Shown: piece after piece, positions 1 through 64,000 of the stretch
Layout: every line of letters starts with the position of its first letter
Position numbering within the stretch: position 1 is the stretch's first letter
Assembly (NCBI GenBank): GCA_017935785.1
Contig: JAGBGU010000073.1
Span: forward strand, 1 to 64,000
Direction of reading: 5' to 3'
DNA from: Bacteroidaceae bacterium
GTDB lineage: Bacteria > Bacteroidota > Bacteroidia > Bacteroidales > Bacteroidaceae
DNA length: 64,000 nt
The notes under the pieces: model-generated
Told to the model about the DNA's origin: nothing
What the model saw: the letters and a program-made list of their open reading frames with translations, nothing else
Databases searched by the model: none
Translations under genes and position numbers: made by a program

Positions 1-60
1 AGTGAGCGAAATACCAAGCTTGCTTGGGGATTTCCGAACCGACGAACGAAACAAGAGCAG
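1..60. repeat. Fragment of a dispersed intergenic repeat
   Basis: The sequence CCAAGCTTGCTTG near position 15 recurs, on the opposite strand, around 42278-42290. The flanks are also related (GATTTCCGAAC here against GATATGCCGAGC there). Frame 1 is open from 1 to 117, but the translation is basic, short and matches nothing I recognise, so I read it as non-coding repeat rather than the end of an upstream gene. Positions 61-200 hold nothing else I can identify. Confidence 0.4.
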
Positions 61-200
61 AAAATGGCTGGCATTTTATTCCTTGTAAGGAGGAGGAAGA
101 CGAAGTCAGCGGCGTGAGCCAAAGGTAATGTTTTTTTCGGGTAGACATAAGAACATAAGAGTTATTTGTTTAGTGTTTATAGTTTATGGTTTAGTGTCTT

Positions 201-667
201 CGTCATGCTGAATTTAGTTCAGCATCTCACCGCGAGTCTATATTGGTTCCTCACCGCGGACAGATCCTGAAACAAGTTATTCGCCTTCGCTCATCGAGAA
301 CATCTTTTGTTTGTATTAAGGTATGGTCAGCATGACCATCTACTTTGAGCCGTTGTATGCGTTGCCGATTCCCCTCTTCCAGACGGTTTCCTGTAGGCGT
401 ATGTCTTGGTTTCCACGGACTTAAAAGTCCGCGGCTATTTAACTTCGCGTCTTCCAGACGGCTGTTAACTATTTGTCTCATAAAAACTTATGTCCTTATG
501 TTCTTTTGTCGAAAAAACATAATCCGTATGCCATGAAAATTCTTTACAAAACCGAATTTCCGTAGAAATCCAGCTGGAAAGCTGGAAATGCCCAGTTGGA
601 AAAATATTATTTCCCAACAGGAAATTTATTTTTTCTCAGTTGGAAAATCATTTTTTTCCAGTAGGGC
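201..667 (+). repeat. Dispersed ~470-bp repeat element, copy 1
   Basis: This block matches 42419-42905 in the same order and orientation. Shared landmarks are the palindromic CATGCTGAATTTAnTTCAGCATC, CGGACAGATCCTGAAAC, a segment TTATTCGCCTTCGCTCATCG, CTTCCAGACGGCTGT, TCATAAAAACTTATGTCC, and a terminal array of 22-bp units. Copy 1 has an extra segment of about 70 bp (roughly 380-450) bracketed by two CTTCCAGACG words. No credible gene lies inside. It is an intergenic repeat of unknown function. Confidence 0.75.
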
Positions 668-668
668 A
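570..668. repeat. 22-bp-period dyad array (CAGTTGGAAA word)
   Basis: Five units are spaced exactly 22 bp, judged by the GG of the word at 576, 598, 620, 642 and 664. Variants are CCAGCTGGAAA, CCAGTTGGAAAA, CCCAACAGGAAA, TCAGTTGGAAAA and CCAGTAGGG. Spacers are A/T rich. The array lies beyond the terminator of the leftmost gene. Confidence 0.75.
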
Positions 669-780
669 TTTTCAGACCCTCTTTTTGAAATATTTTTGTT
701 CAATTTGAGTCATGTTTCCCTCTGTTTTTGTTCAAATTTTCTTATTAGATACAACGTAAGGTGAGGCGAAAAAGTCTGAC

Positions 781-814
781 AAAAGAAAGGGCGTGCCTAT
801 ATCCTGACACGCCC
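781..814 (-). terminator. Rho-independent terminator of the phosphodiesterase gene
   Basis: A 7-bp perfect stem (GGGCGTG at 789-795, CACGCCC at 808-814) with a 12-nt loop. On the minus strand it is followed by a T-rich stretch (TTTCTTTT). It sits 24 nt past the stop codon of the gene at 838-2940. Confidence 0.75.
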
Positions 815-837
815 ATGGTAAATTATGCTAAGGAAGG

Positions 838-2940
838 TTATTTTAAGACCTTTTTGCCCTTGACAATATAAATGTCCTTGTTTTTGGTGGTTTGCGAAAC
901 CTTTTGGCCTTTTAGGGTGTAGGTGGCGGAAGAGGATTTGCCGGTCTTGTCCGCTGCCTGCATGTTTATGGCATCTTCTCCGTTGTGGTACGTGCCGTTT
1001 TCGCTCTTGTAAACCGTCTTATGACCGGCAAACAATACGGGCCAGTTGTCCTCGCCAAGTGTTTGGTACCATACAATGCTGTCTGTCCGGCCTTCATTGA
1101 GCAGATAGGTTATCTCGCCGCCCGAAAGTTGTGCGTTGTTGGCGCTTATGGCCTCTTCCCTGGCTCCTGAACCACCTATTCCCTGCGCAGCACTGCCGGC
1201 AAGGAAGTGGTTGTTGGCAATCTCATTTTCAACCCTGCATCTGCTAAGATGGCCAATAAGGGCGTTTGTATAGAGCGGATTTGCAGCCGTATTGGTAACG
1301 GAACCCACATTAAGGTTGTGGCTGAACACATAAAAATCCTTGCTGCTTACTCCGCCAACGATTCCGCCCAGCTCGCATTTTGCTAGTCCTGTACAGGTAA
1401 GCGTTCCGTAATTGGCGCAGTTGGTGATGCGTCCGCTGTTGGTCCATCCCACAATGCCTCCAAAACCGTCATAGCTGTTGCCGGAAACGGTGAGCGTACC
1501 GCTGAACGAGCAACGATCTACTTCCGCACCAACGCCCAGACTGCCGATAACGCCGCCCGTGTCGTTGGACTTCATCTTTGTTGCGTCAATCTCCAGATAG
1601 GAATGCACGTTGCTGACGAGGCTCTGCGCATCGGCATAGCCCACCACGCTGTTTCTGGCGCCGGAAGCCACAATCTTGCCGTGGATGCTCAGGTTTTGGA
1701 GCGTTCCTCTCAGACCGCCGATGAAGGAAGCGCCTGTAATTTCCTGTGCGGGAGCGTCGCAGAAGAAGTTCAGGATGCTGTGACCCTGTCCGTCAAAGGT
1801 GCCCTTGTATGGGTTTGTGGCGTTGCGTTCGCAAATGGGTGTCCATGCCGTTCCTTCCAGGTCGATGTCTGCCGTCATCACGGCATTGATGTCAGTGAAG
1901 CCGAAGTTGACGCGTTTGCCAAACCAAATGAGGTTGCCGGCATTGGCCAGTTGGTAACATCCGTCTGCCAATTGGGGTTCCTCGTATGGATTTTTGCAAT
2001 CCTCATCGGTGCAGATACCGTTCACATAGTTGTGGATGTCGGCGTTTGCCTCGCTGAAAACCTTGGCTGCCTTTCCGCGCCAGCATTCCGGCTCATCCAA
2101 TCCCAGGATACGGGCAATGGTGGGCGCCACGTCATACTGGACCATCGGTTCTGTGATTTGGTGTCCTTTTTGAATGCCCTTTCCGCAGATGATGAACGGT
2201 GTTCTCAGTTCTTCCATGCTGATGCCGCCGTGTCCCTTTCCGGTTCCGCCGTGGTCAGAGGAAATTACAAATACGGTCTCGTCCCAGATGCCGGCGTCTG
2301 CCACGGCCTGCATGAGTATGCCCACTTGTTTGTCCACAACGGGAAGTGCGGCATAGTAAGCCGGTGTGTTGTGTCCGTCGCCATGCCCAACATGGTCAAT
2401 CTGGTCCAGTTGGATGAAGAATAGGTTGGGCTTCTTCTCGCGGATGTATTTTGCTGCGGCTTCGGCACAGGCCTGGTCGCCAGTCTTGGAGTATGAAACA
2501 TACTGTGTCTTGTTGAAAGCCTTTTGGTCAATGAGGACGCGGATTCCGTCCCATTCCATAAAGCAGCCCATTTCTCCGTCGGGGTATTTCTTGCGGAATT
2601 GTGAGAAGACCGTGGGGAAAATGCCGTTCTCGTTGGTGAATGTGGGTTGGTAGGAAACTGAGCCGGAATTGCTGTAGAAACCGTGCGATTCCGCTCCCAC
2701 GCCCATGAACATGGAAGCCCAGTTTGGCGCGCTCATTGAGGGTATTATCACTCGTTTTTCCAACGTATAGCTGCCGTCTGCCATCAGGTGGCGCACGTTG
2801 GGCATGTCCGCCTTGTCCATGGCATAGCTTCCCAGTCCGTCAAGGCCGATGAAGATGACGTGTTTGGCCTTGTCTTCTTCTGCATGGATGTTGCCCATGA
2901 ACAGCAGTGCGAATAACGCAAAAAGTAGAGTCTTTTTCAT
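838..2940 (-). CDS. Secreted alkaline-phosphatase-superfamily phosphodiesterase with GLUG beta-helix tail
   Basis: A 700-residue exported protein with a signal peptide at residues 1-20 ending MGNIHA. Residues 27-300 match the type I phosphodiesterase/nucleotide pyrophosphatase fold. Visible metal-site residues are D34 (GLDG), D182 and H186 (DHVGHGDGH), D229-H230 (SSDHGG) and H237. S70 in the PSMSAPN motif is the candidate nucleophile in place of the usual Thr. Residues 310-600 are a GLUG-type beta-helix region (TADIDLEG, GTFDGQGH, GGIVGW repeats). The C terminus has YTLKGQKV and an IVKGKKVLK ending, like the short sorting tails of Bacteroidales surface proteins. It probably hydrolyses phosphodiester or phosphomonoester bonds at the cell surface; the substrate cannot be read. 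It lies 89 bp downstream of the LamG/GLUG gene and shares its GLUG module. Confidence 0.85.
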   Translation of the reverse strand: MKKTLLFALFALLFMGNIHAEEDKAKHVIFIGLDGLGSYAMDKADMPNVRHLMADGSYTLEKRVIIPSMSAPNWASMFMGVGAESHGFYSNSGSVSYQPTFTNENGIFPTVFSQFRKKYPDGEMGCFMEWDGIRVLIDQKAFNKTQYVSYSKTGDQACAEAAAKYIREKKPNLFFIQLDQIDHVGHGDGHNTPAYYAALPVVDKQVGILMQAVADAGIWDETVFVISSDHGGTGKGHGGISMEELRTPFIICGKGIQKGHQITEPMVQYDVAPTIARILGLDEPECWRGKAAKVFSEANADIHNYVNGICTDEDCKNPYEEPQLADGCYQLANAGNLIWFGKRVNFGFTDINAVMTADIDLEGTAWTPICERNATNPYKGTFDGQGHSILNFFCDAPAQEITGASFIGGLRGTLQNLSIHGKIVASGARNSVVGYADAQSLVSNVHSYLEIDATKMKSNDTGGVIGSLGVGAEVDRCSFSGTLTVSGNSYDGFGGIVGWTNSGRITNCANYGTLTCTGLAKCELGGIVGGVSSKDFYVFSHNLNVGSVTNTAANPLYTNALIGHLSRCRVENEIANNHFLAGSAAQGIGGSGAREEAISANNAQLSGGEITYLLNEGRTDSIVWYQTLGEDNWPVLFAGHKTVYKSENGTYHNGEDAINMQAADKTGKSSSATYTLKGQKVSQTTKNKDIYIVKGKKVLK

Positions 2941-2961
2941 TGTTGTCAGGATAAATGAAAG

Positions 2962-3014
2962 AAGCCAGGCTCCTTTTCTTCCTTCCCGAAGGAATGGATG
3001 GGGATGCCTGGCTT
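2962..3014 (-). terminator. Intercistronic hairpin after the LamG/GLUG gene
   Basis: A perfect 9-bp stem (AAGCCAGGC 2962-2970, GCCTGGCTT 3006-3014), with a smaller inner pairing TTCCTTC/GAAGGAA. On the minus strand CTTTCATTT follows. It lies between the stop of the 1558-residue protein and the start of the next gene at 2940, only 22 nt before that ATG. It can act as a terminator or as a partial terminator and mRNA stabiliser. Confidence 0.6.
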
Positions 3015-3029
3015 GATATGGATTCTGTA

Positions 3030-6000
3030 TTATTTTACTACTACTTTCTTTCCATCAATGATGTACAGACCCTTGACGGCCTTTTTAACCTTTTGGCCCA
3101 TGATGTTGTAAATACCGGACTGCTTGTTGTTGCCGGCCTGGGCGTCTTCGGCAGCAATGCCTTCAATTGCGGTTGTCATGTGCTCCTTGTAATTTGCATA
3201 GTGCATACTTACTTCCTCGTTGGTGAGACCACGGTTCCAGTAGGCGAACTGAGTGATGTCAATATCAGCCATCTCTCCGTCATTATCACAGAATATCAGA
3301 CACTTGCCTTCTCTCAGTGTGTACACATCGTTTGCCTTGAATCCGCTTGCTACTCTTACACCGTCAAGGTAGGCGCAGGCCACGTTGTTTCTTACCACCA
3401 GCATAATGTGGTGCCATGTATTCAGGTTTACCATTCCGCCGTAGCCGAAGATAGAACCTCTTCCGATGCGTCCGTCCTCATGTATGAACATTTGTGAATC
3501 TGCAGTATTAGTGTTGTCTGTTTGCAGCAGACTACGATAGGTAGAGCGGTCGGGGATGCGTACGTTCCACATCATGGTAAAGCTGTTTACGTTTTCTGTG
3601 CCATCAAGGTTGAATTGTAAAGCATCGCCTTTGCGGATGTGTACTGCACCGTCTTCCTCGTTCAGTCCGGCTATTGTTTCCAGGTTCTTGTCTTCCTGAG
3701 TATATATATTGTCGGTTACCGTACCAGTTTGGAGGTTGTATGCGTTTCCGGCCTTGTTCTTCAGTATGTCTGTTGCGTTGAAATCGAATTGGGCCATGGG
3801 TTCTGGATATATGGTGTTATCATTTATGTTCTGCTGGTAATCAGCAAAGTATTTTTCTATTTCCACACCAACCAGAGCTCGGTTCCAATAGGCAATTTCT
3901 GACACTTCCATGTCGTGGTATTCGCCATCGTTGTCGCAGAAAAGCAGACAGTGTCCATCATGAAGTTTAAAGAAATCACAGGCATTTCCTGTTGTCAGGT
4001 ATTTGCCGTCTATGTAGGAGGTGGGTATGCCTTCGTTTACCGTAATGAGTATTCTGTGCCATTCTGATGGGGTTACACAAGCACTGGAATAGAAGTTGGC
4101 TCCGCCGGCAGCACGCCCCAGCTGGCCACTCTTGTTGATGAATATTGTGGCGTCATCTTCGTTGTTGGGGTAAGTTTGCAGCAGTGAATAATAGGTTCCT
4201 GAAAGCGGAATACGGATGTTCCACATAAGTGTGTAGTTGGCCACTTCTTCCTGGGTGTCAAGATTCAATTGCAAAATATCACCGGCAGGTATGGTAAGCG
4301 CGCCTTCGTCACCAAATCCAGGACCTGCGGTGGAGGTTATACCATTTTCACCGGGGGCATAGCTGTTGGAACCGGCTTTTCCGGGTTCAATGCTGATGGG
4401 TGAGTTGGCAATGGCATTGGTCAGAAGGTTTGCGGCGTCTTCGAATGTCCATTGTGCGTAAGGTTGGGGATTGCCTACTTTAGGTTGTATGTTTTCAATG
4501 ACAGATGCAATGTCTTCTGCTGCAATACTGCCGTTCTCGTATTGTTCAACAAGCGAAACCAAATAATTGATAGTTTCATTATAAGTAGTTTCGTCGATAA
4601 CGCCTGCAGTAAACAAATCGTTGTATGTATCTGTGTTTCTGTTGCATTCTGCCAGCAACTGGATATATGCTTTTTGGCAATTCAGGATTTGTGCGAACAG
4701 AGAGGAGAACTGTACGGTAAGGTCATAGGCCGCCTGAGGGCTTTCTGGGCTTGCCGCTGCGGCTATGGTAGCTTGCAGTTCTTCACGTAGAGCAGCGCTG
4801 AAATTGGGATAGCGCACGCAGTCTTCGGCAGAACTTATTTCGGCTGTCAAGAGGATTTCTGCACGTTCTACTTGTTGTTGCAATGTGTTCATTATAGCTT
4901 CTTCCGCTTCAGCTATTTCTCCCTGATAATACAGACGTACGTTGTTGAATGCGGTCCAGTCATAGTCCTGACCGGTTCCTTCGCCGCGGATGCCCACCTT
5001 CAGATTGCCGTCGGTTACATTGACAATAATGCGGTTCAAATAGCGTCCGGCCTTGAATGCAACAGCAGCACCTTCAAGACTGTTGGGATAATAGTACTTC
5101 TCGTTCAGTACGAGGTCATAGGGATAGGTTCCGGGTTCGGTAATGAGGCAGTTCACGCCATCCTCTGCCTCGTCCATGGCGATGGGATCCTCCTGTGTGT
5201 TCATAACGGGAATGGCGTTGCCATTAGCATACACATAAGAGGTGTAGAAACGGCTGTTGTCATCGTTGTTGGCTCGGTAAAGGGCGTTAATGTACAGTTC
5301 GTATACTCCATTCTTCAGGTCGGTGAAGTTCTGGCTCATATCGAATGTGGAACGCCAGCCCTGTGCAATGGGAAGTTCGGTTCTGAATTCGCAACCGGAA
5401 CCGTTCCAGCCTTCCTTTCCCTTGCTGAAATCGGCATTGGCGATAAGGGTGGTGATGTCCGAACCGGCCACATATCCACCATTGACAGCCTGGTTGAGCA
5501 GGATGTCCACGTATGCGGTTTCAGCCTTGATCTCCTCTGTGGTGAGGGTGTGCTGTTCAATGATGTAAAGATAGCTTCCGTTGGGATAGGTACCGGGCTC
5601 AATGGCTTCATAGAGGTAATCGGTAAGCAGGTCGCGGTAAGTTCCTTCAATGTCATCACGCTCTTCAATGAAGGCAATGGTTTCCTGTACTTTTACAGCG
5701 TATGCCGCATATGCTTCCACAGATTCCTTGTAGGCTTTCCCAATGGTGTTGTACTCTTCAAAGATGGTCTGGAAATCAGCGATTGAGGCACACTGCTCCA
5801 ACTTTCCGATGACTGCATTCAGTTCATCAATGACGCTTTGGGTGGCAGGGGTCTCTTCAATGCCCTGGCGCTTTTCCTGTACAAGCAGATCGCGGAATTC
5901 GGCAAAGCTGGCGTCATCAGTAATGCTGCCGCTGGTTTCGCCAACGACATAGGGCAGTCCGTGTGTGTTGTCCAAAACGGGATATTCGTCCTCTCCTACA

Positions 6001-7706
6001 TTCTGTCGCCATATGGGGTTCAGAGAGAATACAGATCCGTTAAGCTTATAGGCCACTTCGCCGCTTGCCAGCTGGTCTGCATCAACGGAAAGGGCAATTT
6101 CGTCGTCCTTGCTACCTTCGCTACCGGGCGTGCAGCCGGCAAGGTAATAGTTATTCACAATCTGTGAGGTGCTGCTACATTCGTACTTGCCGATAATGGC
6201 GTTCATGTAAATGGGTTCAACACTGGCATGAGAGGTAATCTGGCCCACGCTCAGACAGTTGTACAGGCGGTAGAAAGCGGGCTTTGCACGGCCCACGATA
6301 CCTGCCAGCTCGCAGGTGTACCAGTCGCTTTGGCAAATCAGTGTTCCATAGTTGGCACAGTTGGAGATGATACCGTTGTTGCTGTATCCTGCCACACCGC
6401 CATAGCTGTCGCCGGCTGTAGAGGTAACGGTGATGGTACCATAGTTGGCGCAGTGGTCAATCCAGGCGTCTGTACGCAAGCTGCCTACCACACCGCCACA
6501 TTCGTTGGAACCGTCTACGCGGATTTCCATGTCAATGTATGACTTTACATTGTAAATCTTGCTGTCCGTGTCGGCGTATGCCACCACACCGGCTCTCCAA
6601 CCATTGGTGATGATTTTTCCGTAGATGTTCAGGTTCTCAAGCACACCGCCCACGCCAAGGCCGGCAATGAAGCCTTCTCCTTCCTGGGTTCCCTGTGTGG
6701 GGCCGTCGCAAAGGAAATTGGTGATGGTGTGTCCCTGTCCGTCGAAGGTTCCTGTGTAAGCGTTAACGTCGGTACATGCACGCATGGGAGTCCAGGGGCG
6801 TTCCTCCAGGTCGATGTCGCTGGTCAGTACGGCGCTGATACTCTTAAATCCGGCATTGACACGCTCTGCAAACCAGAACAGTTTTCCGGCATTGTCAATC
6901 TGATAGACTTCGTCAATCTGCTCCGGCTCTTCGTATGGCTTGGCGCAACCCTCGTCCTTGCAGATTCCGTTCACATAGTTGTGTTCACCGGTGTCGGCAA
7001 TGGGGGGGAAGATTTCATCGAATGTCAAGGCACGGTTCCAGTATGCCACTTGAGAGACATCAATGTCATGGAATTCAAAGTTGTCATCGCCAAAAAGCAG
7101 GCAGTATCCGCCCATCAGTTTGAAGTTTTCAAGCTCTTTGCTTCCTTCCACCAAAATGGCACCGTCCATGTATGAAGTGGGCACACCGTCCTTTACGGTC
7201 AGTGCAATGGTATGCCACTCGTTGAGGGTGACCACACCACCGTATCCGAAACCACCGATGTTGAGACCCACCTTGTTAGATTTGTTGATGAAGAACGCGC
7301 CGTCATTGACGTTGTTGGGGTCGGTCTGCAGCAGGGCATAATAGAAGCCGGTTTCGTTGATGCGTACGTTCCACATCAGGGTGTAGTTGCCGATGGTCTC
7401 TTCTGCGCCCAAGTTCAGCTGGAAGATGTCGCCGGCATGTACCGTTACGGCCTTGTCGGTTTCTGAAGGTCCGTTCTCCACTCGACAAACGGCATTTGCG
7501 CCCAGGGTAAATGCATCTTGTTCGGCAATACCGCTCACAATGTTGTAGGTTGAACCTTCAATGGAGTTTTCGGTAAAATCCGCCTCGTTCTCAAAGTCCC
7601 ATTGGCCGTCGGCCTTTGGTCTCAAACTGGGGTCGTACTGTGCAAACAGAGCTGCACTCGCACTGGCTATGAAGGCCAGCATGGAAAATAATCGTTTCGC
7701 TTTCAT
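3030..7706 (-). CDS. Giant secreted LamG/GLUG multidomain protein
   Basis: A 1558-residue exported protein with a signal peptide (MKAKRLFSMLAFIASASA, then AALFAQ). In order: a LamG/concanavalin-like domain (about 35-235, with FINKSNKVG, SYMDGA and IAYWNR-type strands), a HNYVNGICKDEGC linker, a GLUG beta-helix region (about 250-560), a helical FIVAR-like stretch (about 600-760), a galactose-binding-like sandwich (about 790-960, NADFSKGKEGW), a second helical stretch (about 960-1110), and two more LamG domains (about 1130-1310 and 1320-1510). It ends with YNIMGQKV and GLYIIDGKKVVVK, a sorting-tail-like end. It is probably a surface adhesin or glycan-binding protein. No catalytic motif is seen. 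Gene order and the shared GLUG module tie it to the downstream phosphodiesterase. Confidence 0.8.
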   Translation of the reverse strand: MKAKRLFSMLAFIASASAALFAQYDPSLRPKADGQWDFENEADFTENSIEGSTYNIVSGIAEQDAFTLGANAVCRVENGPSETDKAVTVHAGDIFQLNLGAEETIGNYTLMWNVRINETGFYYALLQTDPNNVNDGAFFINKSNKVGLNIGGFGYGGVVTLNEWHTIALTVKDGVPTSYMDGAILVEGSKELENFKLMGGYCLLFGDDNFEFHDIDVSQVAYWNRALTFDEIFPPIADTGEHNYVNGICKDEGCAKPYEEPEQIDEVYQIDNAGKLFWFAERVNAGFKSISAVLTSDIDLEERPWTPMRACTDVNAYTGTFDGQGHTITNFLCDGPTQGTQEGEGFIAGLGVGGVLENLNIYGKIITNGWRAGVVAYADTDSKIYNVKSYIDMEIRVDGSNECGGVVGSLRTDAWIDHCANYGTITVTSTAGDSYGGVAGYSNNGIISNCANYGTLICQSDWYTCELAGIVGRAKPAFYRLYNCLSVGQITSHASVEPIYMNAIIGKYECSSTSQIVNNYYLAGCTPGSEGSKDDEIALSVDADQLASGEVAYKLNGSVFSLNPIWRQNVGEDEYPVLDNTHGLPYVVGETSGSITDDASFAEFRDLLVQEKRQGIEETPATQSVIDELNAVIGKLEQCASIADFQTIFEEYNTIGKAYKESVEAYAAYAVKVQETIAFIEERDDIEGTYRDLLTDYLYEAIEPGTYPNGSYLYIIEQHTLTTEEIKAETAYVDILLNQAVNGGYVAGSDITTLIANADFSKGKEGWNGSGCEFRTELPIAQGWRSTFDMSQNFTDLKNGVYELYINALYRANNDDNSRFYTSYVYANGNAIPVMNTQEDPIAMDEAEDGVNCLITEPGTYPYDLVLNEKYYYPNSLEGAAVAFKAGRYLNRIIVNVTDGNLKVGIRGEGTGQDYDWTAFNNVRLYYQGEIAEAEEAIMNTLQQQVERAEILLTAEISSAEDCVRYPNFSAALREELQATIAAAASPESPQAAYDLTVQFSSLFAQILNCQKAYIQLLAECNRNTDTYNDLFTAGVIDETTYNETINYLVSLVEQYENGSIAAEDIASVIENIQPKVGNPQPYAQWTFEDAANLLTNAIANSPISIEPGKAGSNSYAPGENGITSTAGPGFGDEGALTIPAGDILQLNLDTQEEVANYTLMWNIRIPLSGTYYSLLQTYPNNEDDATIFINKSGQLGRAAGGANFYSSACVTPSEWHRILITVNEGIPTSYIDGKYLTTGNACDFFKLHDGHCLLFCDNDGEYHDMEVSEIAYWNRALVGVEIEKYFADYQQNINDNTIYPEPMAQFDFNATDILKNKAGNAYNLQTGTVTDNIYTQEDKNLETIAGLNEEDGAVHIRKGDALQFNLDGTENVNSFTMMWNVRIPDRSTYRSLLQTDNTNTADSQMFIHEDGRIGRGSIFGYGGMVNLNTWHHIMLVVRNNVACAYLDGVRVASGFKANDVYTLREGKCLIFCDNDGEMADIDITQFAYWNRGLTNEEVSMHYANYKEHMTTAIEGIAAEDAQAGNNKQSGIYNIMGQKVKKAVKGLYIIDGKKVVVK

Positions 7707-8044
7707 AAACTAATACGTTTTAAGGCTATTTTTGATATATATGCTTTTTGTTTCTTTTTTCAGTATTATTGTGCAAATATAAACATTTTTAACTTATTAG
7801 ACTAATAAAAAGGTTTATTTTTACACGTTCCCTTAAATATGCATTCTATAAATTAGGTTTACATTGGTTTCTGCTTGCTTTATTTGGGGTAAATATAAGA
7901 AAAATAATATGGTAGATAATAGGTTCTGTAAAAAAAACGAAACTGAGATTTATTGTAGCATAACATTATTTCTGATACTTGTAACCTTCTTATATTTAAT
8001 TAGATAAATAGCCGTGTAGACAACGCTTAAATCTCACTGAAAAA
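7707..8044. other. AT-rich intergenic region, upstream of the LamG/GLUG gene
   Basis: About 340 bases of very A/T-rich DNA without a credible reading frame. It contains the -7 box for the minus-strand gene. I see no hairpin, RNA gene or known motif in the rest. Confidence 0.6.
7774..7781 (-). promoter_or_regulatory. Bacteroidetes -7 box for the LamG/GLUG gene
   Basis: On the minus strand the sequence is TATATTTG, a full match to TAnnTTTG, followed by an A/T-rich leader of about 65 nt to the ATG at 7706. No clear -33 TTTG is seen at 19-21 bp. Confidence 0.5.
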
Positions 8045-8126
8045 ACAGTTAAGTGTTTCTCGAGTTTTACTTAAGTATTTCCCGAAAAACACTTAACTGT
8101 TTCCGGAGAAACACTTAAGTGTTATT
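8045..8126. repeat. 22-bp-period dyad array (CACTTAAGTG word)
   Basis: Four units have the (C/G)TTAA core at 8048, 8070, 8092 and 8114, so the period is exactly 22 bp. The first unit (ACAGTTAAGTGTTT) is the inverse of the third (AACACTTAACTGTTT). The fourth contains the perfect palindrome CACTTAAG(TG). The array sits 38 nt past the stop codon of the OmpA-like gene on the minus strand. Confidence 0.75.
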
Positions 8127-8163
8127 TTTGTTCTTTTTTGTGTAAAGATTTTTCCGCAAATTC

Positions 8164-8985
8164 TTACTCTTGCAACATACGGAACAGCTTGTCCAGCTTG
8201 GGCGCCATGATGATTTCGGTACGGCGGTTGCGGGCGCGCCCTTCTGCAGTACTGTTGTCATCTATGGGCTTGTATTCTCCCCGTCCGCAGGGTTGTATCT
8301 GCATGGGGTTTACGCCATACACTTCGGTAAGGATGCGTACCACGCTGGTGGCGCGGATAACGCTCAGATCCCAGTTGTCCTTGTATACGGCGGTATTGAT
8401 GGGGATGCTGTCGGTATGGCCTTCTATGTAGACATCTATGTCTGTCTGTCGGTTCAGCACCTCTGCCAGTTTGCCCAGAGCGTTTTTGCCCAGATCGTTT
8501 ACTACAGCCTTGCCCGACTCGAAAAGCAGTTTGTCGCTCATGGCCACATAGACCTTTCCGCCTTCTTCCCTTACGCTGAGGTCTTCGCTGCTGAAACCGA
8601 GCAGGGCGTCTTTTACACTACCAAGCAGCGACTTTACCTTTTGGTTCTGTTCGTTGATGATGCCTTCCAGCTGTCTGATGGTTTTTTCGCGTTCGCTGAG
8701 CGATGCGTTCAGTTTCTGGTTTTCCGAGAGGTTGGTGTTGAGCACGGCCTGGTATTGACGCAGTCCGTCGCGCAGGATGGTAGTGTCCTGCAACAGCGCC
8801 TTGAAGCGTTCAAGCAGACTGGCGTGGTCAATGCGCGACCCTTCAAGCAGGTCAGCCAGGCTGTCTCGGCTGTAGAGTGCGCTGTAACGGCCGGCTTCGG
8901 CAATTTCGTACTTCTTTCGGCTAACCAGGCATGAACTTAGTCCTATGCTGGCTGCAAAAATGAGGAGGAGTGCTGATTTTCGCAT
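8164..8985 (-). CDS. OmpA-family peptidoglycan-binding lipoprotein
   Basis: A 273-residue predicted lipoprotein with a signal and lipobox ending LSSC (Cys-19). Residues 40-125 look like a coiled coil (heptads around LLERFKALLQD, LNASLSEREKTIRQLEGII). Residues 140-265 are an OmpA C-terminal domain: LLFESGKAVV, YIEGHTDSIPI, then NWDLSVIRAT and the ARNRRTEI motif that contacts diaminopimelate. It probably anchors the outer membrane to peptidoglycan, like Pal or MotB-type proteins, but has no beta-barrel. It is monocistronic by spacing (149 bp after deoC). A dyad array follows it directly. Confidence 0.88.
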   Translation of the reverse strand: MRKSALLLIFAASIGLSSCLVSRKKYEIAEAGRYSALYSRDSLADLLEGSRIDHASLLERFKALLQDTTILRDGLRQYQAVLNTNLSENQKLNASLSEREKTIRQLEGIINEQNQKVKSLLGSVKDALLGFSSEDLSVREEGGKVYVAMSDKLLFESGKAVVNDLGKNALGKLAEVLNRQTDIDVYIEGHTDSIPINTAVYKDNWDLSVIRATSVVRILTEVYGVNPMQIQPCGRGEYKPIDDNSTAEGRARNRRTEIIMAPKLDKLFRMLQE

Positions 8986-9134
8986 ATTTTTTCTAGATTG
9001 ACTATTATTACTGCACTGTTTTTTGTTCCATAAGATGCGGTGTTCCAGTATTTAAGGTGCTTTTTTGACGTGCTGAGATTCTCTTATTTTTCTTCATCCT
9101 TAACAAAGGGCGGAAATTCTGCGCGCTCGCAACG

Positions 9135-10031
9135 TCAGAAATAGCGGGTCTCGGTTCCCAGAATTTCGCTCAGGAGCAGATTGCAGAGTCGGCTTGTACC
9201 GAGACGGAACAGTTGGTTGGTGAGCCACTCTTCGCCCAACACTTCCTTGACGATGGTGTAATAGACCAGTGCATCGAAAACGGTGTTGAGTCCGCCGGCG
9301 GGTTTGAAGCCGATGCGTATGCCGGTCTTGTCATAATATTCCTTTATGGCCTGGCACATGACATAGGCTGCCTCGGGGGTGGCGGCAGGTTTCTCCTTGC
9401 CGGTACTGGTCTTGATATAGTCGGCCCCTGAGTACATGGCCAGTATGCTGGCTTTCTTGATGTCTGAGGCAGAGGGGAGCAGTCCGGTTTCCAGAATGAC
9501 CTTCAGGGCGTGTTCGCCACATACGGCCTTTATCTCACTGATTTCATCGCAAACCGATTCGTAGTCGCCGTTTAGGAACTTGCCCACGCTCATTACCATG
9601 TCAATCTCTTTGGCGCCGTCCTTGATGGCAAGTGCAGTCTCTATGGTCTTTACCTCCAGCAGGGCTTGCGAGGAAGGGAAATTGCCGCTGACACAAGCCA
9701 CTTCCACGCCTTCCACCTCCAGACTTTGGCTAACGATACCGGCGTAGCAGGGATACACGCAGATGGTGGCCACATGGGGCAGGGCAGGGTAGTCCTCGTC
9801 AAACTGGTTTACCCGTTCGGTCAGCTTTAGCACGCTTTCTTCCGTATCAGTGGTTTTCAATGTGGTAAGTTCCACGCTTCCGAGCAGGAATTTCTTTACC
9901 TCCGCTGTGTTGTTTTCAGCCACTTTTTCGCGGATAATCTGTTCCACCTTGGCGGCTATTATCTCATCGTTCAGGTTGGTCTCGTACAATGCCAGGGCCT
10001 GTTCGTACTTGTTTGTCTCGTTTACTTTCAT
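9135..10031 (-). CDS. deoC: Deoxyribose-phosphate aldolase
   Basis: A 298-residue cytosolic class I aldolase that splits 2-deoxyribose-5-phosphate into glyceraldehyde-3-phosphate and acetaldehyde in deoxynucleoside catabolism. The Schiff-base lysine lies in DYIKTSTGK, and the second conserved lysine in IRIGFKPAGGL. The length fits the longer Bacteroidetes form with an extra N-terminal helix region. Its ATG overlaps the stop of the upstream MazG-like gene by four bases, so the two are translationally coupled. Confidence 0.95.
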   Translation of the reverse strand: MKVNETNKYEQALALYETNLNDEIIAAKVEQIIREKVAENNTAEVKKFLLGSVELTTLKTTDTEESVLKLTERVNQFDEDYPALPHVATICVYPCYAGIVSQSLEVEGVEVACVSGNFPSSQALLEVKTIETALAIKDGAKEIDMVMSVGKFLNGDYESVCDEISEIKAVCGEHALKVILETGLLPSASDIKKASILAMYSGADYIKTSTGKEKPAATPEAAYVMCQAIKEYYDKTGIRIGFKPAGGLNTVFDALVYYTIVKEVLGEEWLTNQLFRLGTSRLCNLLLSEILGTETRYF

Positions 10032-10351
10032 ACTAATTTCGGATTGTTTTTATGTCGTTCTTTATCGCGTTCTGTCTTTTTCTGAAAGGATTTCTCCAAT
10101 GCTTCGGTCAGATTGGTCCCCGTCTGGTTGGCAATGCAAAGCAGCACCCAAAGCACGTCGGCCATCTCTTCTCCAAGGTCGGCCTTTTCGCCTTCCTTGA
10201 AACTCTGTTCGCCATATTTGCGCGCCATTATGCGGGCCATTTCGCCCACTTCTTCGGTGAGGATGGCCATGTTGGTCAGTTCGCTGAAATACCTTACGCC
10301 GTACTGTTTAATCCATGTATCCACGCGCTCCTGTGCTTCCTGTATGGTCAT
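10028..10351 (-). CDS. MazG-like nucleotide pyrophosphohydrolase
   Basis: A 107-residue protein of the all-alpha NTP pyrophosphohydrolase superfamily. The metal-binding acidic motifs are visible: EEVGEMAR near residues 31-38 and EEMADVLW near 61-68. The family hydrolyses (d)NTPs to monophosphates, usually to remove non-canonical nucleotides. The single short domain is closer to the MazG-like/RS21-C6 type than to full two-domain MazG. It sits 12 bp after the small membrane protein and overlaps deoC by 4 bp. Confidence 0.88.
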   Translation of the reverse strand: MTIQEAQERVDTWIKQYGVRYFSELTNMAILTEEVGEMARIMARKYGEQSFKEGEKADLGEEMADVLWVLLCIANQTGTNLTEALEKSFQKKTERDKERHKNNPKLV

Positions 10352-10363
10352 TGGGATGTCTGC

Positions 10364-10615
10364 TTAAAACAACTGAAAATATTTGTTTATCAGGCCTATC
10401 GCTAAGCAAATGACAAGCACCGCTATCACCCGCAGATTGTCTGACTTGTATTTACGGAAATGATAAAAACGGTAAGCTTCTCCTACCAGAAATATGACCA
10501 TACCAGTTAGCGAAATAGTGTGTATTTTGACTAAAATACCGCAAACAATTATGACTCCACTCATGCTAATGAGGTTGTCTGCAATGATTTCGCCTTTTGT
10601 TCTTTTGTCTTCCAT
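10364..10615 (-). CDS. Small predicted membrane protein, function unknown
   Basis: An 83-residue protein with a charged N terminus and two or three hydrophobic segments (about 17-32, 33-48 and 62-78), separated by the basic stretch FYHFRKYKSD. I do not recognise a family. It is tightly placed between dtd (18 bp) and the MazG-like gene (12 bp), so it is probably co-transcribed. Its place in a nucleotide/tRNA quality-control operon does not by itself tell its role. Confidence 0.7.
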   Translation of the reverse strand: MEDKRTKGEIIADNLISMSGVIIVCGILVKIHTISLTGMVIFLVGEAYRFYHFRKYKSDNLRVIAVLVICLAIGLINKYFQLF

Positions 10616-10633
10616 AACTCATTTGTTTTGTGG

Positions 10634-11086
10634 TTATTCCTTATTTTTTGTGTCCATACAGATGGTAACAGGACCGTCGTTCAGCAGTTCCACCTTCATG
10701 TCTGCGCCAAATTCTCCAGTCCCAACGGGGCGTCCCATGGCGGCGGTAAGAGCGGATACGAAGGTTTCGTAAAGCGGAATGGCGGTTTCGTGCCCGGCTG
10801 CCCTGATCCAGCTGGGGCGGTTGCCTTTCTTGTAGCTTGCCATCAGGGTAAACTGGCTGACAACTATTATATTCCCGTTGATATCCAATATATTACGATT
10901 CATTACGCCGTTCTCATCGTCAAATATGCGGAGGTTTACTATCTTATGTACCAGCCAGTCTATATCTTCCTGGTTGTCTTCGTTCCCTATACCCAATAGA
11001 ATGAGGTAACCATTATCTATTTGGCTTTTTACCCTCCCTTCAATGGTAACGCTGGCGTGTGAAACTCGTTGTATTACTGCTTTCAT
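10634..11086 (-). CDS. dtd: D-aminoacyl-tRNA deacylase
   Basis: A 150-residue cytosolic enzyme that hydrolyses D-aminoacyl-tRNA (and Gly-tRNA-Ala), which recycles mischarged tRNA. Both signature motifs are present: SQFTL near residues 79-83 and the Gly-cisPro motif as NDGPVTI near 136-142. The start MKAVIQRV is the family's usual N terminus. A TAnnTTTG box lies about 22 nt upstream, so it probably begins the dtd-membrane protein-mazG-deoC unit. Confidence 0.96.
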   Translation of the reverse strand: MKAVIQRVSHASVTIEGRVKSQIDNGYLILLGIGNEDNQEDIDWLVHKIVNLRIFDDENGVMNRNILDINGNIIVVSQFTLMASYKKGNRPSWIRAAGHETAIPLYETFVSALTAAMGRPVGTGEFGADMKVELLNDGPVTICMDTKNKE

Positions 11087-11107
11087 CCTTCTTTGGTTTC
11101 TTTAGGA

Positions 11108-11115
11108 CAAAGGTA
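11108..11115 (-). promoter_or_regulatory. Bacteroidetes -7 box for dtd
   Basis: The minus strand reads TACCTTTG, a full match to TAnnTTTG, giving a leader of roughly 15-18 nt to the dtd ATG at 11086. The -33 element is not clear. Confidence 0.45.
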
Positions 11116-11193
11116 CATTATTTATTTTATATAGAGCGTGCTCAATGCAGTTTTTTATACCTGTTTTTAAACTTTTTTATGGGTTTTACGCTG

Positions 11194-13059
11194 TTAATGG
11201 GACTTTATGTTGTCTGAGACCGTCTGTGCATGGAAATAGCCATATACGATGGCGGCCTTGGACTTACCTATGCTCCCTTCCAATGCGGAAAGTTCTGCTT
11301 CGGCAATGCGTTTTACGCTCTTGAACTGCTTCAGCAGGGCTGCTTTTGTCTTTGGGCCAATGCCGTTTATGGAGTCCAGTTCGCTTGCTATCTGGTGCTT
11401 GCTTCTCTTTTCCCTGTGGAACGTAACGGCATAGCGGTGTACTTCCTCCTGTATGCTTACCAGTAGGCGGAACAGCGTGCTGTCGGGCTTCATGCCGATG
11501 GTTTGGGGCGGGAATCCGAACAGCAATTCTCGGGTGCGGTGCTTGTCGTCTTTTGCCAGTCCTGCAATGGGGATATCCAACCCTAATTCGTCTTCAACGA
11601 CTTGTCTTACGCACTCCATCTGACCCTTTCCGCCGTCTGTGATGATGAGGTCGGGTAGGGGAGTTTCCTCGCTTATGGCGCGGCTGTATCTGCGGCGTAC
11701 CACCTCTTGCATACTGGCATAGTCGTCAGCTCCTTCCACTGTTTTTATGATATAGCGTCTGTAGTCAGCCTTGCTGGGCTTGCATTTCTTAAATACAATA
11801 CAACCGGCTACAGCATCTGTTCCGCTTATGTTGCTGTTGTCAAAACACTCTATCTGCATGGGTAAACGGTCAAGTTGCAATGCGTCTTGCAGCTCTTTCA
11901 TCAGACGGACGCTCTTTTGTTCGGGGTTCAGTTTGTCCATCTGGTTCTGCTTGTCCTTTTTGTATTGCAGTACGTTCAGCCTGCTCAGTTCCAACAGCTT
12001 TTTTTTATCTCCTTTTACCGGAATGGTTTGCGTAACGCCTTCCAGTTGAAGTTCCACGGGGAACGGTACGATAATTTCCTTAAAATCACTACCGTAACGG
12101 TTTCTTATTTCACCTATTCCTATAATAAGCAATTCCTCTGGTGTTTCATCCAACCGTTTGGTTAGTTCAAACGTGAAAGCCTGGTTTATGCAGCCGTTTG
12201 TAACGTGCAGATAGTTTATATAGGCTGTTTGCTTGTTGTCTTCAATATTGAATACGTCTACTGATTTGAGTGTGTTGCTTACTACCTCGCTTTTGCTCCT
12301 GTAATTTTCCAGCAACAGGTATTTCTTTTTTATTACTTCTGCTTCCTCAAACCGCATTTCTTCGGCCAATTTCCCCATTTCATCCATTAGTTTCCGTTGT
12401 AGCCATGCCGTGTTCCCCTTTAGGATTTCTTTGGCCTCGTTGATGTATTCCATATATTTGTCTCTGCTTTCCCATCCGCGGCATGGTGCCTTACAGTTCT
12501 TTATGTGGTATTCAAGGCATTCTTTGTGTTTGCCGTTAGCTATGCTTTCTGCACTTATACTCTCGCGGCATGAACGGAGCGGATACAGTTTTTTGATGAG
12601 TTCAAGAATGTTGTATAAGGTGGGTATGTGGCTGTACGGTCCGAAATATGTGCCCATTCTCCGGTCAATCTTACGTGTTTGGAAAATTCTTGGCAGATAT
12701 TCGTTGGTTATGCATATACTGGGATAGGTCTTTCCGTCTTTGAGCAGAATATTGTATCTTGGATTCCATTTTTTTATCAGGTTATTTTCCAATAACAGCG
12801 CATCTTCTTCCGTTTTGACCACAACATACTTGATGTCTCTGATTTTACTCACAAGAATCGCAGTTTTCTTGCTTTGGTGTTCTTTGCTGAAATACGAATA
12901 GACTCTGCGTTTCAGGTTTTTTGCCTTACCTACATATATAATCGTTCCGGTTTCGTCAAGATACTGGTAGCATCCTGGACATTCCGGAAGATTCGCCACA
13001 ATGTTCCTTAAGTATAATTCTGTTTTCTCTTTCTCGGTTATCAGTTCTTCCTTTTCCAT
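11194..13059 (-). CDS. uvrC: Excinuclease ABC subunit C
   Basis: A 621-residue nucleotide-excision-repair endonuclease that makes the 3' and 5' incisions around UvrB-bound lesions. The domains are a GIY-YIG nuclease (about 22-100, with GCYQYLDETGTIIYVGKAKN), a UVR motif (about 210-245, LAEEMRFEEAEVIKKKY), an RNase H-like nuclease (about 400-550, ECFDNSNISG and DLIITDGGKGQ), and helix-hairpin-helix motifs (about 560-610, INGIGPKTKAALL). The length is normal. It follows apt, separated by a terminator hairpin only 22 nt before the ATG. Confidence 0.97.
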   Translation of the reverse strand: MEKEELITEKEKTELYLRNIVANLPECPGCYQYLDETGTIIYVGKAKNLKRRVYSYFSKEHQSKKTAILVSKIRDIKYVVVKTEEDALLLENNLIKKWNPRYNILLKDGKTYPSICITNEYLPRIFQTRKIDRRMGTYFGPYSHIPTLYNILELIKKLYPLRSCRESISAESIANGKHKECLEYHIKNCKAPCRGWESRDKYMEYINEAKEILKGNTAWLQRKLMDEMGKLAEEMRFEEAEVIKKKYLLLENYRSKSEVVSNTLKSVDVFNIEDNKQTAYINYLHVTNGCINQAFTFELTKRLDETPEELLIIGIGEIRNRYGSDFKEIIVPFPVELQLEGVTQTIPVKGDKKKLLELSRLNVLQYKKDKQNQMDKLNPEQKSVRLMKELQDALQLDRLPMQIECFDNSNISGTDAVAGCIVFKKCKPSKADYRRYIIKTVEGADDYASMQEVVRRRYSRAISEETPLPDLIITDGGKGQMECVRQVVEDELGLDIPIAGLAKDDKHRTRELLFGFPPQTIGMKPDSTLFRLLVSIQEEVHRYAVTFHREKRSKHQIASELDSINGIGPKTKAALLKQFKSVKRIAEAELSALEGSIGKSKAAIVYGYFHAQTVSDNIKSH

Positions 13060-13080
13060 ATTTCAGCGAATAAACCGTAC

Positions 13081-13108
13081 AAAAAAAATCCGCAAAAATG
13101 CGGATTTT
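13081..13108 (-). terminator. Terminator between apt and uvrC
   Basis: AAAATCCGC / GCGGATTTT is a 9-bp perfect stem with a 5-nt loop, followed on the minus strand by a run of eight T. It overlaps the apt stop codon, and the uvrC ATG begins about 22 nt beyond the T run. Confidence 0.8.
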
Positions 13109-13637
13109 AAATACGTATTAGCGTTTCTATTTCAATATCGTTGCCCAGAGCCTCTCTTCCGTGCAGTCCTTCTATCCTAAGTTCTATCAGGAATCCTATA
13201 TAAATGTTTCTGGGGTTAAATTGCTTTACCAGATTGTAGGCGGCTTTCATGCTACCGCCGGTTGCTAACAGGTCATCGTGAATAAGCACGATGTCATCGT
13301 TATTAATGGCATCACAATGAATTTCTATAGTATCCTCTCCATACTCTTTCATATATGATTCCTTTTTTGTGTCACCAGGCAGTTTACCTGGTTTTCTGCA
13401 CATCACAAATCCTGCTCCCAGTCTTAAGGCTAAAGCAGCGCCGACAACGAATCCTCTGCTTTCAATTCCCACAACCTTTGTTATGCCTTTGTCCTTGTAT
13501 TTCTCGTAAAGTTCGTCAACCATAATCTTCAGGCATTCCGCATCCTTATAAAGCGTGCTTACATCCTTGAACTGTATTCCGGGTATAGGGAAGTCTGGTA
13601 TGTTTCTCAGATTTCTAAGTAATGTTTCGTTATTCAT
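13107..13637 (-). CDS. apt: Adenine phosphoribosyltransferase
   Basis: A 176-residue cytosolic purine-salvage enzyme: adenine plus PRPP gives AMP plus pyrophosphate. The PRPP-binding motif is seen as VLIHDDLLATGGS (about 119-131) in place of the canonical VVDDLLATGGT. The N-terminal PIPGIQFKDVSTLY and GIESRGFVVGAALAL segments are typical of the family. The start lies 49 bp after mnmG, with a parS site in the gap. Its stop codon is inside a strong terminator. Confidence 0.95.
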   Translation of the reverse strand: MNNETLLRNLRNIPDFPIPGIQFKDVSTLYKDAECLKIMVDELYEKYKDKGITKVVGIESRGFVVGAALALRLGAGFVMCRKPGKLPGDTKKESYMKEYGEDTIEIHCDAINNDDIVLIHDDLLATGGSMKAAYNLVKQFNPRNIYIGFLIELRIEGLHGREALGNDIEIETLIRI

Positions 13638-13670
13638 TCTCAGTGCTTTATGTTTAAAGTGTTTAATGTT

Positions 13671-13686
13671 TGTTTCACGTGAAACC
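13671..13686. promoter_or_regulatory. parS: parS-like ParB-binding site
   Basis: TGTTTCACGTGAAACC matches the conserved chromosomal parS 16-mer TGTTTCACGTGAAACA at 15 of 16 positions. It contains the perfect 14-bp palindrome GTTTCACGTGAAAC. It lies in the mnmG-apt gap, touching the mnmG stop codon at 13687. No parA or parB gene is in the window. Confidence 0.8.
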
Positions 13687-15558
13687 TTATCGCCCCAGCA
13701 GAACCAATAAGACGTTTATGTCGCTTGGAGAAACCCCAGGGATACGAGAGGCTTGTGCAAGCGTCTCTGGATTGATCTCCGTCAGCTTCTGTCTGCATTC
13801 AGTGGAAAGTGACTGCAGTTTGTTGTAGTCGAATCTGCCCCTAATCCTAATGTTTTCCAATCGCTCCATCTTTTCTGCTTGTTCTCGCTCGCGTATTATG
13901 TAGCCATTGTATTTTATTCTGATTTCAGCGGCTTCGGTAACTTCATCTTTTCTTTCTCCGATAGATTCTATCTTCTCCCTTAATGCAGGTATGTGTTTTG
14001 CCATCTCTTTGATGGTTACTTGCGGGCGAACAATTAAGTCTGCCAATTTGCATCCCTTGGTTAATGCGGCGGTGCCCATTTGCTCTAAAGCGTCATTTAT
14101 ATAGGCAGCCTTAACGCTGAATGACTTGCAGAATTCTTCGATAGATTCTATGCCTTTTTCTTTTCTTTTCCAAATAGCGTAGCGTTCTTCTGTTGCCAAT
14201 CCCATTTTATAGCCGCGTTCAGTGAGACGTGCATCAGCATCGTCCTGTCTCAAAAGAATGCGGTATTCGGCTCTGCTGGTAAACATTCTGTATGGTTCGT
14301 TAACCCCCTTTGTTACCAAGTCGTCAATTAGTACGCCTATGTATGATTCGTTGCGCTTCATGACAAAAGGTTCGCTTCCACCGCATTTTCTTGCTGCGTT
14401 TATGCCAGCAACTATACCTTGGCCTGCTGCCTCTTCGTATCCAGTCGTGCCGTTTACTTGTCCGGCCATATACAGGCCGTCTATAACCTTTGACTCCAGT
14501 GAGTGGTATAGTTGGGTAGGGTCGAAGAAATCATATTCTATTGCATATCCGGGTCTGTACACTTTCAAGTCGCGGAAAGCGGGGATATTGCGTAAGGCCT
14601 CCAGCTGGATATCGATGGGCAGGCTGCTGCTGAATCCATTCAAATAATATTCTTGTGTGTTTGTGCCTTCCGGTTCAAGAAACAGTTGGTGCTGTTCCTT
14701 GTCCGCAAAGGTTACTATCTTTGTCTCGATGCTCGGACAGTATCTTGGACCTATGCTTTTTATTTGTCCGTTATATAATGGCGAATATGGAAGTCCCTTT
14801 TTCAGAATGTCATGGACTTTGGAGTTGGTAAATGTTATCCAGCATGGAAGCTGAGGTAGGGAACGCTCCTTACTCATGAACGAGAACATTTGGCTGCATT
14901 CGTCTCCGGGTTGTATTTGCATCTCGTCGAAGTGTACGCTTCTGCCGTCTATTCTCACAGGTGTGCCAGTCTTCATGCGGTCGGCACGGATTCCCCATTG
15001 TGTGATACTTTCTGTCAGATGCAGGCTGGCTGGCTCGGCGCACCTTCCGCCAGGGATTTGTGTGCTGCCAATGTGCATCAGACCGTTCAGGAACGTACCG
15101 GCGGTGATGATTACGCATCGTGCATGAAGCACAATGTCCATGTAAGTCTTAACACCGGTCACTTTGCCGTCCTTGACCAAAAGTTCCTTCACCTGGTCCT
15201 GCCAGATGCTCAGGTTTTCCTGGTTTTCCAGAATTTCCCTCCATGCCCAAATGAATTTGCCGCGGTCGCATTGTGCTCTCGGACTCCACATGGCCGGGCC
15301 TTTGCTGCGGTTGAGCATCCGGAACTGTATGGCTGTCTGGTCTGTCACCAGTCCCATCTGTCCGCCTAACGCATCAATCTCGCGTACAATCTGGCCTTTG
15401 GCAATGCCGCCGACTGCAGGATTGCAACTCATTTGGGCAATCTTGTTCATGTCCATGGTCACCAGACAGGTGCTGGCACCTAATTTTGCGCTGGCCATGG
15501 CCGCTTCGCACCCGGCGTGTCCGGCTCCTACTACCACCACATCGTATTTGAATTCCAT
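13687..15558 (-). CDS. mnmG: tRNA uridine 5-carboxymethylaminomethyl modification enzyme MnmG (GidA)
   Basis: An FAD-dependent protein that works with MnmE to place carboxymethylaminomethyl on U34 of several tRNAs. The Rossmann motif VVVGAGHAGCEAA is at the N terminus. CNPAVGGIAKGQIVREIDALGG and the GidA signature GPRYCPSIE(TK) follow. The open frame begins at 15603, but a -7 promoter box covers 15601-15608. I therefore choose the internal ATG at 15558 (MEFKYDVVVVGAG), which is also the normal family start and gives about 623 residues. parS follows the stop codon directly. Confidence 0.95.
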   Translation of the reverse strand: MEFKYDVVVVGAGHAGCEAAMASAKLGASTCLVTMDMNKIAQMSCNPAVGGIAKGQIVREIDALGGQMGLVTDQTAIQFRMLNRSKGPAMWSPRAQCDRGKFIWAWREILENQENLSIWQDQVKELLVKDGKVTGVKTYMDIVLHARCVIITAGTFLNGLMHIGSTQIPGGRCAEPASLHLTESITQWGIRADRMKTGTPVRIDGRSVHFDEMQIQPGDECSQMFSFMSKERSLPQLPCWITFTNSKVHDILKKGLPYSPLYNGQIKSIGPRYCPSIETKIVTFADKEQHQLFLEPEGTNTQEYYLNGFSSSLPIDIQLEALRNIPAFRDLKVYRPGYAIEYDFFDPTQLYHSLESKVIDGLYMAGQVNGTTGYEEAAGQGIVAGINAARKCGGSEPFVMKRNESYIGVLIDDLVTKGVNEPYRMFTSRAEYRILLRQDDADARLTERGYKMGLATEERYAIWKRKEKGIESIEEFCKSFSVKAAYINDALEQMGTAALTKGCKLADLIVRPQVTIKEMAKHIPALREKIESIGERKDEVTEAAEIRIKYNGYIIREREQAEKMERLENIRIRGRFDYNKLQSLSTECRQKLTEINPETLAQASRIPGVSPSDINVLLVLLGR

Positions 15559-15600
15559 TTCTCTAAAGCCTATTCTTGAAATTATATTTAAAATATGTTG

Positions 15601-15608
15601 CAAAAGTA
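15601..15608 (-). promoter_or_regulatory. Bacteroidetes -7 box for mnmG
   Basis: The minus strand reads TACTTTTG (TAnnTTTG). It decides the mnmG start: transcription from here would begin near 15595, after the upstream in-frame ATG at 15603, so translation should start at 15558. Confidence 0.55.
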
Positions 15609-15662
15609 GTGGTTTTATCCGAACATTTGGCGCTTTTTCTTGCCCAAATCACTTTTTTACCT

Positions 15663-15670
15663 TATTTTTG
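15663..15670 (+). promoter_or_regulatory. Bacteroidetes -7 box for frdCAB
   Basis: TATTTTTG matches TAnnTTTG. CTTG at 15639-15642, about 20 bp upstream, may serve as a weak -33 element. The leader to the frdC ATG is about 68 nt. Confidence 0.5.
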
Positions 15671-15743
15671 CAACGTAATAATACCTATTTATAATGAGGA
15701 AACATAGTTTTAATTCAAATCAATAATTTAATTTCAATCATTT

Positions 15744-16457
15744 ATGTGGTTAATCAATTCATCAATTGGTAGGAAAGTGGTTATGTCTGTAACGGGCATA
15801 GCGCTGGTCCTGTTCTTGACCTTTCATGCGTCAATGAACGTTGTGGCTCTCATCAGTGCCGAGGGCTACAACATGATTTGTGAGTTCCTGGGGGCCAACT
15901 GGTATGCAGTGGTGGCAACTCTGGGATTGGCGGCCCTTGTGGCTTTGCATTTTATCTTTGCAATCTGGCTGACCTTGCAGAACCGCAAGGCACGCGGCAA
16001 CAACCGTTATGCCGTAACAGACAAGCCTGCATTGGTAGAGTGGTCCAGCCAAAACATGCTGGTGCTTGGCATCATCGTGATTCTGGGTATGGGACTTCAC
16101 CTGTACAACTTCTGGTACAACATGATGTATGCAGAGTTGGTTCATGACCCCGAGATGATTGCCATGGCAACAAACGGTGTCTACCACATTGCCAAGACAT
16201 TCTCTTGCCCTGTCTACACCGTCATTTACATGGTATGGCTGGCAGCATTGTGGTTCCATCTGAACCACGGTATCTGGAGCTCAATGCAGACATTGGGCTG
16301 GAGCGGTCACATCTGGTTTAACCGTTGGAAGATGATCGGAACTATCTACACTACCGTTATCATCCTGATGTTTGCGGCCGTGGCTTTGGCCTTTGCCTTT
16401 GGTTATGTTCCCTGCGACATGCAGGCTCCTGCATGCGGAGGCTGTTTGTTGGGCTAA
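15744..16457 (+). CDS. frdC: Fumarate reductase/succinate dehydrogenase cytochrome b subunit
   Basis: A 237-residue membrane anchor of the quinol:fumarate reductase complex. Five hydrophobic helices are visible (about 13-38, 54-78, 103-124, 147-172, 193-218), as in the single-subunit di-heme type. Histidines that could ligate heme b are in LFLTFHASMN, LHFIFAIW, GLHLYNFW and LWFHLNHGIWSS. It leads the frdCAB operon, with frdA 37 bp downstream. In Bacteroidales this complex ends the anaerobic fumarate-respiration chain that produces succinate. Confidence 0.95.
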   Translation: MWLINSSIGRKVVMSVTGIALVLFLTFHASMNVVALISAEGYNMICEFLGANWYAVVATLGLAALVALHFIFAIWLTLQNRKARGNNRYAVTDKPALVEWSSQNMLVLGIIVILGMGLHLYNFWYNMMYAELVHDPEMIAMATNGVYHIAKTFSCPVYTVIYMVWLAALWFHLNHGIWSSMQTLGWSGHIWFNRWKMIGTIYTTVIILMFAAVALAFAFGYVPCDMQAPACGGCLLG

Positions 16458-16494
16458 TTATTTAAAAGTAAACGGATATTAATGAAATAATATT

Positions 16495-18441
16495 ATGGCA
16501 AAGACTATAGATTCAAGAATTCCTGAAGGACCAGTAGCAGAGAAATGGACCAATTATAAGGCTCACCAGAAACTGGTTAATCCGAAGAACAAGCGTAAGC
16601 TGGATATCATTGTTGTAGGTACCGGTCTGGCCGGTGCCAGTGCTGCTGCCTCATTGGGCGAGATGGGCTTCCATGTACTGAATTTCTGTATTCAGGACTC
16701 TCCCCGTCGTGCTCACTCAATTGCAGCCCAGGGTGGTATCAATGCAGCAAAGAACTATCAGAACGACGGCGACTCTGTGTACCGTCTTTTCTACGATACT
16801 GTAAAGGGTGGTGACTATCGTGCCCGCGAAGCCAATGTGTACCGTCTGGCCGAGGTTTCTAACAGCATCATCGACCAGTGTGTGGCTCAGGGTGTGCCCT
16901 TTGCCCGCGAATACGGCGGCATGCTGGCCAACCGCTCATTCGGTGGCGCTCAGGTTAGCCGTACCTTCTATGCCAAGGGACAGACCGGACAGCAGTTGCT
17001 TCTGGGTGCGTACAGCGCATTGAGCTGTCAGGTTAATGCCGGCACCGTTAAGCTCTATACCCGTTATGAAATGCTCGATGTAGTACTCATCGACGGACGT
17101 GCCCGCGGAATCATTGCCCGTAACCTGATTACCGGCGACATCGAGCGTTTTGCTGCTCATGCCGTAGTTATCGGTACCGGCGGTTACGGAAATGCCTATT
17201 TCCTTTCTACCAACGCCATGGGTTGCAACTGCTCAGCTGCCATTGCCTGCTATCGCAAGGGCGCTTATTTCGCAAACCCCTCTTACGTTCAGATTCACCC
17301 CACCTGTATCCCCGTTCACGGCGACAAGCAGTCTAAGCTGACCCTGATGTCAGAGTCTCTGCGTAACGACGGCCGTATCTGGGTTCCCAAGAAGCTTGAA
17401 GACGCCAAGGCACTGCAGGCCGGCACCAAGAAGGGTTCTGAAATTCCCGAGGCCGACCGCGACTACTATCTGGAGCGCCGCTATCCCGCCTTCGGTAACC
17501 TGGTTCCCCGTGACGTGGCTTCACGCGCTGCCAAGGAACGTTGCGACAAGGGCTATGGTGTGAACAACACCGGTCTGGCCGTGTTCCTGGACTTCAGCGA
17601 GGCTATCCGCGACTTTGGAAAGGATACCATCGCAGCCCGCTATGGCAACCTGTTTGACATGTACGAAGAGATTACCGACGTATCACCCTACAACGAGCCT
17701 ATGATGATTTATCCCGCTATCCACTATACCATGGGTGGTGTCTGGGTAGACTATGAATTGCAGACCAGCATTAAGGGCTTGTTCGCCATTGGTGAGTGCA
17801 ACTTCTCTGATCACGGAGCCAACCGTCTGGGTGCCAGTGCATTGATGCAGGGATTGGCCGACGGATACTTCGTGCTGCCCTATACCATTCAGAACTATCT
17901 GGCCGACCAGATTACCGTTCCCCGCTTCAGCACTTCGCTGCCCGAGTTTGATAAGGCAGAGAAGGATGTTAAGGACCGTATTGCACGCCTGATGAACATC
18001 AAGGGAAAGAGTTCTGTAGACTCAATCCACAAGAAGCTCGGACACATTATGTGGGACTATGTCGGAATGGGCCGTACCGCAGAAGGCCTGCAGAAGGGTA
18101 TCCAGATGATCAAGGAGCTTCGCAAGGAGTTCTATACCGACCTCTTCATCCCTCAGCTGGAAGGCGTAAATACCGAGTTGGAAAAGGCTCTCCGTCTGGA
18201 AGACTTCTTCCTGATGGGTCTGCTTGTAGCTCACGACGCACTTACCCGTAACGAATCCTGCGGAGGCCACTTCCGTGAGGAATACCAGACCGAGGAAGGT
18301 GAGGCCAAGCGCGACGACGAGAACTATTTCTACGTAGGCTGCTGGGAATACCAGGGCGACGACGAGAAGGATCCCGTACTCTATAAGGAACCCCTCGTAT
18401 ATGAAGCAATCAAAGTACAAACCCGTAATTACAAGAGCTAA
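16495..18441 (+). CDS. frdA: Fumarate reductase/succinate dehydrogenase flavoprotein subunit
   Basis: A 648-residue catalytic subunit that reduces fumarate to succinate with covalently bound FAD. Seen are [15 protein letters not shown] near residue 40, the FAD-linking histidine in [12 protein letters not shown], and the substrate/fumarate segments [11 protein letters not shown] and [10 protein letters not shown] with [18 protein letters not shown]. The length fits the Bacteroidetes/epsilon-type enzyme. Codon use is strongly biased toward a narrow set, as in highly expressed genes. frdB starts 2 bp after the stop. Confidence 0.97.
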
Positions 18442-18443
18442 TC

Positions 18444-19199
18444 ATGGCAAATATAAGTTTTACAATAAAGTATTGGAAGCAGAATGGCCCCAAGGACAAG
18501 GGTCACTTTGATACACACGAGATGAAGAATATCCCTGACGACACCTCTTTCCTGGAGATGCTGGATATTCTTAACGAAGAGCTCATCAGTGCCGGAAAAG
18601 AACCCTTTGTGTTCGACCACGACTGTCGCGAGGGTATCTGTGGTATGTGCTCGCTGTACATCAACGGAACTCCCCACGGCAAGACCGAGCGCGGAGCCAC
18701 CACTTGCCAGCTCTATATGCGCAAGTTCAAGAACGGCGACACCATCACCGTAGAGCCCTGGCGTAGCGCCGGATTCCCCGTAATCAAGGACTGTATGGTG
18801 GACCGTACCGCCTTTGACAAGATTATGCAGGCCGGAGGCTATACCACCGTACGTACCGGACAGCCCCAGGACGCCAACGCCATCCTCATCCCCAAGGCAG
18901 ATGCTGACGAGGCTATGGATTGCGCCAGCTGTATCGGTTGCGGAGCCTGTGTAGCCGCTTGTAAGAACGGTTCAGCCATGCTCTTCGTAAGCTCAAAGGT
19001 TAGCCAGCTTGCCCTGCTTCCCCAGGGTAAGGTCGAGGCTGCCCGCCGTGCCAAGAACATGATAGCCAAGATGGACGAACTGGGCTTCGGTAACTGTACC
19101 AATACCCGCGCCTGCGAGGCTGTATGCCCCAAGTGCGAGACTATCAGCAACATTGCCCGCCTGAACCGCGAGTTCATTAAGGCCAAACTGGCAGATTGA
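18444..19199 (+). CDS. frdB: Fumarate reductase/succinate dehydrogenase iron-sulfur subunit
   Basis: A 251-residue electron-transfer subunit. The N-terminal ferredoxin domain carries the 2Fe-2S ligands in [16 protein letters not shown] and a fourth Cys in GATTCQLYM. The C-terminal domain carries [19 protein letters not shown] and [18 protein letters not shown] for the 4Fe-4S and 3Fe-4S clusters. It is placed 2 bp after frdA and closed by a strong terminator. Confidence 0.97.
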
Positions 19200-19232
19200 T
19201 GTTTTCATAATAATAGATTTTAAGTTGATGAA

Positions 19233-19268
19233 GGGCGCTCCGGAGTGATTCCGTGGCGCCCTTTTTTT
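19233..19268 (+). terminator. Rho-independent terminator of frdCAB
   Basis: GGGCGC (19233-19238) pairs with GCGCCC (19256-19261). An inner CTCCGG/CCGTGG-like pairing is possible. Seven T follow directly (19262-19268). Confidence 0.85.
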
Positions 19269-19411
19269 AGTTTTCAGCTTTTCTCTAACAGACATTATGC
19301 GCTCATGTACTCTCCACACTGCATGTGTCATTATCAAACGCTTTTCTCCCGTTTTTCATTGCATAGTTATTACTTTTCCGTAACATAGTGCTTAAATTGT
19401 TGCAGGACAGT

Positions 19412-19562
19412 GCTATAAAAGTTTTTTCTCTGTGGTAAAAGTTTTGTTTCATAGTTTGGAACATGTATTCCAAACTATGAAATACATATTCCAAAGTATG
19501 AAACATGTGTTCCAAACAATGGAACAAACTTTTTACTGTTGACAAAAAACTTTTTCTCTTAG
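19412..19562. repeat. 20-21-bp-period dyad array (TTCCAAACTATGAAA word)
   Basis: A core of four units starts at 19447, 19468, 19489 and 19510, so the period is exactly 21 bp. The first unit TTTCATAGTTTGGAA is the reverse complement of TTCCAAACTATGAAA in the second. The core is flanked symmetrically by two AAAAGTTTT words on the left (about 19417 and 19437) and two ACTTTTT words on the right (about 19529 and 19549), each pair 20 bp apart. The whole tract is therefore a large imperfect inverted repeat. It lies between the converging frdB and ABC operons. Confidence 0.75.
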
Positions 19563-19647
19563 CTCAAAAAACAATTTCAGTAGTGTAGGACAGGATTTTC
19601 AGTATGGTCAGTAGAATAAGACAATTGCCTGCCGGCTGATATAGAAA

Positions 19648-19676
19648 GGCGGGAGGATGTTTGTACCCCTCCCGCC
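19648..19676 (-). terminator. Probable terminator of the exporter operon
   Basis: GGCGGGAGG (19648-19656) pairs perfectly with CCTCCCGCC (19668-19676) over a loop of 11 nt. On the minus strand TTTCTATATC follows. It lies about 130 nt past the ATPase stop codon. Confidence 0.6.
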
Positions 19677-19802
19677 CTGGTATGGCAAGCCTTGGCCATG
19701 TTGAATTGCAGATTACATCTCTTCTGTGCTTATACTTGTGCCGGACTTGCCAGTCCTGTATATAACGTATCTGTCTACGGTAAGGTGACGGCCGTACTCT
19801 TT

Positions 19803-20483
19803 TTATGCCTGCAAGCCTTCTTCGGCAATGATCTTACCGTCAAACAGGTTCACTATGCGGTCGGCATAACCGGCATCGCGCTGCGAATGGGTTACCATTA
19901 CAATGGTGGTGCCGTCGCGGTGCAGTTCGCGCAGTAGGTTCATTACCTCTATGCCGTTTTTCGAGTCCAGGTTTCCCGTGGGTTCGTCGGCCAGAATCAG
20001 TTTGGGCTGCATCACCACGGCGCGTGCAATGGCGGTGCGCTGCTGCTGTCCTCCGGAAAGCTGCGAGGGGAAGTGCTTGGCGCGGTGCCTTATGTCCATT
20101 CTCTTCAGGGCGTCTTCTATGCGCCGTCTGCGTTCTTCCGCGGGAATGCCCATATAGAGCAGGGGCAGTTCAATGTTCTCTTCTACGGTCAGTTCGTCAA
20201 TGAGGTTGAAACTTTGGAAAACAAAGCTCAGTGTGCTTTTGCGTAGTTTGTTGCGCTGTTTCTCGGTCAGTTCGGACACGTCTGTCCCATCCAGCTGATA
20301 TAATCCGCTTGTGGCGCTGTCCAGCAGCCCCAGAATGTTCAGCAGTGTGGACTTTCCGCAGCCCGAGGGACCCATGACGGCCACGAACTCGCCTTTCTTT
20401 ACTTCCAGGTCCACTCCGCGCAGGGCGTGAGTCTCCACCTCTTCCGTGCGGAAGATTTTTCCGATGTTTGTTGTCTTGATCAT
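19803..20483 (-). CDS. ABC transporter ATPase, MacB/LolD type
   Basis: A 226-residue ATP-binding subunit that powers the FtsX-like permeases encoded upstream. Walker A is GPSGCGKST (about 39-47), the Q-loop FVFQSFNL, the signature LSGGQQQR (about 142-149), Walker B LILADEP, then the H-loop TIVMVTHSQRD. The sequence is typical of the LolD/MacB/FtsE clade that works mechanically from the inner membrane. It is the last gene of the operon, 56 bp after the second permease. Confidence 0.93.
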   Translation of the reverse strand: MIKTTNIGKIFRTEEVETHALRGVDLEVKKGEFVAVMGPSGCGKSTLLNILGLLDSATSGLYQLDGTDVSELTEKQRNKLRKSTLSFVFQSFNLIDELTVEENIELPLLYMGIPAEERRRRIEDALKRMDIRHRAKHFPSQLSGGQQQRTAIARAVVMQPKLILADEPTGNLDSKNGIEVMNLLRELHRDGTTIVMVTHSQRDAGYADRIVNLFDGKIIAEEGLQA

Positions 20484-20539
20484 ACCTTTTTCTTTCTTTT
20501 TAATTATATGTTGTCAGTTTTGTTTTCTCTTCTCTTGGA

Positions 20540-22957
20540 TTATTCCTTTTCCAGCACATCCACCGGCTTTTCTCTCAGGAAACGGTACACCTGCAGGCTA
20601 ACAACGAGTGCAACCAGTACCATTATCCCCAACAGGATGATGCCGCCCTGCAGCGCTCCGGCATGGATGCGTACCGCATAGGTTTCCAGCCAGAGGTCTG
20701 TGAGCCACTTTGCCACGGGATAGGCTACGACCGAGGCCAGCAGGGCATAGATGAGATAGGCGCGGAGCTGCTGCATCACCAGCGTGCCCTCCCCGGCTCC
20801 GAACACGCGGCGTATGGCAATGCTCCGCCGTTTCAGGCGCAGGGAATAAAGTACCATGGAAAGCACACCGCAGAGGGTGGTGGCAAGGCAGAATACGGTT
20901 ACGATGGCAAATATGCGTAGCAGTTCGGCGTCTTCCCGATAGAATGAGGCTATGCGGTCGTCCAGCCGTTCTATGCAGATGCTGTGGTCGCCTAACCCCA
21001 GGTCTTTCATCGTGCGTACTATTTCCTCCCTGGCCTGTTTTTCCGTTCCCGGGGCATGGCGTACATAGATGGCCTCGTTGTTATAGCCGTAGAATTCTTT
21101 CTCTTCTCTTCGTATCAGGTATAGCTGTGGCTTTTCCTTTTCGCGTACGCTTTTGGTGCGGAATCCGGCAATGCCCTGCAGGCGTATGGTGCGTCCTTCC
21201 GAATCGTGCAGCCGGCCCTCTTCCATGTTTTCCAGCCTGAGCAGTTTCTCGGCTTCGGGGTTCAGAATGTATTCGGCAATGCCCTGCGGCTTCTGCTCAG
21301 AAACCCAAGAGCCCTTCCTCATCTTCAGGTTGAAGAAGGCAAAGGCCTCATAGGGAAGTTCGTAGCGGTATATCATGGTCTCTTTCAGCTCATCGTCTAT
21401 GCCTGTAAAGTAAGCAGTGGCATGGGCTCCGTTGAAACCTCTTTTTTCAAAGATGTCGTTGCGTATGGGCAGTACGTCCTTGATATAGGGCGAGGACGTG
21501 TTTTCCAGCAGTGCGGTTATGGCATCATATTTTTCTTTGGCAATGACAAGGTTCGGGTCTGTCCACTGGTCTGTGTTGATACGTAGGATATTCTCTGTGT
21601 CGAAGCCCAATGGCGCATTCAATGCCATGTAGATCTGGCGTGCCGCACCCGTCAGGCAGAACAACAGCAGGAAGCACACGAAGAACTGCACCGCCACCAG
21701 CGAGGTATGTACGTTCCTGTTTGCCGGTGTGCCCGAGAACTGGGCGCGGTAGGTATGCCGCAGCCGCAGCAGGGGATAGGCCAGTCCCAGGGCCACAAGC
21801 AACATTGTCAGTATAGCCACATAGCCGAGCATTCCGAATATGCCGACGGAAGCATCGGTCTCGTCGCTAAGTTGTCCCATCAACTCCACGGCAATGGCGG
21901 AAAGGAAGGTGGAGAGCAACAGGGTGAGTGCCACCTCGGTTACAATCCAAAGGGCGTTCTGTCCGAATGTGCTGCCCAGGCTCATGCGAAGGGTGTATTC
22001 GCGCAGCCGGCCCAGATAGATGGACGAGAGGATGGCGATATAGTTGAAGACGGCACAGCAAAGCAACAGCAGGGAGAAGCCGAAGAAAGTCAGCGGATAG
22101 ACCAATGCTGCCCAAAACTCTGTTTCCGGTCTTTGGCCCATAAGGTGTGCTGTGCGCAACGGAGTGATTTTGTAGGTAGAAGCTGAGGTTTTGTAACTGT
22201 CTGTCCGCTTTATGCCCCCCACCGTCTTGGCCAGTTCGTCCGGGCGGTCTGTGATGACAAACAGTTTGTAGTCCAAATGTCCCCATTCTGTGGTGTCCAC
22301 CGTATTGAGTGAACTGATGTCCGCGAGCAGATTAAAGTCCCAGTTGCTCAACGGCGGTACATCTTCATAGACAGCCTGTACGGGCATACTTATACTACTG
22401 TATCCGCCTTGAAAGCGAAGCGTGTCACCTATCACGTTTTCCCTGCCAAAAACCTTTTGTGCTGTAGAGCGGCTGATGGCAACCGCCCACTTGTTGGCAA
22501 AAGTGGCCTCAAAACTTCCGTGCAGGCATTTGAAACCGGCTTCTTGTACAAATGCAAGCGGATTTCTGACGGAATATCCTGTGCCGATGTCTATATATTC
22601 TGTTTCACTGATTTTAACCGTCGGATGTGAATTTATCATTGCGAATAATTTGCAGTCGGCCGGCAACCGGCGCTGCAATTCCCGGTAAAAGGGATAGGAG
22701 ACCACCGACCATACAAATCTTGGCGGAAGGTTGTTGGCCATGGCAGCGGAATCGTCATAACTATAGTATTGCACCATATAGGTCTTGTCCCCGTTGGGAC
22801 GGAAGCTGTCGTGGTGTGTCTCGTTCCAAAGCCAGTTGGCGGAATAGGTGAACGATGCCATCCCCAGGACAAACCCGAATACGGAAATGGCAGTTTGCCA
22901 GGCGTGGCGCTGCATACTGCGCAGTGCTTGGCGGAGAGAGATAATAAGGAGTTTCAT
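20540..22957 (-). CDS. FtsX-like ABC permease (second of operon)
   Basis: An 805-residue inner-membrane permease with an N-terminal helix (about 19-40), a MacB-type periplasmic core (about 45-270), an FtsX helix block (about 283-400), a second helix near 424-443, a second periplasmic region, and a final FtsX block (about 690-795). This double architecture is common in Bacteroidetes. It is a distant paralogue of the first permease in the operon, and the two may form a heterodimer. It starts 25 bp after the membrane-fusion gene. The substrate cannot be read from sequence. Confidence 0.88.
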   Translation of the reverse strand: MKLLIISLRQALRSMQRHAWQTAISVFGFVLGMASFTYSANWLWNETHHDSFRPNGDKTYMVQYYSYDDSAAMANNLPPRFVWSVVSYPFYRELQRRLPADCKLFAMINSHPTVKISETEYIDIGTGYSVRNPLAFVQEAGFKCLHGSFEATFANKWAVAISRSTAQKVFGRENVIGDTLRFQGGYSSISMPVQAVYEDVPPLSNWDFNLLADISSLNTVDTTEWGHLDYKLFVITDRPDELAKTVGGIKRTDSYKTSASTYKITPLRTAHLMGQRPETEFWAALVYPLTFFGFSLLLLCCAVFNYIAILSSIYLGRLREYTLRMSLGSTFGQNALWIVTEVALTLLLSTFLSAIAVELMGQLSDETDASVGIFGMLGYVAILTMLLVALGLAYPLLRLRHTYRAQFSGTPANRNVHTSLVAVQFFVCFLLLFCLTGAARQIYMALNAPLGFDTENILRINTDQWTDPNLVIAKEKYDAITALLENTSSPYIKDVLPIRNDIFEKRGFNGAHATAYFTGIDDELKETMIYRYELPYEAFAFFNLKMRKGSWVSEQKPQGIAEYILNPEAEKLLRLENMEEGRLHDSEGRTIRLQGIAGFRTKSVREKEKPQLYLIRREEKEFYGYNNEAIYVRHAPGTEKQAREEIVRTMKDLGLGDHSICIERLDDRIASFYREDAELLRIFAIVTVFCLATTLCGVLSMVLYSLRLKRRSIAIRRVFGAGEGTLVMQQLRAYLIYALLASVVAYPVAKWLTDLWLETYAVRIHAGALQGGIILLGIMVLVALVVSLQVYRFLREKPVDVLEKE

Positions 22958-22982
22958 GCTTTATTGTTTTTTTGACATTTCT

Positions 22983-24230
22983 TTAGAAATTTATTTCTTC
23001 GGCTTCGCCAAAGGCAGAGTATCCGCTTACTACTATGCGGTCGCCGGGTTTCAGACCTTCCGCCACTTCAAACTGTGTGGGGTTTTGGCGGGCAATCTGT
23101 ATGGGGGTGCGCACGGCACGCTTTCCGTCTTCCGTCACGAGGAAAATCCAACGCCCTCCCGTGGCAGAAAAAAAGTCACCTCTCGGAATGACTGTGGCGG
23201 TCTCGGGCTGTCCCAGTTCCACCTGTACCCTCATGCTCTTGCCTATGCGCAGGTTTTCCGGCAGTTCGCCGGTAAAGGTCAGGTCCACCTGGAAGGCCCG
23301 GTCCTTAACCTCGGGAACTACCTTTGCCACACGCAGGGGGTACTGCTTCTGGCGGTCTGTTGCCCGGGCCGGTAATCCGGTTACCACACGGTCCATATAG
23401 TATTCGCCGATACTGGTGTGCAGTTTGTAGGCAGACATTACCTTAATGTCCGCCACCTTTTCTCCGGCAGAGATGATTTGTCCGGGAATAAGATTGGCAT
23501 AAGATACCTGGCCGTCCGTGGGAGCCAGGACGGCCAGGTCGTCCAGCCTTGTCCGGGCACGGGCAAACCTCTCGGTCTCGCGTTTGCGGTCGGCTTCTAC
23601 CAGTTTGGCCCTAATGACTGCCATGGCAGAATCGTGGCGCAAGGATTCGCGTGCCAGTCGTGCCGTCTCGCTCTTGTATTTATATTCGGCGTCCGATATT
23701 TCCAGTTGTGCCTTAGAGCGTGTGCCCATGTCGTATTCTTCGTGGTCCAGCTGGTTTTGCCGGCGCAGTCGTTCCTGCTCATAGTCGTTGCTCAGAGCCT
23801 GTTGCTGGAGCGCAAGTCTTCTCTGCTGCATTTCCAGTTCCTGTTCGGTATATGCCATCAGCTGTTTCTCCAGCGCATCGCCCATCTCCTCTATTTCGCG
23901 TTCAAGAGCCGGATTCGAGAGCACAAGCAGGGTGTCGCCCTGTCTGACCAGGGCTCCCTCTTCCTGTGCAATACGGACAATACTCCCCTTTTCCCGGGCA
24001 TTCACTTGCAGCGTCATGATGGGTTGTACCACGGCTTCGGCCTCCACATATTCCAGAAACCTGTCTTGCTTCACTTCGGCAATACGTACCGTTTCGGGAT
24101 CAATGCGCAGGCGTTTTGGCCCCATGTTCCGTGCCAACACCCATACGGCAAAGCCGGTAAAGAGAGCGGCAAAGACCAGATAGAGCCGGTATCTTATATA
24201 CCAGGGGCGTTTCTTCAGTTGGATATCCAT
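22983..24230 (-). CDS. Membrane-fusion (HlyD/MacA-type) protein
   Basis: A 415-residue periplasmic adaptor with one N-terminal membrane helix (about 13-31). A split biotinyl-lipoyl domain (REKGSIVRIAQEEGALVRQGDTLLVL and LAPTDGQVSYANLIPGQIIS) flanks a long alpha-hairpin (about 120-225, heptad-rich). Beta-barrel and membrane-proximal domains follow. Such adaptors bridge an inner-membrane permease to an outer-membrane TolC channel. It is the second gene of the operon, 36 bp after the first permease. No TolC gene is present in the window. Confidence 0.9.
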   Translation of the reverse strand: MDIQLKKRPWYIRYRLYLVFAALFTGFAVWVLARNMGPKRLRIDPETVRIAEVKQDRFLEYVEAEAVVQPIMTLQVNAREKGSIVRIAQEEGALVRQGDTLLVLSNPALEREIEEMGDALEKQLMAYTEQELEMQQRRLALQQQALSNDYEQERLRRQNQLDHEEYDMGTRSKAQLEISDAEYKYKSETARLARESLRHDSAMAVIRAKLVEADRKRETERFARARTRLDDLAVLAPTDGQVSYANLIPGQIISAGEKVADIKVMSAYKLHTSIGEYYMDRVVTGLPARATDRQKQYPLRVAKVVPEVKDRAFQVDLTFTGELPENLRIGKSMRVQVELGQPETATVIPRGDFFSATGGRWIFLVTEDGKRAVRTPIQIARQNPTQFEVAEGLKPGDRIVVSGYSAFGEAEEINF

Positions 24231-24266
24231 GTCAGAGTGTGTTTATTATAATATATGTATTGTATG

Positions 24267-26606
24267 TCAGGAGTTAATAACCTGAGTGGGACTTTCGCAG
24301 AAGCAGGCATACACCCTTTGGGTAACGAGCATGCACACCAAGGCCACCGTAACCGCCACAAGCGCCACAGCCTGAATCCATCCCAGGGAAATATGGTCGC
24401 TGTACAGCTCCAGCCACATGCCCATCAGCCAGTAGCCGAGAGAAAGGGCTATGGCTGAGCCGGTAAGCGTGATGATGAGATAGGTGCTGAGCGTGTGGCG
24501 CAGGCAATCCTTGAAGCCGGCACCGAAAATACGGCGTATGGCCATCGAACGGCGCTGGCGCTGCAGGTCGGCACCGATAAGGGTGAGCATACCGAAAACG
24601 GCAATGCCGAAGCCCACCAGCGAAAGGATGGAATAGAGGTAAAGGTAGTTTTGTTCCTGTTTGTATGTTTGGGCAATCAGGTCTTCGAAAGGGCTTATCC
24701 GTATCAAGTCCGTATCGACAAGATGGCCGTAGCCGTGCTTGCGTATCACTTCCTTCACGGCCGCTATGGCCTCTTTTTCCTGGCCGGGCATTGTGCGGAA
24801 ATAGATGTAGCTGCTCATGCTGCTGTTCATCTTGGGCAGGTATCCCATCATCTCGGGTTCCATGTGCAGACTGCGTGTGCAGATATCTATTGTGCCTATA
24901 ACTTCCTGCTTTTTGCCATCAAATTCAAGATATGGACTCTCGGGCGTAACGCCATAGTGTCTGAGGGCATTACTGCTGAGCAACAGCTGGTTGGGCTTCC
25001 ATCTGAAAGGTTTGTCCGATGGGTTGAACAGCTTGGGCTTGATACGGAAAAGGTGCATGGCGCTGTCGCTGAGTACGATTACTGACAGATTTTCCTTGAA
25101 GCCCGGTATGCCATAACCCACAGAACCGCCGCGCCCGAAGACGGGATTGGTACAGACGCATGATTCTATGGCCGGCGAGGCATTGGCAATTTCCTGCGCC
25201 ATCTCTCTTGTGTGTATGTTTTCAGCTTGGGAAGCAGAAATGATTTTGTATACATACTTGCTGTCCATTCCCATTGCGTCATGGCAGATGTGATGGATCT
25301 GGCGTCCGCCTTGCCAAACCAGAAAGAGCAGCAGCATGCTTACCGCCACTTGTACCACGGCCAGAGGATAGTTGAGCGGAGAAATCTTTCCTTGCGGAGC
25401 GCCTGCCAATGCCCTGCGGTGGCGCCGGCTTTGCAAGGCTACGGGAACGAGGCACAAAAGCATGACCATACCCATCAGTCCGAAAAATGAGATGAGGAAC
25501 CATGCCATCACCTGGCCCTTGGGCATGGTTATATCCTTGAAGTAGGTATCGAAGGAAAGTTCCATCAGCACCAATGTGAGCAGCCCGATACCGCAGAGTA
25601 CCGGTAAAACCTCGGCATGCAGGCGGCGCAGTGTGTCCGCTACGCCTCCGCCCAAGCTTATGCGCAGACGGTGGTCGGTCCATCGGCTGTCGGCCGCTGT
25701 GTTCAGCAGCGCCAGGTAACTGAATAGGGCGGACAGCAGCAGAAGCGAGGAAAGCAGCATGAATACGGTGAGATAGAATGCCGATTTCCAGAATGTGCCT
25801 TTTTTACCCACTAATTCTGCCATTCGGTGTGGTATCAATGTAATGGCGGTATTTTCCGAGTTGAATTTGGATTCAGAAAAGCGGTGCAGGGTCTGGCTCA
25901 GTACCTTTTGTGTGGCCCTGGAGTTTTGGGTTCGGACGAAAGTCTGTACATAGTTGGGGCAGTAGGCCGTGTTATCATAAACGACTGGTTCTACGTTGTG
26001 GTACATTAATGCTCCCAGAGTGGTTTCGAACAGACTCTCCTCATTTGTTTTTATTACTCCGCTTATCTTGCATACCTTTTTCCTGCTACCTTCATTCAGA
26101 AGGGTGACATCCAGCGGTGCGCCCACCACATCCGTGGAGCCGTAAAGCATGCGGGCCATGGAGTCGGTAAGCACCACTTCTCCATCTTGTTTGCCCGGGC
26201 CTCCGCAAAGGAACTCGTACTGCATAACCTCAAAGAACCCGGCATCCACACCCTGTGTGCTGAGGTGTACGATGGTGTCGTTCGTTCCCTTTACTGTGGC
26301 ATGTATGTATTGCAGCATCCCCACCTTTGCGTCTGCCGGCGCGTGGTCCCGAATGTCGCAGGCAATGCTGTCGTTGATATTATAATTGTGCGGAACAAAA
26401 CTTGTGGGGCAGATTGTCTGCACCCTGTAGATGTCTTTGTAGTCGGGCAAATGACTGTCTTGGTGTGTCTGGAACCATAGGGCGGAAACGGAGAAAGTGA
26501 ATGCCGTCAGCGCAAAGGAAATGATGCACACGATGATAAGGGTCTGGCCCTTGTGCCTGCGCAGATGGCGCAGGGCTTGCAGGAGATTAAGTAGGAACAG
26601 TTTCAT
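24267..26606 (-). CDS. FtsX-like ABC permease (first of operon)
   Basis: A 779-residue inner-membrane permease with the same plan as its paralogue at 20540-22957: N-terminal helix (MKLFLLNLLQALRHLRR, then a hydrophobic stretch), periplasmic core, FtsX helices, second core, final FtsX block (about 665-775). The frame opens at 26633, but I choose the ATG at 26606. It matches the paralogue's start (MKLLIISLRQALR), and the sigma-54 promoter predicts an RNA start near 26641, which leaves a normal leader of about 35 nt. It is the first gene of permease-MFP-permease-ATPase. Confidence 0.87.
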   Translation of the reverse strand: MKLFLLNLLQALRHLRRHKGQTLIIVCIISFALTAFTFSVSALWFQTHQDSHLPDYKDIYRVQTICPTSFVPHNYNINDSIACDIRDHAPADAKVGMLQYIHATVKGTNDTIVHLSTQGVDAGFFEVMQYEFLCGGPGKQDGEVVLTDSMARMLYGSTDVVGAPLDVTLLNEGSRKKVCKISGVIKTNEESLFETTLGALMYHNVEPVVYDNTAYCPNYVQTFVRTQNSRATQKVLSQTLHRFSESKFNSENTAITLIPHRMAELVGKKGTFWKSAFYLTVFMLLSSLLLLSALFSYLALLNTAADSRWTDHRLRISLGGGVADTLRRLHAEVLPVLCGIGLLTLVLMELSFDTYFKDITMPKGQVMAWFLISFFGLMGMVMLLCLVPVALQSRRHRRALAGAPQGKISPLNYPLAVVQVAVSMLLLFLVWQGGRQIHHICHDAMGMDSKYVYKIISASQAENIHTREMAQEIANASPAIESCVCTNPVFGRGGSVGYGIPGFKENLSVIVLSDSAMHLFRIKPKLFNPSDKPFRWKPNQLLLSSNALRHYGVTPESPYLEFDGKKQEVIGTIDICTRSLHMEPEMMGYLPKMNSSMSSYIYFRTMPGQEKEAIAAVKEVIRKHGYGHLVDTDLIRISPFEDLIAQTYKQEQNYLYLYSILSLVGFGIAVFGMLTLIGADLQRQRRSMAIRRIFGAGFKDCLRHTLSTYLIITLTGSAIALSLGYWLMGMWLELYSDHISLGWIQAVALVAVTVALVCMLVTQRVYACFCESPTQVINS

Positions 26607-26651
26607 TGTAGTAATTTGTCTGTTGTTTTGCATTTTGTCTGCACATCATTA

Positions 26652-26667
26652 TGCAAAAAGTGTGCCA
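26652..26667 (-). promoter_or_regulatory. Sigma-54 (-24/-12) promoter of the exporter operon
   Basis: The minus strand reads TGGCACACTTTTTGCA, that is TGGCAC-N5-TTGCA, an exact match to the sigma-54 consensus, with GG and GC 12 bp apart. The predicted transcription start is near 26641. The partner NtrC-type activator is encoded divergently 208 bp away. Confidence 0.85.
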
Positions 26668-26714
26668 AAACCGTAACGTATTGATTATGCATTTGTTATG
26701 TATTTTGTACGAAG

Positions 26715-26765
26715 GCAAAAGTGTGCAGATGCGCACATAAGGTGTGCGAAATCGCACACTTTTGC
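26715..26765. promoter_or_regulatory. Tandem operator dyads, probable NtrC-type enhancer
   Basis: Two dyads have centres 22 bp apart: GTGTGC-N4-GCGCAC (26721-26736) and GTGTGCGA-AA-TCGCACAC (26742-26759, perfect 8-bp arms). A perfect 12-bp inverted repeat, GCAAAAGTGTGC (26715) and GCACACTTTTGC (26754), encloses both. The centres lie about 88 and 110 bp upstream of the predicted sigma-54 start, the normal enhancer distance. They also lie just upstream of the regulator's own promoter, so autoregulation is possible. Confidence 0.75.
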
Positions 26766-26793
26766 AACTTTTTGCTGCAAAGTAAGTACATTG

Positions 26794-26825
26794 TTTGCAC
26801 TTTAAAAAACTATAGCCTAACTTTG
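26794..26825 (+). promoter_or_regulatory. Housekeeping promoter of the response-regulator gene
   Basis: TTTG at 26794-26797 and TAACTTTG at 26818-26825, spaced 20 bp, match the Bacteroidetes -33/-7 consensus fully. The leader to the ATG at 26875 is about 45 nt. Confidence 0.7.
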
Positions 26826-26874
26826 CAGCAAAGAGAAGCAAGTTTGTACCTAAAACACATAATAGCGAAAACGT

Positions 26875-28242
26875 ATGAAGAAAATAGGAAAAGTTCTGGT
26901 GGTGGATGACAATCAGGATGTGCTGATAGCCTTGAACAGCCAGCTTTCGTCTCATTGCAGTCAGGTAAAGGTGGCCATGACTCCTGAACGTGCCATTGAC
27001 CTGTGCCGCAAGATACAGCCCGATGTGGTGCTGATGGACATGAACTTCAGCCGCGATGCGGTAAGCGGCGAGGAAGGCTTTGTGTTGCTAAAGGAACTTC
27101 TCCGCATAGACAGTACGTTGCCGGTGGTAATGATGACGGCTTATTCTGATGAGGCCAAGGCCGTGCGTGCAATAAAGGCAGGAGCGGTGGACTTTCTTCC
27201 CAAACCATGGAAAGGCGAGCAGCTCTTGGGTATGCTGGTCTCTGCCACGCGTCTGCGGAATGCACAAAACGAAGTGTCGCAGCTAAAGACTCTGGTAAAG
27301 GCGCTGGGAGGAGCCGAGACCGTGCCCATACCCGAGATTGTGGGCGAGAGCGAAGTCATGCGTGAGTTGTTGGAACAGGCGGAATTGGTGGGACAGACAG
27401 ATGCCAACGTGCTGATTCTGGGCGAGAACGGAACAGGAAAGGATGTGTTGGCTCGTTATCTGTACCATGTTTCTTCCCGCAGGGGAAGGCCTTTTGTGAA
27501 CATAGATTTGGGGTCGCTGCCCGAATCATTGTTCGAAGGAGAAATGTTCGGACACGAACGCGGTGCCTTTACAGGGGCGGTGGAGGCAAAGGCCGGTCGT
27601 CTGGAGGCTGCTGCAGGCGGTACGCTTTTTCTGGACGAGATTGGCAACCTGAAGCCTGAGATGCAGGCCAAACTGCTCACCTGCATTGAGAAGCGGCAGT
27701 TTTCTCGTTTAGGCTCTACTCGTGTGAATGCCATTGACGTACGTTTTATCTGTGCCACCAATACCGACCTTTATCGTGCGGTGGAAGAGGGGAAGTTTCG
27801 GCGCGACCTGCTCTACAGGATCAACACCATTGAACTCACGGTGCCGCCTCTTAGGGAACGTACATCAGACATCCCCTTGCTTGCCAGACATTTTGCCTTG
27901 AAGTTTGCTCAAAAATACAACAAGGAATTGAACGGATTTTCGGCCGAATGTGTAAAGCATCTTAAAGAATACGGATGGCCGGGTAATGTGCGTGAACTGC
28001 AGAATGCGGTGGAAAGGGCTGTTATCCTGGCCCGAAAACCCATGCTCAGGAGCGTTGATTTTCCTTTGGGAACATCGTGCGGACAAAGCGATACAACTGA
28101 GGTGTTGGATTTGGAAACCGTAGAAAGACTTACTATAGAGAGGGCATTGGCACGTTGCGACGGCAACGTGACCCGGGCTGCAAAGTTGCTTGGCGTGTCG
28201 CGTTTTTCGCTCTATCGTAAAATGGATAAGATGGACTTATGA
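26875..28242 (+). CDS. Sigma-54-dependent NtrC-family response regulator
   Basis: A 455-residue activator. The receiver domain (about 5-120) has the acidic pair DD near 11-12, phospho-acceptor D55 in VVLMDMN, and the switch residues T88 (MMTAYS) and K110. The AAA+ domain (about 155-385) has Walker A GENGTGKD (183-190), the sigma-54-contacting GAFTGA loop (230-235), Walker B TLFLDEIGNL and arginine-finger segments. A Fis-type helix-turn-helix closes the protein (DGNVTRAAKLLGVSRFSLYRKM). The kinase gene overlaps its stop by 4 bp. With the sigma-54 promoter and dyads upstream, it is the likely activator of the divergent exporter operon. Confidence 0.95.
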   Translation: MKKIGKVLVVDDNQDVLIALNSQLSSHCSQVKVAMTPERAIDLCRKIQPDVVLMDMNFSRDAVSGEEGFVLLKELLRIDSTLPVVMMTAYSDEAKAVRAIKAGAVDFLPKPWKGEQLLGMLVSATRLRNAQNEVSQLKTLVKALGGAETVPIPEIVGESEVMRELLEQAELVGQTDANVLILGENGTGKDVLARYLYHVSSRRGRPFVNIDLGSLPESLFEGEMFGHERGAFTGAVEAKAGRLEAAAGGTLFLDEIGNLKPEMQAKLLTCIEKRQFSRLGSTRVNAIDVRFICATNTDLYRAVEEGKFRRDLLYRINTIELTVPPLRERTSDIPLLARHFALKFAQKYNKELNGFSAECVKHLKEYGWPGNVRELQNAVERAVILARKPMLRSVDFPLGTSCGQSDTTEVLDLETVERLTIERALARCDGNVTRAAKLLGVSRFSLYRKMDKMDL

Positions 28243-29474
28243 AGCGTTTTTCTTTTAAGGTGGTGCTTGGCACCCTGGTGCTGACAGTCTTGGCCGTTGC
28301 TGCCGTGCTGGCCTTTGACAGGGGGTATTACATGACGGTGACCGGACTTTCCTTGTGCATGGCTACTGTGGTTACGGCCCTAGTGCGTCTGCAATGGCAG
28401 GCTGTACATTCCGTTCGCCGGGCCATAAGAATGATGCGTACGTCGGGCTTGGCGGACAGCGTGGCATTACCGAAGGAGAGTATGGCGCAGGATTTGGTGG
28501 AAGAACTGAACAATACGATTGCAGATTATAAAAAGCGGTTGCAGAACGAGGCGGTGCGCCAGCATTATTATGAACGGTTGCTGGACGAGGTGGACACAGC
28601 CGTGGTGGTGTGTAGGGAGAAGGGGGAAATCACTTGGCAAAATCGTGCCGCTATTGTTCTCTTGGGATCTTTGGGCCGGCTTCCCGAAGATTGGGTGTCT
28701 GCATCCCGTCCGATAAAAGTGCAGTATGCACGCCATTCCACAACGTATGAGATGCTGGTTTCGGCCACAAACTTTATTTTGGAAGAACAGCGTCTTTATA
28801 TTATCAGTCTGAAGGACATACACCAGGTGTTGGAGGAAAAGGAAATGGAGGCTTGGCAGAAACTTGTGAGCGTGCTTACGCATGAAATCATGAATTCCCT
28901 TTCTCCCATTATTGCATTGTCTGAGCAGGGAAAGTCGGGGCAGAACGGACAGCCAAACACTGATGCATTGCGCACGGCACTTTCGGTGATTCACCGCCGC
29001 AGTTCCCGTTTGCTGGAGTTTGTGAAGAATTACCGCAGACTGACGCGTCTGCCCGATCCACAGTCGGAATGGGTGGATGTACAGGAGTATTGTGATGATT
29101 TGTCACAGTTCTTTGATGCGCGTCTGCAGTTTGACATACAGCCGGCCGACTTACAGGTCTATGCCGACCCCGGACAGTTGATGCAGGTGCTGGTAAATCT
29201 GGTTAAGAATGCAATCGAAGCAGGCGACGGGCCGGTAATTCTGTCTGCATCCCGTGTGGCAAAAGGCGGGGTGGAAATCAGTGTACGAGACAGGGGGATG
29301 GGTATTTTGCCAGACGTGCTTGAACGCATTTTTATACCATTTTTTACCACTAAGAAGGACGGTTCGGGCATTGGACTGAGTCTGAGCAAGCAGATTGTAG
29401 CCAAACACGGAGGAACATTGCGGGTTTGGTCGAAGGAAGGGTACGGCAGCCGCTTCACTCTATGGTTGCCTTGA
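28239..29474 (+). CDS. Sensor histidine kinase, NtrB/AtoS-like
   Basis: A 411-residue membrane kinase. Two hydrophobic helices (about 7-25 and 32-50) have almost no periplasmic loop between them, so the signal is probably sensed in the membrane or cytoplasm. A PAS-like segment (about 105-195) precedes the dimerisation/phosphotransfer helix with His-215 in VLTHEIMNSLSP. The ATPase domain shows the N box (NLVKNAIEAG), G1 (VRDRGMGI), and F/G2 boxes (FFTTKKDGSGIGLSLSKQI). It should phosphorylate the regulator encoded just upstream, with which it is translationally coupled (ATGA). Confidence 0.93.
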   Translation: MKRFSFKVVLGTLVLTVLAVAAVLAFDRGYYMTVTGLSLCMATVVTALVRLQWQAVHSVRRAIRMMRTSGLADSVALPKESMAQDLVEELNNTIADYKKRLQNEAVRQHYYERLLDEVDTAVVVCREKGEITWQNRAAIVLLGSLGRLPEDWVSASRPIKVQYARHSTTYEMLVSATNFILEEQRLYIISLKDIHQVLEEKEMEAWQKLVSVLTHEIMNSLSPIIALSEQGKSGQNGQPNTDALRTALSVIHRRSSRLLEFVKNYRRLTRLPDPQSEWVDVQEYCDDLSQFFDARLQFDIQPADLQVYADPGQLMQVLVNLVKNAIEAGDGPVILSASRVAKGGVEISVRDRGMGILPDVLERIFIPFFTTKKDGSGIGLSLSKQIVAKHGGTLRVWSKEGYGSRFTLWLP

Positions 29475-29526
29475 TTAAAGTCTTGTATTATAGATTAGTG
29501 AGTTGGGTTAAAATGGAAATGTAATA

Positions 29527-30651
29527 TTAAAGCAGGCGGTAAGTTCCGCCGTTCATCATCTTTATGATGCCCTTCATCTCCAGTGTGAAGAGGATGCTGC
29601 TGAGCATGCCGATGGGGATGCCGGTTTCTATGGCTATGATGTTTATCTGCTTGCTGTCTGAACCTTGCAAAGATCGGACCACTTTCTGCTCGTCTTCATT
29701 CAGGTCGGGGAAGAGTTGCTGCTGGATGCCGTTCTTGAGGTCTTTTCTGCGTTTTTCTTCCTGTACCCATCCCAATGCCTGTACTAGTTCCTCGGCACAG
29801 GTGATGAGTTGTGCCTTGTGGCTGCGTATGAGCTGGTTGCATCCTGCGGAGTAGGGGTCTTTTGTGCGACCGGGAAAGGAGAATACCTCGCGGTGGTAGC
29901 TGTCGGCAATTTCTGCTGTGATAAGGGAACCGCCCTTGTATGCACTCTCCACCACCACTACTGCATCGCTCAGGCCTGCTACGATACGGTTGCGCTGTAC
30001 AAAGTTGCGTTTGTCTGCGTTGGTGCGGCTCATGAATTCGGTAATCAGTCCGCCTTGCTGTACCATTTGTGCGGCGGTCTGCTTGTGCATTCGCGGATAA
30101 ATCTGATCCAGTCCGTGCGCCAATACTCCGGCGGTATGCATTCCGTTGTCAAGGGCGGCGCGGTGGGTGTGGACGTCCACTCCGTATGCCAGTCCGCTTA
30201 CGACCAGAGTGTCTGGGCACAATTGGCTCAGGTCACGTATGAAATCGCGGCACAGGTCCTTGCCGTATTCCGTAATGTGGCGTGTACCCACTACGCTTAT
30301 CACTTGCAGGCGGTTCAGGTTGGCTTGTCCCAAATAGTAGAGCAGGATGGGGGCATCAGGGCATTCGCGCAACCTGGAAGGGTAGGCATCATCGTTTATG
30401 CCCAGGCATTGGATGTGGCTTTTCTGTGCAAATTCAAGTTCTTCCTCGGCCCGTGGCAAAAGTGTGTCCAGCCCGGCCAATGCTTCGGCCAGTGCGGGGC
30501 TGGCATCAGGCAGGGCGTCAAGTATGTGGTGGCGGTGTTCAAACACGGCCGTGGCGCTTCCCAATGCATTGACCAGAAGACGCTGGTTGATCAGATTGAT
30601 GCGCGGAGCCCGGGAGAGGGCCATGGCATAGAGGGTTTCCTGTGCGTTCAT
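29527..30651 (-). CDS. dprA: DNA processing protein DprA (Smf)
   Basis: A 374-residue protein that loads RecA on incoming single-stranded DNA during transformation. It has an N-terminal SAM-like helical part, a Rossmann DprA core (ISVVGTRHITEYG, VVSGLAYGVDVHTHRAAL, GLDQIYPRMH, SGSLIT-like GGSLITAEIAD), and a C-terminal winged helix (about 315-374). It is last in an operon with the thioesterase and DUF2851 genes, each pair overlapping by 4 bp. No other competence gene is in the window. Confidence 0.95.
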   Translation of the reverse strand: MNAQETLYAMALSRAPRINLINQRLLVNALGSATAVFEHRHHILDALPDASPALAEALAGLDTLLPRAEEELEFAQKSHIQCLGINDDAYPSRLRECPDAPILLYYLGQANLNRLQVISVVGTRHITEYGKDLCRDFIRDLSQLCPDTLVVSGLAYGVDVHTHRAALDNGMHTAGVLAHGLDQIYPRMHKQTAAQMVQQGGLITEFMSRTNADKRNFVQRNRIVAGLSDAVVVVESAYKGGSLITAEIADSYHREVFSFPGRTKDPYSAGCNQLIRSHKAQLITCAEELVQALGWVQEEKRRKDLKNGIQQQLFPDLNEDEQKVVRSLQGSDSKQINIIAIETGIPIGMLSSILFTLEMKGIIKMMNGGTYRLL

Positions 30652-31058
30652 TCTTCTTTCATGAAATAAGGTTCCAGCAAAGCGTCCAGAGGACTGGTAG
30701 CCTGCAGGCGTCCGTTGGTGACGCAGACGGTGTCCACCTGGGCACGGACGGAAAGTTTCTCGTCGGGCAGTCGGTAGATGTCTTGCAGAAACACGTATTT
30801 TATGCCATCCTTCTTGATGTTCAGGCGGCAGACAAATTCGTCCTGGCTCTTGAGCGGTGTCTTGAACTGCATGTTCAGGCGTGCCACTACGGCATCAGTG
30901 CCTTCGTCGTGGAGGCGGGAAAAACTGATGCCTGTCTGCAGGAGGAATTCGTGCCGGGTATGTTCCAAATAGTGCTGGTAGTTGGCGTTGTTCACAATGC
31001 CTTGGAGGTCGCATTCATAGTCGCGCACCTTCATTTTGAGTTCGTAGATGTATTTCAT
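30648..31058 (-). CDS. Hotdog-fold acyl-CoA thioesterase (4HBT/YbgC family)
   Basis: A 136-residue single hotdog domain. The N-terminal segment VRDYECDLQGIVNNANYQHYLEHTR carries the catalytic Asp and the N-x-N-Y helix typical of 4-hydroxybenzoyl-CoA thioesterase-like proteins. The substrate is uncertain, either short or medium acyl-CoA or an acyl-carrier-protein thioester. It overlaps DUF2851 upstream and dprA downstream by 4 bp each, indicating coupled translation. Confidence 0.88.
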   Translation of the reverse strand: MKYIYELKMKVRDYECDLQGIVNNANYQHYLEHTRHEFLLQTGISFSRLHDEGTDAVVARLNMQFKTPLKSQDEFVCRLNIKKDGIKYVFLQDIYRLPDEKLSVRAQVDTVCVTNGRLQATSPLDALLEPYFMKEE

Positions 31059-32266
31059 TGCTTTAAGTATTCGTATCCGAAGCGGCAGCGCAGGCAGTCC
31101 GCGCGGTCGCAGTATTCGCGTTTCAGTTGTATGAGAGCCTGGCTGTCAGCCGCCGAGGCAACGGTGAGTCCGCATCCGCGCCATTGCCTAATGATGTAGT
31201 TGTTTTCGGGCGGCAGTTGTGCAAGCAGGCAGGTGGCTTTGTCCATCAGCCGCTGGTCCTGGGTGTGCATTCCGTAGGCATAAAGCAGGGGAATGACCGT
31301 ATTGATAAGGATGAGGTTGCGGCTGGAGGCAGAAAGACTGGCTTCCAGCAGACAGGCATGGAGTTCCTTGATGTCGCTTACCTCCAACAGATTGTGCAGT
31401 AGGGCCTTGCCGGAGGAATAGATACGGGCCAGTTGCAGGATGCGAAGATGGGGAAAGTTGGACGGCCTGGTGCGCATGAATTTCCAAAGTTGGCGGGGAA
31501 TGGGGTCGGGAAGCCGGAACTTGTGGGCAAGGAAGGCATATTCCTTTTCGGCCTTTCCTGCATCCCATCCCTCAGCTTCCAGTTTGGGGTCAATCAGATT
31601 GGCCATTCCCATGAAGAGAGCCTGCACCTGGAACAGGTTGTCGCGGTGTTTGGCCGCGGCCTGCAGGGGAATGCGGTTTGCCCACATTTCATAAACATCA
31701 CCGTTCAGCCCGAATCCGAAATTCCGGCTTAGCGTTACGAAGGCGGCCTTCTCCCAGTCGCCGTTCATCCTCTTTGCCCGTTCCAGAACCTTCCCGGATC
31801 TGTTTTGCAGACGCTCCACCAGCAGAGCGTCCATCCAGCTATGTGCCTTCAGTGCCGGAATATGAGGAACTATGCGGTGGCAGCGGGGATAGTCATCAGT
31901 AGTGGAGAGTTCTCTATAATGCAGAAGTAGTTCCTGCGGCATGTCAATCTGCAGAGTTACGGGAGAGCGTCCGTCCTGGGTATGCGCCTCTTTGTCGGCA
32001 TCCAATACGACGTGCAGGATGGTGTTGTTGTAGGCGGCGTCCAGATGGTGGTTGTGGCGGAACCAGTCGGAGGCTTTCAGGTGCACCTCCACATTACCAG
32101 CCCAAAGGGTGTCGTTCAGCTTTATTTTGGCATTGAAAAAATCCGGGCCTTGGTGAGGGTTGTATGTGCCGGGGTCTATGACTTCCACCTTGCGCTTGTC
32201 CAGCGTAAGGAGTGTCTTGAACGGCAAAATCCTGTGTTTCCATACATAGTGCAACAGTTTTTCCAT
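31055..32266 (-). CDS. DUF2851 family protein
   Basis: A 403-residue cytosolic protein with no signal peptide. The N-terminal part (WKHRILPFKTLLTLDKRKVEVIDPG, then NPHQGPDFFNAKI and WAGNVEVHLKASDW) has the arrangement typical of DUF2851, a Bacteroidetes-restricted family. The GPDFxNAxI and GxVEVHxxxSDW motifs suggest a PD-(D/E)xK-like nuclease fold, but that is inference. A C-terminal CxxC pair (DCLRCRFGYEYLK) is present. First gene of the operon ending in dprA, so a DNA-related role is plausible. Confidence 0.85.
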   Translation of the reverse strand: MEKLLHYVWKHRILPFKTLLTLDKRKVEVIDPGTYNPHQGPDFFNAKIKLNDTLWAGNVEVHLKASDWFRHNHHLDAAYNNTILHVVLDADKEAHTQDGRSPVTLQIDMPQELLLHYRELSTTDDYPRCHRIVPHIPALKAHSWMDALLVERLQNRSGKVLERAKRMNGDWEKAAFVTLSRNFGFGLNGDVYEMWANRIPLQAAAKHRDNLFQVQALFMGMANLIDPKLEAEGWDAGKAEKEYAFLAHKFRLPDPIPRQLWKFMRTRPSNFPHLRILQLARIYSSGKALLHNLLEVSDIKELHACLLEASLSASSRNLILINTVIPLLYAYGMHTQDQRLMDKATCLLAQLPPENNYIIRQWRGCGLTVASAADSQALIQLKREYCDRADCLRCRFGYEYLKQ

Positions 32267-32300
32267 ACCTTTTGACAGCCTGTTAACGTAAATTTTGAAA

Positions 32301-32338
32301 CAAATGTAGTGAATTTCAAGCTAAAAGCAGTACTTTTG
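32301..32338. promoter_or_regulatory. Back-to-back -7 boxes between DUF2851 and dapB
   Basis: The plus strand has TACTTTTG at 32331-32338, about 22 nt before the dapB ATG. The minus strand has TACATTTG at 32308-32301, about 35 nt before the DUF2851 ATG. Both match TAnnTTTG. The two promoters overlap in the 94-bp divergent gap, so they may interfere with each other. The -33 elements are degenerate. Confidence 0.5.
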
Positions 32339-32360
32339 CATCAGAAAAAATACGAAACAA

Positions 32361-33116
32361 ATGAAAATAGCACTGATAGGATACGGCAAGATGGGGCATA
32401 TGATTGAAGAGATAGCCCTGAGCCGCGGTCATGAGATAGTCTCCATTATTGATATAGACAACCAGGCCGACTTTGACAGCCCGGCTTTTTGCAGTGCCGA
32501 TGTGGCCATAGAATTTACTGCGCCTCATGTGGCGTACGGCAATTATCTGAAGGCTTTCAGCCATAACGTAAAGGTGGTTAGCGGTTCTACCGGTTGGATG
32601 GACAAGCACGGAGAGGATGTGCGCAGAATGTGTGCCGAGGAAGGACAGACTCTTTTCTGGAGTTCCAACTTTAGTCTGGGTGTGGCCGTCTTCAGGGCGG
32701 TTAACCGTTATCTGGCCCAAATCATGAACCGATACGAAGGCTACAAGCCTGTAATGGAAGAGGTACATCACATTCATAAACTGGATCATCCCAGCGGAAC
32801 AGCCATTACGCTTGCCGAGGAACTTGTGGAACAGACTGACCGTCTTGAAGGATGGGCAATGGGACAGCTCACGCAACCCAACGGTACGGTGGAAGGTTCA
32901 ATCCGGACGGATGTGGACAAACTTCGGATTGACAGCGTACGCCGTGGCGAGGTTCCCGGTATCCACAGCATTTCCTGGGACAGTGAAGCGGACTGCATCA
33001 CCATTACCCATGATGCGCACAACCGTAGGGGCTTTGCCCTTGGCGCTGTATTGGCTGCCGAATTTACAGCCACACACCAGGGGTTGCTATGCATGGATGA
33101 TATGTTGAAATTTTAA
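32361..33116 (+). CDS. dapB: 4-hydroxy-tetrahydrodipicolinate reductase
   Basis: A 251-residue cytosolic enzyme of lysine and diaminopimelate synthesis. The NAD(P)-binding motif IALIGYGKMGHMI is at the N terminus. GSTGW and SSNFSLGVAVF follow, then the catalytic segment EVHHIHKLDHPSGTAITLAEEL, with the catalytic His pair and the substrate-binding Lys in the usual order. It is the first gene of a six-gene plus-strand unit with lepB 33 bp downstream, a common Bacteroidales arrangement. Confidence 0.96.
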   Translation: MKIALIGYGKMGHMIEEIALSRGHEIVSIIDIDNQADFDSPAFCSADVAIEFTAPHVAYGNYLKAFSHNVKVVSGSTGWMDKHGEDVRRMCAEEGQTLFWSSNFSLGVAVFRAVNRYLAQIMNRYEGYKPVMEEVHHIHKLDHPSGTAITLAEELVEQTDRLEGWAMGQLTQPNGTVEGSIRTDVDKLRIDSVRRGEVPGIHSISWDSEADCITITHDAHNRRGFALGAVLAAEFTATHQGLLCMDDMLKF

Positions 33117-33149
33117 TTGTAAGGATAGCGTAAAAAAGAACAAAACGTA

Positions 33150-34592
33150 ATGAAGAAAGAGAAAAAAACAATATCGGTGTGGGACTGGGCAAAAGCCGTT
33201 GTCGCAATTCTGCTTTATCTGGCCTTTTTGTGGTGGATAGGCAGTTGGTGGGGCATTGTTGTGGTTCCTTTTATATTTGATGCGTATGTGACCCGTTTCA
33301 TTCCCTGGACCTGGTGGAAGGATGCCGAAAATCCGCTGGTGAGAACCGTAATGAGTTGGGTGGATGCCATTGTCTTTGCGCTGGTGGCAGTTTATTTTGT
33401 CAATATCTATTTCTTCCAGAACTATACTATCCCTACCAGTTCGTTGGAGAAGAGTCTTCTTGTGGGCGACTATCTGTTTGTGAGCAAGATGAGCTACGGA
33501 CCTCGGGTCCCGCAGACACCCTTGCACATGCCCTTGTGCCAGCACACGCTTCCCTGGGGAGGGAAAAGCTACATTGAATGGCCTGCCTGGGATTACAAGC
33601 GTGTATCGCCCAAACCGGTACAGTTGAATGACATCGTGGTGTTCAACTATCCGGCCGGAGACACTATCGTAACCAATCCTGCCTACCAGGCGGCCGACTA
33701 TCACATGATGTGTTATGTCTTCGGAAACCAACTTTACGAACAGGAGTCGGGCGAGCGTGTGATTATGGACAGCCTTTCGGCTCTTGAACGCTATCGTATT
33801 TATCAGGATTTTTACCGCCGTGGACGTCAGTATATAGCTTTGTCTTCACAGGAGTTCGGTGTAATAGACCACAGGCCGGTGGACCGCAGAGAGAATTATG
33901 TGAAGCGTTGTGTGGGACTGCCCGGACAGACATTGGAGATAAAGGACCGTATCATTTACCTGGACGGACAGGCCAACAAGGAGCCCGATCAGGTGCAATA
34001 TAATTATTATGTGGAACTTCATGCCCCTATTCCCGATGACTTTGCACATGAGATTGGCTTGAGCGGAGAAGACCTGATGGGGCTTTCGCAAAGTGGAACA
34101 TGTCCTCTTACCGCCTCTATGAAACAGGCGCTTGAAGCCCGAAAGGATTTGGTGAGCAGCATTACTCCGGTGCAGAGTCAGGAGAGCGACAACCTGTATC
34201 CCCTGAACGGTAATATGGGATGGACACAGGACAATTATGGTCCCATCTGGATTCCGAAGAAGGGCGAGAAGATACAGCTCACACTGGAAAATCTTCCTGT
34301 GTATGAAAGACCCATCAAGGTGTATGAAGGTAACAGCCTGGAGGTTACTGACGCAGGAAAGATTCTGATTAACGGTCAGGAAACCAGCGAGTATACTTTC
34401 AAGATGGATTACTACTGGATGCAGGGTGACAACCGCCACAACAGTGCCGATTCGCGCTATTGGGGCTTTGTGCCCGAGGACCATATTGTGGGCAAGCCCA
34501 TTATGGTATGGCTCAGTACGGACAAGGACCGGAGCGGATTGGGCTATATCCGTTGGAGTCGTCTGTTCAGTCTTGTGGATCGTATAAAATAA
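33150..34592 (+). CDS. lepB: Signal peptidase I
   Basis: A 480-residue membrane-bound serine protease that cleaves exported preproteins. Two N-terminal hydrophobic segments (about 17-45 and 70-92) are followed by the catalytic Ser-98 in [14 protein letters not shown] and Lys-252 in [12 protein letters not shown]. The GDN box is in [19 protein letters not shown]. The long insert between Ser and Lys, and another after it, explains the large size, which is normal for Bacteroidetes. Confidence 0.95.
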
Positions 34593-34602
34593 TAATGTAG
34601 AG

Positions 34603-35334
34603 TTGAGGCGGTTTGTCAGTTTGTTATGCGTATTGTGTGGTGCGGCAATAATCGCTTTGTTTTGCCGTACTTTCCTGTTTACGCTCTTTACAGTTTCCCA
34701 AACTGACAAACAACCGGTCTTTTTGGAGGGCGACCGCGTGCTGGCCGACCGTTGGGCCTACGGTTTTCGGGTGCCTTACAGCAGCCTCTTCGGTTATCAC
34801 CGGTGGGGAAAGGGAATTCCCCGGAACGGTGATTGGGCGGTGTTCAACAGCCCGCTTGTACAGCGGGGAGCGCTTCCGGACACCAGTGCGTTGTTCTTGG
34901 GACAGATAATAGCCTGTCCGGGCGACACGGTGTGGATGGGACGCGACGGTAGGGTGGGGCGTTGCCGCAATTATGCCCAGGGGCAGATTTGGCCCATACC
35001 GGTTCCTGCCCGCGGTGCACTTGTGCAGGTGGCTCCATGGGCGGCCCGCATATATCAGCAGACTTTTGACTTGCACGAACCGGATTCCGTATGTCTGCTT
35101 CCTGCGGACAGTTTCGAGTCTATCCAGAACGGCAGTCAGATTCGGGTCCGCTTTTCCCGCAACTATTATTGGGTATCTTCTGGCAACGAAGAAAATGTGT
35201 CAGACTCACGCAGCTTCGGCTTTGTGCCCGAAGAGTTTTTCCTTGGCAGGGTAAGGAATGTGTTCTATTCCATCCAGCCTGATGCCCAATGGCGGCAGGC
35301 CTGGCGTTCAGACCGCTTTCTCTTACCTATATAA
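34603..35334 (+). CDS. Signal-peptidase-I-like protein lacking both catalytic residues
   Basis: A 243-residue lepB paralogue, starting at TTG 10 bp after lepB. There is no in-frame ATG nearby, and the ATG at 34595 is followed at once by a stop. An N-terminal membrane helix (about 5-29) leads into the S26 fold. Alignment by the conserved GD and PG pairs puts Asp-35 (SQTDKQPVFLEGD) where lepB has the nucleophile Ser-98, and Gly-101 (FLGQIIACPGD) where lepB has Lys-252. The C-terminal box is kept as SGNEENVSDSRSFGFVP. The fold is conserved but the Ser/Lys dyad is lost, so a non-proteolytic role is likely. The frame is intact with normal codon use, so it is not an ordinary decayed gene. Confidence 0.8.
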   Translation: MRRFVSLLCVLCGAAIIALFCRTFLFTLFTVSQTDKQPVFLEGDRVLADRWAYGFRVPYSSLFGYHRWGKGIPRNGDWAVFNSPLVQRGALPDTSALFLGQIIACPGDTVWMGRDGRVGRCRNYAQGQIWPIPVPARGALVQVAPWAARIYQQTFDLHEPDSVCLLPADSFESIQNGSQIRVRFSRNYYWVSSGNEENVSDSRSFGFVPEEFFLGRVRNVFYSIQPDAQWRQAWRSDRFLLPI

Positions 35335-35348
35335 TTAATTGTAATATA

Positions 35349-35921
35349 ATGATGAACACGCTTCTTTTGCCCACGGCCTATTTGGCCCCAGTTCCCTATT
35401 ACGCAGCATTGTATAGGGCGGATGAGGCTTACATAGAAGTGCGGGAACATTATGTGAAGCAATCTGTGCGCAACCGTTGCACAATTGCCGGTCCGGACGG
35501 TCCTGTTTCGCTGTCCATACCTGTAGTGAAGGCCGAACGTCCCGGGCAACCCATTTGCGAAACCCGAATCAGCGACCACGGAAACTGGCGCCACTTGCAT
35601 TGGCGTGCCTTGCAGAGTGCGTATGGTAACAGTCCTTTCTTCGAGTTTTACGAGGATGATTTCCGGCCTTTCTACCAACCGGATTGGGAGTTCCTGACAG
35701 ACTATAACCGCGATTTGTTGAAACTTCTGCTCCGTTTGTTGGATATAGAACCGAAAGTAAGGGAAACCGATAGTTTTCGTGCAGTTCCGTCGTTGGAATT
35801 TCACCACCCCTCCTCCCGTCCCTATTATCAGGTATTTTCGGCACGCCATGGCTTCATCCCCAATTTGAGTATTGTGGACCTGTTGTTCAACATGGGTCCG
35901 GAATCCGTATTATACCTATGA
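35349..35921 (+). CDS. WbqC family protein
   Basis: A protein of about 191 residues with the N-terminal LLPTAYLAPVPYYAALYRAD and the HWRALQSAYGNSPFF segment typical of WbqC-like proteins. The family is named from an O-antigen cluster, and its biochemical activity is not established. The frame opens at 35289 inside the previous gene. I choose the ATG at 35349 because MMNTLLLPTAYL is the usual start and clears the upstream stop. Its stop overlaps the next gene by 4 bp. Confidence 0.85.
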   Translation: MMNTLLLPTAYLAPVPYYAALYRADEAYIEVREHYVKQSVRNRCTIAGPDGPVSLSIPVVKAERPGQPICETRISDHGNWRHLHWRALQSAYGNSPFFEFYEDDFRPFYQPDWEFLTDYNRDLLKLLLRLLDIEPKVRETDSFRAVPSLEFHHPSSRPYYQVFSARHGFIPNLSIVDLLFNMGPESVLYL

Positions 35922-37528
35922 TGTTCCATGCCCTTCCGCCTTCGGTATGCAAGATTCCTTCTCCTGCTTGTTTTACCTATCCCTTCTGCTATGAACCGCA
36001 TCCGCTTTGTGTGGCTGCCGCTGACGAGGTGAAGGCATATCTGCAGTCGTGTCCTGTCTGGAAGGAAGAGTTGTCCGCAGGAAAGATGTTGGGCGTTTTG
36101 GTGGTGGAACGCAATGCCGAACGCGGCTTCCTGGCGGCTTTCTCCGGCACTCTGGGCGGAGCCACTTGCCATGCTTATTTTGTGCCGCCGGTGTTTGATT
36201 GTATGGAACCCGACGGACATTTCCAGACGGAACAGGCCGCTATAAGTGCCCTCAACCGTCGTATTGCCGATTGTGAGCAGCGCCTCAGTATTCCGCCTGA
36301 ACACGAAATGGCACGTCTGGATCTGGAAAGACTGAAGGAAGAGATGCAACAGGCCAAACAGCGCCGCGACCAGTTGCGCGGTACCCTTCCTGCCGACGAA
36401 CTGGCCGGGATGGAACCGGCTCTTGTCCGCGAAAGCCAGTTTCTCAAGGCCGAGTACCGGCGCAGGCAGAAAATGTGGCGCCAGCGCATAGCTGATGCCG
36501 AAACCGCCAACGATGGACTGCGGCATGAGATTGCCGCCCTGGAACAGGAACGCAAGCGGCGCAGTACGGTTTTGCAGGAATGGCTGTTCCGTCAGTACAA
36601 TTTTCTGAATGCACGCGGAGAATGCGCCAGTCTGCTGGACATTTTCTCCCCGGTCTATCCGCCGGGAGGCGCCGGTGACTGTTGTGCGCCCAAACTTTTG
36701 CAGGCGGCTTACAAGAACGGTTATACCCCTTTATGTATGGGCGAATTTTGGGTGGGCAGTTCGCCAGCCGATGAATTGCGTGCCGAGGGAAATTTCTATC
36801 CCTCGTGTCGCAGTAAATGTCTGCCCATTCTGGGTCACATGTTACAGGGACTTTCCGTAGAGCCCAATCCGCTGGCCAAAGTCCATGAAGAACTGTTGAA
36901 AAGTATCAAGGTGGTGCATCAGGCAGACGGTTTCGTCGTGCTTGGCAAACCTTCCGGTCTGCTCTCTGTTCCGGGAAAGGAACATGTCCCGTCCGTAGTG
37001 GATTTTGTGCAGGCACATTTTCCGCAGGCCTGCGGTCCCTTGGTTGTGCACCGCCTCGATATGGACACCAGCGGGCTGATGGTGGTGGCGCTTGACAAGA
37101 CTGTCCATCATCGTCTGCAAGGACTCTTTCTGCAAAGAAAGGTATCTAAAACTTATCTGGCGCTTTTGGAGAAACCCATGACGGTGGGTAGTACGGGCGA
37201 TATTACGCTGCCTTTGGCTCCTGACATACAGGACCGGCCGCGGCAAAGAGTGGATTATGACCGCGGCAAGTCGGCACACACCACATTCCGTGTGCTGGAC
37301 AATGTGGACGGCCATGCCTTGGTTGCGCTTACGCCCCACACAGGCCGCACGCACCAGCTGAGGGTACATTGCGCCCACCGTTCCGGTTTGGACAATCCCA
37401 TTGTGGGCGACCGCCTTTATGGCAGGGCGGCGGACAGGCTGATGCTGCATGCCGCCAAACTCTCTTTTGAAGAATATGAATTCATGGATTTACATGGTTT
37501 AGGCAATTATAATTTATCATCCTTATGA
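35918..37528 (+). CDS. RluA-family pseudouridine synthase with long N-terminal extension
   Basis: A 536-residue protein. The C-terminal 230 residues are a pseudouridine synthase with the catalytic Asp in HRLDMDTSGLMV, the KTYLALL segment and the LTPHTGRTHQLRVH motif. The N-terminal 300 residues hold an alpha/beta part (with GTLGGATCHAYFVPPVFD) and a clear coiled coil (about 105-220, rich in E/Q/R/K). This long form is common in Bacteroidetes. The target, an rRNA or tRNA uridine, cannot be read. It is coupled by 4-bp overlaps to wbqC upstream and the PHP gene downstream. Confidence 0.9.
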   Translation: MMFHALPPSVCKIPSPACFTYPFCYEPHPLCVAAADEVKAYLQSCPVWKEELSAGKMLGVLVVERNAERGFLAAFSGTLGGATCHAYFVPPVFDCMEPDGHFQTEQAAISALNRRIADCEQRLSIPPEHEMARLDLERLKEEMQQAKQRRDQLRGTLPADELAGMEPALVRESQFLKAEYRRRQKMWRQRIADAETANDGLRHEIAALEQERKRRSTVLQEWLFRQYNFLNARGECASLLDIFSPVYPPGGAGDCCAPKLLQAAYKNGYTPLCMGEFWVGSSPADELRAEGNFYPSCRSKCLPILGHMLQGLSVEPNPLAKVHEELLKSIKVVHQADGFVVLGKPSGLLSVPGKEHVPSVVDFVQAHFPQACGPLVVHRLDMDTSGLMVVALDKTVHHRLQGLFLQRKVSKTYLALLEKPMTVGSTGDITLPLAPDIQDRPRQRVDYDRGKSAHTTFRVLDNVDGHALVALTPHTGRTHQLRVHCAHRSGLDNPIVGDRLYGRAADRLMLHAAKLSFEEYEFMDLHGLGNYNLSSL

Positions 37529-38241
37529 AAACTCTTTTAGACGTACACACGCATTCCATTGTTTCGGGTCATGCCTACAGCAGCATACAGGAAATGGCAA
37601 CAGCCGCTTCTGAAAAGGGGCTGCAGATATTGGGCATTACAGAGCATGCACCGGCGCTTCCAGGGGCTTGCGACCCCATTTATTTCCGCAATCTTCATGT
37701 CGTGCCCCGAGAAATGTACGGAGTGCGTTTGCTCCTTGGCGCAGAACTGAACATTCTTGATACTAAGGGCACACTGGACCTGGACGAGAACTATTACCGC
37801 ATACTCGACCTCCGCATCGCCGGTATTCACAGCCTTTGCTGGAAGGGCGGCAGTCGCGAGGAAAACACCTATGCCATGCTGCAGGCCATTCGCAATCCCT
37901 GGACACAGATTATCAGCCATCCTGGCGACGGAACTGCGCAGCTCGATTTCGAACCCATTGTCCTGGCGGCAAAAGAAACCCGCACGCTGTTGGAAATAAA
38001 CAGTTCCAGCATGGATCCGGTACGGCACAAGGAAGAAGCCCGAGACAACAATCTGGAAATCCTCCGCCTGTGCCGCCGTTATGAGGTGCCCATAATCCTG
38101 GGCAGCGACGCCCATATCAGTTTTTCCGTGGCCGATTACCGTTATGCCTTGCCCCTGTTGGCCGAAACGGACTTTCCCGAAGCCCTGGTCATCAACGACA
38201 AGCCGGAATGGTTCCTTGAATATGCAGGAATTGAAAAATAA
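37525..38241 (+). CDS. PHP-domain phosphoesterase, YcdX family
   Basis: A 238-residue cytosolic metal-dependent hydrolase. Metal ligands of the PHP fold are visible: DVHTHS near residues 6-11, GITEHA near 38-43, ISHPGDG near 130-136, and GSDAHIS near 193-199. YcdX-type members act on phosphate esters with a trinuclear zinc site. It is the last gene of the dapB unit, with its ATG overlapping the previous stop. Confidence 0.88.
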   Translation: MKTLLDVHTHSIVSGHAYSSIQEMATAASEKGLQILGITEHAPALPGACDPIYFRNLHVVPREMYGVRLLLGAELNILDTKGTLDLDENYYRILDLRIAGIHSLCWKGGSREENTYAMLQAIRNPWTQIISHPGDGTAQLDFEPIVLAAKETRTLLEINSSSMDPVRHKEEARDNNLEILRLCRRYEVPIILGSDAHISFSVADYRYALPLLAETDFPEALVINDKPEWFLEYAGIEK

Positions 38242-38356
38242 TGTGTAACGGGCTATAAAGAGGGGCTTTAGACGCAAATGAGGACACAATTAATACTATT
38301 TTTATTTCCTTATTGATGCTTTTCCTGAAAAAAAGCGGAAAAATATTCGTTTCTTT

Positions 38357-38387
38357 TTTGTGGTTCTGTTTAAATCTTATATATTTA
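38357..38387 (+). promoter_or_regulatory. Promoter of the frameshifted discoidin gene
   Basis: TTTG at 38357-38360 and TATATTTA at 38380-38387 are separated by 19 bp. This matches the Bacteroidetes consensus except for the last base of the -7 box. The leader to the ATG is about 40 nt. Confidence 0.55.
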
Positions 38388-38432
38388 CACCTTGAAATTG
38401 CAAAAATAACTTAATTTTTTAACTTTAAAAGT

Positions 38433-39125
38433 TTGCTTATGAAAAAAATTACATCTCTTCTGTTTGCATTGGTTTGTCTTTGCAACACAGCGGTTTGGGC
38501 ACAGCCAACAGACTTTGGCGATCCCCTGATTACGGATGTGTCTCAGTTGAGCAGTCCGTTTAGTGACTCTGCAGAAGGAACCAACATCGGTGCCCTTATC
38601 GATTTTGACCCCAGCACATTCTGGCATTCAGACTGGCACGGCGAAGTTGCCGGCGATTACCACTGGCTTCAGATTGAGCTTCCCGAAGCAATGGAAGGCA
38701 AAATGGTACTGTGGATCAAACGCCGTACCGCTGACAATGACCACCCAAGCAAGGCTGTGATTACCGGTTCTCTTACCGCCGATTTCGGCATGGAAATTCC
38801 CATTGACACACTGGAACTGGGCAACGCCTCTTCCGGTCAGGAATTCACCACCGGTACATGGGTTATTCCCGAACCCGTGAGATACATTCGTTTCACTCCC
38901 ATCGATTGTGGTGGTGGCGCCGGTTTCCGTAAATACTGGCACGCAGCCGACATCAACCTCTATCAGTCCGGCGAATATGAACTGTACCAGAAGCTGATGA
39001 GTGATTTCGTTACCCAGTACGATGCTTATCTCTGGGGTGAGGATCCCAACATCGGAACAGCCCCCGGACAGTATACAGACAAAGGAGTCTTTCGATGCGT
39101 TCCTGGCTATTCTGCAGCAGATTAA
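38433..39125 (+). CDS. Discoidin-domain surface protein, 5' part of a frameshifted gene
   Basis: 230 residues with a signal peptide (MKKITSLLFALVCLCNTAVWA) and an F5/8 type C (discoidin-like) galactose-binding domain, marked by DPSTFWHSDWHG and the VRYIRFTPIDC strand. From GVFRCVPGYSAAD onward the reading is out of frame. The paralogue at 60041-63598 has the same domain at the same place and continues without break. Removing one G at 39084-39085 (AAAGGAG to AAAGAG) joins this part to the downstream frame as QYTDKESFDAFLAIL, which aligns with QYNDYEAEQAFLKGL of the paralogue. Confidence 0.75.
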   Translation: MLMKKITSLLFALVCLCNTAVWAQPTDFGDPLITDVSQLSSPFSDSAEGTNIGALIDFDPSTFWHSDWHGEVAGDYHWLQIELPEAMEGKMVLWIKRRTADNDHPSKAVITGSLTADFGMEIPIDTLELGNASSGQEFTTGTWVIPEPVRYIRFTPIDCGGGAGFRKYWHAADINLYQSGEYELYQKLMSDFVTQYDAYLWGEDPNIGTAPGQYTDKGVFRCVPGYSAAD

Positions 39126-42111
39126 CCAGATTATAGCCGAGGAAATTGAACGTCCCAGCAATGAGGAAATTGAAGCAATGATCAATCAGGCTACTGAATA
39201 CTGGAATGCTTACCAGGCTTCAAAGGTAGAATATACGCTGCCCGCAGACGGTTACTACCGTATCATTGCCAACCTGGACTACTACAAGACCATTGATACT
39301 GGTGAAGTGGACGAATTTGGCGATCCCATTACCCAGCGCATTGACGGTATCAAGAAGTCTATCTATGCTAAGATGGACAGCCTGGCCGCATGGCACACGC
39401 TGGATTTGGAAGACTGCCGCGACGTATGGTACATCACACGCAACGAAGACAACACCGTGAATATGATCAACGCTGCCACCGAAATGGGATTCTACCAGAT
39501 GGGCAGCCCCGTCAGAATGCACATTGCCGACAGCGCCAAGGTTATGAAGATTGATTGGGCAGGCAAAGAAGAGGTTACCTTCAACGGCGAGACCAAGGAA
39601 CGCGACATTCTTTACATCCGCAAGGACGGTGATCCCACCAACGGATACTATCTGCACCAGTTGAGCCACGGCCGTGGTACCGGTGAGGGCGACAACCTTT
39701 GTGTATGGAACGCCACCTATACCATGGGTGCTCCCTACGATAGCGACAAGGGTACTTCTGAATGGTTCCTGGAACCCGTGAGCAACGAAGAGGCTCAGGC
39801 TCTGATTGAGGCTTATGCTCCCATCAAGAACCACGATGTGCTGGTAATTCAGTACAAGGATATTTTGAGCAAAGCTCAGGCTGGCATGGAAGTTGCTCTG
39901 GAAGCCTACAGCCAGGCATACATCACCAAGAACGAGCAGTTCAGCTCATCCGTTACAGAACCCAACGAAGGTTCGCTCAACAACCTGCTTGATGCCGATC
40001 CCGGTACATTCTGGCACAGCGCATGGAGCAGCGGTTCTCGTCCTATGGGAACACACTTCATCGATGTAACATTTGATGAACCCATCGAGGGTACTGTTCA
40101 CGCATGGATTCAGCGCCGTGGCACAAACGGTAACGATGACAACCCCATCCTATGGAATATTTATGGTTCTAATGATGAAACATCTTTGGAAAGTCATGCC
40201 GACTTTGATATGGAAGGCGCTACTGAGGATGACTGGCGCGCACAGGTTGTTGCCGGTTGGGAAATCATTGAAGACTCTGTTTCCACTCCTTGGTCAAGCT
40301 CTGCCGCTACAGTTGTTACTCCCGAATTCAACGTGACCACTCCTTATAAGTATATGCGTTTCGTATGTATCGGTACCACTGGTCCTAATGGTGCAAGCTA
40401 TGAGAACCGTGGTTACTTCCACATGGGCGGATTCCAGATTTACAAGACCATCGGTAAGCCTCAGATTGAGGCTATGGGCGAAGTGGGAACCACCATGCAG
40501 GCTGAAATTGAAAAGGGTGTCAATATTGCCGATGAGGACATTACTATTGAAGACCTGAACAGTCTGACCGCTGCCTACGAGGCATTCAAGGCTCTTCTGA
40601 AGGATCCCACCGAAATGCGTAACACCGTAGCTCAGTACAAGAACTATCCCGACATGCTGGTTGTAGGCGAAGAGCCCGGTACATGGGATGGCGACGCAGA
40701 GGCCAATGCACTGGCAGAAATCATTACCGCTGCCAACGAGTATGACAAGGGCGGTTCTTACGACCAGGCCAAACTCGACGAGTATGTGGCAGGCATCAAG
40801 GCAGCTGCCGAAACCTTCATGAAGGCAGCCAAGGGCATCAGCACAGACAAGTGGTACCGCTTCCGCTTCCCCACCGAGGAAACCTATACCAAGTATAACT
40901 GGAGCAATGGTAACATTATGCAAGACGGAATTGAGGAAGGAATTAACATCGGTAACCTTTGGGGTCAGTATGTGGCTGTGGCTAACTTCTATAATTCTGG
41001 CGATTATGAAGGCAATCCTACAATTGACGTAATGGATAATGAAGAAATGCGCGAAGGCCACAGCATGTTCTTCACCGAACTGGACAACATCGACAATGAG
41101 GATGCTTCTCTGTTCCGCTTCATCGCCATTGGTGACACCGCCTATATCATCCAGAACAAGGCCACTGGTCTGTATGTCAACTGTAAGTCTACCAACGACA
41201 ACGAGGTAACGCTGAGTCTGAACCCCACCACCTTCCAGGTAACTCCCAGCGGTTACGGTTCAATTCTGTTCGCCGGTAAGTCTCTGGCCGGTGAAAACAA
41301 GACTAACCTGCACGCACAGCGCTGGAACCACCGTCTTGTAACATGGGAATCTGCAGAACCCAGCAGCAACTCCGGTCTGTGGCTCGAAACTGCAGCTGAT
41401 GTGGCTGACGACGTGGCTGCCAGCTTCTACCGCAGCTATATCCCCGGCAAGATTTACGCATCCTGCAACCCCACAAGCGTGAAGACCGCCAGCGACGAGG
41501 TTGGCCTCTATACCGTAGCAGGTACCTATACCGAGGGTGAGGAAAACTTCCTGGCTCTGAACAAGATTGCCGAGACTAAGGCCGGTGTGCCCTACATTGC
41601 AATCATCGGTAACCCCGAAGATTATGTAGAAAGCGAGGAAGACCTTTCTGAAACCTTCGAGTTCCAGCAGATTGGCGACGGATTTGTGGCAAAGGCTGAC
41701 AGCATCAACGGTCTGGTTGGTACTTATGACGGACTCACAGCTGACAAGGGTATGGTGGTATTCGTGGACAACACTGCCGCTACCGCAGAAGACAAGGTTG
41801 TGGAGGAAACTGATGAAGAGGGCAACACCCAGTATGTTTCTGTAAGCAACCGTACCGTAGGCCGCAACAGCGCTTACCTGAAGTTCGGTTATGCCGAGGC
41901 TGATCCCGCCGGCACATACGACCTGGTTATCAAGATTGACGGTGCTCCCACCGTTGTAGGTATCCAGAACGCACTGGAAAGCGTAGCCAAGATCGGTACT
42001 GTTTATGACCTGAGCGGACGCCAGGTGAAGAAGAACGCCACTCTGAACGACCTGAAGGGTCTTGGCCGCGGTATTTACATCCTGAACGGAGTTAAGGTTA
42101 TGGTTAAGTAA
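39085..42111 (+). CDS. Discoidin-domain surface protein, 3' part of a frameshifted gene
   Basis: The remaining 1008 residues of the same protein. The open frame extends up to 39001, but that part overlaps the 5' fragment out of frame. It has helical stretches, a DGYYRI-containing repeat-like domain, a second discoidin domain (DPGTFWHSAWSS, with YKYMRFVC and FFHMGGFQIY-like strands), a FIVAR-like helical region, a C-terminal beta-rich region, and the tail VYDLSGRQV with GIYILNGVKVMVK. The long intact 3' frame suggests the shift is recent, is tolerated, or is a sequencing error. The intact product would be a secreted glycan-binding or adhesion protein of about 1226 residues. Confidence 0.75.
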   Translation, partial: ESFDAFLAILQQINQIIAEEIERPSNEEIEAMINQATEYWNAYQASKVEYTLPADGYYRIIANLDYYKTIDTGEVDEFGDPITQRIDGIKKSIYAKMDSLAAWHTLDLEDCRDVWYITRNEDNTVNMINAATEMGFYQMGSPVRMHIADSAKVMKIDWAGKEEVTFNGETKERDILYIRKDGDPTNGYYLHQLSHGRGTGEGDNLCVWNATYTMGAPYDSDKGTSEWFLEPVSNEEAQALIEAYAPIKNHDVLVIQYKDILSKAQAGMEVALEAYSQAYITKNEQFSSSVTEPNEGSLNNLLDADPGTFWHSAWSSGSRPMGTHFIDVTFDEPIEGTVHAWIQRRGTNGNDDNPILWNIYGSNDETSLESHADFDMEGATEDDWRAQVVAGWEIIEDSVSTPWSSSAATVVTPEFNVTTPYKYMRFVCIGTTGPNGASYENRGYFHMGGFQIYKTIGKPQIEAMGEVGTTMQAEIEKGVNIADEDITIEDLNSLTAAYEAFKALLKDPTEMRNTVAQYKNYPDMLVVGEEPGTWDGDAEANALAEIITAANEYDKGGSYDQAKLDEYVAGIKAAAETFMKAAKGISTDKWYRFRFPTEETYTKYNWSNGNIMQDGIEEGINIGNLWGQYVAVANFYNSGDYEGNPTIDVMDNEEMREGHSMFFTELDNIDNEDASLFRFIAIGDTAYIIQNKATGLYVNCKSTNDNEVTLSLNPTTFQVTPSGYGSILFAGKSLAGENKTNLHAQRWNHRLVTWESAEPSSNSGLWLETAADVADDVAASFYRSYIPGKIYASCNPTSVKTASDEVGLYTVAGTYTEGEENFLALNKIAETKAGVPYIAIIGNPEDYVESEEDLSETFEFQQIGDGFVAKADSINGLVGTYDGLTADKGMVVFVDNTAATAEDKVVEETDEEGNTQYVSVSNRTVGRNSAYLKFGYAEADPAGTYDLVIKIDGAPTVVGIQNALESVAKIGTVYDLSGRQVKKNATLNDLKGLGRGIYILNGVKVMVK

Positions 42112-42140
42112 CCTCCGCCATAGTTGTAAATGTTAGAATA

Positions 42141-42178
42141 GAGAAGGCTCTCCATGGCGGAGGGCCTTCTCGCTTTTT
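42141..42178 (+). terminator. Terminator of the frameshifted discoidin gene
   Basis: GAGAAGGCTCTCC pairs with GGAGGGCCTTCTC over a 5-nt loop, with one bulged or wobble position. GCTTTTT follows. It begins 30 nt past the stop codon. Confidence 0.8.
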
Positions 42179-42228
42179 ATCGCATGATTTGCGGGATTCA
42201 TTGTTGCCGTATCTCTGTTTCTGGCATA

Positions 42229-42402
42229 CGTCATGCTGAATTTATTTACCTCAGTTCAATTTGCTCACGCTCGGCATATCTCAAGCAAGCTTGGCTTTGC
42301 TCTCGTTTAACCGCATCTCACCGTGAGCCTTTATTGGTGTTTCTCTACGGCCTTCACTGGTTCTTGTCCGCGGACAGATCCTGAAACAAGTTCAGGATGA
42401 CA
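42229..42402. repeat. Palindromic repeat interrupted by a second repeat
   Basis: CGTCATGCTGAATTTATTT starts a unit whose other arm, (CA)GCATCTCACCGTGAG, resumes only at about 42311. About 65 bp in between carries the unrelated CTCGGCATATCTCAAGC and AAGCTTGGCTTTGCTCTCG words that also occur, inverted, at 1-60. The unit ends with GATCCTGAAACAAGTTCAGGATGAC-type pairing (a 9-bp stem around 42378-42401). Confidence 0.6.
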
Positions 42403-42418
42403 TAGTGTGTATCAACAT

Positions 42419-42905
42419 ACGTCATGCTGAATTTATTTCAGCATCTCACCGCGAGTTTTACTGGTGTTTCCTCTGGAGCCTTCACTGGTTCTTGTTCGCG
42501 GACAGATCCTGAAACGAGTTATTCGCCTTCGCTCATCGAAAACATCTTTAATCGTATAAGGTATGGTCAGCATGAAATAATGATTAGACAAAAGAACAAA
42601 AGGACATGTTTTTTGGGTGATGAGCGTTGTATACGTTGCCGATTCCCGTCTTCCAGACGGCTGTGAACTATGTGTCTCATAAAAACTTATGTCCTTATGT
42701 TCTTTTGTCGAAAAAACTCACAGCTGATTGCTCATAATGTTCTTTTGTCAAAAACATAATCCGTGTGCTGTCAAAATTCTTTACAAACCCATATTTCCGA
42801 GAAAATGCAGCTGGAAAGCCGGAAATGCCCAGTTGGAAAAATATTATTTCTCAACTGGAAAATTATTTTTTCTCAGTTGGAAAATCATTTTTTTCCAGTA
42901 GGGCT
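42419..42905 (+). repeat. Dispersed ~470-bp repeat element, copy 2, with 22-bp array
   Basis: This copy is collinear with copy 1 at 201-667. The terminal array has the GG of each unit at 42813, 42835, 42857, 42879 and 42901, again exactly 22 bp apart. Words are CAGCTGGAAA, CAGTTGGAAAA, TCAACTGGAAA, CAGTTGGAAAA and CCAGTAGGG. Confidence 0.75.
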
Positions 42906-43187
42906 GTTTTTTGAGGCGAATCAGGTTTGTTTTTGAACTATTTTTTATTGGATTTTGTTCATATTGAAACCAGTTTCGATTTAAGGATTGAGGTAAAAAT
43001 GTTTGACAATGGGTGGTGAGTTTTAGGATTAGACAAAAGAACAGATTTTTGAGTAATGAGTGTTGAAAGCGTTGTTGTTCCCCGTTTCTCGAATACGTCA
43101 TGCTGAACTTGTTTCAGCATCTCACTGCGAGCCTTTACTAACCTCTGATTGCGGACAGATGCTGAACTCATAAGCAAGATAACAATA

Positions 43188-43217
43188 ACGCGCGTAGTCC
43201 GTGGGGATTACGCGCGT
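43188..43217 (-). terminator. Hairpin after the S46 peptidase gene
   Basis: ACGCGCGTA (43188-43196) and TACGCGCGT (43209-43217) form a perfect 9-bp stem with a 12-nt loop, 27 nt past the stop codon at 43244. The downstream sequence on the minus strand (TTATTGTTATCTT) is only moderately T-rich. Confidence 0.65.
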
Positions 43218-43243
43218 CAAAGGTTTTATAAGGCCGGTTTTTG

Positions 43244-45391
43244 TTACAACCCCATCTCGCGGATAAGGTGGGGAGCATGTCCCCACTTCTCGATGAGGAA
43301 CAGTACAAAACGGATATCCACACCGATGCAGCGTTGCAGGTCGCTGTTGAAGCTTATGTCGCCGCTCATGGCCTCCCAGTTACCGTCGAACGCCAGTCCG
43401 ATAAGTTCGCCACGGCCGTTGAACATGGGGCTGCCGGAGTTTCCGCCTGTGATGTCATTATTGCTGATGAAGCAAAGCTGCATCTCGCCCGTGTGCTTGT
43501 CGGCATAGCGACCCCAGTCGCCTTTCTGCATCAGTGCCACGATGTCGTCCTCTAGCTTGTAGTCTTCGATCTCCTTCTGCTTGGAAGCCTTGTCCAGCAG
43601 GCTCTGGGCGTTGGTATAGTAGTCGAAACGTTTTCCGCCGGCTGTGTAGTCCTGCACGAATCCGTAGCTCAGGCGCATGGTAAAGTTGGCATCGCTGTAA
43701 TGGGGGTTCTGCTGGTCCATCTCCAGCAGCGCCTGGGTAAGCAGGTGTTCGTTGAATGCGATGGTGCGTCCCTGTTCGCGCATGCCCTGCTGTATCTGTG
43801 AGAATTTGTTGGGGATAATCTCACACAGTCTGAAGGCAGGGTCGGTCTGGCGCAGGCTGCTGTCTGCCAGCAGGCGGTCCAGGCACGATTCATCCTTGCA
43901 GATGGTCTTTTCAAAAAGGTTGCGGGTGTATGCCTTGCAGTCTCCGCCGAATTCCTTGTCAATGATGTCGTAGCATTCGGGCAGGAATTTGGCCGGAACT
44001 TGCTTGCGGTAGTTCTCCAGCAGCACGCCCATGGTTTCCTGGTCCAATCGAGCGTCGTAGTCCTTGAAGAAGCGCTGTACGGCCTCGCGTGTGGCCTCCA
44101 CCTGTGTCTTTCCGGCATCTTGGGGAATACGGCTCAGCATGCTGGCAATGCGGTAAATCTCTATACCGCGCATGAAGGTCTCGCTGTAGAATCCGCCCGC
44201 GTGTACGGCTTCGCGGCGCTGTGCGTAGGCCTGTTCCAGTTGTGTGAACATGTCTCCAAAGCGGCGGCTCAGGTCCTTGTCGGTCTTGTACCACTGCATG
44301 ATGCGCTTTTCCAGTTCCTGCTTCTGGCCGATTACGTTCAGGTCGGCAATGGCCTTGTTCATTCCGATGGAGTTCTTCCAGTAGTTGCTGCTTCCGGCAT
44401 ATTTGCTGGCGTACTTGATGCCTATGGCACGGTCGGCATCCATCCACTTCTTCCACACCTCCTGCTTCTTTCCGCGCACCTGTATGGTGGACACGTTGCG
44501 GTCTTCCACGCGTTCGCGTATACCCCAGGAACTAAGGTAGCGGCTGGTACTTCCGGGGTAGCCCACGGTCATGCAGTAGTCGCCGGGGCGGTATCCGTCA
44601 ATGCTCACCTTGGCGTAGCGCTTGGGCTTCAGGGGCACGTTGTCCTTGCTGTATTCGGCAGGTTCGCCGTTCTTGTCGGCATAAATTCGGAACATGCTGA
44701 AGTCGCAGGTCTGGCGCGGCCACATCCAGTTGTCCGTGTCGCCGCCAAACTTACCCAGTGTCTGTGTGGCGGTGAAGACCAGTCGCACATCGCGGTAGGT
44801 CTTGTACTTTGACACGTAGAAGGCGTTTCCGCCGTAATAGCTGCGTACCATACAGTCCATACCGGGATTGGCGCGGCTGTATTCGCGCTCCACGGCGCTA
44901 CAGATGGAGTCTGTCTTGGTGTTGTTGATTTCCTTGGCCGGTACGGTAGGGTTGGCGCGGTAGATGCTGTCCAGTGCCGTCATGATGCGCGAGGTACACT
45001 CCTCGGTACTTTGCAGGAAACGAACGAACAAACCCTCCGCAGGGCGTTCCTCCTGCATGTTCCGTGCCACGAATCCGTTGGCCAGGATGTCGTCCTGGGG
45101 AGTGGAGAGCGCCTGTATGGCACCGAATCCGCAGTGGTGGTTGGTAAATACCAGTCCGTTGGGGCTGACAACGACTCCGGAGCAGAAGTCACCGAAGTCC
45201 ACCACGGCATCCTTAAGGCTTACGCCGTCGGGGTTGTACAACTCGGCTGGGGTGAGAGTCAGCCCCAGGCCCTTCATGATGTCGGCAGTCTTCTGGTCTA
45301 TGCGGTTCAGCATCCACATACCCTCGTCGGCATGCATCTGCAGGCTGCCAGCCGCCAGAAGCGCGGCGGCAAGGATTTTCTTAATCTTCAT
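43244..45391 (-). CDS. S46 family dipeptidyl-peptidase, DPP7-like
   Basis: A 715-residue exported serine peptidase with a signal peptide ending near LQMHA. The chymotrypsin-like catalytic triad is visible: His in FTNHHCGFGA (about 85-86), Asp in GGDTDNWMWPRQTCDF, and Ser-652 in GGNSGSPMF. The S1-determining position in FDGNWE is Gly-670, corresponding to Gly-673 of Porphyromonas DPP7, where DPP11 has Arg. This predicts hydrophobic rather than acidic P1 preference. These periplasmic or outer-membrane enzymes release dipeptides that feed amino-acid fermentation. It is monocistronic, with a leader of about 137 nt containing two small hairpins. Confidence 0.93.
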   Translation of the reverse strand: MKIKKILAAALLAAGSLQMHADEGMWMLNRIDQKTADIMKGLGLTLTPAELYNPDGVSLKDAVVDFGDFCSGVVVSPNGLVFTNHHCGFGAIQALSTPQDDILANGFVARNMQEERPAEGLFVRFLQSTEECTSRIMTALDSIYRANPTVPAKEINNTKTDSICSAVEREYSRANPGMDCMVRSYYGGNAFYVSKYKTYRDVRLVFTATQTLGKFGGDTDNWMWPRQTCDFSMFRIYADKNGEPAEYSKDNVPLKPKRYAKVSIDGYRPGDYCMTVGYPGSTSRYLSSWGIRERVEDRNVSTIQVRGKKQEVWKKWMDADRAIGIKYASKYAGSSNYWKNSIGMNKAIADLNVIGQKQELEKRIMQWYKTDKDLSRRFGDMFTQLEQAYAQRREAVHAGGFYSETFMRGIEIYRIASMLSRIPQDAGKTQVEATREAVQRFFKDYDARLDQETMGVLLENYRKQVPAKFLPECYDIIDKEFGGDCKAYTRNLFEKTICKDESCLDRLLADSSLRQTDPAFRLCEIIPNKFSQIQQGMREQGRTIAFNEHLLTQALLEMDQQNPHYSDANFTMRLSYGFVQDYTAGGKRFDYYTNAQSLLDKASKQKEIEDYKLEDDIVALMQKGDWGRYADKHTGEMQLCFISNNDITGGNSGSPMFNGRGELIGLAFDGNWEAMSGDISFNSDLQRCIGVDIRFVLFLIEKWGHAPHLIREMGL

Positions 45392-45454
45392 ATTGCTGTT
45401 GTGTTTGTTAAAATCTTGTGGTTATGGACAAATGGGGTAGTTTGGAGAGAGGGA

Positions 45455-45526
45455 AGGAGCATCCTCACGGACGCTCCTGAAATAGGGAGATGAAGACCGC
45501 TGTCTTCTGAAACGGTATTATACCGT
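45455..45526 (-). promoter_or_regulatory. Structured leader of the S46 peptidase mRNA
   Basis: Two short dyads lie between the -7 box and the ATG: AGGAGC/GCTCCT (45455-45460 and 45473-45478) and ACGGTA/TACCGT (about 45512-45526). They could be simple leader hairpins, or the first could be a weak terminator of the upstream helicase transcript. I see no known riboswitch. Confidence 0.35.
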
Positions 45527-45533
45527 CAAGCTG

Positions 45534-45541
45534 CAAAGATA
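45534..45541 (-). promoter_or_regulatory. Bacteroidetes -7 box for the S46 peptidase
   Basis: The minus strand reads TATCTTTG, a full match to TAnnTTTG. It implies a leader of about 137 nt. No clear -33 box is seen. Confidence 0.45.
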
Positions 45542-45605
45542 AATAAATCTCCCTTTTCCCTTTTTCTCCTTAGTCTGATAAAAAACTGTTTTTTCAGCGT
45601 TTTTA

Positions 45606-47504
45606 TTATTTCTTCTTCTTGGGCTTTCTTCTTGCCCAGCCTTCCTCATCGTTGTTGTTCTTGGCCTGCTTTGTGCCGGGGTTGAGGAACGCCAGCCAGT
45701 CTTCCTTGGCAAACTTCTTGCCTCTTGGCGATGTGTATCCCCTTTCTTCGCGGCTGGGCTTTTTCTTGGACGGCTTATCCTGTACAGGCTTCTCGGGACT
45801 GGCTTTCTTGCGTGCCTTGGTGGCGGAGGGAGCGTTCTTCTCACCGCCGCGGTCGGCATAGTCAGCCACCACGCTGCGTCCCTTTACGCTAACGCCGTGC
45901 TTCAGACCCTTTACCACGCGTTCGGCATCCTCTTCGGCCACTTCAACAAAGGAGAAGTTCTTCATCAGGTCTATGCGTCCTATCTCCACCTTGTTGCCCT
46001 TTACGTTGTTGTTGATGAGGCCTATGATTTCGCGGGCGAACTGTCCGTCAATCTTTCCTACGTTGAGGAACAGCCTTACATATCCCTCTTCGGCGGTGCG
46101 GTCGCCGCGCTTGCGTCCGCCCTCGGCCTTGCCCTTCTTCTTTGCGTCCTTGTCCTTTGTCTGGGAGACGTTCTCAATTTCGGGGGCGTTGGCATAATAT
46201 TGCAGGAAGCGTCCGAACTCGCGGCTCAGGATGCGCTTGATAAGGTCTTCCTTCTCCAGCCATTCCCATCGTTTGGCCACTTCGGGCAGGAAGGGGGCAA
46301 TCTCCTCCTCGTCAATCTCCACGCGTTCTATTTCGTCAATGACATGATAGAGCTGTTTGGCGCAGATGTCCTTGGGCTCGGGCAGCGTGCCCTTGACAAA
46401 TTCTTTCTGTATGATGCGCTCAACCTGTTTAATCTTGTTCTTTTCCCTTACGTGTACAATGCAGATGCTGGTACCCTTCTTACCGGCGCGTCCGGTACGA
46501 CCGCTCCGGTGGGTATAGCTTTCTGTATCGTCAGGCATGCCGTAGTTGATGACGTGGGAAAGGTCGTTCACGTCCAGTCCGCGTGCGGCCACATCGGTGG
46601 CAATGAGCAGTTGGGTACGGTGCTTGCGGAACTTCTGCATGGTAAGGTCGCGCTGCTGCTGGCTCAGTTCGCCGTGCAGGGCGTCGGCGTTGTATCCGTC
46701 GCGGATGAGGTTGTCCGCCACCTCCTGTGTCTCCATTCGGGTACGGCAGAATATGATGGCGTAGATGCGGGGGTAGAAGTCTACGATACGCTTCAGCGCC
46801 AGATACTTGTCTTTGGCGTGCACCATATAGTAGATGTGGTTTACGCTTTCCGCGCCTTCGTTGCGGCTGCCCACCTGTATGGTGTGCGGATTGCGCAGGT
46901 AGTTCTTGGCTATACGCTCAATCTCCTTGCTCATGGTGGCGCTGAAGAGCAGTGTGCTGCGTTCCTGGGGAATGCCCTCCAGAATGGCGTCGAGGTCTTC
47001 CTGGAAACCCATGCTCAACATTTCGTCGGCCTCGTCAAGTACCACATGGGTAACGCCGTCCAGCTGGGCGACTCCGCGCTTCATCAGGTCGAGCAGACGG
47101 CCCGGTGTGGCCACAATGATGTCCACTCCCGCTTTCAGCGCACGGATCTGCGGCTCAATGTTGGCTCCGCCGTAAACGGCCAGAGTGCGCAGTGAGGGCA
47201 GATGCTTGGCAAAGCCTTCCAGATCGTCGGCAATCTGCAGGCAAAGCTCGCGTGTGGGACTTAGGATGAGGGCTTTGGGACCGTGCTGTTCCACGGTGCG
47301 CAGCTTCTCCAGTACGGGAAGTCCGTAAGCGGCGGTCTTTCCGGTTCCTGTCTGTGCCAGGGCAATTAAATCAACGTTGGGGGTGTCTTGGGACAGCAGC
47401 CAGGGAATCACCTCTTCCTGAACGGGCATGGGGTGTTCGTACCCCTGCTCTTCAATGGCTTGCAGCAATTCGTTGCACAAGCCTAATTCTGTAAAAGTCT
47501 TCAT
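45606..47504 (-). CDS. DEAD-box RNA helicase with DbpA-type RNA-binding domain
   Basis: A 632-residue ATP-dependent RNA helicase. The Q motif precedes AQTGTGKT (motif I, about 49-56). PTRELCLQ, VLDEADEML (motif II) and SATMS (motif III) follow, then in the second RecA domain ATDVAARGLDV and HRSGRTGRAG (motif VI). Residues about 475-560 form a DbpA-like RRM (YVRLFLNVGKIDG, FSFVEVAEEDAERV). The last 75 residues are a lysine-rich disordered tail. The architecture is that of CsdA/DeaD-type helicases, acting in ribosome assembly or mRNA turnover. Confidence 0.95.
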   Translation of the reverse strand: MKTFTELGLCNELLQAIEEQGYEHPMPVQEEVIPWLLSQDTPNVDLIALAQTGTGKTAAYGLPVLEKLRTVEQHGPKALILSPTRELCLQIADDLEGFAKHLPSLRTLAVYGGANIEPQIRALKAGVDIIVATPGRLLDLMKRGVAQLDGVTHVVLDEADEMLSMGFQEDLDAILEGIPQERSTLLFSATMSKEIERIAKNYLRNPHTIQVGSRNEGAESVNHIYYMVHAKDKYLALKRIVDFYPRIYAIIFCRTRMETQEVADNLIRDGYNADALHGELSQQQRDLTMQKFRKHRTQLLIATDVAARGLDVNDLSHVINYGMPDDTESYTHRSGRTGRAGKKGTSICIVHVREKNKIKQVERIIQKEFVKGTLPEPKDICAKQLYHVIDEIERVEIDEEEIAPFLPEVAKRWEWLEKEDLIKRILSREFGRFLQYYANAPEIENVSQTKDKDAKKKGKAEGGRKRGDRTAEEGYVRLFLNVGKIDGQFAREIIGLINNNVKGNKVEIGRIDLMKNFSFVEVAEEDAERVVKGLKHGVSVKGRSVVADYADRGGEKNAPSATKARKKASPEKPVQDKPSKKKPSREERGYTSPRGKKFAKEDWLAFLNPGTKQAKNNNDEEGWARRKPKKKK

Positions 47505-47512
47505 ATTGGGTG

Positions 47513-47520
47513 CAAAGGTA
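47513..47520 (-). promoter_or_regulatory. Bacteroidetes -7 box for the helicase
   Basis: The minus strand reads TACCTTTG (TAnnTTTG). It ends only 9 nt before the ATG at 47504, so a transcript from here would have a leader of about 2-5 nt. Confidence 0.4.
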
Positions 47521-47564
47521 GTTATTTTTTCTTATTTGTCCCTGATTATTAACCGAAAAAAGGC

Positions 47565-47572
47565 TATCTTTG
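47565..47572 (+). promoter_or_regulatory. Bacteroidetes -7 box for the patatin gene
   Basis: TATCTTTG matches TAnnTTTG. A TTTG at 47535-47538 is too far upstream (26 bp) to be ideal. The box supports the ATG at 47594 as start rather than the upstream in-frame ATG at 47570, which lies within it. Confidence 0.45.
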
Positions 47573-47593
47573 CATCCAAAAAAACAGGAAAGC

Positions 47594-48445
47594 ATGAAGA
47601 AAGGTCTGATTTTGGAAGGTGGCGGAATGCGTGCCTTGTTTACAGCCGGTATTCTGGATGTGATGATGGAGGAACGCATTACGGTGGACGGTACGGTAGG
47701 AGTTTCGGCCGGCGCCACGTTCGGGTGCAATTACAAGTCGGTGCAGCCCGGTCGTCCGCTCCGTTACAATCTCCGTTTCATGAAAGACCCCCGCTACATG
47801 GGGTGGCGCACACTGCTGAAGGACGGCAATCTGGTGAGCGCCGAGTTCAGCTACCACACCATGCCGACAGAACTGGACATTTTTGATGCCGAAACATTTG
47901 CCGCCAACCCGATGGAGTTTCATGTGGTCTGTACCGACGTTTATACGGGAAAGCCGGTCTATAAGAAACTCACTCATGTGGACTATGACTGTCTTGAATG
48001 GCTCCGCGCCTCGGCCTCAATGCCAATCGTGTCCCGACCGGTTGAGGTGGGCGGATACAAGCTTCTGGACGGCGGAATTGCCGACTCCATACCCTTGCGC
48101 TATTTCCAGGATTTGGGCTACGAGCGCAATATCGTAATCCTGACCCAGCCCAAGGGATTTACCAAAAAACGTACCAAGCTGATGCCGGCATTCCACCTTT
48201 TCACACGCCGTTATCCCGCCATTGTAAAGGCCATGGGCAGAAGGCATCTCATGTACAACGAGCAGCTGGAATATCTGCAGCAGCAGGAGGAAGAGGGGCG
48301 CATACTGCTCATTTATCCGCCCGAACCACTGCCTATAGGACGAACGGAGCAGAACGAGAAGAAGATGCGTCACGTCTACGGGCTGGGACGCCGGATGGGG
48401 CTGGACCGGCTGGAGGAAATCAAGGCTTTCCTGGCTGCGGAATAA
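47594..48445 (+). CDS. Patatin-like phospholipase
   Basis: About 283 residues. The N terminus KGLILEGGGMRALFTAGIL has the oxyanion GGGxR loop. The nucleophile elbow GVSAG follows, with the Asp of the Ser-Asp dyad in LLDGGIADSIPL. It matches the YjjU-type bacterial patatins. Without a signal peptide it is probably cytosolic or membrane-associated, with acyl-ester hydrolase activity. I choose MKKGLILEGGG at 47594 because the upstream ATG overlaps the promoter box. The PfkB kinase gene follows at 34 bp. Confidence 0.9.
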   Translation: MKKGLILEGGGMRALFTAGILDVMMEERITVDGTVGVSAGATFGCNYKSVQPGRPLRYNLRFMKDPRYMGWRTLLKDGNLVSAEFSYHTMPTELDIFDAETFAANPMEFHVVCTDVYTGKPVYKKLTHVDYDCLEWLRASASMPIVSRPVEVGGYKLLDGGIADSIPLRYFQDLGYERNIVILTQPKGFTKKRTKLMPAFHLFTRRYPAIVKAMGRRHLMYNEQLEYLQQQEEEGRILLIYPPEPLPIGRTEQNEKKMRHVYGLGRRMGLDRLEEIKAFLAAE

Positions 48446-48479
48446 TTTTTAATGTAACTATCAAAAGAAAGGACAGGCC

Positions 48480-49397
48480 ATGCGTAAAGTGATAGGAATG
48501 GGCGAGACCATTCTGGACATACTCTTTAAGGACCGGCAGCCGGTGGCGGCTGTGCCCGGCGGAAGCAGTTTCAATGCCATAATCAGTACGGGAAGGGCCG
48601 GCGTGCCCTGCCACTTCATTGGCTGTACCGGCTCGGACGAGGTGGGGCGGATGATTGTGGATTTCATGAACGACAATGGTGTGAGTACGCAGTACTTTGA
48701 GCAGTCGGAAGAGAAAAGCGCCATAAGCCTGGCTTTCCTTGATGAGAGCGGCGACGCGCACTACTCCTTCTACAAACCTTCAATAAAATGTCCCGGAGAC
48801 AAGAGCCATCCGTCGTTTGGCGCGGATGATGTTCTGCTCTTCGGCTCGTATTATGCCTGCTGCACGGCTATGCGCAGTTTTGTCAGCGCAGTGATGGCCG
48901 ATGCCGTGCGTTCGGGCGCCATCCTTTATTACGACCTGAACTTCCGCCGCAGCCATGCGCACGAACTTCCGGCGCTGCTTCCTGTCATTGAGGAAAACAT
49001 GGGCATGAGTACCATAGTAAGGGGAAGTGCGGACGACTTTGAGGTGATGTACGGCCTGCGTGATGCCGAACAGATATACAACAGGCATATTGCCGCGCAT
49101 TGTCCGCTGTTTATCTGTACCTCTGGAGCCGAGGCCATTACGGTTTGCACGCCTGCAGGAATCTGGAAATTCCCTGTTACTCCCATCAATGACGTGGTAA
49201 GCACGGTAGGGGCGGGCGACAATTTCAATGCCGGATTCTCCTGCGCCTTGATATGGAACGGCATTACCCGTTCCCGTTTGGCCCAACTTGGTGAGGCCCA
49301 CTGGCAGCAACTGGTGGCGACAGCCTCCGCCTTTTCTGCCGCTGCCTGCCGAAGCACGGAAAACTATGTCCCGAGGGATTTCAAAGTGCGGTTCTGA
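48480..49397 (+). CDS. PfkB-family carbohydrate kinase
   Basis: A 305-residue ribokinase-like sugar kinase. Seen are the N-terminal GMGETILDILF, the substrate loop VPGGSSFNAIISTGRAG, and near the C terminus the ATP/anion-hole motif STVGAGDNFNAGF with the catalytic Asp. It is probably a fructokinase or related ATP-dependent hexokinase; the exact sugar cannot be told. It is second in a two-gene unit with the patatin gene. Confidence 0.9.
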   Translation: MRKVIGMGETILDILFKDRQPVAAVPGGSSFNAIISTGRAGVPCHFIGCTGSDEVGRMIVDFMNDNGVSTQYFEQSEEKSAISLAFLDESGDAHYSFYKPSIKCPGDKSHPSFGADDVLLFGSYYACCTAMRSFVSAVMADAVRSGAILYYDLNFRRSHAHELPALLPVIEENMGMSTIVRGSADDFEVMYGLRDAEQIYNRHIAAHCPLFICTSGAEAITVCTPAGIWKFPVTPINDVVSTVGAGDNFNAGFSCALIWNGITRSRLAQLGEAHWQQLVATASAFSAAACRSTENYVPRDFKVRF

Positions 49398-49468
49398 AAA
49401 TGCTTTTTCATTGGCCTTAAGCCGTCTGTGTCCTGGGCTGTAATCCGAGGCCGCAAGGCGCACTCAGT

Positions 49469-50428
49469 TTACTGCAGTTCATCCAGATTGACCAGTCCGT
49501 TGGCAATGGCATAGACAGCCAGTCCGGCGCTTGAATGAATGCGCAGCTTGCGGCTGATGTTGCGGCGGTGCGTCATTACGGTGTTCACCGAAATAAAGAG
49601 AGCGTCGGCTATTTCCTTGTTTGAAAGCCCTTTTGCCACTTGCCGGATAATGTCGCATTCCCGTTCGCTCAGCGTATCGGAAACCGCGCCCTCCTGTTCT
49701 TCCTCCTCTTCCGGCGTAATGTGGTTAAGGCGCAGTTCCTCTTCCAAAGCCATTACACTTTCGGCAAAAAGCGTGTCTTCCATTCTGCAATGCGTCTGCA
49801 GGTCTTCTTCCGTCATGAAGATGTCCATCAGTACCTCGCCCATCAGATTGGCGTTTTGCTGTCCGGGGAAGTATTTCAGCACAATGCTCTTCAGTTCCTC
49901 AATGCTTTTTTCTATTCCGGCATGGTTTCCGCTATGCTGCTTCACCAGCGAACTGAAGTCCTGCGAGGGAATCTTGCCTTGCAACAGCTTGGTCACATAA
50001 GGGTGTATGTGCTCGTTTTCGTAATTCATGTGATGGATGACCTCTGCCATATACTCGTCGTAGAATTTCAGAATGAGCATGGAAATCTGGCTTGGCTTAG
50101 AATAGTCAAGCGCCTCAATCAGTTTGCGGCGTATGCCGGGAAGGCGGAAGTCGACAAAATAGGAGTGCGAATTCTTAAGATATACGATAAGCTGGGTAAG
50201 GTCTATCTGCCGTACCATTTCGCCGATATGAGCGTGTGCCGGATCCTTCAGATAGTTCACTACGGTGAGGAACGTGGGTAGGTGTACGTCGGCCTGGCGG
50301 CAGGTTTCCTCCACCGTCTGGTTTCCAAAACCCAGTGCAATGCCAAAGCGCCCCATCATCTGCAACATACGGTAGTCGTCACTGATTACATCGCTCATGG
50401 GGTCTGATCCGTGATATTTTTCTGTCAT
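49469..50428 (-). CDS. ScdA/Ric-like hemerythrin-domain LuxR-type transcription regulator
   Basis: A 319-residue predicted one-component regulator. Residues about 20-65 resemble the ScdA N-terminal (DUF542) domain (GRFGIALGFGNQTVEETCRQADV), but the usual Cys-Cys-Gly-Gly is replaced by ALGFGN. Residues about 80-225 are hemerythrin-like, with candidate di-iron ligands in KNSHSYF, HHMNYENEHIHPY, KQHSGNHAGIE and THCRMEDTLF. An acidic linker (TPEEEEEQEG) leads to a GerE/LuxR helix-turn-helix (about 255-310, LSERECDIIRQVAKGLSNKEIADALFISVNTVMTHRRNI, in which no single quoted motif is atypical). It probably senses oxygen, NO or redox state and controls transcription directly. It is divergent from the RidA-ccsBA-dacB unit. 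Confidence 0.85.
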   Translation of the reverse strand: MTEKYHGSDPMSDVISDDYRMLQMMGRFGIALGFGNQTVEETCRQADVHLPTFLTVVNYLKDPAHAHIGEMVRQIDLTQLIVYLKNSHSYFVDFRLPGIRRKLIEALDYSKPSQISMLILKFYDEYMAEVIHHMNYENEHIHPYVTKLLQGKIPSQDFSSLVKQHSGNHAGIEKSIEELKSIVLKYFPGQQNANLMGEVLMDIFMTEEDLQTHCRMEDTLFAESVMALEEELRLNHITPEEEEEQEGAVSDTLSERECDIIRQVAKGLSNKEIADALFISVNTVMTHRRNISRKLRIHSSAGLAVYAIANGLVNLDELQ

Positions 50429-50475
50429 GGTTTTCGTGCCTTGAATATTACCGATACTTGATTACTTTCTTCGGG

Positions 50476-50483
50476 CAAATTTA
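50476..50483 (-). promoter_or_regulatory. Bacteroidetes -7 box for the hemerythrin-LuxR gene
   Basis: The minus strand reads TAAATTTG (TAnnTTTG), about 48 nt before the ATG at 50428. A TTGG, about 23 bp upstream on that strand, may be a weak -33 element. Confidence 0.45.
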
Positions 50484-50646
50484 CAAAAATGTTTGCATAG
50501 AAAAAACCAAGTTCCGCCCTTTTGTCGTCCCTGTAAGGCAAAAATAATCAATTTTAGGTATGCATTCCGGTAACTTCTTCACATACATGAGATTGGTAAA
50601 ACCGTAAAAAAGCGGAGCATAGGCAAGATAGTTGGACAAAAAATAG

Positions 50647-50654
50647 TATCTTTG
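50647..50654 (+). promoter_or_regulatory. Bacteroidetes -7 box for the RidA-like gene
   Basis: TATCTTTG matches TAnnTTTG, 22 nt before the ATG at 50677. No -33 TTTG is seen at the usual spacing. With the minus-strand box at 50476 it marks a divergent control region of 248 bp. Confidence 0.5.
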
Positions 50655-50676
50655 CAACCAAATGTAAAGAAAACGC

Positions 50677-51819
50677 ATGATTAAATACGATAAAAAGGAC
50701 TTTGAGCCGGCAGGAGTCGTGCTTCAGACCTCGGCCTTTTCCGGCTGCGGAGGTGTGGACGAATGGCATGTAATAATGCATGTCAAGGTTGCTGGCGAAT
50801 CTTTTTCCGGACAAATGGAACGGCTGGCCCGCGCCGAGGCCCTCTTGATGAAAGAACCGGAATGGGAAGGCGCACAATGTGTGACACGCCGCTATTTCCT
50901 TTCGGACAGCGCCAACCAGTATGCCGATATGCCGGCACAGCTTTCCGGTGCAACAAGTGTTATCCAGCAGCCCCCCTTGGACGGAAGCAAGGTGGCGGTA
51001 TGGCTGTATCTGGTTCGCGGAATGGTAGTTTCAAGCCAGGACGGCACCACAATCTGCGCCAGCAACGGGTACACACACCTTTGGCGCATGGGAATGCAGC
51101 ATCCCGAAGGCGACAGCGCCCTTCAGACCACAAAGCTGCTGGACCGTTACGAGGAAATTCTCTCCGGCTACGGAGCCAACGTGGAGGAAAACTGTATGCG
51201 TACCTGGTTTTTTGTGCGTGATGTGGACACTCATTATGCCGGACTGGTGCAGGCGCGAAAGGAGTGGTTCTCCCGGCACGGGCTGACGGAACAGACACAC
51301 TACATTGCCAGCACTGGCATTGGAGGAGGACCGGCAGACACAAAAGCATTGGTACAATTGGGCACTTATGCCATGAAAGGGATGGAGCCTTCGCAAGTCC
51401 GCTATCTGCATGCACCGCAATGGCTCAATGCCACCCACGAGTACGGCGTAACCTTTGAGCGTGGTACGGCAATTGAGTACGGCGACCGCGCCCATGTCCT
51501 GATTTCCGGAACAGCCAGTATAGACCATTTGGGACAGGTGGTGTATCCGGGCGACATTGTGGGACAGACCCGCAGGATGTGGGACAATGTGAATGCCCTT
51601 TTGCAGGAAGCGCAGTCCTCAATGGAAGATGTCATGCACATTATCGTCTATCTGCGCGACATTGCCGATTATACAACGGTAAGCCGTCTTTTCTCCGAGC
51701 GTTTCCCGCAGATACCTACCGTGATCACACTGGCTCCCGTATGCCGTCCCGCATGGCTTATTGAAATGGAATGTGTGGCTGTGGTGCCTCGCAATCAGGC
51801 CGAATACCGCGCTTTCTGA
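50677..51819 (+). CDS. RidA/chorismatase-superfamily protein
   Basis: A 380-residue cytosolic protein. The C-terminal third is a YjgF/RidA-type fold (HVLISGTASIDHLGQVVYPGDIVGQTRRMWDNV, with ITLAPVCRPAWLIEMECVAV). The N-terminal part is a second, diverged domain, an arrangement like FkbO/Hyg5-type chorismatases. Whether it hydrolyses chorismate or deaminates imines cannot be decided by eye. It lies 34 bp before the ResB-CcsA gene and probably shares its transcript. Confidence 0.75.
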   Translation: MIKYDKKDFEPAGVVLQTSAFSGCGGVDEWHVIMHVKVAGESFSGQMERLARAEALLMKEPEWEGAQCVTRRYFLSDSANQYADMPAQLSGATSVIQQPPLDGSKVAVWLYLVRGMVVSSQDGTTICASNGYTHLWRMGMQHPEGDSALQTTKLLDRYEEILSGYGANVEENCMRTWFFVRDVDTHYAGLVQARKEWFSRHGLTEQTHYIASTGIGGGPADTKALVQLGTYAMKGMEPSQVRYLHAPQWLNATHEYGVTFERGTAIEYGDRAHVLISGTASIDHLGQVVYPGDIVGQTRRMWDNVNALLQEAQSSMEDVMHIIVYLRDIADYTTVSRLFSERFPQIPTVITLAPVCRPAWLIEMECVAVVPRNQAEYRAF

Positions 51820-51853
51820 GAAGACGGAATAATATCAAAAGGATTGAAGGATA

Positions 51854-53725
51854 ATGAAGAAATCTGCTAAATGGTCCTGGGGCTGTATGCTGTTCCTGAT
51901 TGTTATGATGGCAGCGGCGACAATAGTCGAGTCCGTCAAGGGAATGGGTTATGGCCATGCATGGGTATACGGCACTTGGTGGTTCAGACTGTTGTGGCTG
52001 GTAATGGCAGGCACAGCGCTATGGCACATTGTTAAGTGCAGGCTTTGGCGGCGGACGGTGGTGGGACTTATTCACCTGGCTTTCCTGATGATATTGGCCG
52101 GAGCGGCACTTACCGCCATTACCTCGCACCGCGGAATCCTTCATTTGCGCGAAGGAAGTTCCTCGGATATCTATGCCGATGACAACAGTCGTGTGAGGCA
52201 CCTCCCTTTTGAAGCCCGGTTGGACAGTTTCAGAATACAATATTATCCCGGCACGCAGACTCCGCAGGATTATATCAGCGATGTGGAGATGGGCGGTCAG
52301 AAATACCGCATATCCATGAACCGAATTGCGCGGAAGGATGGTTTCCGCTTTTATCAGTCCAGTTACGACAGGGACGGGATGGGTACAATCCTGCGGGTGA
52401 ATTACGACCCCTGGGGAACCGGCGTTACCTATGCCGGCTATCTGTTGCTGGGGCTGTCCATGCTGGTATATCTTATTACGGGAAGCTCTTTTTGGAAACG
52501 CCGGAAAAACCTCCGCACCCTGTCGCTATGGGCCGTGCTGCTCTTTTTCTCCGGCACGCTGAATGCTTCCGACTCTCTGCCGGTTGTTCCGAAAGAGAGC
52601 GTGGAACAACGGGCAAGCGAACAAGTGTTGTGGCAGGGAAGGCCGGCACCTTTGGGCACGTTGGCCAAAGACTTCCTTCTGAAAGTTTATGGCAAGACCG
52701 CATATAAGGGACTTACGCCGATGCAGGTTCTTCTCTCGTGGCAGGAAAACCCCGAGCACTGGGCGCAGGAACCCATTATTGTGCGCAAGGACAAGACCGT
52801 TGCCTGTCTGGACGACTTTATGGATTATTCGGTAATGCCTCCGCGCATAAAGGGAGTTGAGGGCGCACCGCATCTGGCCGAAAAAGTCAGCCTGATCCTG
52901 ACAATGACCCAGGGGCATCTGATAAAACCGCTTCCGGCCGAAGTGGAACCCCGTTCTGATGTGCGGATTGCCGCTGAATTGTTTTATAACCGCTTTAACT
53001 GGACGCTATGTGGCATGATAGGATGTTGGCTGTTGGTTCTGGTATGTCTTGTGCGCTCCTACGTTCCGTTGAAAGCCGTGTCCGGCAATCAGCATCTTTT
53101 AGGGACTGCGGTCAGTATGGGCCGGTTGTGCTTGTTCCTTTTTATGGCAGTGGCCTTTTTCCTGCGTTGGAATGCTGCCGGAAGAGTGCCTTTGAGCAAT
53201 GGGCACGAGACACTTCATTTTGCCGCACTTTGCGTACTGGCCGTAGGCGGGCTTTCTTCTCGTCTTCGCTACGAGGCCGCGTCCCTGTTGCCGGCCGCAT
53301 TCTTGCTTCTGGTGGCCCACCTGGGTGAGAAGGATCCCGGAATAACCCCTTTGATGCCGGTTCTGCATTCTCCTTGGCTCAGTGCCCATGTCAGCGTTAT
53401 CATGCTCAGTTACGCTCTGCTGATGCTTTCTATCGTAGACCGCCGTATGCTTCGTGCCGCCGTGTGTCTTTTGGCGGCGGGTATCTTTTTGGGCGCCGTT
53501 TGGGCCAATGTGTCGTGGGGCTCCTATTGGAGTTGGGACCCCAAGGAAACGTGGGCGCTCATCACTATGCTGGTCTATAGCGTGCCATTGCATTCGCAGA
53601 GTCTGCCCTGGTTCCGTTCTATGCGTAATTACCGTATTTATTCATTGGTGGCACTGGCTAGCCTGGCCATGACGTACTGGGGCGTGAATTACCTGTTGGG
53701 GGGTATGCACAGCTATGCTTCCTGA
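51854..53725 (+). CDS. Cytochrome c biogenesis protein, ResB-CcsA (CcsBA) fusion
   Basis: A 623-residue inner-membrane protein of the system II heme-attachment pathway. The N-terminal ResB-like part has three membrane helices (about 10-27, 42-58, 70-88), a periplasmic domain, and a fourth helix (about 190-208). The C-terminal CcsA part has the tryptophan-rich heme motif WGSYWSWDPKETW and conserved histidines in LSNGHETLHFAA, SPWLSAHVSVI and the terminal GGMHSYA. It should export heme and ligate it to CxxCH apocytochromes. No c-type cytochrome gene is in the window. Confidence 0.9.
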   Translation: MKKSAKWSWGCMLFLIVMMAAATIVESVKGMGYGHAWVYGTWWFRLLWLVMAGTALWHIVKCRLWRRTVVGLIHLAFLMILAGAALTAITSHRGILHLREGSSSDIYADDNSRVRHLPFEARLDSFRIQYYPGTQTPQDYISDVEMGGQKYRISMNRIARKDGFRFYQSSYDRDGMGTILRVNYDPWGTGVTYAGYLLLGLSMLVYLITGSSFWKRRKNLRTLSLWAVLLFFSGTLNASDSLPVVPKESVEQRASEQVLWQGRPAPLGTLAKDFLLKVYGKTAYKGLTPMQVLLSWQENPEHWAQEPIIVRKDKTVACLDDFMDYSVMPPRIKGVEGAPHLAEKVSLILTMTQGHLIKPLPAEVEPRSDVRIAAELFYNRFNWTLCGMIGCWLLVLVCLVRSYVPLKAVSGNQHLLGTAVSMGRLCLFLFMAVAFFLRWNAAGRVPLSNGHETLHFAALCVLAVGGLSSRLRYEAASLLPAAFLLLVAHLGEKDPGITPLMPVLHSPWLSAHVSVIMLSYALLMLSIVDRRMLRAAVCLLAAGIFLGAVWANVSWGSYWSWDPKETWALITMLVYSVPLHSQSLPWFRSMRNYRIYSLVALASLAMTYWGVNYLLGGMHSYAS

Positions 53726-53762
53726 TAGTTTTCCCGTTTGTATATAATATATTTATAATGTA

Positions 53763-55160
53763 ATGGTGGGCAGTAAGAGAAAAACATATAGGAAAAAGAA
53801 GAAACGCCGCTTGAAGAAGAGTGTGCGCCGGGGCTGTGCCGTGCTGTTCTGGATGGTGGCTCTCAGTCTGGGCAGCCTGGTGTGGAATGCCGTTGCTCCT
53901 TCCTTTTCCGATTCGGCAGAAGAAGATACCGTTGCGGTGGAGGAAGTGTACATTGCGCCGGAGGATACGGCCGAGGTTGATCCTGCTCTTACCGAACGTC
54001 TTGCGGACTATGTAAGAACGGCTCCCCGCATTGAAAAGAATCAATTGGGGGTATATGTCTATGACATTACCGCGCGTCAGGAGGTTTACGGCCATCGCGA
54101 CACCGTTCCCATGATACCGGCTTCGTGTACAAAACTGCTTACGGCGGCAGTGGCTTTGCACCATTTGGGGCCAGACCATGCTTACGACAGCAGTCTGCTG
54201 ATGTATGGTTCGGTAAGCAAAGGAACGTTGTACGGCTCGCTGATTGTCTCTATGGATGACGACCCCTTCTTCCCTTCTTTTGACGGCTTTGTCCGGGAAC
54301 TGTGCCGGAAAGGCGTAAGCCACATAGAGGGGAGCATTGTATTCGACCTGGCGCGTACCGATACGTTGCGCCAGCACCATACAGCGTCGCCGTGGGATAT
54401 ATCATATAATAAGGTTCCTTTGCTCATGAAGGGCGGTCCCCGTATCCGTCGAGAGTTTATGCAGACCCTTTCCGCGCAGGGCATAACGTACCATCCTAAT
54501 CCAATCTTGGCGCATCCCTGGCTTCAGGGACTCAGCGAGGATGAGGACCCGGCAGAATACCGTCTGGCTCTCTCGCTGGCCCGTTCCCAGAGCGTAATCC
54601 TGGCCCGTACCACTCATTCGCTCCGCTCGGTCCTGTTCCCGGTACTGATGTATAGTGACAATATTCTGGCCGAGGCGGTACATTATCACATTGGCCATGC
54701 GTACGACCGCTGGACCGGTGGCGGATGGACTACAAAGGAACTGACAGAACAATTCCTACGCGAGGAATTACAAATTCCCTCGGGAGAGAGAAAAAAACTG
54801 TGTGTGAACGATGGCAGCGGACTGGCACCGGCCAATCGCTTTACCTCGCGTTTTCTGGTACATCTTTTAACTTATGCCTATGACCATCCGGTCATGCAGA
54901 AAGTGTTCATTGAAGAACTGCTTCCTTCCCCTCTTCCAGATCGCAGGGGAACCCTTACAGGCCGGATGAAAAGCGAGAAGGTTCACGGCCGTGTCTTTGC
55001 CAAGACCGGAACGCTTGCGGCCAAAGGCGTGTCTTCCCTTAGCGGTTATTGTCTGGGTCGTAACGGACACTGGTATGCCTTTGCCATTCTGCACGAGGAT
55101 ATGGCCATCTACGAGGCGCGTATTTTCCAGGACCGCCTGTGCGAATTACTGGTTAGATAG
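53763..55160 (+). CDS. dacB: D-alanyl-D-alanine carboxypeptidase/endopeptidase, PBP4 type
   Basis: A 465-residue penicillin-binding protein of the S13 family. The N terminus is very basic, then one membrane anchor or signal helix (about 20-40). The active-site motifs are ASCTK (Ser-x-x-Lys), YSDN (Ser-x-Asn) and AKTGTL (Lys-Thr-Gly). It trims peptidoglycan stem peptides in the periplasm. It lies 37 bp after ccsBA. Confidence 0.93.
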   Translation: MVGSKRKTYRKKKKRRLKKSVRRGCAVLFWMVALSLGSLVWNAVAPSFSDSAEEDTVAVEEVYIAPEDTAEVDPALTERLADYVRTAPRIEKNQLGVYVYDITARQEVYGHRDTVPMIPASCTKLLTAAVALHHLGPDHAYDSSLLMYGSVSKGTLYGSLIVSMDDDPFFPSFDGFVRELCRKGVSHIEGSIVFDLARTDTLRQHHTASPWDISYNKVPLLMKGGPRIRREFMQTLSAQGITYHPNPILAHPWLQGLSEDEDPAEYRLALSLARSQSVILARTTHSLRSVLFPVLMYSDNILAEAVHYHIGHAYDRWTGGGWTTKELTEQFLREELQIPSGERKKLCVNDGSGLAPANRFTSRFLVHLLTYAYDHPVMQKVFIEELLPSPLPDRRGTLTGRMKSEKVHGRVFAKTGTLAAKGVSSLSGYCLGRNGHWYAFAILHEDMAIYEARIFQDRLCELLVR

Positions 55161-55233
55161 ATTTTTCCTGGCAATATCTGATTTTAGCGGTATTTTTATC
55201 GCTTGAATCATACCTCTGTATTTCTTTTATTAT

Positions 55234-55241
55234 TAATTTTG
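55234..55241 (+). promoter_or_regulatory. Bacteroidetes -7 box for the fasciclin gene
   Basis: TAATTTTG matches TAnnTTTG, 34 nt before the ATG at 55276. Two upstream ATGs (55253, 55262) are out of frame with the gene. Confidence 0.45.
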
Positions 55242-55275
55242 CCGGCAGAACCATGAAAATAATGAAAGAAAAACC

Positions 55276-57390
55276 ATGAAAAAAGTTTTTGGATTATGTA
55301 TCTTTTGTGCCCTTTTTGCATTATGGGGTTGTACTGAAGAGATTGATAAATCTGCGCGGTACGTCTTTAATGAACCTACGATTATGAGCTATTTGTCCGA
55401 ACACAAGCAGTACAGCCAGTATTGCGACTTGTTGGGCAAGGTAAAGGTGAGCCGTATGTCGGAAACCACGCTCAAACAACTTCTCAGCGCGCGAGGAAAC
55501 TACACCGTTTTTGCACCCACCAACGATGCCATTGACGCTTACTTGCAGGTGTTGGATTCTCTGGGTATCGTGGATACGCCCTCCTGGGACGGTTTCCGTG
55601 ACAGTACAAAACTGGACTCTATCCGCAAGGTCATTGTGCATAACAGCGTTATTGACGGCGGCGATTTGATGTATTACGAGGTCAACGCCTTTCCTGTAAC
55701 GCAGGGAGCGGAAATCCCCATGGCCAATATGTACGACCGCAAATTGGTTGTGCATTACGGTAATGATCCGGACAGTATAACGGTCAATGACGCTCCCATA
55801 GACCTGAAAAACCGTGATATTATTGCCATCAATGGCGTAATTCATGCCGTAAATTCCGTAGTGGCACCCAGCAACAGCACGCTTAGCCATTTGATGTCAA
55901 CAATCATTGACCAGAAGAGGGAGGGACATTACGTGGCTTCCATGCTGGCAAAGGCTGTGGGTATGCTGGATACGCTGAACCAGGTAAGGGATGAGGTTTA
56001 TGAAACGCTGTATCAGGAAGGCAAGATATCCGACATCAGCGTTCCGGACGGAAACGGAAGCGGAACCTACGATGCCTGGGCGCCCGAACACCGCTATTAT
56101 GGCTTCACATATTTTGCCGAAACGGACAGTTTCTGGCGCGAGACTCTGGGTAAGGAGCCAACAGAAATCACTCCCGCCGATGTGCAGGCTTATGTAGAGA
56201 GCCTTGGCGCTTATCCCGACGCCGTTGCCAATACGGATTACCAGAACGAGAACAATCTGTTGAACCAGTTTGTCACCTATCATTTCCTTCCCATGAAATT
56301 GTCTACAGACCGTTTGGTAAACCACTATAACGAGCGTGGATACAGCCTGACGGTAAAGAATCCTACAGTGGCCATGACGGAATATTATACCACAATGGGC
56401 AAGAGAAGGCTGATGAAGGTCTTTGAAAGCCGCGAGAGCAATGGCGTGTACATTAACCGTTTCCCCAATCTGGATAACGGACGCCACGGTTCCTATACCG
56501 AAGTGTCATGTGACCCCGATAAGGAAGGAGTTTTCATTGGCGAACCTAATCTTGAGGGTGACAACAATGTGCGCAATGGAATCATTTATCCCATTGACAA
56601 ACTTCTCGTTTATGACCGTCAGACCCGTGAGAATATGACAAAGGGACGAGTGCGCTGGGATGTTTCGGCCATGTTCCCCGAACTCATGAACAATGACTGC
56701 CGTATGTCTGAAATTACGGACAACCGCCATAAGAATGTAGGCATTCCCATGGATGTGGAATACAAGTACTTTGATGATGCCTGGATTGAGGAAGGAACCT
56801 ATTTCTTCTACTGGACCGGTCGTGGAAACGGATGGCACAACTATTTGGGCGACGAGTTCAACATTCAGGGAATGTCTGAGCTGACGCTTCGTCTTCCTCC
56901 TGTTCCCACGCTTGGAACCTACGAGCTGCGCTTTGCCGTACAGAGCGGAGGTGCCCGCGGAATGGTGCAGTTCTATTGGGGCGAGGACCGCAACCGCTTG
57001 GCGGCCAAGGGAATCCCGTTGGATATTCGTTTGGGCGCGGTATGGCGTAACACTACGGCTGGACAGTTCCCCAGTAAGTTGGGATGGGAAAAGGATACCG
57101 ATGATGACGACTATAATGCCGAAGTGGACAAGAAACTGCGCAACAACGGTTTCATGAAGGGAGCCAATGTCTATATCGCAGGTTCTCCAGGCGGAACGCT
57201 GACCGCCCGCGAGGATGAAATATCAACCCGACGCATCATTATCCGTGAAACGATGGATCCGGACAAAGTCTATTATCTGCGCTTCAAGACGGTGCTTGAC
57301 GACCCCACACGCCAGTTCTATATGGACTATCTGGAGTATTGTGCCAAGGAAGTTTATGACAATCCCGAAGAACCCGAGGACATTTGGTAA
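55276..57390 (+). CDS. Fasciclin-domain surface lipoprotein
   Basis: A 704-residue predicted lipoprotein with a lipobox LWGC (Cys-19). A first FAS1 domain (about 40-190) shows GNYTVFAPTNDAIDAYL and the closing DIIAINGVIHAVNSVVAP. A second, more diverged FAS1-like region (about 195-440) includes NGVYINRFPN and NGIIYPIDKLLVYD. The C-terminal 250 residues are beta-rich, perhaps a galactose-binding-like domain (ELRLP-type strands, FYWGEDRNR). FAS1 domains usually serve adhesion, and in Bacteroidetes such lipoproteins sit in surface glycan loci. A terminator follows, so it may be transcribed apart from the GH97 gene. Confidence 0.83.
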   Translation: MKKVFGLCIFCALFALWGCTEEIDKSARYVFNEPTIMSYLSEHKQYSQYCDLLGKVKVSRMSETTLKQLLSARGNYTVFAPTNDAIDAYLQVLDSLGIVDTPSWDGFRDSTKLDSIRKVIVHNSVIDGGDLMYYEVNAFPVTQGAEIPMANMYDRKLVVHYGNDPDSITVNDAPIDLKNRDIIAINGVIHAVNSVVAPSNSTLSHLMSTIIDQKREGHYVASMLAKAVGMLDTLNQVRDEVYETLYQEGKISDISVPDGNGSGTYDAWAPEHRYYGFTYFAETDSFWRETLGKEPTEITPADVQAYVESLGAYPDAVANTDYQNENNLLNQFVTYHFLPMKLSTDRLVNHYNERGYSLTVKNPTVAMTEYYTTMGKRRLMKVFESRESNGVYINRFPNLDNGRHGSYTEVSCDPDKEGVFIGEPNLEGDNNVRNGIIYPIDKLLVYDRQTRENMTKGRVRWDVSAMFPELMNNDCRMSEITDNRHKNVGIPMDVEYKYFDDAWIEEGTYFFYWTGRGNGWHNYLGDEFNIQGMSELTLRLPPVPTLGTYELRFAVQSGGARGMVQFYWGEDRNRLAAKGIPLDIRLGAVWRNTTAGQFPSKLGWEKDTDDDDYNAEVDKKLRNNGFMKGANVYIAGSPGGTLTAREDEISTRRIIIRETMDPDKVYYLRFKTVLDDPTRQFYMDYLEYCAKEVYDNPEEPEDIW

Positions 57391-57402
57391 GGAACAAAGA
57401 AA

Positions 57403-57449
57403 GGCGGGACACGCATGGAACTTGGTTTCTGCGTATCCCACCGTTTTTT
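57403..57449 (+). terminator. Terminator of the fasciclin gene
   Basis: GGCGGGACACGCA pairs with TGCGTATCCCACC, with two mismatches, over a loop of about 14 nt. Six T follow (57444-57449). It starts 13 nt past the stop codon. Confidence 0.75.
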
Positions 57450-57490
57450 GAGAGATATAAAAACAGAAAATAATTTTTTATAAGTTTGCC

Positions 57491-60022
57491 ATGAAGAGTA
57501 TATGCAAGAATCTTTGCCTGCTTAGTGTTTTACTTTTAAATCCACTGGCTTCTGCAGCGGATGATTATGAAGTGGTTTCGCCTAACGGCAATATATCTGC
57601 CTTGCTGCATTTTGAAGAAGGCAGGATGAGCTATTCAGTCAAAAAGGGAGACAAGGTGCTCGTAGAGCGTTCTCCGCTGGGACTGACTACAAATCAGGCA
57701 GACTTTTCTGCCGGAGGATTGGAGTATGTCTCACACAACGTAGCCGCATTGGATGAAACGTACACTCTTACAACTGGTAAGCGGAGGGAATGCCGTAACA
57801 ATTTTTCCCAACTGACTTTTACCGTCAGGCATGTGAAGGCAGCATGGAACCTGTCAGTTCTTTTCCGCCTTTATGATGACGGTTTCGCATTTCGCTACGT
57901 CCTTCCCAAGAAAGGTTCTTTGAACAGGATTCAGATTACGGACGAAGCCAGCCGTATAAAAGTAAAGGGTTTCAACTATTGTTTGGGATGCCGTTTTAAC
58001 CATCCCGACGATTATTATCATCCCAACATTCCCTATGAAAGCAATTACGGGCGCTACGCCTGGACAGACTTGCAAGGTCATGGCCACGATGCGCGCCTCA
58101 ACGCTCCGGCTTTGGTCAGAGCCGGCTTGGATTATCTGTTGATAACAGAGGCAGCCAATGTGGGAACATATTCCACGGCGCTGCTCAGGGCGGAGTCCGC
58201 TGAAGGAGAGTTCTCTTTTGCCTACTCCGGTGACACCAAGGATATGAATACGGACAAAGTCCATTCCCTGACAGTAGACCTGCCGATGAAAACTCCTTGG
58301 CGCATGGCTGTTGTCGGAGAACTCTCGGATGTTTTTGAATCGGTAATGGCGGAAAATCTCAATGCTCCCAATGCCTTGAAAGACACCACCTGGATTCGTC
58401 CGGGATGGGTTTCCTGGGACTGGGGTGGCGTGGAAGGTGGTTCCTATGGTCCCTCGCGTGTGCAGTGCGATAGGGAATACATTGATTTGGCCGTCGAGAT
58501 GGGCTGGCCTTACGTTTTGGTGGACGGGGGATGGCGTCATGAACACATGCCTGAAATAATGAGTTATGCCAACGCCAAGGGTGTGGATGTATTGTTGTGG
58601 CAGACTGCAGACCTTTCTGACAGCCAGCAGTTTTCATACAGTAATATGGCAAAGACGCTCGACGAATGGAAAGCCTGGGGCGTGAAGGGTGTGAAGATTG
58701 ACTTCTGGGAGGATGATTCCCGCACCACAATGGACCGCATGGAACTGTTGCTCAAGTTGTGTGCCGAACGAAAAATGCTGGTCAATTTCCATGGCTGTAC
58801 CCGTCCGTCCGGACTGCGGAGAACCTATCCGCATCTGATGACGCAAGAAGGCATCATGGGAGGAGAGCAGAATTTCTGGAACAACAAGTATATGACTGCC
58901 GAACACCATATAAACCTCTTCTTTACGCGAAATGTGGTGGGAGCGGCAGACTATACGCCGGGAGATATGCTTGACCAGGCCGGAACGCTCATTAACAAAA
59001 CGTCTGTGGCCCACCGTATGGGACTGCTTGTGGGTTTTGAGTCCGGTTTGCAGCATGTGGCGGAGAGTCCGGAAGCCTTGCGCTATTTTGAAGGGCGCGA
59101 CATTATGAAACGTATACCTGCGGTGTGGGATGAGAGCCGTCTGCTCGAAGGCAATGTTACCCAATATGCATCCATTGCCCGCCGCAACGGAGAAGACTGG
59201 TGGATAGCCGGTGCCACCGTTCCGGCCCGTTACAGCCGTATAAAATTAGACTTCCTGGTTCCGGACAAGGAATACACGGCCTATATCTATCGCGACGGAA
59301 CCTGCCGTTCCGATATGACCTTTGAAAGCCGTACCGTTGATAGCAACACCACTCTTTCCATTCGTCAAGTCTTGTGCGGAGGTTACCTGGTCCAGATTAC
59401 GCCTAAAGCAGATTTGCCGGCGCCCGCAGCAAGAGAGACTTACGAGGCAGAGGCTGCCGGCAACACCATGTCATCTGGCGTAACGGTGAACAATGTGGAT
59501 GCCACATACGCCTCGGGAGGAAAGCAGGTAAATAATCTGGGTCTGGGACGCCTGCTTACCTTTAACGGCATTAAGGCCACGCACGGAAAGGGACAATACG
59601 TTCTGTCGTTCTACTATATTACCGCGGACAACCGCGACGCTGAAATACTGCTGAACGGCAAGTCGCTCGGAACCGTCACCTTTAAGGGCAACCATAAACG
59701 TGTCAATACGTTTGAGCCGGAGGGTATGGGACTGTACCGCATGGTTGTGGACCTGCAGGAAGGGGATAAGAACCAGCTTACAGTCAAGGCTCCCAAAGAA
59801 GGATGGTCGCCCAACTTCGACAGGATTACCCTGACTCCGCTTGTCACGGAGGGTTCTTCCGTTTCCGAGGTGACTTCAGAGGGTAAACAAGCCGTATCCG
59901 GGCCGGTTTTCAGTCTGGACGGCCGTATGCTCGCCCAGGATGCCGCATCCTTTCATGGACGTGAGGGCATTTATCTGTTGCGGAATGCAGACGGCATCTT
60001 TGTAAAGACATTTATAAAATAA
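57491..60022 (+). CDS. Glycoside hydrolase family 97 with C-terminal CBM-like domain
   Basis: An 843-residue secreted enzyme with a signal peptide (LLSVLLLNPLASAA). It has the GH97 N-terminal beta-sandwich (about 25-290), a TIM barrel (about 295-570: GWVSWDWGG, GVKIDFWEDD, NFHGCTRPSG, TQEGIMGGEQ) and a C-terminal beta domain. A CBM35-like domain follows (about 650-795, YEAEAAGNT to NFDRITL). Asp-404 in VKIDF sits where retaining GH97 members have the nucleophile, and Glu-459 (or Glu-453) is the candidate acid/base. That favours a retaining, alpha-galactosidase-like enzyme over the inverting SusB type. It ends with VFSLDGRML, a diverged sorting-like tail. The discoidin gene follows at 18 bp. 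Confidence 0.92.
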   Translation: MKSICKNLCLLSVLLLNPLASAADDYEVVSPNGNISALLHFEEGRMSYSVKKGDKVLVERSPLGLTTNQADFSAGGLEYVSHNVAALDETYTLTTGKRRECRNNFSQLTFTVRHVKAAWNLSVLFRLYDDGFAFRYVLPKKGSLNRIQITDEASRIKVKGFNYCLGCRFNHPDDYYHPNIPYESNYGRYAWTDLQGHGHDARLNAPALVRAGLDYLLITEAANVGTYSTALLRAESAEGEFSFAYSGDTKDMNTDKVHSLTVDLPMKTPWRMAVVGELSDVFESVMAENLNAPNALKDTTWIRPGWVSWDWGGVEGGSYGPSRVQCDREYIDLAVEMGWPYVLVDGGWRHEHMPEIMSYANAKGVDVLLWQTADLSDSQQFSYSNMAKTLDEWKAWGVKGVKIDFWEDDSRTTMDRMELLLKLCAERKMLVNFHGCTRPSGLRRTYPHLMTQEGIMGGEQNFWNNKYMTAEHHINLFFTRNVVGAADYTPGDMLDQAGTLINKTSVAHRMGLLVGFESGLQHVAESPEALRYFEGRDIMKRIPAVWDESRLLEGNVTQYASIARRNGEDWWIAGATVPARYSRIKLDFLVPDKEYTAYIYRDGTCRSDMTFESRTVDSNTTLSIRQVLCGGYLVQITPKADLPAPAARETYEAEAAGNTMSSGVTVNNVDATYASGGKQVNNLGLGRLLTFNGIKATHGKGQYVLSFYYITADNRDAEILLNGKSLGTVTFKGNHKRVNTFEPEGMGLYRMVVDLQEGDKNQLTVKAPKEGWSPNFDRITLTPLVTEGSSVSEVTSEGKQAVSGPVFSLDGRMLAQDAASFHGREGIYLLRNADGIFVKTFIK

Positions 60023-60040
60023 TTTCTAACCATAATTATC

Positions 60041-63000
60041 ATGAAAAAGTTTTTTACTATTCTTTCATCCCTGTTGTTGGCGATGGCGCTTCCGGCACAG
60101 GATCTCCAGTGGGACCTGTACGGAATTCAGCCCGACCAACCGTTGGTAAGCAGTGCGGACCAACTTTCAAGTCCTTATAGCGATGAGGCTGAGGGACTGC
60201 ACATTGAGTACCTGACCGATGGCGACATCAACACGTTCTGGCACAGCGACTGGCACGGCCGTGTGTCCGGAACACCGTATTTTGAAATTGAACTGGCCGA
60301 AGAGACAGATGGCTATATGGCGCTTTGTATAGGCCGACGCAACAGCAGTAGCACCTGCCAGTTTACCAACATGGAGGTGCAGACCAGTGCCGACGGAACG
60401 GAATGGAAGTCGATGGGCACTTCTGAAATGCCTTACCTTTCACTGGACGAATATGTGGTGTCCACACCTTTCTATATGCCGGAAGGAACTTCCCGCATTA
60501 GGGTATATTGCGTGGGCCGCAGCAATACGGTCAATGTTATAAACGATTGCGGCGTCGGCACGTTCCACATGGCAGAGTTCCAGATGTACCGCGTGAACGA
60601 CAATTTCGGAAAGGAGTTTGACCTGAACAGCATATTGCTGAAATACGACGAGTATATTGGCGGCGAGTCCAATCTGAATATGGGAGAGGGTTTCGGCCAG
60701 TATAATGATTACGAAGCGGAACAGGCGTTCCTCAAGGGACTGCACACAGCCAGTGAGATTCTGGCAAACGAACAGCTTGATGCGTACACCAATGCCCAGA
60801 TACGGGAGATTATGCGCGGTGTGGAGGAAAGCTATGCCGCGGTGCTCGCATCCGAAGTCCCCTTCAGACTGGCCGTGGACGGATATTACCGTATACTTTG
60901 CAATATGAATTATGTGGAGGAACAGGAGACCGGCGACATAGACCTGGACGGAAACCCCATAGTGGAGCAGACCGTTGTCCCCAAGGCCGTCTATGCAACC
61001 ATCGACTCCAAGGTCTGCTGGGGTACACGCAACGATACCGACTGCCGCTTCCTGTGGCGTCTGGAGCAGAAGGAGGGCGGCATCAGTATGGTCAATGCCG
61101 CAACCGGAGAGCATATGTATGCCACAGATTCCGATAACAAGGTTGTCATGACAGCGGAAGGCGATACGCTTATGGCGTTTGACTATGTGGCCAGCCAGGA
61201 CGGACACGATATCCTGTACATACGTTTTTCCGGTGCCGAAAAGGATATGAGCGGAAACCTCGGCTCCTATCTGCACCAATTGAGCCACCAGCAGGGAAAG
61301 GGCAAGGGGGATGCCTTGTGCCTTTGGGTTGCCACCTGGAACAAGACCAACGGTGACAAGGGTACGTCCGAATTCTACCTGGAGTCCGTCTCCGATGAAG
61401 AGGCCGAAAAGCTGATGGAAGACTTTGCCACCATTAAGGACCACGACAAAATGGTGCTGAAGTATCAGGAAACCATCGGGAAGTCCAAGACCGCACTGGA
61501 GATAGCCAAAGACATGAAGGGCGCCTACACGCCCAGCACAGACCAACCCCTCATCACATCCGCGGGGCAGTTCTCATCCTTGTGGAGCGACCCCAGCGAG
61601 GGCACTTCCTTTGAACCTTTGGTGGACACGGATGCCTCCACCTTCTGGCACTCTACATGGCACGGCAGCGACCTGAATTATCCCACCCATTCTTTCGAGG
61701 TGGCCATGCCCGAGGGCGCCACAGGATGGGTAAAGGCGTATATCCAGCGCCGTCAGGGAGCCGGAGACGACCACATTACGCTTATGAAAGTTTATGGCTG
61801 TAATGACGAGGCGCAGCTCATCGACCCCTCTGAAAACGGTTGGACACTGGTAAGCGCAAACCTTACCACACCGTGGTTCAGCGGCCAGGCGGATGCCTAT
61901 ACCGAAGCGTTCTTCCTGGACCAGCCCTATAAGTATCTGCGTTTCTATGTGACCGGAACTTTGGGCGCCGGCAGCGCAAACCGCACCTTCTTCCATATGG
62001 GCGGCTTCCAGATTTATCCTGCCGAGAAGACCGGCAACACCCAGTATGACCACATGGCCGAGGCCGGCGACCGCCTGCAGGACATAGTGGACGCCTATCC
62101 CGGAATGGACATGGAAACGCTTACCGTAGAACAGTATAACGAACTCATGGCTGCCTACGAGGCCTTCGGCGCAAAGGTGGTCGACCCCGCTCCTCTGCGC
62201 AATGCCATCGACGCCAACCGCAATGCCGCCGATGTCATCGAACTGGGTACAAATCCGGGCTATTGGGCCGACATGACATCCGCTGACAACCTGGCGGCGG
62301 TAATCGCCCGGGCCGAAGCCTATGACAAAAGCGCCCGTCTGACCGTTCAGGAAAGCGAACAGTACATAGCACAGATTCAAGAGGCGGCCGCCGCCATCAT
62401 GACATCCGTCATCCCCGTCAGTCCCGATAAGTGGTACCGTCTGCGCTTTGCCACCATGGAACAGTATGAGAAGTATGGATGGAATCCGGTAAACGCACAC
62501 AAGGAGACCGTCTCTCTCCTGGGAAAGGTCATTGTGCCAAGCCGTTTTGTAGAGGCTACCGAATCTCAGCCTGCCGGAGTGGAAATATATCCCCAGGAGG
62601 ACATCCGCGAGGGAAATACCCTGCACTATGTGGATCCTGAAATGCTTACGGACGACTCGTATGCCATGTTCCGCTTTGTACCGTTGGAAGACGGTTCCTA
62701 TGCGGTGCAGCACAAGCTTTCCGGCCTGTATATGCAGCGCGACCGCTATCACGACAATAAAATCAGAGTACAGGTGCAGCCCACCAAAATGACCGTCAAG
62801 CCTCTGGGCAAGGGCCAGGTGGCCTTTGTGATGGAAGACCTGGCGGGATTCACATGGGAACAGCACTATATGAACGCATGGTGCGACCATCTGGAGCTGA
62901 TGTCATGGACACCCGAGTCTGCCGGCTCCAACTCCGGACTCTTCATTGAGGAAGTTGCGGACATTACCGGAGAAGAGGATGCGCCTTATTATTATAAGGA

Positions 63001-63598
63001 TGTGGCCCAGGGCGGTGTGTACGGTATGTGCTATCCCGTGCCCATGGCGGTGCAGGACGGTATCATGTACACCGTAGTGGGTACTTACGAAGAGTCCGAC
63101 GCACAGTTCCTGGCACTTAGAGAGATAGAACAGGCCGCGGCGGGCGAACCCTTTATCTTTGTGGCCGAGGGCGACTATAATGCAGAGAATGCGGCAGTGG
63201 CCGGCGTGCAGCTGGGTGCGCAGGTGGCGACGGAACCGTTAACCGTAAACGGACTTACCGGTCATTTTGTGCCGGCGTTCCTTGACGGCGGCCATGTGCT
63301 GTTCCAGGACGGCAAGGCCAAGGTGATGGAGGGAAACAACGTGAATGTGGTTTCCAACGAGGCTTATCTGATATATGGCACAAATATGGTAAGCCCCGAT
63401 GTGGACTACGACCTGGCCATTCAGCTGGACGGACGCGTGGCCGATTCCATCAAGGAAACTGTGGAGAAGGTAAGCGCCAAGGGTAGCATTTACAGCCTTT
63501 CCGGACGTCTGGTTAAGCAGAACGGTACGCTGGGCGACATGAACAGCCTCGCGCCCGGAATCTATATACTTAACGGCGTGAAGGTGTTGGTGAAATAA
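60041..63598 (+). CDS. Discoidin-domain multidomain surface protein
   Basis: A 1185-residue exported protein with a signal peptide (MKKFFTILSSLLLAMALPA). It has two F5/8 type C domains (about 35-190 and 505-675), each with the FWHS-x-WHG signature (DINTFWHSDWHG, DASTFWHSTWHG). Between them lies a helical stretch and a DGYYRI-containing domain. After them come FIVAR-like helices (about 680-800), a beta-rich region (KWYRLRFAT onward), and the tail IYSLSGRLV with GIYILNGVKVLVK. It is a full-length paralogue of the frameshifted gene at 38433-42111. It is probably a glycan-binding surface protein that works with the GH97 enzyme encoded 18 bp upstream. Confidence 0.85.
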   Translation: MKKFFTILSSLLLAMALPAQDLQWDLYGIQPDQPLVSSADQLSSPYSDEAEGLHIEYLTDGDINTFWHSDWHGRVSGTPYFEIELAEETDGYMALCIGRRNSSSTCQFTNMEVQTSADGTEWKSMGTSEMPYLSLDEYVVSTPFYMPEGTSRIRVYCVGRSNTVNVINDCGVGTFHMAEFQMYRVNDNFGKEFDLNSILLKYDEYIGGESNLNMGEGFGQYNDYEAEQAFLKGLHTASEILANEQLDAYTNAQIREIMRGVEESYAAVLASEVPFRLAVDGYYRILCNMNYVEEQETGDIDLDGNPIVEQTVVPKAVYATIDSKVCWGTRNDTDCRFLWRLEQKEGGISMVNAATGEHMYATDSDNKVVMTAEGDTLMAFDYVASQDGHDILYIRFSGAEKDMSGNLGSYLHQLSHQQGKGKGDALCLWVATWNKTNGDKGTSEFYLESVSDEEAEKLMEDFATIKDHDKMVLKYQETIGKSKTALEIAKDMKGAYTPSTDQPLITSAGQFSSLWSDPSEGTSFEPLVDTDASTFWHSTWHGSDLNYPTHSFEVAMPEGATGWVKAYIQRRQGAGDDHITLMKVYGCNDEAQLIDPSENGWTLVSANLTTPWFSGQADAYTEAFFLDQPYKYLRFYVTGTLGAGSANRTFFHMGGFQIYPAEKTGNTQYDHMAEAGDRLQDIVDAYPGMDMETLTVEQYNELMAAYEAFGAKVVDPAPLRNAIDANRNAADVIELGTNPGYWADMTSADNLAAVIARAEAYDKSARLTVQESEQYIAQIQEAAAAIMTSVIPVSPDKWYRLRFATMEQYEKYGWNPVNAHKETVSLLGKVIVPSRFVEATESQPAGVEIYPQEDIREGNTLHYVDPEMLTDDSYAMFRFVPLEDGSYAVQHKLSGLYMQRDRYHDNKIRVQVQPTKMTVKPLGKGQVAFVMEDLAGFTWEQHYMNAWCDHLELMSWTPESAGSNSGLFIEEVADITGEEDAPYYYKDVAQGGVYGMCYPVPMAVQDGIMYTVVGTYEESDAQFLALREIEQAAAGEPFIFVAEGDYNAENAAVAGVQLGAQVATEPLTVNGLTGHFVPAFLDGGHVLFQDGKAKVMEGNNVNVVSNEAYLIYGTNMVSPDVDYDLAIQLDGRVADSIKETVEKVSAKGSIYSLSGRLVKQNGTLGDMNSLAPGIYILNGVKVLVK

Positions 63599-63633
63599 TA
63601 CAGCAACATCCTTATAGCCTCATCCCTTAAATT

Positions 63634-63679
63634 CTCCCCGAAACGTGAAGTGCCTGCAACCGTTTCGGGGAGAGTTTTT
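63634..63679 (+). terminator. Rho-independent terminator of the discoidin gene
   Basis: CTCCCCGAAACG (63634-63645) pairs perfectly with CGTTTCGGGGAG (63661-63672), a 12-bp stem with a 15-nt loop. A T-rich run follows. It is 36 nt past the stop codon. Confidence 0.92.
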
Positions 63680-63765
63680 GTTTTTGCAGAAGCCGAGACT
63701 CATCGCATCCGCATTCCGAAAAACGGATGAATAAAGGCCTTTGATAGCTGAAAACCTCTTTTCTG

Positions 63766-64000
63766 GAGCGTCGGAAATGCTCTCCCAGTTTGGGAAACGA
63801 TTTTCGGAGCGTCGGAAATGCCCTCCCAAGTTGGGAAACGATTTTCGGAGCGTCGGAAATGCCCTCCCAGGTTGGGAAACGATTTTCGGAGTGTCGGAAA
63901 TGCCCTCCCAGTTTGGGAAACGATTTTCGGAACGTCGGAAATGCTCTCCCAGTTTGGGAAACGATTTTCGGAACGTCGGAAATGCTCTCCCAAGTTGGGA
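63766..64000. repeat. 41-bp tandem repeat array, open at the window edge
   Basis: Copies start at 63766, 63807, 63848, 63889, 63930 and 63971 (the last cut by the window end), always 41 bp apart. Each copy holds two dyad words, CTCCCAGTTTGGGAAA and TTTCGGAGCGTCGGAAA, 20 and 21 bp apart. Copies differ by a few substitutions (GAGCG/GTGTC/AACG, CAGTT/CAAGTT/CAGGTT). The minus strand has an open frame through it, but 41 is not a multiple of 3 and the variation is not codon-like, so I read it as non-coding. Confidence 0.9.

Follow-up and report, generated by a model that had tools for sequence, protein, structure and literature searches.

The gene considered here lies on the minus strand of a 64,000-nt stretch of DNA from a Bacteroidaceae bacterium, a gut-type member of the Bacteroidales, hereafter referred to as the window, and encodes a protein in which a hemerythrin-like domain shares one chain with a LuxR-type DNA-binding domain. 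The gene, the parts of its product, and the two genes of the divergent operon are as follows.

49469..50428, minus strand: fusion gene, 319 aa from ATG to stop, comprising an ScdA_N-like region, a hemerythrin/RIC-type four-helix bundle, an acidic linker and a GerE domain
50219..50404, minus strand: ScdA_N-like N-terminal region, residues 9–70 (profile alignment from ScdA residue 9 onward)
49724..50200, minus strand: hemerythrin/RIC four-helix bundle, residues 77–235 (Pfam, ligand conservation, model and structure match)
49679..49723, minus strand: acidic flexible linker, residues 236–250 (pLDDT <50 at residues 239–250)
49508..49678, minus strand: GerE (LuxR/NarL-type) helix-turn-helix, residues 251–307 (Pfam and structure match)
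50677..51819, plus strand: Rid-family protein, encoded first in the divergent operon (Pfam, NCBIfam and synteny)
51854..53725, plus strand: CcsBA, a ResB-CcsA fusion and system II cytochrome c synthetase, encoded second in the divergent operon (Pfam, NCBIfam and synteny)

Both principal domains are recognized by Pfam above the gathering cut-offs, namely, Hemerythrin (PF01814) at residues 111–221 with 28.0 bits against 25.3, and GerE (PF00196) at residues 251–307 with 72 bits against 23.5; PF01814 is matched in all 14 members of homologue set A2. The NCBIfam models RIC (TIGR03652, residues 35–220) and ScdA (PRK13276, residues 11–220) also align, the former with 40.3 bits, far under its equivalog cut-off of 204.7, and the latter likewise far under its own. 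Compared with solved structures, a profile of the domain matches ScdA of Staphylococcus aureus (2.6e-9), with the alignment running from the start of the N-terminal domain, and YtfE of Escherichia coli (4e-7). Given that Pfam yields no ScdA_N match in any of the 14 members, the presence of the ScdA_N-like region is deduced from the profile alignment only. In the AlphaFold model of the protein (mean pLDDT 88), the helical part matches ScdA (Z 14.8) and YtfE (Z 14.4), and the C terminus matches the DNA-binding domains of LiaR, VraR and NarL (Z ~11). Although Z scores of ~14–15 for a helical bundle can come from the common arrangement alone, the sequence profiles agree here. The recognition helix of the GerE domain reads TVMTHRRN, and no receiver domain with a phospho-acceptor Asp is found in the protein by Pfam. 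Thus, the preliminary description of this locus was right in placing a hemerythrin-like domain with His/Glu ligands and a GerE domain within one open reading frame; its statement that the two are joined directly holds for the fusion as such but not for the directness, given the flexible acidic linker between them.

The hemerythrin bundle contains 6 conserved ligands, H88, H133, E137, H169, H213 and E217. Four of these (H133, E137, H213 and E217) show no variation across 68 fused homologues and 14 split ones, in which the two parts are encoded by separate genes; H88 is kept in 67 and H169 in 64 of the 68 fused proteins, and both in all 14 split ones. Equally invariant, in all 68 and all 14, is C43 in the N-terminal region. 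The 6 ligands correspond to the RIC pattern; the profile alignment places the first His one position out of line with its counterpart in YtfE/ScdA. The canonical pattern of O2-carrying hemerythrins (five His, Glu and Asp; H...HxxxE...HxxxH...HxxxxD) is not found in the fusion, which has HxxxE and HxxxH but whose final pair, H213/E217, is again HxxxE. The HxxxH motif is formed in the clade of the window by H165 (window 49934–49936), which precedes the ligand H169 by four residues and could supply a fifth His ligand there; position 165 is His in 27 of the 68 fused homologues and mostly Phe or Tyr in the rest. As previously claimed, the ScdA-type N-terminal domain lacks the Cys-Cys-Gly-Gly motif: the profile aligns residues 33–35 of the fusion, G-F-G, to the CCGG of S. 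aureus ScdA. The motif is missing from fused and split homologues alike, with G-F-G at this position in both, so that its loss predates the fusion and cannot have resulted from it.

The fusion is not confined to the window. A survey of relatives, as the preliminary description had suggested, recovered the full-length gene in 20 of 24 additional genomes from the genus, with a 21st copy interrupted by contig ends, and in ~45 further public loci, well beyond what chance would give; the hemerythrin-LuxR fusion is thus fixed in the genus. In other families of the order, the counterparts are two adjacent genes, for a hemerythrin protein of ~240 aa and a LuxR-type protein of ~200 aa. The first 130 residues of the latter resemble a degenerate receiver domain, which Pfam Response_reg missed in 5 of 6 proteins and hit with E=0.036 in one, and which in the predicted model of one such protein consists of alternating strands and helices, at low confidence. 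The totals were 70 fused genes and 36 hemerythrin genes with a LuxR partner gene. Mapped onto a tree built from 87 hemerythrin domains, the fused and split states require a single change (support 64), compared with a mean of 26 for shuffled states, and the split form nearest to the fusions comes from the same family as the genus of the window. The simplest account would be a single fusion event, starting from a two-gene operon, in which the receiver-like part was dropped. The earlier view of the protein as a regulator that operates without a kinase is supported by this history, the receiver-like domain being degenerate in the split partner and removed in the fusion. At one split locus (L078/L119), two tandem hemerythrin-LuxR pairs are separated by ~2 kb; DUF2023 and flavodoxin genes come next, and sites of the palindrome described below are predicted after each of the two pairs.

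The gene neighborhood was described earlier as divergent from cytochrome c maturation genes, which applies to the second divergent gene, CcsBA, but not to the directly divergent one, which encodes the Rid-family protein and resembles chorismatase. In sister genomes, the operon runs in the order porin, imelysin, di-haem oxidoreductase (DHOR), porin, cytochrome-like lipoprotein, Rid and CcsBA; all seven genes are visible in L129 and L130, and the Rid gene follows porin, imelysin, DHOR, porin and lipoprotein in L127, L129 and L130. The operon neighbors of CcsBA in these genomes include haem proteins that depend on it. In the window, Rid-CcsBA (50677–53725) resembles the tail of this operon, the first five genes being missing there. 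Conserved divergence from Rid-CcsBA is not the rule: most relatives with sufficient flanking sequence have the imelysin-operon porin in the divergent position. A paralogous porin-imelysin-DHOR-CcsBA operon is located on another contig of the same genome (G000:C89:573-7041). The split pairs, in turn, as identified by eye, adjoin FeoAB in three loci (L114, L120 and L082), DUF2023-flavodoxin in L119/L078, and OprB-like porins in L114 and L117.

The promoters of the fusion genes have in common a 22-bp palindrome, cAATACYYAnWWnTRRGTATTg. It emerged when the upstream regions of 61 dereplicated fusion genes, with the -7 boxes masked, were searched for palindromic motifs, and had a log-likelihood of 228 at width 22 and 217 at width 20, compared to 38–47 for five simulated controls at width 20; motifs of odd width scored lower, and the unmasked search recovered only the -7 promoter box. 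The layout of the palindrome, TACYYAn-2-nTRRGTA, is that of inverted heptamers with a 2-bp spacing (7-2-7). NarL sites consist of a heptamer pair of similar layout, and by this analogy the palindrome would suit a GerE-type domain. In the window, the predicted elements between the fusion gene and Rid-CcsBA are as follows.

50542..50563, no strand: predicted binding site AAATAATCAATTTTAGGTATGC, intergenic, the best palindrome match in the 64-kb window (18.3 bits)
50476..50483, minus strand: TAAATTTG, a likely -7 box for the fusion gene, separated from the site by 58 nt (canonical distance 20)
50647..50654, plus strand: TATCTTTG, a likely -7 box for the Rid-CcsBA operon, separated from the site by 83 nt

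Matches scoring at least 18 are expected at ~0 per 64 kb of simulated sequence, and the site at 50542–50563 aligns with a conserved block in relatives. Two weaker matches occur elsewhere in the window, at 13086–13107 and 15679–15700 (scores 13.2 and 13.7, respectively). The operon on C89, which was outside the training promoters, has a site with a score of 21.8 and TACCTTTG exactly 20 nt downstream. Given the distances of 58 and 83 nt between the site in the window and the two -7 boxes, control is predicted with less confidence for Rid-CcsBA here than for the C89 operon. The earlier proposal of cytochrome c maturation as a target is partly supported, in that CcsBA is the tail of the divergent operon of sister genomes, but the window's own site is not at the canonical distance. 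In most relatives, similar sites precede porin-imelysin operons located away from the fusion gene, many with the 20-nt spacing, and none was found in one porin promoter from a genome without a hemerythrin gene (G038). The intergenic DNA of the split-pair loci contains 8 sites scoring at least 14, compared with a mean of 0.44 for permuted matrices (0/200).

The palindrome alone, at up to 3 mismatches, is not enriched in the window's own genome (93 matches vs 123 for the reversed control), so that only its combination with a -7 box is specific. We scanned 148 Bacteroidales genomes for a composite site, defined as a palindrome with up to 2 mismatches and a -7 box exactly 20 nt downstream, and obtained 93 such sites vs 5 for the reversed pattern and 4 for a 15-nt spacer. 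The first genes downstream are FeoAB (18 sites), the porin of the imelysin operon (10), TonB receptors (about 12 or more), DUF2249 proteins (5), the regulator gene itself (3), flavodoxin (2) and OprB (1). By chance, 0.03 FeoAB sites would be expected, assuming about one FeoAB gene per genome of ~2,500 genes. Three composite sites (L251, L272 and L280) precede a gene for a small His-rich membrane protein followed by a TonB receptor, a layout as reported for the iron-induced BT0503-0504. The DUF2249 proteins are encoded in L195, L198, L201, L202 and L259, one of them with DUF1858 and a TusA-like domain. The second composite site of the window's own genome (G000:C6, ~9700; L246 4916-7156) has 2 mismatches and precedes a probable TonB-dependent receptor. 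Genomes with sites make up 43 of the 96 that carry a hemerythrin gene vs 11 of the 52 without one (p=0.0045), in a statistic that treats genomes as independent despite their shared ancestry. Likewise with genomes taken as independent and some TonB receptors classified by eye, the genes after sites are of iron type in 48 of 76 cases in hemerythrin-gene genomes vs 2 of 14 in gene-less ones (p=0.0009), and for a narrow set of iron-type genes (FeoAB, porin, flavodoxin and the regulator) the same comparison is not significant (p=0.07). At up to 2 mismatches, the composite site is absent from more than half of the gene-bearing genomes.

The unfused arrangement is known from experiments. An operon of hemerythrin and CdhR genes comprises PG1236-PG1237 in Porphyromonas gingivalis and BT_0519-0520 in Bacteroides thetaiotaomicron (PMC10434189), and the operon is shown in fused form for Prevotella intermedia (PIN17_RS10465) in a figure legend of the same 2023 study (PMC10434189). 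Under low iron, BT_0519-0520 is up 16–20x and PG1236-37 about 7x, and iron starvation of B. thetaiotaomicron brings BT_0516-0517 up 326–598x and BT2473-2482 up 62–324x (PMC10434189); the genes induced there are of the same kinds as the neighbors of the split pairs. Passages of two papers cite CdhR as an activator of hmuYR (PMC10434189, PMC10101095), and cdhR is lowered under microaerophilic conditions (PMC10101095). The mechanism of regulation by CdhR has been called unclear, iron binding by CdhR not having been demonstrated (PMC10434189). Searching the literature for hemerythrin-LuxR proteins, or for an iron regulator that uses this site, returned nothing beyond that study (PMC10434189). Thus, the fusion architecture itself is already known, if barely described, and what is new here is the predicted binding site together with the predicted regulon.

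The palindrome leads to iron-uptake genes, and iron starvation induces the unfused operon (PMC10434189). Iron is thus the better-supported signal, and the earlier proposal of O2 or NO as the main one is not supported. Judging from the sequences, the fusion protein is probably a one-component, kinase-free iron-starvation regulator of the CdhR type, perhaps reading iron by the occupancy of its di-iron site. We propose that the protein would bind the palindrome as a dimer and that iron would be read by the filling of the di-iron site. Less surely, the iron-poor form may be the active one, turning on iron uptake and the regulator's own gene, and the filled di-iron site may switch the regulator off. 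The palindrome covers the -33 region, a position that would fit an activator bound at ~-43 as well as a repressor, so that an apo-activator and a holo-repressor are both compatible with it; by analogy, the reports of CdhR activating hmuYR would favor activation in low iron.

Alternatively, the palindrome could be real and linked to iron but read mainly by another regulator, with the fusion being merely a member of the regulon. One candidate is an orphan CdhR-like LuxR protein encoded on contig C6 (G000:C6:3368-3955; L246 869-1456), which has a receiver-like domain and no hemerythrin partner and adjoins a probable A-type flavoprotein; its recognition helix, TVITHRKS, is similar to that of the fusion. 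In addition, sites precede FeoAB or the porin in two genomes, G130 (86% complete) and G172 (92%), in which no hemerythrin gene was detected, perhaps due to incomplete assembly. However, the sites are concentrated in the promoters of the fused and split regulator genes, their presence follows that of the hemerythrin gene, and the split pairs adjoin FeoAB and flavodoxin genes, all of which makes a different main reader unlikely.

A role as an O2 or redox sensor, in which the di-iron site would bind or react with O2 and thereby change DNA binding, the control of iron genes then following from the coupling of iron oxidation to iron need, has a similarly small chance of being correct. The full ligand set is in place, H165 provides HxxxH with H169 as in O2-binding hemerythrins (in 27 of the 68 fused proteins), and the lowered cdhR under microaerophilic conditions (PMC10101095) points in the same direction, but the predicted regulon consists of iron uptake, with no recognizable oxygen-response genes among the targets, and the split operon is induced by iron starvation (PMC10434189). 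The chemistry of O2 or NO would be allowed by the ligands, making it a possible second input. Sensing of NO or nitrosative stress by a derivative of RIC/YtfE is quite improbable: the nearest structures are indeed the RIC proteins YtfE and ScdA, active in the repair of nitrosative and oxidative damage, and five composite sites precede DUF2249 proteins, a family seen in NO regulons of other phyla, but the CCGG cysteines are missing in all members, and no composite sites were seen before hcp, nrf or NO reductase genes, or before any other recognizable NO-response gene among the listed targets, in which iron uptake dominates.

Returning to the iron-starvation regulator, we also put forward, more tentatively and at somewhat less than even chances, a broader proposal: the RIC-derived di-iron domain may be the iron sensor itself, and the fused and split family may constitute the main iron-starvation regulator of Bacteroidales, acting at 7-2-7 palindromes of feoAB, imelysin/di-haem-oxidoreductase, TonB-receptor and flavodoxin genes in a manner resembling FBXL5 and BRUTUS. 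If so, a RIC-type di-iron protein that once served in repair would have become a gene switch dependent on iron. Iron sensing in Bacteroidetes is poorly understood; since the fusion combines the hemerythrin part and the DNA-binding domain in a single polypeptide, and since a predicted site and gene list are now defined, the question can be reduced to a simple binding experiment. The finding is more interesting for the predicted regulon than for the fusion itself.

Among known systems, the closest is that of CdhR/PG1236 and BT_0519-0520, which likewise combines a hemerythrin-domain protein with a LuxR-type regulator and has iron-linked genes nearby. The hemerythrin and LuxR parts of the fusion are encoded together and are homologous to the split operon, the kinship with the named CdhR genes being based on their published description (PMC10434189) and the split pairs found here; unlike the CdhR pairs, the protein of the window is a single chain without the receiver-like domain. 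With RIC/YtfE/ScdA, the fusion shares the fold (Z ~14–15), the six-ligand pattern and an ScdA_N-like N terminus, but it lacks the CCGG cysteines, scores 40 bits against the cut-off of 204.7, and carries a DNA-binding domain. With the NarL/FixJ family (NarL, LiaR and VraR), it shares the GerE domain and a predicted site of NarL-like inverted heptamers with 2-bp spacing, but not the receiver domain, and hence there is no phosphorylation input. Finally, the eukaryotic FBXL5 and BRUTUS (for the latter, PMC12022348) also control iron uptake by way of a hemerythrin-like domain, a function that the fusion would share as judged from its predicted regulon only. These proteins act via ubiquitin ligase activity, whereas the fusion, a putative iron sensor, would act via transcription; in principle, it could thus be a bacterial counterpart of FBXL5 and BRUTUS that operates on transcription instead of protein turnover.
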